A stretch of DNA of 29,360 bases. Source: a virus. This document shows, piece after piece, positions 1-29,360 of the stretch (its first letter is position 1; each line of letters begins with the position of its first letter). The notes below the pieces were generated by a model, which worked only from the letters and a program-made list of their open reading frames with translations, made no database searches and was not told the DNA's origin. Location of the stretch: positions 1 through 29,360 of IMG/VR virus record IMGVR_UViG_3300030099_005102. The stretch is one strand, 5' to 3'. Made by a program: the position numbers and the translations under genes.

Positions 1-15
1 CTTTTCCCTCCGTAG

Positions 16-31
16 CCCCAGTTCGCTGGGG
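16..31 (+). other. Perfect hairpin with TTCG tetraloop
   Basis: CCCCAG, loop TTCG, then CTGGGG, followed by TTT. UUCG loops give unusually stable RNA hairpins. This may be the terminator or 3' structure of a transcript entering from upstream of the window, or part of a structured RNA. The T-run behind it is short, so a classical intrinsic terminator is not certain. Confidence 0.45.
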
Positions 32-53
32 TTTCGTAAACTGGCAAAGCCAA

Positions 54-61
54 CCATATGG
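54..61. repeat. CCATATGG palindrome, copy 1 of 3
   Basis: 8-bp perfect palindrome in the context GCCAACCATATGG. Two more copies with similar left flanks lie at 165-172 and 366-373, spaced 111 and 201 bp. Three copies in one non-coding stretch suggest an operator or protein-binding iteron rather than chance, but the site is short. One further copy occurs inside a gene near 21570. Confidence 0.45.
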
Positions 62-131
62 TCGTATCTTTGATAAAGAACCTTAAACCTGTTGTTTAGT
101 TGCCCCGAACTTCTCGTATTTAACAATATAA

Positions 132-163
132 TTGGGGTAATCGGAGGCACAAAGCGACCCCAA
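132..163. repeat. Inverted repeat TTGGGGT / ACCCCAA
   Basis: 7-bp arms at 132-138 and 157-163 with an 18-base loop containing GGAGGC. It ends two bases before the second CCATATGG palindrome. It could fold in RNA, or be a regulator binding site in DNA. Confidence 0.35.
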
Positions 164-164
164 A

Positions 165-172
165 CCATATGG
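165..172. repeat. CCATATGG palindrome, copy 2 of 3
   Basis: Context CCCAAACCATATGG, immediately downstream of the 132-163 inverted repeat. Confidence 0.4.
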
Positions 173-227
173 TGTTAGGGTTGTTATTAACTACTCATTT
201 GAGTATAATAAAACATAGATAGTTATT

Positions 228-242
228 CGTCATAAGATGACG
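228..242. repeat. Inverted repeat CGTCAT-AAG-ATGACG
   Basis: Perfect 6-bp arms around a 3-base spacer. This is a typical size for a dimeric regulator operator, or for a small hairpin. Confidence 0.35.
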
Positions 243-365
243 TAAACAAACATTTTGTAGTTACCAATAGCGGTTTATAGAAAAGCGTAGAGCAAGATCA
301 ATACGAAATCAATAGACCTAAACCAGAACTTAATAACACGATTAAACCCATATTAGAATCTCCAA

Positions 366-373
366 CCATATGG
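366..373. repeat. CCATATGG palindrome, copy 3 of 3
   Basis: Context TCCAACCATATGG, matching copy 1 over CCAACCATATGG. It lies just before two six-base T runs (386-398). Confidence 0.4.
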
Positions 374-511
374 CTTTGTTTCAAATTTTTTATTTTTTCT
401 CATTTAGAGCAATTGATTTAAAAGCCCTGTTTTGAAGCATTAACTTTAATTATTTGAAGGTGAAACCGCCAGTATTATAGCCTGTGGCTTACTCCCATAA
501 CATGATACAGT

Positions 512-751
512 ATGTCGGCTGAGAAAGAGGCATTACAGTATTTAAATGAGATATTCACCATAATCAAGGAAACCCTTGAAGAAGCAAAAGAAAATAGGAC
601 AAATGCACGACAATTGTCAAATGAAGAGAATAAGGCTCTAACAGATATTACGAATAAATTAAAACAAGTTCGCACAAATCTAAACAAATACTTAAGAGCG
701 TTCCGTGTGCAAACATCATTAACCGACTTTGGCGTAGATATTGACGAATAA
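512..751 (+). CDS. Small coiled-coil protein, unknown function
   Basis: A 79-aa acidic, highly charged and helical protein. Leu/Ile spacing through residues 8-62 (LNEIFTIIKETLEEAKE and the following helix) suggests an amphipathic or coiled-coil structure. There is no Shine-Dalgarno site before the ATG at 512, so translation may be from a short-leader or leaderless transcript. A TATTATAG-like element lies about 35 bases upstream. It has no W-motif and stands alone, separated from the main gene run by a 204-bp gap, so it is probably its own transcription unit. I do not recognise a family. The minus-strand frame overlapping it is a shadow. Confidence 0.6.
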   Translation: MSAEKEALQYLNEIFTIIKETLEEAKENRTNARQLSNEENKALTDITNKLKQVRTNLNKYLRAFRVQTSLTDFGVDIDE

Positions 752-852
752 TAAACAATACTATTAATATAATTAATTTAATTATTACTAAACGCATTAT
801 TAAAACAACATTATTATACGGCCGCCAAACTTATTATCTTTAAACGAACAAC

Positions 853-858
853 TTTAAA
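853..858 (+). promoter_or_regulatory. Possible TATA box of the small-gene operon
   Basis: TTTAAA within ACTTTAAATG, followed by about 97 bases before the first start codon at 956. The spacing to any transcription start cannot be judged, and AT-rich surroundings make chance matches likely. Confidence 0.22.
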
Positions 859-916
859 TGAATAGTTTTTATTCTGGGAATACAAAGATTATAAAAAAAT
901 TGAGGACGCAAGTGCC

Positions 917-946
917 AAAAAAATTCCAGCCCAAATTTTGAGAAAA
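917..946 (+). repeat. Leader repeat, copy 1
   Basis: Seven A then TTCC, AGCCC, AAATTTTGAGAAAA, directly before the 956 gene. It aligns closely with 1136-1166 before the 1179 gene (AAAAAAATTCC-GCC-TTTTGAGAAA in common). This duplicated leader could be a regulatory or mRNA-stability element, or the trace of a tandem gene duplication. Confidence 0.45.
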
Positions 947-955
947 GTGATTGTT

Positions 956-1135
956 ATGTGGAAAGATACAATTAAGAAAGAAGATAAGATATATAGTTTT
1001 AATATGCATTCTCCTGAAAATGCAGATTTAAAACATGAGGCTATGAGCAGAATATTAGAAAATATTTACCCTGCGCCTGAATTAGAATTACGTATTATAG
1101 AAATGATGAATGAGATTGATAGGAATAGGTCTTAG
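956..1135 (+). CDS. W-motif small protein, 59 aa
   Basis: Starts MWKDTIKKEDK, so Trp is residue 2. I chose the ATG at 956 over an in-frame TTG at 938. AGTGAT at 946-951 can act as the ribosome site, and the ATG places the motif at the very N-terminus as in its neighbours. The rest is a charged, probably helical tail (LKHEAMSRILENIY, then LELRIIEMMNEIDR). No known domain is visible. It is the first gene of the run of tiny genes. By the cargo hypothesis it would be a virion-internal protein, but nothing in the body indicates a function. Confidence 0.7.
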   Translation: MWKDTIKKEDKIYSFNMHSPENADLKHEAMSRILENIYPAPELELRIIEMMNEIDRNRS

Positions 1136-1166
1136 AAAAAAATTCCGCCACATTTTTTGAGAAATT
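1136..1166 (+). repeat. Leader repeat, copy 2
   Basis: AAAAAAATTCC, GCCACA, TTTTTTGAGAAA, starting directly after the stop codon of the 956 gene. It is the counterpart of 917-946. Confidence 0.45.
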
Positions 1167-1178
1167 TTAGGTGATATT

Positions 1179-1340
1179 ATGGTAACCCCAAGAGAAAAAA
1201 GAATAAGAGATAAGTATTCGAGATTAGACGATGAAGGCAAAGTTGCCGATGCTGTTAAAGTAGAACAGAAGATTAAACGAATTAAAATGATGGTAAAAAC
1301 GCTATTATCTGAAATTGAAGATATTGAAAAGGCACTTTGA
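1179..1340 (+). CDS. Small helical charged protein, 53 aa
   Basis: ATG at 1179, three bases after a clear AGGTGAT site (1169-1175). The protein MVTPREKRIRDKYSRLDDEG and its tail is lysine/arginine and glutamate rich. A heptad-like pattern towards the C-terminus (IKRIKMMVKTLLSEIEDIEKAL) suggests a coiled coil. It has no W-motif, unlike both neighbours. The stop codon is embedded in TTTGAGGTGAT, the ribosome site of the next gene, so the two are translationally coupled. I do not recognise a family. Confidence 0.68.
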   Translation: MVTPREKRIRDKYSRLDDEGKVADAVKVEQKIKRIKMMVKTLLSEIEDIEKAL

Positions 1341-1349
1341 GGTGATATT

Positions 1350-1550
1350 ATGTGGGAAAATATTATCAAAAAAGATAGAGAACCAGTTAGAATACATTTT
1401 CTAAGTGAAAAAAAGTTAATGGCGTGGGTTAGTGATAGGTTTGGAACTGGTCGTGGCCCATATACAATAGAATCAATATATGAAGACTTAAAAAGAAGAG
1501 GCGAATTTGACGACCGTATGGAATTTATTGACGATAAGAGGATTAGATAA
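1350..1550 (+). CDS. W-motif small protein, 66 aa
   Basis: Starts MWENIIKKDRE after GAGGTGAT (1339-1346). The body has a short core (VRIHFLSEKKLMAWVSDRFG, then YTIESIYEDLKRRGEFDDRM) that could be a small helix-turn-helix-like unit, but I cannot assign it. It overlaps a long minus-strand frame (1088-1597) that is a shadow. It is followed after one base by the 35-aa gene at 1552. Confidence 0.68.
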   Translation: MWENIIKKDREPVRIHFLSEKKLMAWVSDRFGTGRGPYTIESIYEDLKRRGEFDDRMEFIDDKRIR

Positions 1551-1551
1551 T

Positions 1552-1659
1552 ATGACAAGATGCACCTTACTCGATAAATGGTTTGATGTTGAATCAAAGC
1601 GTTTAGATAAAGAAGAAGAAAAACAACAGAAAGACTTGATTACAGGTGATAAGAAATGA
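1552..1659 (+). CDS. Tiny protein, 35 aa
   Basis: ATG at 1552 directly after the previous stop; its own stop overlaps the next start as ATGA (1656-1659). It reads MTRCTLLDKWFDVESKRLDK and then a Glu/Lys/Gln tail ending ITGDKK. The tail encodes the AGGTGAT site for the next gene, so its last residues may simply reflect that site. It may be a real microprotein or a translational-coupling ORF. No family is recognised. Confidence 0.45.
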   Translation: MTRCTLLDKWFDVESKRLDKEEEKQQKDLITGDKK

Positions 1660-1928
1660 CTTGGAAAACAGAAATTAAGAAAGAAGATAAATTAAGCACT
1701 AGTGATAAAATGCTAAATGACTTAACTTTGTTAGAAGAAGACATTAACGATGCAAAGGACTATGTAAATATGCTTAATAGTAAGTATTTTGGTTTTCCTC
1801 TTTTTATGGCAGCCGAAATTATAAGTAAATTAGAAGATGTTCTCTATAACATTAAACAAGAAAAAGACGCAATTAGACAAAATTCTAAACCTTTAACTCA
1901 AGGAGATAAGGGCTATCAAGCAAGGTGA
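1656..1928 (+). CDS. W-motif protein, 90 aa
   Basis: Starts MTWKTEIKKEDK, a variant motif with Glu at the usual Ile position but Ile-Lys-Lys retained. The body is helical (DLTLLEEDINDAKDYVNMLN, then AAEIISKLEDVLYNIKQEKD), suggesting an antiparallel helical hairpin or coiled coil. The ribosome site ACAGGTGAT lies at 1643-1651. Function unknown. Confidence 0.72.
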   Translation: MTWKTEIKKEDKLSTSDKMLNDLTLLEEDINDAKDYVNMLNSKYFGFPLFMAAEIISKLEDVLYNIKQEKDAIRQNSKPLTQGDKGYQAR

Positions 1929-1933
1929 TTAAG

Positions 1934-2269
1934 ATGACATGGAAAGATATTTTAAAAGAAAGCATGGCAAGAGATTTATCTGAACAATACGGTAGAGATT
2001 ACATTGATACTTTGATTAGTCAAGCAGATGATGATTATGAAAAGGCAGTAGCGGAAAGTGTGGCTTATTTGATTAATAACAAATTGGTTACTAAAGATGA
2101 TGGTATTGGTAAAATTGAAGAATTACTTGAAAAACATGAAAATGATATTCAAGTGCCTGTTTATGGTGGTAAAATGGATATATCTTTAAATGAAATGCTT
2201 AGCGAATATAGGTCTTTAGCAGAAAGTGTTTCAAGAGAAGTTGATAAAATTTTAACTCCTAAAAAGTGA
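1934..2269 (+). CDS. W-motif protein, 111 aa
   Basis: I chose ATG 1934 (MTWKDILKESMARDLSEQYG) over an in-frame GTG at 1925. The GTG is part of the AGGTGAT ribosome site, and the ATG restores the standard motif position. The protein is acidic and mostly helical (DYIDTLISQADDDYEKAVAE, a C-terminal EYRSLAESVSREVDKIL). No catalytic motif is visible. Its stop is embedded in GTGATTTAAATG, leading to the next gene. Confidence 0.75.
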   Translation: MTWKDILKESMARDLSEQYGRDYIDTLISQADDDYEKAVAESVAYLINNKLVTKDDGIGKIEELLEKHENDIQVPVYGGKMDISLNEMLSEYRSLAESVSREVDKILTPKK

Positions 2270-2274
2270 TTTAA

Positions 2275-2613
2275 ATGTGGGAAGATATTCTTAAAAAAGA
2301 AAGTCCTTTTGGGGCTCGTTTTCGCTCAAAAAAACCAGATGAACCCTTTAATCCGTTTAAGGATAGTAGAGGCGTAAATGAAGCAAGAGAAGCCCAAAGA
2401 AAAGAAGCGAAGAACCAAAGAAAGTTTAAACCAAAGTGTCAAAACGACCCTTGTTTAAGAATTGCTAATGGAACTGATGGATATGGCCTTTGTATGCCCT
2501 GTGAAGATGATATGAGTAATAATCGTTTAACTGACCCTAAGAGTCCATATACAAGAAAGAACCAAATGAAAAACCCTACACTTCCAAATATTTACGTTGG
2601 TGATAAAAGATGA
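2275..2613 (+). CDS. W-motif protein with a four-Cys zinc-binding site
   Basis: 112 aa. It starts MWEDILKKESPFGARFRSKK. Residues 55-76 carry C-x4-C-x12-C-x2-C (KCQNDPC and LCMPCED), a plausible zinc ribbon or knuckle, between very basic flanks, which suggests nucleic-acid binding. A second short peptide EPFNPFKDSR (residues 23-32) recurs as EPFNPFTVRRD at the C-terminus of the 6332 protein. The end overlaps the next start by four bases. The exact zinc family is not recognised. Confidence 0.75.
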   Translation: MWEDILKKESPFGARFRSKKPDEPFNPFKDSRGVNEAREAQRKEAKNQRKFKPKCQNDPCLRIANGTDGYGLCMPCEDDMSNNRLTDPKSPYTRKNQMKNPTLPNIYVGDKR

Positions 2614-2801
2614 GTTGGAGAGATATTGTAAGAAAAGGACATTGTAAAACTGAAAAGATTGATGATGAAGAATTAAAGGCAGCAAAGCCTGACTTCTTAG
2701 ATTTAGACAAAGATGGCAATAAAAAAGAGCCGATGAAAGAAGCGGCTAAAGATGCTAAAAAGAAACCTAAGTCCAAAAATCCATTTACTCGGAAAGATTG
2801 A
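2610..2801 (+). CDS. W-motif small basic protein, 63 aa
   Basis: ATGA overlap with the previous gene. It starts MSWRDIVRKGHCKTEKIDDE. The middle segment FLDLDKDGNKKEPMKEAAKD contains D-x-D-x-D-G-N, which resembles an EF-hand calcium loop, but no helix-loop-helix pair is evident. The tail is lysine-rich, ending NPFTRKD, similar to NPFTVRRD at the end of the 6332 protein. It may be a DNA-binding cargo protein; function unknown. Confidence 0.72.
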   Translation: MSWRDIVRKGHCKTEKIDDEELKAAKPDFLDLDKDGNKKEPMKEAAKDAKKKPKSKNPFTRKD

Positions 2802-2827
2802 GATATGCGTAAGCAGGAGGATTAATC

Positions 2828-3139
2828 ATGGATTGGGAAGGAATTATTAAAAATGAGTTATACTCATCAAAGGTTTTAAATTCTGAAGAAAAATTCGATG
2901 GGGTTTTTAATGAAAAGAGAGACATAATCCTTCTTGAAAGATTATTTAATAGAGACGGTATAGAAAAATTTACTTTAAGTGAAATGTTTAAACTCGTTGC
3001 AATTTTACTAAGAATAGAAAGACTAAAAGCCGCAGATTTAAAAGATTATTCTTTTGATTTTTCACAACAGATTCAAAATACAATGACGGCTTTATTTAAG
3101 GCTAGTGATGCTTTAAGACAAGCAGAAGTATTTAGGTGA
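2828..3139 (+). CDS. W-motif protein, 103 aa
   Basis: Starts MDWEGIIKNELYSSKVLNSE after a strong GCAGGAGGATT site (2813-2823). The body is helical with regular Leu/Phe spacing (ILLERLFNRDGIEKFTLSEM, FKLVAILLRIERLKAADLKD). There is no recognisable domain. Its stop sits inside the AGGTGAT site of the next gene. Confidence 0.72.
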   Translation: MDWEGIIKNELYSSKVLNSEEKFDGVFNEKRDIILLERLFNRDGIEKFTLSEMFKLVAILLRIERLKAADLKDYSFDFSQQIQNTMTALFKASDALRQAEVFR

Positions 3140-3143
3140 TATT

Positions 3144-4037
3144 ATGGGTTGGTTCGACATTCTCAAAGTAGAAGATATTGACTTTGATGATGTATGTGCT
3201 AATTGTAAAGGAGAAGGATGTAACGAATGTGGAGGAACTGGCAAGTTACGGGCTTTTGGTGTATATACACTTGAAAATATTCATAGTCATCCTCTTGAAG
3301 TAAGAATGGCTATAATGGATGCTTTTGGGAGTGGTAAGAAACCTGAAATGAAAGACTTGACTAAGGAAAGAATAAGAATCAATCATAAGAAAATTTATGA
3401 TTATTTACAGCGAAGATTAGAAAGAGAACCCACAGAAAGAGAACTTAGGGAATTTATTATTAGAACCATTATGCATGAAGCGACTCATGCAGGTATGGGA
3501 TTAGAACAATTTACAATGTCTAATCGAGCAACAGAATATGGAGCAATCACTGGACAATTCCCAGAAAGCACTTATTATAGACTTAAAACATTCCTTAAAC
3601 ACCCTGCTTCTCAAACACAAATACTTCACCCTATGTTTGGAGCAATAGGACTTGAGACAGCCGTTAAAGGCGAAAAGGTAAAAGAAATTGAAGAACTTCT
3701 TGCATTTGTTGATGCATTGACCGATAATCTTTTGGGTAAGTATAAAGAGAAAGTTAGAGAAAAACTAACAAGAATGGAAATAACGGCTAGAACTCAAAAG
3801 AAGAACCAAAGCCTTAAAGACATTAATCCTGCAAGTGTTGAGGATTTAACTGATAGATACGGTCAAAAATATAAGCGATTTTTTGTTAAATTATTACTTG
3901 ATGCTGCTGGACAAATGACGGCTGATTTTGATGATTCTGAACTTAAAATGGCAGGTGCGGTAACTACTAGTTCAGCCCCCGCTATGTTTAATAAGGTGGT
4001 AAGAGGTAGAAAGAAACGGAGGAAAAAGGATGAGTAA
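3144..4037 (+). CDS. W-motif zinc metalloprotease-like protein (HEATH) with DnaJ-type zinc knuckle
   Basis: 297 aa. It starts MGWFDILKVEDIDFDDVCAN. Residues 18-34 read CANCKGEGCNECGGTGK, a single-repeat DnaJ-type zinc knuckle (C18, C21, C26, C29). Residues 110-115 are MHEATH, an HExxH zincin signature (H111, E112, H115), followed by TEYGA with Glu131 as candidate third ligand. The protein therefore has the pieces of a soluble gluzincin-type metallopeptidase; activity is inferred. The rest is helical with a very basic tail (RGRKKRRKKDE). With the N-terminal W-motif it may be carried inside the virion, acting on head proteins during assembly or on host proteins after entry. It overlaps the next gene by 8 bases. 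Confidence 0.78.
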   Translation: MGWFDILKVEDIDFDDVCANCKGEGCNECGGTGKLRAFGVYTLENIHSHPLEVRMAIMDAFGSGKKPEMKDLTKERIRINHKKIYDYLQRRLEREPTERELREFIIRTIMHEATHAGMGLEQFTMSNRATEYGAITGQFPESTYYRLKTFLKHPASQTQILHPMFGAIGLETAVKGEKVKEIEELLAFVDALTDNLLGKYKEKVREKLTRMEITARTQKKNQSLKDINPASVEDLTDRYGQKYKRFFVKLLLDAAGQMTADFDDSELKMAGAVTTSSAPAMFNKVVRGRKKRRKKDE

Positions 4038-5187
4038 GAAGAAAAAGAACTTTCAGCCACATAAAGGAAACAAAGTTAATCAAGGTGGTAGGTTTCCTTT
4101 TATTGAAAATTTTAACACTTGGAGAAAAACCTGTCAAGGTGTTTCAGGTGAAAAAATGATGGTCAAAAATATTCCTAATCTTTATATGTTTTTAAAGAAT
4201 CACATGATGAATAACATTCGGGCTAAAAGTAGAAATAAAGGCCGTGATGGTCAAGGAGCAATACAATTTCTTGAACCCATTGAAGCATTCGTAGATAATG
4301 ATTTATTTACTGAAGGACAAGCACAGATTATCAAAACGCTTGCTGATACATTAGAAAGTTTTTATCTTGAAGGTTCGGATATTGGTAATAAAAGTGCTCC
4401 TGCTCGTGACCCAGCATTTATTGTTTTTACTGAACAAGACTATACTGCAACAGGTCAGAAGAAAAGACCAAGAAAGGTTGCAGGACATTATGCAACAGAT
4501 TGGTATGCTGAAAAAAATAAAACTTCTGCTGCTCCTTCTTCGTGGTTTGCACACATTGATGCCCCCGATGGCTTTAATGGAGGAAATCCACCGCACCAAG
4601 CATTATTCTCAAGAACCAAGACGGAGTTCGCTAATCCCAAAGGTTTGCTTTGGTTAATGAAAGAAGCGACTGAATTTATAGATGATATGGAAATAGAAGT
4701 TGAAGTAGATAGAATACCCGAAGGAGTGGATGAGGTTGATTTGGATGAAATTAAATCAGTTGAGTCTTTCTTTAATGATGTTGTCCGTAATGAATCTTTT
4801 TGGAATGCAGGTGGTCGTTTATTGACTAAAAAAGTAAGGTCATCTTTACAGGCCACTACATTCGCAGTTAAGCCTCTTGAACAAAAACCAGCAAGAAAAA
4901 TTACTAATGTTGGTAAAGAGGATGAAAAGGATGCTTTAACTGGGAGGGTTGTTAGTTTTAAATTAACTGCTACTGCCCTACCTATTATTAATTTAGTTGA
5001 TAGAGCGTTAAAGAGAAAAAATACTAAAAAAGCACCAAATGATTTCCGAGCGTGGCAAGGCGACAGAAAAGGCGGTTTTGATTATAGAAAGACCGCTAGA
5101 GAAAAATTTGGTGAAGATACTGGACGATATAAACCTGAACAAAAGGTTATTTCTAAGATGTGGCAACAACTTTTATGGAGAGATTAA
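4030..5187 (+). CDS. Unknown 385-aa protein, possible virion component
   Basis: Starts MSKKKKNFQPHKGNKVNQGG with the ribosome site CGGAGGAAAAAGG just upstream. The N-terminus is basic. The centre is acidic (MEIEVEVDRIPEGVDEVDLD) and there is a further basic segment near the end. The mixture of beta-like and helical stretches suggests a folded structural protein, but I recognise no family. There is no N-terminal W-motif, yet the extreme C-terminus is MWQQLLWRD, a loose echo of it. The final WRD is encoded by GGAGAGATTAA, which probably serves as the ribosome site of the next gene, so the resemblance at the very end must be treated with care. Confidence 0.75.
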   Translation: MSKKKKNFQPHKGNKVNQGGRFPFIENFNTWRKTCQGVSGEKMMVKNIPNLYMFLKNHMMNNIRAKSRNKGRDGQGAIQFLEPIEAFVDNDLFTEGQAQIIKTLADTLESFYLEGSDIGNKSAPARDPAFIVFTEQDYTATGQKKRPRKVAGHYATDWYAEKNKTSAAPSSWFAHIDAPDGFNGGNPPHQALFSRTKTEFANPKGLLWLMKEATEFIDDMEIEVEVDRIPEGVDEVDLDEIKSVESFFNDVVRNESFWNAGGRLLTKKVRSSLQATTFAVKPLEQKPARKITNVGKEDEKDALTGRVVSFKLTATALPIINLVDRALKRKNTKKAPNDFRAWQGDRKGGFDYRKTAREKFGEDTGRYKPEQKVISKMWQQLLWRD

Positions 5188-5853
5188 ATGACCGTTAATC
5201 GTAAGCGTTGCGGTTTATGCCAAGCCCCGAATAGAGAAGAACTTGAATCGGCTCTTGAAACAGGACAGGCGAGTTGCGACGAATTAGACACTATTCATAA
5301 CTGGAGAAGTGGAACTGCGGCACAACATCAAAGAAATCACATGGGCGAATACAAAATGTCGTCTAATCCTCAATGTGTTCTATGCACAGACCCAATGAGG
5401 AAACACTACGAACAAGCGTTAAAAGAAGGTAATATCTCAAGTGAGGCTGTTTCTTCTGCCCTCAACACCACAAAAACGCAGGTGCAAAGACACATGAAGC
5501 ACCACCTGACACCAATAGTGCAAGAATCTGCGGCCATGATGATAGCGAAAAAGGAAGTTAATGAAGTTGATTTGCTATCAAATAACGTACAGAAGTTAGA
5601 TATGCGTTTAGAGCAGGTATTCAACGATTTAGGGAATGACCTCGACCCTAAGATGATTGATGCCTTAACTAAGTTAGCAAGAGAGATTAGAGAATCTTTG
5701 AAGTATCTTATGGAGTTTAAGGGTAAATTGATTCACAAGAGACAGGACACTATTATTGTCGCACAGATGCAAATTGTTCAAGAAGTGCTTGCACAAAACA
5801 ATCCTGAGATTTGGTTGGATATTAAACAGAAAATGCAGGAGAGATTACAATGA
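5188..5853 (+). CDS. Candidate terminase small subunit with two zinc-binding HTH-like repeats
   Basis: 221 aa. Two tandem copies of C-x2-C-(about 35)-H-x3-H: C8, C11, H47, H51 and C63, C66, H102, H106 (CGLCQAPNREELESAL and CVLCTDPMRKHYEQAL, then QHQRNH and RHMKHH). This layout, CxxC then a helix, then a helix-turn-helix ending in HxxxH, is common in DNA-binding proteins of tailed viruses often annotated as terminase small subunit. The remaining 115 residues are helical (LDMRLEQVFNDLGNDLDPKM, LAREIRESLKYLMEFKG), as expected for oligomerisation. It has no W-motif. It lies 6.8 kb before the large terminase. An alternative is a transcription regulator. The ending KMQERLQ overlaps the next start and is repeated at the end of the next gene. 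Confidence 0.6.
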   Translation: MTVNRKRCGLCQAPNREELESALETGQASCDELDTIHNWRSGTAAQHQRNHMGEYKMSSNPQCVLCTDPMRKHYEQALKEGNISSEAVSSALNTTKTQVQRHMKHHLTPIVQESAAMMIAKKEVNEVDLLSNNVQKLDMRLEQVFNDLGNDLDPKMIDALTKLAREIRESLKYLMEFKGKLIHKRQDTIIVAQMQIVQEVLAQNNPEIWLDIKQKMQERLQ

Positions 5854-6335
5854 CTTGGCAAATTATATTGAAAAAGCCATATTCTATTAGTGGAACAGAA
5901 ACTCCTTTTCTATATCAAGGCAGCCAATCCGAAAAAGATACGGGCTATTGGACTCCTTATTTTAATCAAGCCGTAGTTTATGCCGTCTATGGTTCGGAGG
6001 CAAATACAAAAAAACCTATGAAAGATATAGGAAAGCCTACAATAAAGCAAGCAAAAGAATCTAAAGAAAATATTGATTTGAAGGATGACCCCGAAAAAAC
6101 AATGGCGGGTATGGGTAAGTTAGACTATACTTTGGTTTCTAATAAAGAGGTTAAAGAAGCAATAGATGAATTGATTGGGGAATTGGAGTTTGTAGGTTAT
6201 GATGATTTTGAGAGAAATGGGGTCAATTATGCTTCACCCGAACAATTCAATCAGTTAATGGAAACTACTGCACAGTTCTATTCAAATGAAGATAGAATAC
6301 AACACGCTAAGAAAATGCAGGAGAGACTACAATGA
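5850..6335 (+). CDS. W-motif protein, 161 aa
   Basis: Starts MTWQIILKKPYSISGTETPF; the ATG overlaps the previous stop as ATGA. A Tyr/Phe-rich stretch follows (TPFLYQGSQ, GYWTPYFNQAVVYAVYGSE), then a helical acidic half (EVKEAIDELIGELEFVGYDD). The phrase KKPMKDIGKPTIKQAKESKE in between is linker-like. No known fold is recognised. It ends KKMQERLQ, matching the end of the previous protein; the DNA (ATGCAGGAGAGA-Y-TACAATGA) doubles as ribosome site and start of the next gene. Confidence 0.74.
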   Translation: MTWQIILKKPYSISGTETPFLYQGSQSEKDTGYWTPYFNQAVVYAVYGSEANTKKPMKDIGKPTIKQAKESKENIDLKDDPEKTMAGMGKLDYTLVSNKEVKEAIDELIGELEFVGYDDFERNGVNYASPEQFNQLMETTAQFYSNEDRIQHAKKMQERLQ

Positions 6336-6664
6336 AGTGGCAAGAAATTATTAAAAGAGGATATGCAGGAAGAGGCGATGCCTTTGACTTTAAAGAATAC
6401 GGTGCATCTCCAACAAAAAGAAGTGCTTTAAGAAGAAGAAAGGCTGGAAGAATATATACTGATAAGCCAAGAAAACCTCTTTCTCCTGAAAGACAACAAC
6501 AGGCAAATAAAAAAAGAGCCGAAACTAAGAGGCTCAATGAAGAAAAAAGGCTAAGAGAAGAAAAGGCCAAAAGAGAAGCGAGATACACAGGTGGTCAATT
6601 TTTAGATAAACCTGAAGAAGAAGAAAAAGAACCATTTAATCCTTTTACTGTTCGGAGAGATTAA
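6332..6664 (+). CDS. W-motif basic coiled-coil protein, 110 aa
   Basis: Starts MKWQEIIKRGYAGRGDAFDF. The centre is strongly basic (TKRSALRRRKAGRIYTDKPR) and is followed by a charged single helix rich in Lys, Arg and Glu (residues about 53-87). It ends EPFNPFTVRRD, sharing EPFNPF with the 2275 protein and NPFT with the 2610 protein. It is likely to bind nucleic acid; no family is recognised. Its last codons contain CGGAGAGATTAATATG, the ribosome site and start of the next gene. Confidence 0.74.
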   Translation: MKWQEIIKRGYAGRGDAFDFKEYGASPTKRSALRRRKAGRIYTDKPRKPLSPERQQQANKKRAETKRLNEEKRLREEKAKREARYTGGQFLDKPEEEEKEPFNPFTVRRD

Positions 6665-6665
6665 T

Positions 6666-8921
6666 ATGAATTGGTTTGAGCAGTTAAAAATGATTCCATC
6701 GGACAAAAATACTTTGGCCTTTGTAATCGTCAATGCTGCTCAAACAGAAAAAGCAGTTGAAGAAATTAAAAATCTGCGAACTGAACCACAAACATTGAAA
6801 AATATTCTTCGTCAAGTAGATGCAGGAACAATTGACCTGCAAAAATTAAAAGATTTATACGGGCAACCTCCGTATGGCGACCAAACTCTTGAACAAATGA
6901 AAGAAAATGTTCAAAAATTGAAAGATGCCGCCAGTTTTATGACAATTGATGACGTTAGAAAGTTAATCAAAGAGGCTTTAGAAGCCAAAAAAGGTACAAA
7001 TCAAGCAAAAGTTGATGAAATTTTGCAAAATATTGAAGAAAATGCTGATTTAAGTAAGAGAACTCTTCAAGCCAACCGAGATATTAGAGACTCTTTGGAT
7101 ATTTTGCGTGAAAGAACGGGTCAATCTGTCATTATGTTTGAAAATCCACCATCAAATGAGCAACTTTTAGTAGATTTTGCTGAAGCAATTGGTGGAGAAT
7201 TTAAAGAAGGCTCTATTTTAACAGATTTAAAGTCAGATTCTGAATTAATTAGCCGAATGATTACAAAAAAGGGAGATTCTAAAGAAACTCTTGATGAAAA
7301 GAATAAATTAAGAGAGACTTATAACGCAATCACTAGAGATGAAAGCGGAAAAAAGACAAATACCAAAATGTTATTCATTTCGGGTAACGTATCTGTTGAT
7401 ATTGACGACAAAGTTCGTGAAAAGAAAATTTTTGTTGCTTATGGACAGAAAATGACAGTCGTTGAACCCTTTTCTGGTGCATCTGTACTTAAATATATTA
7501 AAGCAGTTGATAAAATCAAGGGAAGCACAAGAGCATTTAGGCCAAAAAAGTTACCAAACGGCGCTGATTTTCCAAATATTATATTTTTGGAGAAGGGCAG
7601 CAATAAATCCATGAATGTTAATCCATTCGCTAAGATTATTCTATCAAATGAGTTTCCTCAAGACTGGGCAAAACCATTTTTTAATGCAGTAAGAACTCAA
7701 GAAACACTTTCAGACAAAAATGCCTTTGAATTGATTATTGATGAGATTTATAATGCCCTTGTTGAAGGAGAAAACACAACAAAGCGTGGATTAAACATTA
7801 GAACTTTTACTGGTGAAGATGGAATAGAAATTGCAGGTAGAAGCAGAAAGGAAATTACTGCTGATATTCGTAAAAAGATTGCTGATAGCGAAAGATTAGA
7901 AAATACTATCGCTGAAAAACAAGAAGAACTGCAATTAGAACAATTAAGTTTTCTTGAAGGTAATTTTACTGTAAAAGAAGCGGTTGCTTATGAAAAATAT
8001 CTCGAAGAGATGGGTTATGAGCAAGGAGAAGATTATACTATCGAATATTTTAAAGATGGTGTTTTAGTTCCAGTTAATAGGCCAAAGATAGATGAATCTG
8101 GTAGTCAAGTTAGAGATGAAGAAGGCAAAATTATAATGGAAAACATTGATGCTAAGAAATTAGCCAATTATGCTGAAGTGAAAGTAGATGAAGGAGATGG
8201 ACTTCAAAAGGTTACTCCCGAAGAAGCATATTCTGAAGGAGTTAGAGCAAAATCTGCTAAATTTGGAGAAAAGGAGAAGAAAAGATATGAAAATAGACTT
8301 AAGACTCTCCAAGAAAAATTAGATGCAGCCAAAGAAAAACAGAAACAATTTAAAGAAGATGTTGCTGAAGAAACAATGGCAAGGTCAAAGGCAAAGATAG
8401 CAAATTTAGAAAAAGACATCGAAGAAACTAAGAGAATATCTTCTGAAGGCCGAAGTCAAACAGATATTTCTGAACAGGCTGAAAGAATGCGCCAAGAACT
8501 TCTAAACATGACTGATTTTGAACAATATTTGTTAGTTATGTCTAAAAAATTAAAAGATACAGGCGGTTTGATTGGTCTTGCTGACCGTTTAGAAAATGAA
8601 TCAAGATTTGACTCAATAACCCCTGAAAAGAGTTTAGCGTTCTTTGCTCAAGTTGATGAGTTGGCAGGAGATGAAGAAGTGAGGAAAGCATTTAAGACCA
8701 TAGACGATAACCCCGACTCAACGAAAGCGGAAGATGCCGCTAAGAAATTAAATGACAATATGGTTAAGATTATCCAAAATATGCAGGATGAGATTATTGA
8801 AGCATTTAGATTAGTACTCGAAAAGTTTGCTAAAAAACCAGCACAATTCCCAGACAATCAAGTAATTTTAGCAAAGAAACAATTTGTAGAAAAATTCGGT
8901 CTTTTAACATTAGGTGAGTAA
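6666..8921 (+). CDS. Large W-motif coiled-coil protein, 751 aa
   Basis: Starts MNWFEQLKMIPSDKNTLAFV, a motif variant with Gln for the first Ile. Residues about 20-150 are helical. A middle region (about 150-400) looks globular, with beta-like stretches such as TKMLFISGNVSVDIDDK and IFVAYGQKMTVVEPFSG. Long coiled-coil segments at about 425-460 and 550-620 are rich in Glu/Lys/Gln. There are no membrane segments. Its size, and its place with the 826-aa protein just before terminase, suggest a major internal or core protein, a portal-associated protein, or an injected protein. It resembles no tape measure I can identify. Confidence 0.78.
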   Translation: MNWFEQLKMIPSDKNTLAFVIVNAAQTEKAVEEIKNLRTEPQTLKNILRQVDAGTIDLQKLKDLYGQPPYGDQTLEQMKENVQKLKDAASFMTIDDVRKLIKEALEAKKGTNQAKVDEILQNIEENADLSKRTLQANRDIRDSLDILRERTGQSVIMFENPPSNEQLLVDFAEAIGGEFKEGSILTDLKSDSELISRMITKKGDSKETLDEKNKLRETYNAITRDESGKKTNTKMLFISGNVSVDIDDKVREKKIFVAYGQKMTVVEPFSGASVLKYIKAVDKIKGSTRAFRPKKLPNGADFPNIIFLEKGSNKSMNVNPFAKIILSNEFPQDWAKPFFNAVRTQETLSDKNAFELIIDEIYNALVEGENTTKRGLNIRTFTGEDGIEIAGRSRKEITADIRKKIADSERLENTIAEKQEELQLEQLSFLEGNFTVKEAVAYEKYLEEMGYEQGEDYTIEYFKDGVLVPVNRPKIDESGSQVRDEEGKIIMENIDAKKLANYAEVKVDEGDGLQKVTPEEAYSEGVRAKSAKFGEKEKKRYENRLKTLQEKLDAAKEKQKQFKEDVAEETMARSKAKIANLEKDIEETKRISSEGRSQTDISEQAERMRQELLNMTDFEQYLLVMSKKLKDTGGLIGLADRLENESRFDSITPEKSLAFFAQVDELAGDEEVRKAFKTIDDNPDSTKAEDAAKKLNDNMVKIIQNMQDEIIEAFRLVLEKFAKKPAQFPDNQVILAKKQFVEKFGLLTLGE

Positions 8922-8922
8922 A

Positions 8923-11403
8923 ATGGTAGAACTAAGTCGTGAAGAAAAAGAAATGCTAGATTTGTCTACTGAAAGACTTGCTGATTTAGCAAGAACAACG
9001 GACGCTTCTGAAAGAAGAACTGAAATTAATAAAATTGTTACTCGATTTGAAAATCGTTTAAAAGAAGACACTCTTATGATTACAGATGCAGGTCAAAAAG
9101 AAAAGGCCATGCAAGAAATTAAAGAAAAGAAGAAGGCAGCAGTTAAACTTATTCGTTCTAGTCTTAAAGATAAAAAGTTTAAAGGAGAAACAGCGCAGGT
9201 AAAGGGATTAGAAACTAGTGTTGGGGCTTTTTTAAGTTTAAATCTATACGCCAAAGGAAGCAAAATTAGTGCTAATGAGATAATGAACACTAAAATTAAT
9301 GACCCGATAGATATAAGAAATCCCAAGCCTGAAGTTTTAAAAGATATTGATACTGCTTTGGCAGGAAATATTCCAGAAAATCTTAGGCATAATCTGACTC
9401 AAATTAAAGAAGTTCTTGAAGATAGATTGGATGTTGCTGAATATAAAGAATTTAAGATTAATATTAATAAGTACTTAGGAGCAGTAGATGTTTCTAAGAA
9501 AGACGTTCGTAAAGAAATTTATGAGTATTGGACTCGTATTGGAAATCTTTATGAGCAATTTGAAGAAGACTTGACAAACTTCTTCATTGAAGTAAAAGAT
9601 ATTGATTTTCCTGAAGAAATCAAAGATACCTTTAATAAACTTTACAGGCAAGCAGGAAATACTAATTTAGAATACATTGCTAAATTCCCAGTTATCGAAC
9701 AAAGGTTTGAGTCTGGTTATCATCGTTTCTTTAACATTATTGCTCATAGATTGGCTTTAGACAGAATGACTGTAAAAGAAGATGACCAAAGCGGATATGC
9801 TGATGACCCGAAATCATTCGGGGATGTAAATGCTTCTTTAGTACAGTATCTTGAAGGTTCTTTAGCAGCATCCAGCAGCACCGAAGGTGGTACAATAGAT
9901 ATGAATATTGTTGATGAATTAGAAGAATTACTTCAAACAAAACTTCGTTGGGATGAAGATTATGAGGGAGTTATGCAACGTGCTGACCCATTATTGGTTT
10001 ATGAATATAATAGAGGAACAAAACTTATTGCTATCAATGACCAAATGGAAACCGAAATTCTTTCTCTTTTGGAAGATATGGAAGAACAATTAGAAGAGGC
10101 TGATGATTATGGCGAGGTTTCTTTAGAAACATCGGCTGATATTGCAGAATGGTTAGACCAAGTAGAAAACACTCAAATTCTTGATGAAAGTGAAACAAAA
10201 GATATGTGTCTACCAATATCAGTTTTAGCAAATACAACGTTTGCAAAAATGTATTCACAGAAAAAATTCGTTTCTGTTGAAGAAGGAGAAGATATTACTT
10301 TTGATAATCTTGCCAAGATTAAAGATTTCTTTAATGATTTATATGACCTTTTAAGCGGAGAGGATTTTAGGGCTGAAGTAGAAACAAGAAGCACAAAAGG
10401 ACGAAGAAGAGGAAGCGTCATGGAAGCGAGAGATGCAAGAGGTTCAAGTGTAACTGAAATCGGTGGAGGTAAAATTCCTTTGTCTTTAAATCAAAAAGGT
10501 GAAATTAGAGACGAATTACGTGGGTTTAAAACAGAATTACAAAAGATGTTAGATTCAGCAATTGCTTATTATTTTGACCCTCTTTATAGTGGAATGATGC
10601 CTATTGAGATTCCTGCGTTTGGTTCTAGCATTGGTTCAAAAGTTATTCAAACAATGAGTTTAGAATTAGGAATGGAAACTGTTATGTCGGGTGCTTATGA
10701 TACTCTCTTTGAAGGCTCAAGAGAAGAGATTGATACTGGCGATATGGTCGCTATTGCTGATTTCTTGGACAATATCTTTATGCCTGAGATTCAAATTGAT
10801 GGCGGTTTGATTGTTGATGGTATAGAATTTGCTGATGCTTTAACTGAAATTTTTGGTGAAGGAACAAGGGAAAGAAATAACAATTATGCTGCTGCATTAA
10901 TTCATCACTATATGAAAGAAACTAATGATTTGAAGAGAGAAGGTAAAGACTTTGAAGGAAAATCTATTAAAGAAAGAGCAAAACTATTTTATAACGATTT
11001 TAAGGCTAGAAAGCCATTCCCTGTATTCGCATTACCTCATTGGTTGGACATGAATCAAGGTATTCTAACAAAAGGAAAACCTGCTAAAAAGACAGCATAT
11101 AATAGATTAAAGGCTATCTTTGAATCGGCTCAAGTGGATTTACCTGTTCTTCTTCACAAGTTATTAAAGGCCCACGATGTAATTAGGCAAGAATTAGGAA
11201 AGCCTATCATTTACGCACAGATTCCTATGAATGAGTATGGAATTAACAAGATGATTACAAAGATGCAGGTTGATGAAAACATTGATTTGACTTCGTTTGA
11301 AGTGGAGCAAATCATTAAGGCAGTAGATTCTCACGACAATATTTCAAAGGAATACGGAATTAGTGGTGAACAAGTATATATGATTAAAGCATCTTTTAGG
11401 TGA
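8923..11403 (+). CDS. Large acidic protein of unknown function, 826 aa
   Basis: Start chosen at ATG 8923 (MVELSREEKEMLDLSTERLA), five bases after AGGTGA (8912-8917); an in-frame GTG at 8914 belongs to that ribosome site. The protein is acidic and mainly helical. It has Asp/Glu-rich linkers (ILSLLEDMEEQLEEADDYGE) and a central basic serine-rich loop (ETRSTKGRRRGSVMEARDAR). The C-terminal region (from about residue 640) contains YNRLKAIFESAQVDLPVLLH and ends with a possible helix-turn-helix (SHDNISKEYGISGEQVYMIK). It has no W-motif. Paired with the 751-aa protein, it may form part of a virion core or ejection apparatus; this is inference. Confidence 0.75.
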   Translation: MVELSREEKEMLDLSTERLADLARTTDASERRTEINKIVTRFENRLKEDTLMITDAGQKEKAMQEIKEKKKAAVKLIRSSLKDKKFKGETAQVKGLETSVGAFLSLNLYAKGSKISANEIMNTKINDPIDIRNPKPEVLKDIDTALAGNIPENLRHNLTQIKEVLEDRLDVAEYKEFKININKYLGAVDVSKKDVRKEIYEYWTRIGNLYEQFEEDLTNFFIEVKDIDFPEEIKDTFNKLYRQAGNTNLEYIAKFPVIEQRFESGYHRFFNIIAHRLALDRMTVKEDDQSGYADDPKSFGDVNASLVQYLEGSLAASSSTEGGTIDMNIVDELEELLQTKLRWDEDYEGVMQRADPLLVYEYNRGTKLIAINDQMETEILSLLEDMEEQLEEADDYGEVSLETSADIAEWLDQVENTQILDESETKDMCLPISVLANTTFAKMYSQKKFVSVEEGEDITFDNLAKIKDFFNDLYDLLSGEDFRAEVETRSTKGRRRGSVMEARDARGSSVTEIGGGKIPLSLNQKGEIRDELRGFKTELQKMLDSAIAYYFDPLYSGMMPIEIPAFGSSIGSKVIQTMSLELGMETVMSGAYDTLFEGSREEIDTGDMVAIADFLDNIFMPEIQIDGGLIVDGIEFADALTEIFGEGTRERNNNYAAALIHHYMKETNDLKREGKDFEGKSIKERAKLFYNDFKARKPFPVFALPHWLDMNQGILTKGKPAKKTAYNRLKAIFESAQVDLPVLLHKLLKAHDVIRQELGKPIIYAQIPMNEYGINKMITKMQVDENIDLTSFEVEQIIKAVDSHDNISKEYGISGEQVYMIKASFR

Positions 11404-11409
11404 TGTTTC

Positions 11410-12693
11410 ATGCCTAAAGTTCTCCCTGCGATTTTTTCATATGAAGATATGAAAAGTAGGTTTGCTCAAGATAATCCTGACGACCCCTATACTCGCAGGG
11501 CTGATTTAGAATCTGGTATCTATGCTTTAGATAGTTGGCTTATTCGTGTTGATGATGATAATAAAGCAATATCAACAGTTGGATTTAAAGAACATCCATC
11601 ACATACTGTTGTTGGTGGAATGTATGCTAGTGCTAAGGGAAGAGAAATTGGTGGAAATAATCGAGCATTACAGATAGCGAGAGAACCGCAGTTGAATCAA
11701 TCAAAACCATTAGTTGCGGCATTTGGACATAGAGATGGAGATAACGCTCGTTGGATTGCTAAAGCAAAACAAAACGGATGGAAGTTTCCCGAAGATAATG
11801 ACTTCCAACAGGTTTCTCAAATGCTACCTGAACAAATAGTGAATGCTTGGAATAGTGCATATCCTAATGGTAATTGGGCTATTCGTTCTATTCGTGGTGA
11901 AGGTGATTTTGCAAAGTGCGTATTTATTGACGACCCTACGCCAGCATGGTTTAATCTGTTAAAATCAAACCAAAGAGGGTGGAGAGATATTATTAAGTGG
12001 CAACCTTCTCAGCCTCCATATGAAAAATTTACAGGCTATAATACTGATTCTGGTGGCTATGTATCAATGATTCATGAAGAATTAAACAATCCAGAAACAA
12101 TGGAAACAACTGATAATCGTTTTATTGTTACAGGTCATTACATTTATAGAGGCAAGGGAGGAGAAATGAAAGGCGACGAGCCAGCAAGAGTTCCTAAACA
12201 TATTGCTAATGAAGAAAGTTTGCAGTATTTTGGAGAAAAAATTATGCAAAGCGGATTTGATGCAAAACGAGGATATTTCCCAGTTTCTAAGAATAGTAAG
12301 GTTAAGGTTTTATTTGATATTGTAGATGAGGGCGAGTATTTACCACAACAACAAGGAACAGACATTAGAAATAATAGTGGAGGCAAAGTTATAGTCTTTA
12401 CAACAATGTTTGCTACTGATGAGCCTGAAGATTCAAAATACTTTCCTATGTGGGATGATGAAGAAGAAAGTGAGCAATTGACTAGTAAAAAACCAGAAAA
12501 TAATCAATTGACTGTTAAAGAAGCAGAAAAGATGTTTAACGAATATGGAGTTAGTGGATATACTAATACCCATAGAGTAAAAAGTTTATTAGCCATTTTG
12601 AAACTTAGAGGAACCGATGAAAACAAAATTAAACAAATAGAAGAATCTCTTCAAGATTATGCAGATGGAAAGGCTGAGAGTGGTGAAGAATAA
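11410..12693 (+). CDS. Two-domain protein with internal W-motif; possible GNAT-like N-terminus
   Basis: 427 aa, start MPKVLPAIFSYEDMKSRFAQ, after AGGTGATG. Residues 35-160 have an acetyltransferase-like feel: beta strand SWLIRVDDDNKAISTVGF, then VVGGMYASAKGREIGGNNRA resembling an acetyl-CoA loop, then a helix. This is a weak fold guess. Residues 190-196 are GWRDIIK, a full W-motif in the middle of the chain, followed by WQPSQPPYEKFTGYNTDSGG. The motif therefore seems to mark the join between a first domain (1-180) and a second (200-370). A C-terminal helical unit (residues 375-427) follows. It overlaps the terminase start by one base (TAATG). Virion cargo is possible. Confidence 0.74.
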   Translation: MPKVLPAIFSYEDMKSRFAQDNPDDPYTRRADLESGIYALDSWLIRVDDDNKAISTVGFKEHPSHTVVGGMYASAKGREIGGNNRALQIAREPQLNQSKPLVAAFGHRDGDNARWIAKAKQNGWKFPEDNDFQQVSQMLPEQIVNAWNSAYPNGNWAIRSIRGEGDFAKCVFIDDPTPAWFNLLKSNQRGWRDIIKWQPSQPPYEKFTGYNTDSGGYVSMIHEELNNPETMETTDNRFIVTGHYIYRGKGGEMKGDEPARVPKHIANEESLQYFGEKIMQSGFDAKRGYFPVSKNSKVKVLFDIVDEGEYLPQQQGTDIRNNSGGKVIVFTTMFATDEPEDSKYFPMWDDEEESEQLTSKKPENNQLTVKEAEKMFNEYGVSGYTNTHRVKSLLAILKLRGTDENKIKQIEESLQDYADGKAESGEE

Positions 12694-14123
12694 TGGAACT
12701 TGAAGCCTTCAATTTTGAACATGAGATGGATATGCAGTTATCCAAAAACTCATTTCCTTATTTCTTTCAAAATGTATTAGGTTTTGATTTCCCATCATAC
12801 ATACAGGAATGGCATGAATTAATGAACACTACGCAAAGGACTGTAATTATTTGTTCAAGAGACCACGGAAAATCTGTATTTATGCATTCATGGGTTGTAT
12901 GGAAATTAATCTTTGAAGAGCCTCCATATCAAATGCTTTACATTTCTTCTAACCAAAAACAGACTTTAGTTCACATGAGAGATATTGACAAGATGTTTAC
13001 TCATCCTATGCTCAAAAAATTTAAACCTGCAAGAGGTTGGGCTATTGGAAACATTACATTGACAAATGGCAATCAAATCCTTGAAAGGTCGGTTGGTTCT
13101 CAGATTCGTGGACTTCACCCTCAAGAGATTATTATTGACGACCCTTTGAAAGAATTTAGTATGACTGGTATTCAAAAGGTTACGGATTGGTTTTATGGGG
13201 ATATGATTCCTACACTTCACCATACTGCATCTTTGCGTGTTATTGGAACACCGTTTAGTTATACAGATATTTACCAGCAATTATCAGAAAATGCTGCTTA
13301 TACTGTTAGAACATATCCGTGTTTAAATGCACTAAACGAACCGTTGTGGCCTGACCGTTGGAACTATGAGGCGTTGATGGCTCGTAAGGCAGAAGTTGGT
13401 TCTTTAATGTTCACAAGAGAATATATGTGTGTGCCTATTTCAACAGGAACATCTCTCTTTAATCCAGAACATTTGGATAATGCAAAGAATAAAGATTTGG
13501 TTTTAAAACCATTGAAGCGTGAAGGATATAAATACTTTATAGGCGTAGACCCTGCTATTTCAACAGATGGAGACTATAACGTGATTACTGTTCTTGAAAT
13601 GGATGAGAACGAAAATAAATCCATTGTATATATTGACCGAGCAAAGAACGTTCAATTTCGTGAGAATATACAGAAGGTGAAATTATTAAACCAAGTGTTC
13701 AGACCAGAAGTTATTCTGTTTGAAACAAATACATTCGCTAAATCTTTTACTCAGGAACTTCGTCAAGTCGCAGATGTAAATGTTCATGACTTCGATACAA
13801 CCCGAAGAAAGAAACAGGAGATTATTCTCAATTTACAAATGACTCTTGAAAATGGAAAGATTAACTTCCCATACGGCAACGAAGAGAGTAGAAAAGTTTC
13901 TTCTTTATTGATTGAAGAAATGTCGATGTTTGCTATTACTGAACGAGGAAAATTTGAAGGAATTGGAGCGCACGACGATATGGTTATGAGTCTTGCTTTA
14001 GCAAATGCAGCCACATATCAAGCATCAGATAACTTCATACTGCTTGACGATTTAGGGCTGTTTGGCGATGAACCACAACGGCCACAACGAGGCTATTCCT
14101 CTACCATAGGTTTGAATTTTTGA
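12693..14123 (+). CDS. terL: Terminase large subunit (packaging ATPase-nuclease)
   Basis: 476 aa, a usual length for the family. The ATPase domain shows the Walker A variant CSRDHGKS (residues 54-61), a Walker B EIIIDD (145-150) and a coupling-type segment VIGTPFSYTD (183-192). The RNase H-fold nuclease follows: FIGVDPAISTDGDYNVITV with D286, VILFETNTF with E344 and GAHDDMVMSLALA with D428/D429. These are the three expected acidic metal ligands. It would cleave concatemeric DNA and drive it through the portal into the procapsid. It has no W-motif, in keeping with a motor that stays outside the capsid. The next gene starts 10 bases later. Confidence 0.95.
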   Translation: MELEAFNFEHEMDMQLSKNSFPYFFQNVLGFDFPSYIQEWHELMNTTQRTVIICSRDHGKSVFMHSWVVWKLIFEEPPYQMLYISSNQKQTLVHMRDIDKMFTHPMLKKFKPARGWAIGNITLTNGNQILERSVGSQIRGLHPQEIIIDDPLKEFSMTGIQKVTDWFYGDMIPTLHHTASLRVIGTPFSYTDIYQQLSENAAYTVRTYPCLNALNEPLWPDRWNYEALMARKAEVGSLMFTREYMCVPISTGTSLFNPEHLDNAKNKDLVLKPLKREGYKYFIGVDPAISTDGDYNVITVLEMDENENKSIVYIDRAKNVQFRENIQKVKLLNQVFRPEVILFETNTFAKSFTQELRQVADVNVHDFDTTRRKKQEIILNLQMTLENGKINFPYGNEESRKVSSLLIEEMSMFAITERGKFEGIGAHDDMVMSLALANAATYQASDNFILLDDLGLFGDEPQRPQRGYSSTIGLNF

Positions 14124-14132
14124 GGTATTTAT

Positions 14133-15740
14133 ATGACAGAACAGGCAGATAAATACCGTCAAGCGGCTCAACAAATGAACCGTTTAGCCGATTTAGATGA
14201 AGAAGAAGAAGAAGTCAAAGATAGCATAGAAACAGAACTAGATACTGAATTGAAGAGTATCTTTAATAATTCTTATGTTATGTCTGAGCATGAAGAAATT
14301 GTTAAATTATCTAATGCTTTTAATATTAATGCCAGTGATGCAAGAAAGAGGCTTTCTGTTTTTCCCAATGAATATATTGTTCAGGAACATTCAATTCCTG
14401 ATTTAGTTAGAAAGATGCGAAAGTCTCGTAGAGCATTAAAGGGAGAACATCGAACAAGAATGTCTAAAGCAATTGATACAATGATTGATGCTTATACAGA
14501 CCATTTAAACAAGTGCATTGATTCTATTACATGGCTATCTGATTATCAAGTTCCTTTGCGTAAGATGAGATATAATGAAAAAGATTTATCTAAACTTCAT
14601 AAGATGAAGAGTTCTGAATTAAGAAGAGAAACGATTGATGCTCTTTGTAAATACTGGGAAGCAGAATTAGAACAGAATGGAATGGCTTATGGAAAAGAAT
14701 ACTCCGTATTGCATAAGACAATGAGTTTAGCAAAGAAAGAATTTAGAAATGCTATTGGTAAAATAACAGACCAGTCTTTAACAAAATCAAAGAGACAAAG
14801 AACAGAAGATTTCATTCTTAAAGCAGTTTGTGAAAATCCAGGAATTAATGCTGCTGGAATACACGAAAGAATGCCTTCTACTTTACATAAAGCATCAAGC
14901 CCTAATTCTATTTCAAAAGCCATTAAGAAGTTAGAAATCACTTCTATCAAGGGTAATTATTACAAAGTTCCTTCTATGATTAAGAAAAACATTTGGGCTT
15001 ATACTGCTGCATTTATTGACTCAGATGGTTATATTACTCTTGACCGCAATATGAATCCAAGAGTAGGATTAGTAGCAACAGGAACAAGGGGTCGTGCATT
15101 CATGGAAGAAATGCATAAGTCTCTTGGTTTTGGTCGTATGCACTTAGACCAAAAATCTCCACAGGCCACTCGATTAATTAACAGGTTAAACTTTTATTCT
15201 CAAGATGACGTAACAAAATTATTGACAAAGTGTTTGCCTCATTTTAGATTAAAGAAAGGAAACGCTAAATTACTTCTTGAATTGATTCGTATGAAGAAAT
15301 CTTACAAGAAAGCAGATTGGTATAAAGGCCGTTGTGATGAGATTTTTAAGTTAATGAAATGGGAAAACCATAAAGACCATGTGGGGTTTGATTGGCTAAA
15401 AGAAGGCATTTATTTAGATGATATACAAAAATACAAAGATAATTGTAAGATGTCAGTTATGGATGAAATGGAAAACATTGGAACTATTATTAAGGGTTCT
15501 TCTAATCCATATTTAAGAGATAGAAAAAATTTAGGTGATAGAGAAGTAGATTTCATTATTTCTACTACTGAAAAACTTTTAAGAAAGAAACCTGAAAATC
15601 TTGATGAAACAGGTAATAAAATATTTAAGGAATTAGAAAAAGCACATTTAATGTATAGGTCTGGTCAAAATTATAGTTATGCCATTGGAAGAATGCATAA
15701 ATATATTAAAGAACACATTAAAAAATATGGAAAAATATAG
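14133..15740 (+). CDS. Winged-helix protein with LAGLIDADG-type domain
   Basis: 535 aa, ATG after TGAGGTATTTAT. Residues 1-215 are acidic then basic helical sequence of no known type. Residues 222-282 look like a winged helix (RTEDFILKAVCENPGINAAG, NSISKAIKKLEITSIKGNYY). Residues 288-390 resemble a LAGLIDADG homing-endonuclease unit: AYTAAFIDSDGYITLDRN with acidic D298, then VGLVATGTRGRAFMEEMHKSLG and a long basic helix region. Only one clear LAGLIDADG helix is visible, so it would act as a dimer or be a domesticated DNA-binding module. Its place right behind terL fits a free-standing homing nuclease, but the long unrelated flanks argue for a fused, possibly regulatory protein. Confidence 0.72.
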   Translation: MTEQADKYRQAAQQMNRLADLDEEEEEVKDSIETELDTELKSIFNNSYVMSEHEEIVKLSNAFNINASDARKRLSVFPNEYIVQEHSIPDLVRKMRKSRRALKGEHRTRMSKAIDTMIDAYTDHLNKCIDSITWLSDYQVPLRKMRYNEKDLSKLHKMKSSELRRETIDALCKYWEAELEQNGMAYGKEYSVLHKTMSLAKKEFRNAIGKITDQSLTKSKRQRTEDFILKAVCENPGINAAGIHERMPSTLHKASSPNSISKAIKKLEITSIKGNYYKVPSMIKKNIWAYTAAFIDSDGYITLDRNMNPRVGLVATGTRGRAFMEEMHKSLGFGRMHLDQKSPQATRLINRLNFYSQDDVTKLLTKCLPHFRLKKGNAKLLLELIRMKKSYKKADWYKGRCDEIFKLMKWENHKDHVGFDWLKEGIYLDDIQKYKDNCKMSVMDEMENIGTIIKGSSNPYLRDRKNLGDREVDFIISTTEKLLRKKPENLDETGNKIFKELEKAHLMYRSGQNYSYAIGRMHKYIKEHIKKYGKI

Positions 15741-15752
15741 GAAGTGAAAAAA

Positions 15753-15962
15753 ATGGAATGGCAGGATATTTTAAAGAAAAAGAAAAAGAAGAAATCTACT
15801 GTAAATCAGTCTGGAAACTATACAAAACCTGGAATGAGAAAAAGAATTTTTAATAGAATTAAACGAGGAACAAAAGGTGGTGCGGCAGGTCAATGGTCTG
15901 CAAGAAAAGCGCAGATGTTGGCTCAGGCGTATAAGAGGGCTGGTGGCGGATATAAAAATTAA
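15753..15962 (+). CDS. W-motif small basic protein (DUF5872-like)
   Basis: 69 aa from ATG 15753, chosen over an in-frame GTG at 15744 that overlaps the GGAAGTGA ribosome site. It starts MEWQDILKKKKKKKSTVNQS. The body (RKRIFNRIKRGTKGGAAGQW, then SARKAQMLAQAYKRAGGGYK) matches from memory a small family found in phages and giant viruses, with signature GGxxGQWSARKAQLLAxxYKxAGGGY; I believe this is DUF5872, but I cannot check. Function of the family is unknown. It is strongly basic, consistent with binding packaged DNA. Here a W-motif and polylysine are added to the family core. Confidence 0.78.
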   Translation: MEWQDILKKKKKKKSTVNQSGNYTKPGMRKRIFNRIKRGTKGGAAGQWSARKAQMLAQAYKRAGGGYKN

Positions 15963-16227
15963 TTGGCGTAATATTCTTAAAGCCAAATCAAAAAGGCAAC
16001 AAGACTTATCTACTTGGACTGATGAAGATTGGGGAAGTGCTGAACAACACCGAGCAAAAGCAAAAGGAAAAAAAGCACCATCTAAGACTAAAGGAAGATA
16101 TATGCCGAAATCAACTTATCAAAGAACAGATAAAAAAACCTTAAGGTATCAAGACGCAAAGAAGAGAAAAGGTCGCAAAAAAGGTATTCAGCATGTTCCA
16201 ACAGGAAAGAAGTTTAGTCAAAAGTGA
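15958..16227 (+). CDS. W-motif basic protein, apparently started from a rare codon
   Basis: About 89 aa. The reading frame begins (I)NWRNILKAKSKRQQDLSTWT, with the W-motif exactly where a start would be expected. The codon in the Met position is ATT (15958-15960), overlapping the previous stop; an upstream ATA lies at 15952. The first upstream ATG in frame (15877) is deep inside the previous gene and would add 27 poorly fitting residues. Coupled initiation at ATT is the simplest reading, but a sequencing error should be excluded. The body (WTDEDWGSAEQHRAKAKGKK and a basic tail) resembles small basic proteins of other viruses. It is probably DNA-associated. Confidence 0.62.
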   Translation: MNWRNILKAKSKRQQDLSTWTDEDWGSAEQHRAKAKGKKAPSKTKGRYMPKSTYQRTDKKTLRYQDAKKRKGRKKGIQHVPTGKKFSQK

Positions 16228-16232
16228 TTATG

Positions 16233-16571
16233 ATGTGGCAAAAAATCTTAAAGGCTGACCCAAAGAAAGGAACAGGTAAGAAACCAAAAGGTTCAACAAG
16301 AAGATTATATACAGATGAAAACCCAAAAGATACTGTTCCTGTAAAGTTTAAAACAGCAAAAGATGTAAGAGGAACATTTGCAAGCGGTTCGTTTAAATCA
16401 AAACCACATAAGAGACAATCACAAATAATTAACTTAGTTGAACAAAGAGCAAGAGTGGCGGCTAAAAGAGCAAAAGACCCTGAAACAAAAAAGAGATTAA
16501 ATGCAGCACATAAGGTAGCCTTAGCAAGAAAAGAATCAAGCAAAAGAAAAACGGAGAGGATGAAGAAATGA
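16233..16571 (+). CDS. W-motif basic protein, 112 aa
   Basis: Start chosen at ATG 16233 (MWQKILKADPKKGTGKKPKG), five bases after AAGTGAT; ATG 16230 and GTG 16224 are also in frame. The segment KPKGSTRRLYTDENPKDTVP recalls a small conserved protein family of tailed viruses, but I cannot name it with certainty. The second half is a basic helix (QIINLVEQRARVAAKRAKDP, then RLNAAHKVALARKESSKRKT). It is very basic overall and probably binds nucleic acid. The end overlaps the next start by four bases. Confidence 0.74.
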   Translation: MWQKILKADPKKGTGKKPKGSTRRLYTDENPKDTVPVKFKTAKDVRGTFASGSFKSKPHKRQSQIINLVEQRARVAAKRAKDPETKKRLNAAHKVALARKESSKRKTERMKK

Positions 16572-16705
16572 AATGGGAAGAAATACTAAAACAAGATGTT
16601 AGCGAATTAGAAAAGATTGCTAAAGAGTTAGATAAAGCAATTGCTATGCATACTAGCCAAGCGAAAAGGATTCGTGAATATGTTAAAAAAATAAAAGAGA
16701 AGTGA
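16568..16705 (+). CDS. W-motif microprotein, 45 aa
   Basis: ATG 16568 overlaps the previous stop as ATGA. It starts MKWEEILKQDVSELEKIAKE, and the rest is a single amphipathic helix ending REYVKKIKEK. It is essentially a W-motif attached to a short coiled coil, the smallest motif carrier here and therefore the most useful hint that the motif itself is functional. It ends in AAGTGATAAAT, which provides the ribosome site for the next gene. Confidence 0.68.
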   Translation: MKWEEILKQDVSELEKIAKELDKAIAMHTSQAKRIREYVKKIKEK

Positions 16706-16711
16706 TAAATA

Positions 16712-17401
16712 GTGCCAATAACCAAAAAGAAGGACGGCTTTTATTGGGGTTCAAAAGGCCCATTTAAAACAAGAAAGAAAGCGGTTCAAGTTGCACAGGC
16801 GGCTTATGCTAGTGGTTATGTTAAAAAAAGTTGGTTTGATATTCTTAAAAAAAGAACTTGGCAAGGAAAGTTATCAAAGGATAAAAGTAAAATTTTACAA
16901 AGGAGTCCTAAAATAAAGTTAGATATTCCAAAAATGAGTTATCCAAAAGAGGAAACAGAAATACCTGCTATATTAAAGGTTATGAAAAAAAAGAAACTTA
17001 CACCAAAACAAATGAAAGATTCTGACTTAAAACCAGAAATAGAAATGTTTAAAATAGTTGATGCAAATAAAAAAGATTATGAAGATTTTATGAAGGACAT
17101 AAACTATTATGCCATCTCTTTAAAAATGAAATATCAAAGACCACGACCTCACGAAATTTCAGATAAAATTCAAACAACAAAAACAAAAACAGATGATACT
17201 CCTGCATTTCCAAGTGGACACTCAATGTTGGCTCATGGATTAGAAAAAGTATTAGGAAAGAAATACCCAAACAAAAGGAAAGAACTTAAAGAAATGGCAG
17301 ATAGGATTTCTTTATCAAGAATGCAAATGGGAAGTCATTATCCAAGTGATATTCAAGCAGGAAAAAAATTAGGCTATATGATAGGTGATAAGTATGACTA
17401 A
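16712..17401 (+). CDS. Soluble PAP2-type acid phosphatase with internal W-motif
   Basis: 229 aa from GTG 16712, with AGTGAT upstream. Residues 9-36 (DGFYWGSKGPFKTRKKAVQV then AQAAYASGY) form a small module that I recall in many viral proteins. Residues 40-47 are SWFDILKK, a full W-motif. The C-terminal half has all three PAP2/class A phosphatase signatures with exact spacing: K138-x6-R145-P146, P167-S-G-H170 and S202-R-x5-H209-x3-D213. The family hydrolyses phosphomonoesters, lipid phosphates or pyrophosphates through a phospho-His intermediate. No signal peptide or membrane segment is present, so it should be soluble inside the cell or virion. Substrate is unknown. Confidence 0.85.
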   Translation: MPITKKKDGFYWGSKGPFKTRKKAVQVAQAAYASGYVKKSWFDILKKRTWQGKLSKDKSKILQRSPKIKLDIPKMSYPKEETEIPAILKVMKKKKLTPKQMKDSDLKPEIEMFKIVDANKKDYEDFMKDINYYAISLKMKYQRPRPHEISDKIQTTKTKTDDTPAFPSGHSMLAHGLEKVLGKKYPNKRKELKEMADRISLSRMQMGSHYPSDIQAGKKLGYMIGDKYD

Positions 17402-17897
17402 CTGGCAAAATATATTAAAAAAACCATTTAAGGAAGACCCTGATGAAATGACTGATTTTATGAATATCAGTCCTAGAATGAAAATGGCAAAATTAGAGCG
17501 TCAAATTCTTAGAGAGATAGAGAAGGAAGGCGGAGCATTGGGAATGAAAAACCTAAAGCAATTCGGCAAAGAATCAAAAATCAAACAAGCCCTATCTAAG
17601 TTAAGAAAGGAAGGTAAAATCTTTATGCACGAAGATGGAGATATTTATACTCATAAACCAGAAGATATTGAAAAATTTGGACTTCAATTTCAAGATGATA
17701 ATGTAAAATTTGCATATAATCAAGCCTTTAAACAGTATGGAAAAAGACTTAAGAATGAAATGAAACGGGTTTATAAATTTAATAATAGACCAATAACTCA
17801 ACAAGACCTTGACCAAGCAAAAAGAGCAATTGGTTCACAAGGAGTTTCCTCTCTTCCTTCTATGAGGCAAACTGGAACAAATATGCAAAGAGGGTGA
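17394..17897 (+). CDS. W-motif winged-helix DNA-binding protein
   Basis: 167 aa from ATG 17394 (MTNWQNILKKPFKEDPDEMT), preceded by AGGTGAT. An in-frame upstream start at 17385 is less likely. Residues about 30-90 form a clear winged-helix pattern: LERQILREIEKEGGALGMKN, then a recognition-helix candidate SKIKQALSKLRKEGKIFMHE and wing GDIYTH. The rest is helical and basic (YGKRLKNEMKRVYKFNNRPI). It would be a sequence-specific or architectural DNA-binding protein. If delivered with the genome it could control early transcription; that part is inference. Confidence 0.76.
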   Translation: MTNWQNILKKPFKEDPDEMTDFMNISPRMKMAKLERQILREIEKEGGALGMKNLKQFGKESKIKQALSKLRKEGKIFMHEDGDIYTHKPEDIEKFGLQFQDDNVKFAYNQAFKQYGKRLKNEMKRVYKFNNRPITQQDLDQAKRAIGSQGVSSLPSMRQTGTNMQRG

Positions 17898-17901
17898 TAT
17901 A

Positions 17902-18186
17902 ATGGAAGAATGGCAAGAAATTCTTAAGAAGAAACCTTTCAAGGGTTATAACAAAAAGATTCACGCAAGAACAGGTGGATTAAGTGCTAAAGGTCGTGCC
18001 AAGTTTAAGCGTGAACAAGGTTCTAATTTAAAGCCACCAGTTACTACTAAACCAAGTAAATTAAAAAGAGGCAGCAAAGCAGCAAAAAGGCGTAAATCTT
18101 TCTGTGCGAGGTCAAGAGGATTTAAACGAGCCGACGGAACTTATAGTGAAAAAGCAAGAGCCGCCCGAAGAAGGTGGAACTGTTGA
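17902..18186 (+). CDS. W-motif basic protein (DUF6321-like)
   Basis: 94 aa, ATG 17902 after GGGTGATATA. It starts MEEWQEILKKKPFKGYNKKI, with the motif shifted by one residue. The remainder (RTGGLSAKGRAKFKREQGSN, KAAKRRKSFCARSRGFKRAD, and C-terminal RRRWNC) matches from memory a widespread small viral family, probably DUF6321, with GGLxAKGR, LKPPV, RRKSFCAR and a C-terminal RxWxC. Its function is unknown. It is highly basic with conserved Cys, so DNA binding, perhaps with zinc, is likely. The W-motif is an addition to the family core, as in the 15753 gene. Confidence 0.8.
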   Translation: MEEWQEILKKKPFKGYNKKIHARTGGLSAKGRAKFKREQGSNLKPPVTTKPSKLKRGSKAAKRRKSFCARSRGFKRADGTYSEKARAARRRWNC

Positions 18187-18320
18187 AAGTATTAGGAAAT
18201 CATAATTTTATGTATTGCGGCATATGTTACGCATTTGGAGATAAACCATTTGGATTCTGCAATTTATGTTGGATTGCACATGGCAAACCAAAAGGGATGA
18301 GTGAATCAAAATGGCAATGA
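18183..18320 (+). CDS. Tiny four-Cys zinc-ribbon protein, 45 aa
   Basis: Starts at TTG 18183, overlapping the previous stop, or at ATG 18210. It reads MKVLGNHNFMYCGICYAFGD, then KPFGFCNLCWIAHGKPKGMS. C12, C15, C26 and C29 form C-x2-C-x10-C-x2-C, a compact zinc ribbon. Its stop overlaps the next gene. It has no W-motif. It could be a transcription-related zinc microprotein; the family is unknown. Confidence 0.55.
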   Translation: MKVLGNHNFMYCGICYAFGDKPFGFCNLCWIAHGKPKGMSESKWQ

Positions 18321-18550
18321 CATGGAAAAAATTAAAAGAAGGTATTCTAAATGATGAATTGCCAAGAGATAGAACTAAATATGTTAGATATTCTAATCTT
18401 GCCTCTATCAATCAAAGAATGGTTATTTATTATTTAAAGTTAGGATTTAGAAAACCTGAAAATAGAGCCACCTATTTAAAGGGTATTTTAGATGAAATGC
18501 TTCGTTCAAGCAACGAAAGATATGACATAGAGGATAGAGGCCAACCATGA
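18317..18550 (+). CDS. Small protein with degenerate W-motif, 77 aa
   Basis: ATG 18317 gives MTWKKLKEGILNDELPRDRT; ATG 18311 is also in frame. The motif is shortened (W-K-K-L-K). The body YVRYSNLASINQRMVIYYLK and KPENRATYLKGILDEMLRSS is helical. I do not recognise a family. It ends by ATGA overlap with a 17-codon mini-ORF before the portal gene. Confidence 0.66.
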   Translation: MTWKKLKEGILNDELPRDRTKYVRYSNLASINQRMVIYYLKLGFRKPENRATYLKGILDEMLRSSNERYDIEDRGQP

Positions 18551-18600
18551 CCGAAGCGTTGATAGGCAAGGATAGCGTAGGATTAAAACAGGGGGTGTAA
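18547..18600 (+). other. 17-codon mini-ORF before portal
   Basis: MTEALIGKDSVGLKQGV, ATG overlapping the previous stop and ending three bases before the portal start. Its last codons contain AGGGGGTG, a strong ribosome site for the portal gene. It may only keep ribosomes moving into portal (coupling), or be chance. Confidence 0.25.
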
Positions 18601-18603
18601 TTC

Positions 18604-20244
18604 ATGGTTGAAGAAAAAAGAAGATTTAGTATCACTAACTTGTTTAGGAGACAAACTCCTAAACCTGCCGATAGAAAAGTCTACAATATGGGTATTCAGG
18701 AAAGAGAAACCAATCACATGATGACTGGCCCAATTATCTATAATATTGTTAATCAATCAGTTATTGCGAGAACTTGTATTACTCAGTTAAAACAAGAAGT
18801 ATTCAGAAGAGGTTATGTTTGGGAAAAGGCATATGAAGCAAGATGTAATAATTGTGGTAAAGAACATAAAAGACCAGTCCAAGAATGTTCAAGGTGTGAA
18901 TCTTCTGATTTAAAAATTCCTGATGTTAAACAATTAGAATACGCTGAGAAATTCATTGAAGGTTATGTAAATAAATCTGAACAATTATTTATTGATGTAT
19001 TGCAGGAACTTGAAGATGATTTAAACATTATGGATGATGCTTACATCGTTCTTGTTAAAGAGTATTTTATTGATGGCAATGGTAAAATTAGAATGCACCG
19101 CATTAAAGAAGTTTATCGGGGCGACCCAGTTACTATGTTTATTTATAGTGATGAAAATGGACAAAGAGGAACGAAAGGATTTACCTGTGTAAATCATCGT
19201 GGTGTTATTCATAAAGACCCGCATGAAAAATGTGAAGTTTGCGGTAGTAGTCTATTTCCTGTTCATTATGTTAATAGAGTAAAAGGAGATGACCAACACT
19301 TTTTGAAAGGAGAAGTGTTGCACTTTAGTAAATATAGTCCTTCTCGTCTTTATGGTATGTCTCCAGTTATTACTTTGTTTAATAATATTATGACTCTTAT
19401 TGCTATGGAGAACTATGTTAATCAATCATATACTAAGAGTAGAATGCCGAGAGGGTTACTTGCAGTTCAAACCAGAAATATGGATTCAATGCGTTCCTTT
19501 TGGCGTTCAGTAAAAGAAAAAATGGAGGCAGACCCGCACTTTATTCCTGTTATGGGAATTGAAGCCGAAGGAGGAAAAGGTGCGGTTGAATGGATTAAAT
19601 TCATGGACAGTCTCAAAGAGATGGATTATGTGTCTGTTAAGGATGATTTGAGAGATAGAATCTCAGCATTTTATGGTGTAAGCAAGGTATTCATGGCTGA
19701 TAATACCACAAGCGGTGGATTAAACAATGAAGGTATGCAAATTCTTGTTACAAATAGAGCCGTTCAAAAGGCACAGACTGTCTATAATAATTATGTTTTC
19801 CCATTCCTTGTAAAACAATTTGGTATTACAGATTGGAATTTAAAACTACCACCAAGCGAAGAGGAGGATGAAATCGCAGTTCTTCGTAAGCGTGAGATTG
19901 AAGTCAATATCGCTGCATCAACAAAAAATTTAGGATTTGAAGTTGATATGGATGAAGATGGTCAATTTACGTTTAAAAAACCTGAACCCGAAGAAAAACC
20001 TGAAGGACAGGGAGAAGAAGAAAAAACGGAAACTGACCCCTATGCAGGAACAAACATTGATGCTTCGCAAATGGGTCAAATGCAGGAACAGGCTTTACAG
20101 GGTGGAAGTAAGCCACAGGAGAACCCTGCGACCACAAGAAATAAACCCTCCATGAGCGTAGCCCCCGATAAGAGGATGTCGGGATTGCCATTAGATGCTG
20201 GAAATCAAAATAACGACAGAAGAACAGAAAGGAGAGTTGGTTAA
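18604..20244 (+). CDS. Portal protein with two zinc-binding insertions
   Basis: 546 aa. The overall portal pattern is clear: N-terminal VIARTCITQLKQEVFRRGYV, clip/stem segments with LHFSKYSPSRLYGMSPVITL (LYGxSP is typical), a long helix TLIAMENYVNQSYTKSRMPR, then DDLRDRISAFYGVSKVFMAD and an acidic Gln-rich tail. It forms the dodecameric DNA channel at one capsid vertex. The oddity is two metal sites: C81, C84, C95, C98 (CNNCGKEHKRPVQECSRC) and C195, H198, C210, C213 (CVNHRG with KCEVCG). They sit in the N-terminal half where the wing region is expected. Start ATG 18604 follows GGGGGTG. It has no W-motif. Confidence 0.88.
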   Translation: MVEEKRRFSITNLFRRQTPKPADRKVYNMGIQERETNHMMTGPIIYNIVNQSVIARTCITQLKQEVFRRGYVWEKAYEARCNNCGKEHKRPVQECSRCESSDLKIPDVKQLEYAEKFIEGYVNKSEQLFIDVLQELEDDLNIMDDAYIVLVKEYFIDGNGKIRMHRIKEVYRGDPVTMFIYSDENGQRGTKGFTCVNHRGVIHKDPHEKCEVCGSSLFPVHYVNRVKGDDQHFLKGEVLHFSKYSPSRLYGMSPVITLFNNIMTLIAMENYVNQSYTKSRMPRGLLAVQTRNMDSMRSFWRSVKEKMEADPHFIPVMGIEAEGGKGAVEWIKFMDSLKEMDYVSVKDDLRDRISAFYGVSKVFMADNTTSGGLNNEGMQILVTNRAVQKAQTVYNNYVFPFLVKQFGITDWNLKLPPSEEEDEIAVLRKREIEVNIAASTKNLGFEVDMDEDGQFTFKKPEPEEKPEGQGEEEKTETDPYAGTNIDASQMGQMQEQALQGGSKPQENPATTRNKPSMSVAPDKRMSGLPLDAGNQNNDRRTERRVG

Positions 20245-20245
20245 G

Positions 20246-20530
20246 ATGAATTGGAGAGAATTAATTAGTAAAAGAAAACAAATTAGAGATAAATCTCGAC
20301 AAAAGCCACAAACAAGAATGTCTGGTGGAAAGCCCAGCATAACTCCCGTAGGAAGAACAGATGACCCTTCATTTGATTCTATGTTTGGAGAAAGATTGGA
20401 TAATTTGGCTGAAATGACAAGAGAAGATTTAGTAGATGCTATTACAGAAAAAATTTATAGAATGTCAAAAGAAGAACTTATTGAAATTTTAGAAAGAACA
20501 CAAGGAAATTTAATGGAGGCGAAAATATGA
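20246..20530 (+). CDS. W-motif protein, 94 aa
   Basis: ATG 20246, directly after the portal stop, with AAGGAGAG upstream inside the portal gene; an in-frame ATG at 20195 is inside portal and is rejected. It starts MNWRELISKRKQIRDKSRQK. A Pro/Gly linker (KPSITPVGRTDDPSFDSMFG) leads to an amphipathic C-terminal helix region MTREDLVDAITEKIYRMSKE then ELIEILERTQGNL. That part resembles a short dimerising helix unit. Function unknown. Confidence 0.74.
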   Translation: MNWRELISKRKQIRDKSRQKPQTRMSGGKPSITPVGRTDDPSFDSMFGERLDNLAEMTREDLVDAITEKIYRMSKEELIEILERTQGNLMEAKI

Positions 20531-20751
20531 GTGAAGATTTAAACCAAAAGCAAAGAAGATTAACAAAAGAACTAGCCCAAGTAAAGGCTTTAACTGCACA
20601 ACAGAACAATAAAGTAAAGAAGAACCGTGATATGTCTGTCGGATTACCACCAGATACTTCTCATAAGGCTATGCCTTCTTCGGCAGATAATCCTGATGTT
20701 ATTCTATTACCCTCTAAGAAAAGAGGAAAGAAAGAAAATATTCCCTTTTGA
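20527..20751 (+). CDS. Small basic protein, 74 aa
   Basis: ATGA overlap with the previous gene. It starts MSEDLNQKQRRLTKELAQVK with a helical first half; the second half is a disordered Pro/Ser-rich tail ending KKRGKKENIPF. It has no W-motif. It stops in TTTTGAGGTGATTAAATG, coupled to the next gene. The family is unknown; it may be a head-assembly accessory. Confidence 0.65.
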   Translation: MSEDLNQKQRRLTKELAQVKALTAQQNNKVKKNRDMSVGLPPDTSHKAMPSSADNPDVILLPSKKRGKKENIPF

Positions 20752-20760
20752 GGTGATTAA

Positions 20761-22389
20761 ATGTTTTATGAATTAGCCAAAGATAAGTCGTTGATAAGTG
20801 TTTTAAGAAAGGCTAATTTAGATGAAGAGACCTCTTTATTAGTTAATGAGGGGGCTAATGTTTCTTTAATTAAGGATTCATTAGTAAATAATCTTACTTC
20901 TCAAAACATGATTGAATATCGTAGATACATTAAGATTGCTAAGAATGAAGAAGAGGAAGAAGAAAGAAGGGCTGAAGAACAAAGGGCTGATGAACAATCA
21001 AGTCTTGAAGAAGGCGAATCTGATTTAACAACTGAAGAAGAAATCTATTCTGATGAAGCAGGAAGACAAGCGAGATTAGAAGAGGAAGCCTATGGTTCAA
21101 GAATTGATAGGCAATCTGAAGAAAAAGATGCTTATAAAGAATTATCTTTATTAGATTATCAAAAAGATATTCTTTTAGATATCGCTGAAAAAGCAAATGT
21201 TCAAGTTATTGAAAAGAGAATAAGAAATAAAACGAGAAAAGTCACCGTAGTTAGAGGGGCTATGAAAGAGTATCTTAAATTGGGTTCTTCTGCTGCTACT
21301 GGTAAATTACTTTCTACTTTAACACTAATTAAGAAAGACCCTGATTACTTAAATAATAAGTATGGAAAACTTTTAGTTGATGGGATTTTGACTGGTAAAA
21401 AATATAATATAAGTAGAACCCAAAGAGAAGAAGAAAGAACAGGAAAAGATATTGATGTTAATAGAATAGATAGAATGCTTAAAAGTATTTTAGATTTAAC
21501 ATATGAAGTTGAAGGAAAAGAACCAATTGATTTCTTAAAGGTCTTTGAAATATTATATACTCAAAAAGACCCATATGGAAGAAAACCAAGAGCACTTGTT
21601 GATAGGCCAAGAGTCAAAAGAGAAAGACTACTCATGATGGAAAGAGCCAAAAAGAAAAATGTTGATTTAGGCGTGAATACTCAGTATGAAAGAGCGTTAA
21701 GAAAGGTTGAGGCTGTTCAAACTAATAATAGACAGATTATGACAACTAGAGTATTTCTTGAAAACAAAATCAAACAATTAGAAGAAATCCTTAAAGATAA
21801 AGATAAAATTGTTTCTAGAAAAATTAGTAAATTAAATGCTTCGCTTAAAAGAGTCATATCTTCGGGAAGAGTTAAGGATATTCAGGCTTTAACTAATACT
21901 TTTAATGATATTAACCAAAATAGAGAAAAATATGTAAGTGAAGCCACTCAAGAATTAGAAAGAGAGATTGCTCAAGAAAGAAGAAAACTTGAGCGATTAA
22001 AGACAGACCTCGATGCTTTTGACCAAGATGAAAATGTTAAAGAACTCGGAAAGTTTTTGGGAATGTTTAGAGAATTAGAGCCTTCTACTCCTGTTAAGAA
22101 AAAATTGACAAAAGGCATTAATTTGTTGTCTTATCTAAGGAGATATTCTAATCAAATGGCTAAAATTACCCGTGAATCAGAAGGGGAAATCACTCAAGGT
22201 TTTACTGAATTTATGATGGAAAATCCTGATGTTAGGGTAGTGGACGGTGTTTTTGAAGGATTCCCCACTCTTAATGCTGCTAAAATGACTGAATTTGAAG
22301 AAGCATCTGAAAAGTATCAAGAAAGGTCAAATGCATTAGGAGGCATTATTGAAGAATTAAAGAGTCTTGCTAGCGGAGAGGAAGAATAA
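20761..22389 (+). CDS. Coiled-coil protein, 542 aa, unknown
   Basis: Starts MFYELAKDKSLISVLRKANL. It has no proper W-motif, although the first residues have a similar aromatic/hydrophobic pattern. A Glu-rich low-complexity region (residues 61-100, with repeated RAEEQRADEQ) follows. A long coiled coil spans about 295-430 (ENKIKQLEEILKDKDKIVSR, QELEREIAQERRKLERLKTD). It is structural in character and lies between portal and ligase, so a head-core or scaffolding role is plausible. It overlaps the next start as TAATG. Confidence 0.74.
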   Translation: MFYELAKDKSLISVLRKANLDEETSLLVNEGANVSLIKDSLVNNLTSQNMIEYRRYIKIAKNEEEEEERRAEEQRADEQSSLEEGESDLTTEEEIYSDEAGRQARLEEEAYGSRIDRQSEEKDAYKELSLLDYQKDILLDIAEKANVQVIEKRIRNKTRKVTVVRGAMKEYLKLGSSAATGKLLSTLTLIKKDPDYLNNKYGKLLVDGILTGKKYNISRTQREEERTGKDIDVNRIDRMLKSILDLTYEVEGKEPIDFLKVFEILYTQKDPYGRKPRALVDRPRVKRERLLMMERAKKKNVDLGVNTQYERALRKVEAVQTNNRQIMTTRVFLENKIKQLEEILKDKDKIVSRKISKLNASLKRVISSGRVKDIQALTNTFNDINQNREKYVSEATQELEREIAQERRKLERLKTDLDAFDQDENVKELGKFLGMFRELEPSTPVKKKLTKGINLLSYLRRYSNQMAKITRESEGEITQGFTEFMMENPDVRVVDGVFEGFPTLNAAKMTEFEEASEKYQERSNALGGIIEELKSLASGEEE

Positions 22390-22754
22390 TGACATGGGAT
22401 TACTATGGAGAGGGAGAAGATTTTATTCTCAAAGAAGAGAAAAAAAGACCTAAGAAACTTCTTGATTCGTTAGATGCTAAAGGAAGAAAGAAGTTAAAGA
22501 AAACACTTCAAGCGGCTGAACCAACAGAATTTTTTGGTCAAGACTTTACTAAACTGGGTGAATTAATTTCTACTCTTAAAGAATTAGAATTGGTTAAATC
22601 AGATAAGAAGTTAAACAAGAAAATGAAGTCAATGGATGAAAGGAACATTGATATAGTGGCCACTGCTACCAAACTTCGTAAAGAGTATGAACTTCTTTAT
22701 AGGCAATTAAGAGATTTAGTCCATCCAAGAGGAAAGAAGGAGGAAAAGAGATGA
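22389..22754 (+). CDS. Small helical protein with stretched W-motif, 121 aa
   Basis: Starts MTWDYYGEGEDFILKEEKKR. It has the MTW opening and the FILKEEK ending of the motif, with eight residues inserted between W and ILK. The body is basic and helical (LLDSLDAKGRKKLKKTLQAA, FTKLGELISTLKELELVKSD). No family is recognised. It ends with AAAGGAGGAAAAGAG, a ribosome site for the next gene, which starts by ATGA overlap. Confidence 0.7.
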   Translation: MTWDYYGEGEDFILKEEKKRPKKLLDSLDAKGRKKLKKTLQAAEPTEFFGQDFTKLGELISTLKELELVKSDKKLNKKMKSMDERNIDIVATATKLRKEYELLYRQLRDLVHPRGKKEEKR

Positions 22755-22996
22755 CAGAAGAAAGTATTAACAAAGATGTATTAGAAATCATTAAGGCTTT
22801 AACTGCTAAGGTTGAAGCATTAGAAAAGACCATTTATGCAAAAGATAGTCTTCTAATGAAAGCAGGTTTGGTTATTTCTGAAAGTCCTACTCCTGCTATG
22901 GATAATACCGTTGGCGGTATTGATTCATTACCTACTACTGATGTTTCAAGTATGGATTGGTCTGAAATTCATAAGATGGTTTCAAAGATGGAGTGA
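22751..22996 (+). CDS. Small protein with scaffold-like C-terminal W-motif, 81 aa
   Basis: N-terminal coiled coil (INKDVLEIIKALTAKVEALE), a linker rich in Thr/Pro/Gly, then the C-terminus SSMDWSEIHKMVSKME. This is nearly identical to the scaffold ending (AEMDWADIHKMVGGNL). A short coiled coil plus the scaffold tail suggests an auxiliary scaffold, a competitor, or an adaptor that carries the docking peptide. It ends in GAGTGATTTAAATG, coupled to the next gene. Confidence 0.72.
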   Translation: MTEESINKDVLEIIKALTAKVEALEKTIYAKDSLLMKAGLVISESPTPAMDNTVGGIDSLPTTDVSSMDWSEIHKMVSKME

Positions 22997-23001
22997 TTTA
23001 A

Positions 23002-23538
23002 ATGCCTGAGAGAGTTACAAGAGAAGAAAGAAAAATTAGTCTTATGATTGAAAAAGCGAGAGATGCAAAGGAAATACTTTATCAATCGCTGATGGATAAT
23101 AATAGAAATCCTATGGATGATGAATCAGAAGCGTTTAAATTAAAGCGACCAAAGGCTGAAAATTATAACTACAAGGCCGAATCAAACGATGGCCCCGATA
23201 CTTTTCATGCTTATGCAGGAGAAATCACAAAGATGGTAAAGTTATTAAAGAACATTTTACCTGAAGATTATGAAACAAATCCTTTCTTAGATGATGAGAA
23301 AAGAGTTAAGTTAATTAGTCAAATTGATGGTCTTTCCACCATGCTTTCTGGTATGGCTAAGCAGATTAAAGAGGCAAAGATTAGCGAACAACCTGCAATT
23401 ATGGATAAGATGGTTGAAATTAATCAAAAGTTAGCGGCTCTTGAAAAAGAATTATCCGAAGTTCCCGAACAAACTAAGTTTTATGATTCAGAATATTCGG
23501 GAGAAACATTAGACCCTGAATACGAAAGAAATAGATGA
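23002..23538 (+). CDS. Helical protein, 178 aa, unknown
   Basis: Starts MPERVTREERKISLMIEKAR. The N-terminal helix is basic. The middle holds an acidic loop, and the C-terminal half is a coiled coil (LISQIDGLSTMLSGMAKQIK, DKMVEINQKLAALEKELSEV) with an acidic tail. It has no W-motif and lies directly upstream of the ligase with an ATGA overlap, so the two are probably translated together. Partner or function not known. Confidence 0.7.
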   Translation: MPERVTREERKISLMIEKARDAKEILYQSLMDNNRNPMDDESEAFKLKRPKAENYNYKAESNDGPDTFHAYAGEITKMVKLLKNILPEDYETNPFLDDEKRVKLISQIDGLSTMLSGMAKQIKEAKISEQPAIMDKMVEINQKLAALEKELSEVPEQTKFYDSEYSGETLDPEYERNR

Positions 23539-26081
23539 TTCGTATGAAATTGGCTTCTATTGAGAAGGATAAGCAACCTTCCCAAGAAATTCTTCGTCTA
23601 TTTGAAAAGACAAGAGTAGCCTATTTATCTGCTATTCACGACCCAACAGAATATTCGGGTCGTTGGCGTAAAGCCGTAGATATGATTACTGAATCATATG
23701 AAGAATCAGATGCCGCAGGAAAAGAAATGCGAAACTTTATTGATGAGAAGGATTTAGAAGATAAGGACACAAAAGACCCTACTTCAAGACAAGCGAAAGA
23801 ACTGTATGAAAAAATAAAATTGCTTCGCTATTCGTCGCCTATTGTCGCTGACCCATTCGCATCTATGTTCAAGGATAATGTCCTTGAAGAATTATTGGAT
23901 AATCCAGAAAGCATGGTTAAATTTGTGCATTATGCTTTAAGGGATGACAATAAAGCCCTATCTGATGACATTTACAGCGTTAAAGGGATGCAACCCGACA
24001 CGATTACGGAGGGTCTTAAGGGTCTTGACTTAGAATCGGATGATATTGCCCTCTATATTATTGAGCATTACGGGGATGGAAAAGACTCAAAGAAGGTCGA
24101 ATCCAAAGTAAAGGCTGCTATGGATATGTTAGAACTAATTTTCTTTTCTAAGAATGAAAAGAAGGATTGGGAAGAATTGAAAGATATTGAGGGAGTAGAG
24201 AAGTCTGTTCCTAATGATGAGAAAAAATCTATCTCTCAATTTATTGTTCCTAATAAACCAATGTATAGAATTTTTGAAGTTAAGGACATTGAGGAATTAA
24301 AAGGCTTTAGTGGCAATTGGTATGTTCAAGAAAAGTATGATGGCATGAGAGTACAATTACATAAAATAGATAATAAGGTTACTATTTATTCTTATAACGG
24401 TAAAGACATTTCTAGTAAATGTAAAGAACAGGTTGATGAATTAAAAAAGAAAGAATACGGTGATTGTATTTTCGATGGAGAATTAGTTCTCTTTGACGGA
24501 GATGAACCTCTCCATAGAGCAGATACTATCGCTCATGTATTCAAAGATAAATATAAAGAGGCTAAATTAAAGTGCCATGTTTTTGATATTATTAGGCATG
24601 AAGCACAAACATTAGCAGATGAAGAATTAGAAAATAGAATGACAATTTTATTCAACAACTATTCTTCTAAATCAGGAGAAGCAATTGCTTATCCATCAAA
24701 GAAAGATACTCGCCAAGCAGATAACTTAAAGGATATTGAAAAATATGCTGAAGAAATGATGGAAATTCCTACATCTGAAGGAGTAGTTATCAAAGACTCT
24801 ACTTCAACATATTATATTGGAACAAAGAAAAATCCTAAATGGATTAAGTTAAAGAAGTTTGTTGATTTAGATGTTATTGTTTTAGATAAGAAAAAGACAA
24901 AAAGTAATCTTTATTCTTATACTGTTGGAGTTGGGCCAGTTGATGAAGAAATGACTGGTGCTGTTGAAATAAATAAGAGGCATTATTTGAATGTAGGCAA
25001 AGCATTGAATACAAAAATCGCAGTTGATATTGGGGAAATTATCCGAGTAAAGGTTGATGAAGTCAAAAAGAAAGGAGAAGGGTTTAGTTTATTCTCAGCG
25101 AAACCTATTGAGATACCTGAAGTAGAACACCCTGATAAATTAGTCACATTAGAATTACTTTCTCAAGACACCAAGAAGTCTTTAAATTATGATGTTGAGG
25201 CATTTACAAAAGGTGTTAAAATAACAGACCATATTCATGGAGAAGCCAATGTAATTATCAAATATGATTTAGATGGCTTTACTATTTATGGATATGAAAA
25301 AGATAATTTAATGTCTAAGAATGCCACAATGGACTTAGATATGTGGAAGCAACAAGCGATTGATATTATGAAGTCCAAGCAAAGTGATTTGACTGTGGCT
25401 TCCTTCCAATACTTAAAAATGAGTGGAGATAAAACTCCTAAAGAACTACATAACTTTTTGGTGAAAGAACATAAAGATTTATACGAAGATGTTCTTGAAT
25501 CTGATGTAAAGAAGTTAAAGAAGTGGATAATTCTTAGAGATGGCATTAGTGAAAAAGAAGGAAAAATTTCTGCTGATGATGATAAAATTATGCAGGAAGA
25601 AGAAATCATGAAAGAAGATATTAAAGCGGTTGAAGGAGAATATAAAACACCTCCCGAATTAAGAGAAGGTGAATTTAAATTATACGCTAGAGAAGATGAT
25701 AATTTAACTTTAGCAATTAAACTAAAGACAGAAAATATGTTCTGGACAATTGATATTGAGAATGAAGAAGAATTGTTTGATTTATTCGGGGCTGCTGGTA
25801 AATATCCAGCAGAAGTAGCAAAGACTGTAACTAAAGGAAAGGTCGTTGATTCTGGTAAAATAAAATTAGGTATTCAAAGAGATGGCTACCATGAATATTT
25901 CTTAGAAGGCAACAAGTTTGAAACTAAAATGCATTATAGAGTCTTAGATGTAGATGGACAAAAAATGTGGCTTGCATGGACTGGATATAAACAAACTCCT
26001 GCTGATAAGGAAGGGGATGAAGGAAAGTGGAATATTTATGAAGATAGGTATAACAAATTACCCCTTCCTACTGAAGAATAG
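23535..26081 (+). CDS. ATP-dependent DNA ligase with long C-terminal extension
   Basis: 848 aa. The nucleotidyltransferase motifs are complete: motif I EKYDGMR with adenylated K267, motif III DGELVLFDGD (314-323), motif IV EGVVIKD (415-421) and motif V WIKLKK (436-441), followed by an OB-fold region to about residue 545. Residues 1-240 correspond in size to the helical DNA-binding domain of archaeal/eukaryal ligases. Archaeal enzymes are usually near 560-600 aa; here about 300 residues are added. The last 170 include a beta-rich domain (FKLYAREDDNLTLAIKLKTE, YFLEGNKFETKMHYRVLD) that could be a nuclease/phosphoesterase-like or binding module; I am unsure. It seals nicks with ATP. Its place inside a head-gene operon, rather than with replication genes, is unusual. 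Confidence 0.9.
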   Translation: MIRMKLASIEKDKQPSQEILRLFEKTRVAYLSAIHDPTEYSGRWRKAVDMITESYEESDAAGKEMRNFIDEKDLEDKDTKDPTSRQAKELYEKIKLLRYSSPIVADPFASMFKDNVLEELLDNPESMVKFVHYALRDDNKALSDDIYSVKGMQPDTITEGLKGLDLESDDIALYIIEHYGDGKDSKKVESKVKAAMDMLELIFFSKNEKKDWEELKDIEGVEKSVPNDEKKSISQFIVPNKPMYRIFEVKDIEELKGFSGNWYVQEKYDGMRVQLHKIDNKVTIYSYNGKDISSKCKEQVDELKKKEYGDCIFDGELVLFDGDEPLHRADTIAHVFKDKYKEAKLKCHVFDIIRHEAQTLADEELENRMTILFNNYSSKSGEAIAYPSKKDTRQADNLKDIEKYAEEMMEIPTSEGVVIKDSTSTYYIGTKKNPKWIKLKKFVDLDVIVLDKKKTKSNLYSYTVGVGPVDEEMTGAVEINKRHYLNVGKALNTKIAVDIGEIIRVKVDEVKKKGEGFSLFSAKPIEIPEVEHPDKLVTLELLSQDTKKSLNYDVEAFTKGVKITDHIHGEANVIIKYDLDGFTIYGYEKDNLMSKNATMDLDMWKQQAIDIMKSKQSDLTVASFQYLKMSGDKTPKELHNFLVKEHKDLYEDVLESDVKKLKKWIILRDGISEKEGKISADDDKIMQEEEIMKEDIKAVEGEYKTPPELREGEFKLYAREDDNLTLAIKLKTENMFWTIDIENEEELFDLFGAAGKYPAEVAKTVTKGKVVDSGKIKLGIQRDGYHEYFLEGNKFETKMHYRVLDVDGQKMWLAWTGYKQTPADKEGDEGKWNIYEDRYNKLPLPTEE

Positions 26082-26088
26082 GTTGTTC

Positions 26089-26096
26089 TTTATATA
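26089..26096 (+). promoter_or_regulatory. Probable archaeal TATA box for the protease/scaffold/capsid genes
   Basis: TTTATATA in a 45-bp gap, the largest gap in this part of the operon. It lies about 31-38 bases upstream of the ATG at 26127. Archaeal transcription usually starts about 22-27 bases downstream of the TATA centre, which would give a short leader. The upstream BRE is not obvious. A separate promoter would allow high late expression of the capsid genes. Confidence 0.45.
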
Positions 26097-26126
26097 CTCG
26101 TTAATGGTTAGTTGGGGTTGAGAAGA

Positions 26127-27371
26127 ATGTCTTCTGCGGTGATGCGAAACAACACTTCGGATTTCAAAATTCTCAAGAGCCAAGACGATTTAATGATTGG
26201 AGGATATGCAAGCATTGAAATCGTTGATAAGCAAAATGATTTAATCACATTAAAAGCCCTTAAAGAAGCGGTTAATAAATACATGGAGAACCCGAAGTTT
26301 AGAAATGTAATGACAAATCATTCAAATGTTCAAGTCGGAGAAGTAGTAGAATCATACCGAGATAAAACAGGGAGATTGTTTAAAACAGAAGTAGATGATG
26401 TTGGATTCTTCGTAGTTATTAAATTAAGAGACGATATAGAAAAGGCCAAAGAAATTAATCGTGGCATTAGAAAAGGTTCATTAAGAAGTTTCAGTATTGG
26501 AGGACAGGCTTTAGAAAAGGTAAAGAAAACCAATAACGAATTTGGGCAATACAACGAAATTTCAAAGTTAGAATTACATGAAGTCACTATTTGTGAAAAA
26601 GGAATTAATCCAGAAGCAAAGTTTGACATATTAAAGCAAGAAAAAACAAAAAAGGTGAAAAAAATGACCAAAATAGAAAAAGCATTAGCAGAACTTGACG
26701 CTCTTATGGAAGAAGTCAATATGCTAAGAAAAGAAGAAGAAGAAAGCATGGACATGACGGACGACAAAGATAAAATGATGTCTGAAAAGTTGATGGATGA
26801 AAAAATGAAGGATGAAGAAAAGATGATGCCCGATAAAGACAAAATGATGTCTGAAAAGATGAAGGATGAGGAAATGATGGATGACGAAGAGAGAAAAGCC
26901 TATGTTCCTACCCTTGATGGTGCGGGTGTTGAAATCGGTGAACCTGCCGATAGAATCGTTATTGAAGGAGGCCGACCAAAGGCTACTGATTTACCAGTAG
27001 TTAAGGCATTTAACAACGATGAACTTGAAACCCTTGATTTGTCTGTTGGAAACATTGAGAAGGCTTATGAGGCTTTCCGACAAGAACAACTTGAAAAGTT
27101 GGCTTACGATAACCTTCAAAAGCAATTTGAGGCTCGCTTTAACGCTGAAACTTCTCAAAGAGAAGACGTTCTCGCAAAGTCGCAATATGATGCACAAAGC
27201 GAAATTGCTTCTCTTAAGAATGAATTTGCTTCCCTCCGAAAGTCTTTGACGACTGAGAAGGAAACAATTCTAAAGGCTCAAGAAGAAGCCACTATCAAAC
27301 TCCCTACAATGGATGAATTAGCCGAAATGGATTGGGCTGACATTCATAAGATGGTTGGAGGAAACCTTTGA
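26127..27371 (+). CDS. Prohead protease (S78-like) fused to scaffold with C-terminal W-motif
   Basis: 414 aa from ATG 26127 (TTG 26112 is in frame but less likely). The protease domain spans 14-165: MIGGYASIEIVDKQNDLITL, NHSNVQVGEVVE with catalytic His candidate H65, GSLRSFSIGG with nucleophile candidate S123, and a LHEVTICEKGINPEAKF ending typical of HK97-type proteases. A Met/Lys/Asp-rich linker with two 23-residue repeats follows (about 210-256). The helical scaffold (285-390) ends LAEMDWADIHKMVGGNL. The protease cuts scaffold and capsid during maturation. The scaffold tail is expected to touch the capsid interior, so its W-motif links the cargo-like peptides to assembly. Confidence 0.87.
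   Translation: MSSAVMRNNTSDFKILKSQDDLMIGGYASIEIVDKQNDLITLKALKEAVNKYMENPKFRNVMTNHSNVQVGEVVESYRDKTGRLFKTEVDDVGFFVVIKLRDDIEKAKEINRGIRKGSLRSFSIGGQALEKVKKTNNEFGQYNEISKLELHEVTICEKGINPEAKFDILKQEKTKKVKKMTKIEKALAELDALMEEVNMLRKEEEESMDMTDDKDKMMSEKLMDEKMKDEEKMMPDKDKMMSEKMKDEEMMDDEERKAYVPTLDGAGVEIGEPADRIVIEGGRPKATDLPVVKAFNNDELETLDLSVGNIEKAYEAFRQEQLEKLAYDNLQKQFEARFNAETSQREDVLAKSQYDAQSEIASLKNEFASLRKSLTTEKETILKAQEEATIKLPTMDELAEMDWADIHKMVGGNL
26664..27371 (+). CDS. Possible nested scaffold from an internal start
   Basis: In frame with the protease-scaffold gene. AAGGTGAAAAAAATG (26652-26666) gives a good ribosome site (AGGTGA) with correct spacing to ATG 26664, corresponding to residue 180 exactly between protease and scaffold. 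It would yield a 235-aa free scaffold starting MTKIEKALAELDALMEEVNM. The arrangement mirrors lambda C/Nu3 and similar nested scaffold genes. It is inferred from the site and position only. Confidence 0.5.
   Translation: MTKIEKALAELDALMEEVNMLRKEEEESMDMTDDKDKMMSEKLMDEKMKDEEKMMPDKDKMMSEKMKDEEMMDDEERKAYVPTLDGAGVEIGEPADRIVIEGGRPKATDLPVVKAFNNDELETLDLSVGNIEKAYEAFRQEQLEKLAYDNLQKQFEARFNAETSQREDVLAKSQYDAQSEIASLKNEFASLRKSLTTEKETILKAQEEATIKLPTMDELAEMDWADIHKMVGGNL
26769..26892 (+). repeat. Two 69-bp imperfect repeats encoding Met/Lys/Asp-rich linker
   Basis: GA-Y-AAAATGATGTCTGAAAAG occurs at 26769-26789 and again at 26838-26858. The encoded units begin DKDKMMSEKLMDEKMKDEEK and DKDKMMSEKMKDEEMMDDEE. This is a tandem duplication in the linker of the scaffold, probably disordered. 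Confidence 0.7.
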
Positions 27372-27382
27372 GGTGATTTAAG

Positions 27383-28735
27383 ATGGTTGGATATATTAAC
27401 ACAATTGCAGATTTAGAAGCACAAACATACGGAACGGGCGCAACTGGGCATATTAGCAACCAGTTGCTTAAAGCGGCAGGAACCGTTAGTGGCATTCATG
27501 TCGCTCACGATGGCGCATTAAGCGACCCAACAGGTATTAACGCAAATCTTTACAACAAGATTTACGGCCAAAAGGTATGGTCTATGTTAAACCGAGAATG
27601 CAACGCATTGTCTGTTATCGCAAAGCGACCATATTCTTCAAGTGGCTGGAGAATTTTGAAGAAAAGACCCGCAGGTGGAGCAGGAAACTTCTTGGACATT
27701 TCTGCCGCTTCCAACACAACTCTCAATACTGCGCTTTATGGTGCTGATTCTTTGAGAGCAGACCGAATCGGTGGTGTTCCTGAAAATGCTTCATTAGATT
27801 CTGATTCAGACGGTCTTCAATCAATTGCTCCCGAATACGATGTTCTCTTTACGAGTCCAAAGATTATTGCTCATCAATTCTCTTTCAGCGAATTGGCTAT
27901 GGAAATGGCTCAAATTGACGATGGTATCGGTGATATTAGAGCGCAATTGAGAGAAGATATGGGCAAGCACCACGCAGAAGTTCAAAACACCATGCTTGTT
28001 ATGCCATTGGAGAACTATTCTCCAACTACGGCCTATAACACGGCAAACGCAATTGATAGAGGATATACTTCTCTTTTCAAGATTGTAAGCAACTCGGCTG
28101 AAATAACTGAGTTGGCTGACAATTCTGGTGGAAACCTTGTTGATTCTGCTAGTGACCAACAAATTGACACTCTTTACGGAAAACTCCGAAGTGCGTCTGG
28201 AAACGAGTATTTAGATGCAGAAGTTTCTTTTGGTGATGGCTACCTTTCAGCAGAAGCACGACAATTGACCTTAACGGTTATTAACGATATGCTCCGAAGA
28301 CTCCGTGTTGCAGGTGGTTCTCCAAAGGTTATCCTTACTGGATATGATACCCTTCAAACGCTTTCTGACTTATTACAAGCCCAAGAGCGATTCATGGATA
28401 GAAAGGAAATTGTTCCTACTGTTAATGGTGTTCGTGGTGTTAAAGGTCAAGAAGTCGGATTCCGTGTTTCTACCTACTACGACATTCCTTTGATTCCTGT
28501 TGCTGCTATGCCTTCAACTGGAAACAATTCAAGTTTGATTAGCGATATGCTTTTCCTTGATACTGACCATTTGTGGCTATCTGTTATGAAGCCTACACAA
28601 TACTTTGAAGATGGTATCAGCAACGGAAACCCATTCGGTGTTGGTAATCTTGGAAACAAGGCTCTTTATCGCACAATGGGTGAAACTGGTTGTTCTTACT
28701 TCAAGGGTCAAGGAAAGATTACCAATCTCCTTTGA
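27383..28735 (+). CDS. Major capsid protein, HK97-fold type
   Basis: 450 aa, ATG after TTTGAGGTGATTTAAG. It directly follows the protease-scaffold, the standard place for the capsid gene. The N-terminal arm and E-loop region are followed by a spine-helix-like segment (FSFSELAMEMAQIDDGIGDI, REDMGKHHAEVQNTMLVMPL). P-domain/A-domain sequence comes next (RQLTLTVINDMLRRLRVAGG, SPKVILTGYDTLQTLSDLLQ). The end, NKALYRTMGETGCSYFKGQG, resembles HK97-like capsid C-termini. Codons here are richer in C-ended forms (AAC, TTC, TAC) than in the upstream genes, as expected for the most abundant protein. The short GWRILKK at about residue 88 is not counted as a W-motif because its spacing is wrong. Confidence 0.88.
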   Translation: MVGYINTIADLEAQTYGTGATGHISNQLLKAAGTVSGIHVAHDGALSDPTGINANLYNKIYGQKVWSMLNRECNALSVIAKRPYSSSGWRILKKRPAGGAGNFLDISAASNTTLNTALYGADSLRADRIGGVPENASLDSDSDGLQSIAPEYDVLFTSPKIIAHQFSFSELAMEMAQIDDGIGDIRAQLREDMGKHHAEVQNTMLVMPLENYSPTTAYNTANAIDRGYTSLFKIVSNSAEITELADNSGGNLVDSASDQQIDTLYGKLRSASGNEYLDAEVSFGDGYLSAEARQLTLTVINDMLRRLRVAGGSPKVILTGYDTLQTLSDLLQAQERFMDRKEIVPTVNGVRGVKGQEVGFRVSTYYDIPLIPVAAMPSTGNNSSLISDMLFLDTDHLWLSVMKPTQYFEDGISNGNPFGVGNLGNKALYRTMGETGCSYFKGQGKITNLL

Positions 28736-28745
28736 GGTGATTTAA

Positions 28746-29081
28746 TTGGCACATACAGTTACATTATTGGCAGACCATAAAGGTTTTACCAAGCCAAGAG
28801 CAAATGGCGATGAATATATGGTTGATGCAATCATTAACATCACTAATTATGTTGCTGGCGGTATTACCTTAACTGCTACTGAAGTGGGATTAAGTCAAAT
28901 CACTCAAGTTATGATTACTGGCGTTGAAGAAATTGGACATTCAGCACGACCTGTGATTTCAACCGCAGGTGCTTATGAATCCGTTTCTAGCGTTAAAATC
29001 ATTCTTTCTACTGGTTCTGCACAACAAAGCGGAACTGCTGATGAAGGAATGATTCGTGTAAGAGTCTTTGGCCTCCTTTGA
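28746..29081 (+). CDS. Small beta-rich capsid-associated protein, possible decoration protein
   Basis: 111 aa from TTG 28746 in TTTGAGGTGATTTAATTGG; the TTG is the only sensible start after that ribosome site. The sequence (MAHTVTLLADHKGFTKPRAN, MVDAIINITNYVAGGITLTA, SSVKIILSTGSAQQSGTADE) is beta-rich with no charged helices. Position right after the capsid gene and a length near 110 aa suit a head decoration protein or a similar capsid accessory. The family is not certain. Confidence 0.72.
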   Translation: MAHTVTLLADHKGFTKPRANGDEYMVDAIINITNYVAGGITLTATEVGLSQITQVMITGVEEIGHSARPVISTAGAYESVSSVKIILSTGSAQQSGTADEGMIRVRVFGLL

Positions 29082-29091
29082 GGTGGTTTAA

Positions 29092-29360
29092 TTGGCAACA
29101 ATTAAACTTACTTGGGGTGCTAGGTCAAAAGTTCTGTTGGTTAATGGCGAAGTCTTGAGTAGGGACATTACTTTGGATGTTCCTGCTCAAGACGCTTTGC
29201 GGTATTTAGGTGATTCATGCCTTGATATTTCCTTTGCTGAAAGTGATAGGAAAGAATTGAAGCAAATAGAACCTGCTCGCTTGACTCGCTTAAGTAGGGC
29301 TTTAGGTGAAGATTTTGACACACATGACAAATTGTGTGCATACCTTCTACCCGCTAAAGC
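29092..29360 (+). CDS. Partial small protein downstream of capsid genes
   Basis: Begins with TTG 29092 after TTTGAGGTGGTTTAATTGG, the same junction as the previous gene, and runs off the window after 89 codons. It starts MATIKLTWGARSKVLLVNGE, beta-like, then DALRYLGDSCLDISFAESDR and RLTRLSRALGEDFDTHDKLC, helical. It could be a head-completion or tail-connector protein by position, but the sequence does not decide it. Confidence 0.65.
   Translation, partial: MATIKLTWGARSKVLLVNGEVLSRDITLDVPAQDALRYLGDSCLDISFAESDRKELKQIEPARLTRLSRALGEDFDTHDKLCAYLLPAK

Follow-up and report, generated by a model that had tools for sequence, protein, structure and literature searches.

What is a protein with the marks of a metallopeptidase doing among the morphogenesis genes of a tailed virus that also encodes a prohead protease? 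The question arises from an intact 297-aa ORF (3144-4037, +) in a 29,360-base IMG/VR virus record, analysed over its full length and called the window here, which has genes for terminase, portal, an S78 prohead protease and an HK97-type capsid. A Shine-Dalgarno-like AGGTGA (3134-3139) precedes the ORF and overlaps the stop of the upstream gene; the product reads as a putative W-tagged, gluzincin-like metallopeptidase with a C-terminal tail. The main landmarks are the terminase large subunit (12693-14123, +; phrog_38, E 3.6e-55) and the S78-type prohead protease (26112-27371, +; PF04586, E 3.3e-10). The peptidase had been proposed to be distinct from the latter, and so it is: the S78 domain is absent from 3144-4037 and present in its own gene. 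Closest to the window's portal and capsid proteins are those of archaeal viruses, first the Haloarcula viruses HCTV-5, HCTV-1 and HVTV-1, and next records assigned to Methanomassiliicoccales and Methanofastidiosa. Because of this proximity the host is probably archaeal, and the window virus is probably a tailed virus infecting archaea. The Satyavativiridae, viruses of Poseidoniales said to resemble Druskaviridae (PMC13108676), are a possible kin group.

One way to approach the question is through the active site. The residues picked out in the first-pass annotation (W3, H111, H115, E131 and the run C18-x2-C21-x-G-x-G-C26-x2-C29-x-G-T-G-K34) are correctly numbered, and the protein reads M110-H111-E112-A-T-H115. 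Homologs came from pattern and tblastn scans of viral contigs (related loci carry L-numbers), the distant ones by domain-only alignment; iterating an HMM with the W-tag in it led off to unrelated tagged proteins, and subsequent searches used the domain alone. Nearer homologs share 71% identity (L013), 61% (L014) or 41-54% (others); the distant ones are L059, L089, L106 and L107. An alignment of 18 sequences (A7) covers the peptidase domain, residues 36-256 (3249-3911, +). In all 18, down to 27% identity, H111, E112 and H115 of HEATH (residues 111-115; 3474-3488, +) and E131 and A134 of EYGA (residues 131-134; 3534-3545, +) are unchanged; I77, R107, F139, P140, H153, P154, E212, Y239 and G240 are also invariant. 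The annotation had proposed a gluzincin-like site from MHEATH and a downstream Glu, and the conservation of H111, H115 and E131 supports it. L156 and L157, later additions to the family, likewise keep HExxH and the downstream Glu. H111 and H115 are predicted zinc ligands, E112 the predicted general base and E131 the predicted third metal ligand, for which H153 and E212 are the other invariant candidates; we infer metal binding and proteolysis. The metzincin pattern HExxHxxGxxH is absent, as the window protein reads HEATHAGMGLEQ and has no third His. The assignment as a metallopeptidase, made from sequence, is held with good confidence.

An inactive metallopeptidase fold, retained as a structural head protein, would account for the strong divergence of sequence outside the motif. 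Four catalytic-site residues that stay invariant to 27% identity would be unusual in a dead enzyme, however, and this account is very improbable indeed. Peptidase pairs of enough divergence give dN/dS of 0.24-0.33, that is, purifying selection.

The fold was modelled from the 18-sequence alignment (pLDDT 86, pTM 0.71); an earlier model from 12 sequences (pLDDT 65) was too poor and was set aside. In window numbering the usable model has a strand (39-45), a helix (50-62), a strand (73-79), a helix (81-92), a helix carrying HExxH (98-124), a helix carrying E131 (127-138), then more helices. H111/H115 and E131 are thereby placed on two consecutive predicted helices, the layout of sequence features expected of zincins. 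Zincin MPTases have been described as beta-alpha-beta-alpha, followed by the HExxH helix and then a helix with the Glu (PMC5512222), and the modelled order of elements agrees with that description. The loop between H115 and E131, 15 residues in the window, is longer in L089, L106, L107 and L059 with both motifs kept, as expected if a loop links two helices that carry the ligands. When an ideal two-helix hairpin is laid out from the predicted helix ends, E131 falls somewhat off the level of H111/H115; the offset would shrink if helix 98-124 stopped earlier, as insertions near residue 122 in relatives suggest. Foldseek searches of the model (PDB and viral models) and VIA-align gave nothing significant, which is not proof of a new fold.

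The window peptidase gave no informative match in Pfam, PDB sequences or annotated phages, and none in PHROGs, where the unannotated phrog_25876 covers residues 5-40 (E 0.0007), that is, tag and knuckle only. It has no match to Peptidase_M78 (ImmA/IrrE, PF06114), for which the search controls were positive in 7 genomes. PF18818 (Polyvalent-protein MPTase) gave no hmmscan match, and none in the window record, where control genomes gave none either. Across 84,980 cellular genomes, a pattern method confined to exact short patterns detected no relative. Rows for Sulfotransfer_2, SapB_1 and a transposase fell below cut-off and were ignored. A crAss-like phage RNA polymerase matched L107 by tblastn (E 0.03) over a stretch without HExxH (profile 0.4 bits), and Mu-F-like proteins matched L089 at chance level (E 7-9); both were rejected. 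As far as these comparisons reach, the peptidase family is without a database match and is previously undescribed.

If the enzyme itself is likely to be a zincin, its whereabouts are suggested by its ends. It begins with the W-tag MGWFDILK (residues 1-8; 3144-3167, +), a candidate capsid-targeting signal in which W3 is unchanged in the 12 full-length homologs of a second alignment (A2). N-terminal tags of the form MxWxxILK or MxWx[DE]ILK occur on 13 of the 37 window genes, where shuffled proteins give 0.03; the W-motif first noticed on the peptidase is thus a real tag, far above chance. Another enzyme and small proteins carry it too: a PAP2-type phosphatase (PF01569; window 16712-17401) lies behind an internal W-motif, and W-tagged small proteins whose loops resemble those of EF-hands or dockerins (DLDKDGN, DANKDGKITGEDF) are found at window 2610-2801, at L011 9523-9816 and in L157, the L011 protein weakly matching dockerin and EF-hand in Pfam.

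The core of the tag recurs at the opposite end of another protein. The window's prohead protease ends in MDWADIHKMVGGNL, its C-terminal W-motif WADIHK (27333-27350, +) being conserved in all 30 homologs: [ML][DEN]W[ASN][DE]IH[KR] forms the C-terminal end of 30/30 prohead proteases fetched from related records. An 81-aa window protein (22751-22996) ends in the same motif, MDWSEIHKMVSKME. The motif is specific to the window's group, since the HVTV-1 protease lacks it. A tag shared by the procapsid protease and many small proteins is the outcome expected if they dock at one shared site within the procapsid, and targeting of the capsid by the W-tag is moderately probable on this analysis. The first-pass suggestion of a protease carried in the head is better motivated now that the prohead protease is seen to end in this motif. 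The tag could also serve for docking to a partner outside the capsid.

A second perspective keeps the enzyme in the cell, as an anti-defence or regulatory peptidase whose W-motif docks to a cytoplasmic viral hub and not to the capsid. The HExxH...ExxA pattern is found in many cytoplasmic minimal zincins, and would suit such a role. It is nevertheless an unlikely account, given that prohead proteases conserve the tag core at their C-terminus and that the slots occupied by the peptidase adjoin terminase and other late genes.

The other end of the protein is a constant C-terminal tail (residues 264-297, the DDSELKMAGAVTTSSAPAMFNKVVRGRKKRRKKDE region; 3933-4034, +). Its pattern, AGAVTT..FN..RKKKK, and the last ~35 residues as a whole recur at the C-termini of otherwise unrelated proteins. 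The tail gene is always followed by a 385-aa gene (4030-5187, +), which it overlaps by 8 nt, and anchoring on this downstream gene yielded 57 distinct tail genes. Their bodies are peptidases in 14 cases and minimal in 22 (44-66 aa in all, little beyond tag and tail, e.g. MTWRDILKVEDDEKKMAGAVTTTSSPALFNVTYGYRRKKKKKEDDEDGKGN in L039); the remaining 21 fall into 11 clusters that are mutually unrelated by blastp. Further loci bring more bodies, including GNAT-like ones (L090 falls below cut-off against PF00583), and in L030 tag and tail are fused onto the 385-aa protein. The slot between constant tag and constant tail thus holds an exchangeable middle. The 14 tail-slot peptidases group together in a tree at 100/99, which is consistent with a single entry of the peptidase into the slot. 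In L014 (9644-10669), and in L015 too, the Cys-rich gene that lies upstream (YCRRCQQ...) is joined to the peptidase in a single reading frame, so that the L014 ORF runs tag, zinc-like module, tag, peptidase, tail. Just beyond the 385-aa gene lies a 221-aa Cys/His-rich protein (window 5188-5853). It keeps 82-99% identity among related viruses, has no counterpart in annotated phages and may be a small terminase or a regulator.

With so many tail genes reduced to their ends, the conserved unit might be the small tag-plus-tail protein itself, the peptidase being a passenger of minor enzymatic role and the tail being kept partly for the start signals of the next gene. The 22 minimal genes among 57 fit this, as does the junction: a Shine-Dalgarno-like GGAGG for the next gene (4018-4022, +) lies within the tail codons, and ~80 nt over the junction with the 385-aa gene (window 3984-4060) are near-identical in DNA in seven relatives. 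Conservation of the tail may therefore be regulatory in part. The DNA conservation of the junction exceeds what the protein needs, with an overlapping start or promoter signal a possible source. In more distant genomes, however, the amino-acid pattern of the tail remains recognizable though the DNA differs; the catalytic residues are invariant; and the peptidase domain recurs, tail-less, in a second slot. The passenger account is quite improbable.

This second slot lies beside the terminase. In the window, the gene directly upstream of the terminase (11410-12693, +) encodes a GNAT-like protein in which residues 180-185 form an internal W-motif. In L059, L089, L107, L156 and L157 a W-tagged, tail-less peptidase is found immediately 5' of the terminase large subunit. 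The L157 version is a fusion: its first half is the GNAT-like protein that occupies this position in the window, and its second half is the peptidase. A second W-tagged HExxH family, with HEAAH, HESAH or HEYSH and a downstream E[AT]YAY, also occurs beside the terminase (L156 2697-3446; L158 11617-12288 and 12281-13573), one member being fused behind a GNAT-like domain; hhalign aligned it with the window peptidase family over HExxH, at 13% probability. Near the peptidase, proteins at L106 7517-8339 and L156 7074-8000 begin IYEVGPRDGLQN and resemble HMG-CoA lyase by eye; these are possible auxiliary metabolic genes.

Distribution and rate bear on whether the enzyme serves the virus particle or acts on the host. 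The peptidase is present in 15 of 47 related virus records, some of which may be partial. Compared with L013 it shows 71% identity, where the next two genes show 88% and 99%; that is, it evolves faster than its neighbours. Patchy presence and faster evolution argue for an accessory, host-facing role more than for an essential maturation enzyme.

A helper in head maturation would enter the procapsid and act there on viral proteins, for example by trimming W-tags or scaffold, either before the DNA is packaged or afterwards. Such a role would explain the W-motif common to peptidase and prohead protease and the place of the gene among morphogenesis genes, and it has a counterpart in P1 DdrB, which is processed before packaging and for which a role of the zincin has been proposed (PMC5512222). 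About two thirds of the related records with an S78 protease lack the peptidase, however (records may be fragments), and the peptidase evolves faster than its structural neighbours. Maturation is rather unlikely as its main business.

The preferred reading is an accessory, capsid-targeted zinc metallopeptidase that is packaged with the DNA, delivered and cuts a host protein; we give it roughly an even prospect, and host-directed action taken by itself is likewise close to evenly balanced. The N-terminal helix MxWx[DE]ILK would dock on the inner face of the procapsid, at the same site as the protease's C-terminal WxDIHK; the tagged peptidase would be trapped in the head and packaged together with the DNA; once delivered into the host, its HExxH...E site would cleave a host protein. 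We infer packaging, ejection and the host target. This packaged zincin is favoured because the catalytic residues are invariant under purifying selection, the model is zincin-like, 13 of 37 genes bear the tag and its core ends the prohead protease, and further because the peptidase is accessory, elsewhere adjoins or is fused to a GNAT-like domain beside the terminase, and has precedents in T4 and P1. Against it stand the offset of E131 in the two-helix hairpin and the Foldseek and VIA searches, which returned no fold match. If it is right, it offers a direct handle, in a compact motif common to cargo and head protease, on protein loading into the heads of some tailed viruses with uncultured hosts; internal-protein delivery in the style of T4 and P1 extends to probably archaeal viruses; a zincin family without database match is added; and dozens of head-packaged proteins become predictable from sequence alone.

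The precedents are instructive for both likeness and difference. In T4, a signal of ~10 N-terminal residues (CTS) leads internal proteins into the prohead and can carry foreign proteins (PMC7697877); in P1, 30 N-terminal residues of DarB are enough to carry a reporter into heads (PMC9024508). From these phages to the window virus the reasoning runs by analogy. Like the CTS, the tag is a short N-terminal signal on many otherwise unrelated proteins (13/37 window genes). Unlike the T4 and P1 signals, it reads MxWx[DE]ILK, can lie within a protein and has its match at the C-terminal end of the prohead protease, and the window virus has many more tagged genes. Packaged zincin-bearing proteins are also known among the polyvalent proteins of phages and plasmids, such as P1 DdrB and the N4 virion RNA polymerase (PMC5512222). 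The window peptidase resembles their MPTases in being viral, in its HExxH helix followed by a Glu helix, in its predicted packaging and in its GNAT-like association (a fusion in L157); it differs in being small and single-domain, with a short tag and a tail, in an archaeal-type virus, and in having no Pfam MPTase-PolyVal match. The comparison suggests a protein akin to the packaged zincins, encoded by a tagged gene that is exchangeable. HVTV-1 (Druskaviridae, a Haloarcula virus), whose portal and capsid proteins are related to those of the window, has in its head gene cluster, after the portal, a 1048-aa gene (gp113) with one HExxH (HEMGH); gp113 has no sequence match to the window peptidase and no W-tag. 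Peptidase_M91 (PF14891, NleD-type effectors) shows a weak Pfam similarity up to HExxH (E 0.027, below cut-off), limited to one homolog, L089, and not significant.

A broader proposal considers the gene and not the enzyme: a dedicated loading gene, with tag in front, constant tail behind and an exchangeable cargo (peptidase, GNAT-like, others or none), a second slot by the terminase, and a tag that copies the C-terminal capsid-binding motif of the protease. This is tentative, and on balance doubtful. If true, tailed viruses of archaea would have in it a general system for delivering proteins.

Between tag and peptidase domain lies a double Cys knuckle resembling that of DnaJ (residues 18-34; 3195-3245, +). 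The first-pass annotation had seen in it half of a DnaJ zinc domain. The CxxCxGxG sequence is there, but it is not a feature of the family, as the window protein alone carries it; nor is a DnaJ-type element supported as part of the protein's design: two abutting CxxCxGxG units stand against the four spaced units of DnaJ (PF00684), and the Pfam DnaJ_CXXCXGXG profile gives no match. Even L013, at 71% identity, lacks the ~17 residues, reading DFDE-DLQAFG where the window stretch is longer. Missing from every homolog and in frame relative to L013, the knuckle is taken as a lineage-specific insert; seen in a single record, it may be an assembly error. A scan of the loci for C-x2-C-x-G...C-x2-C located only three further ORFs, in L009, L011 and L012. 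All three are small, W-tagged and two genes upstream of the peptidase, and the knuckle is perhaps a small module mobile among tagged neighbours.
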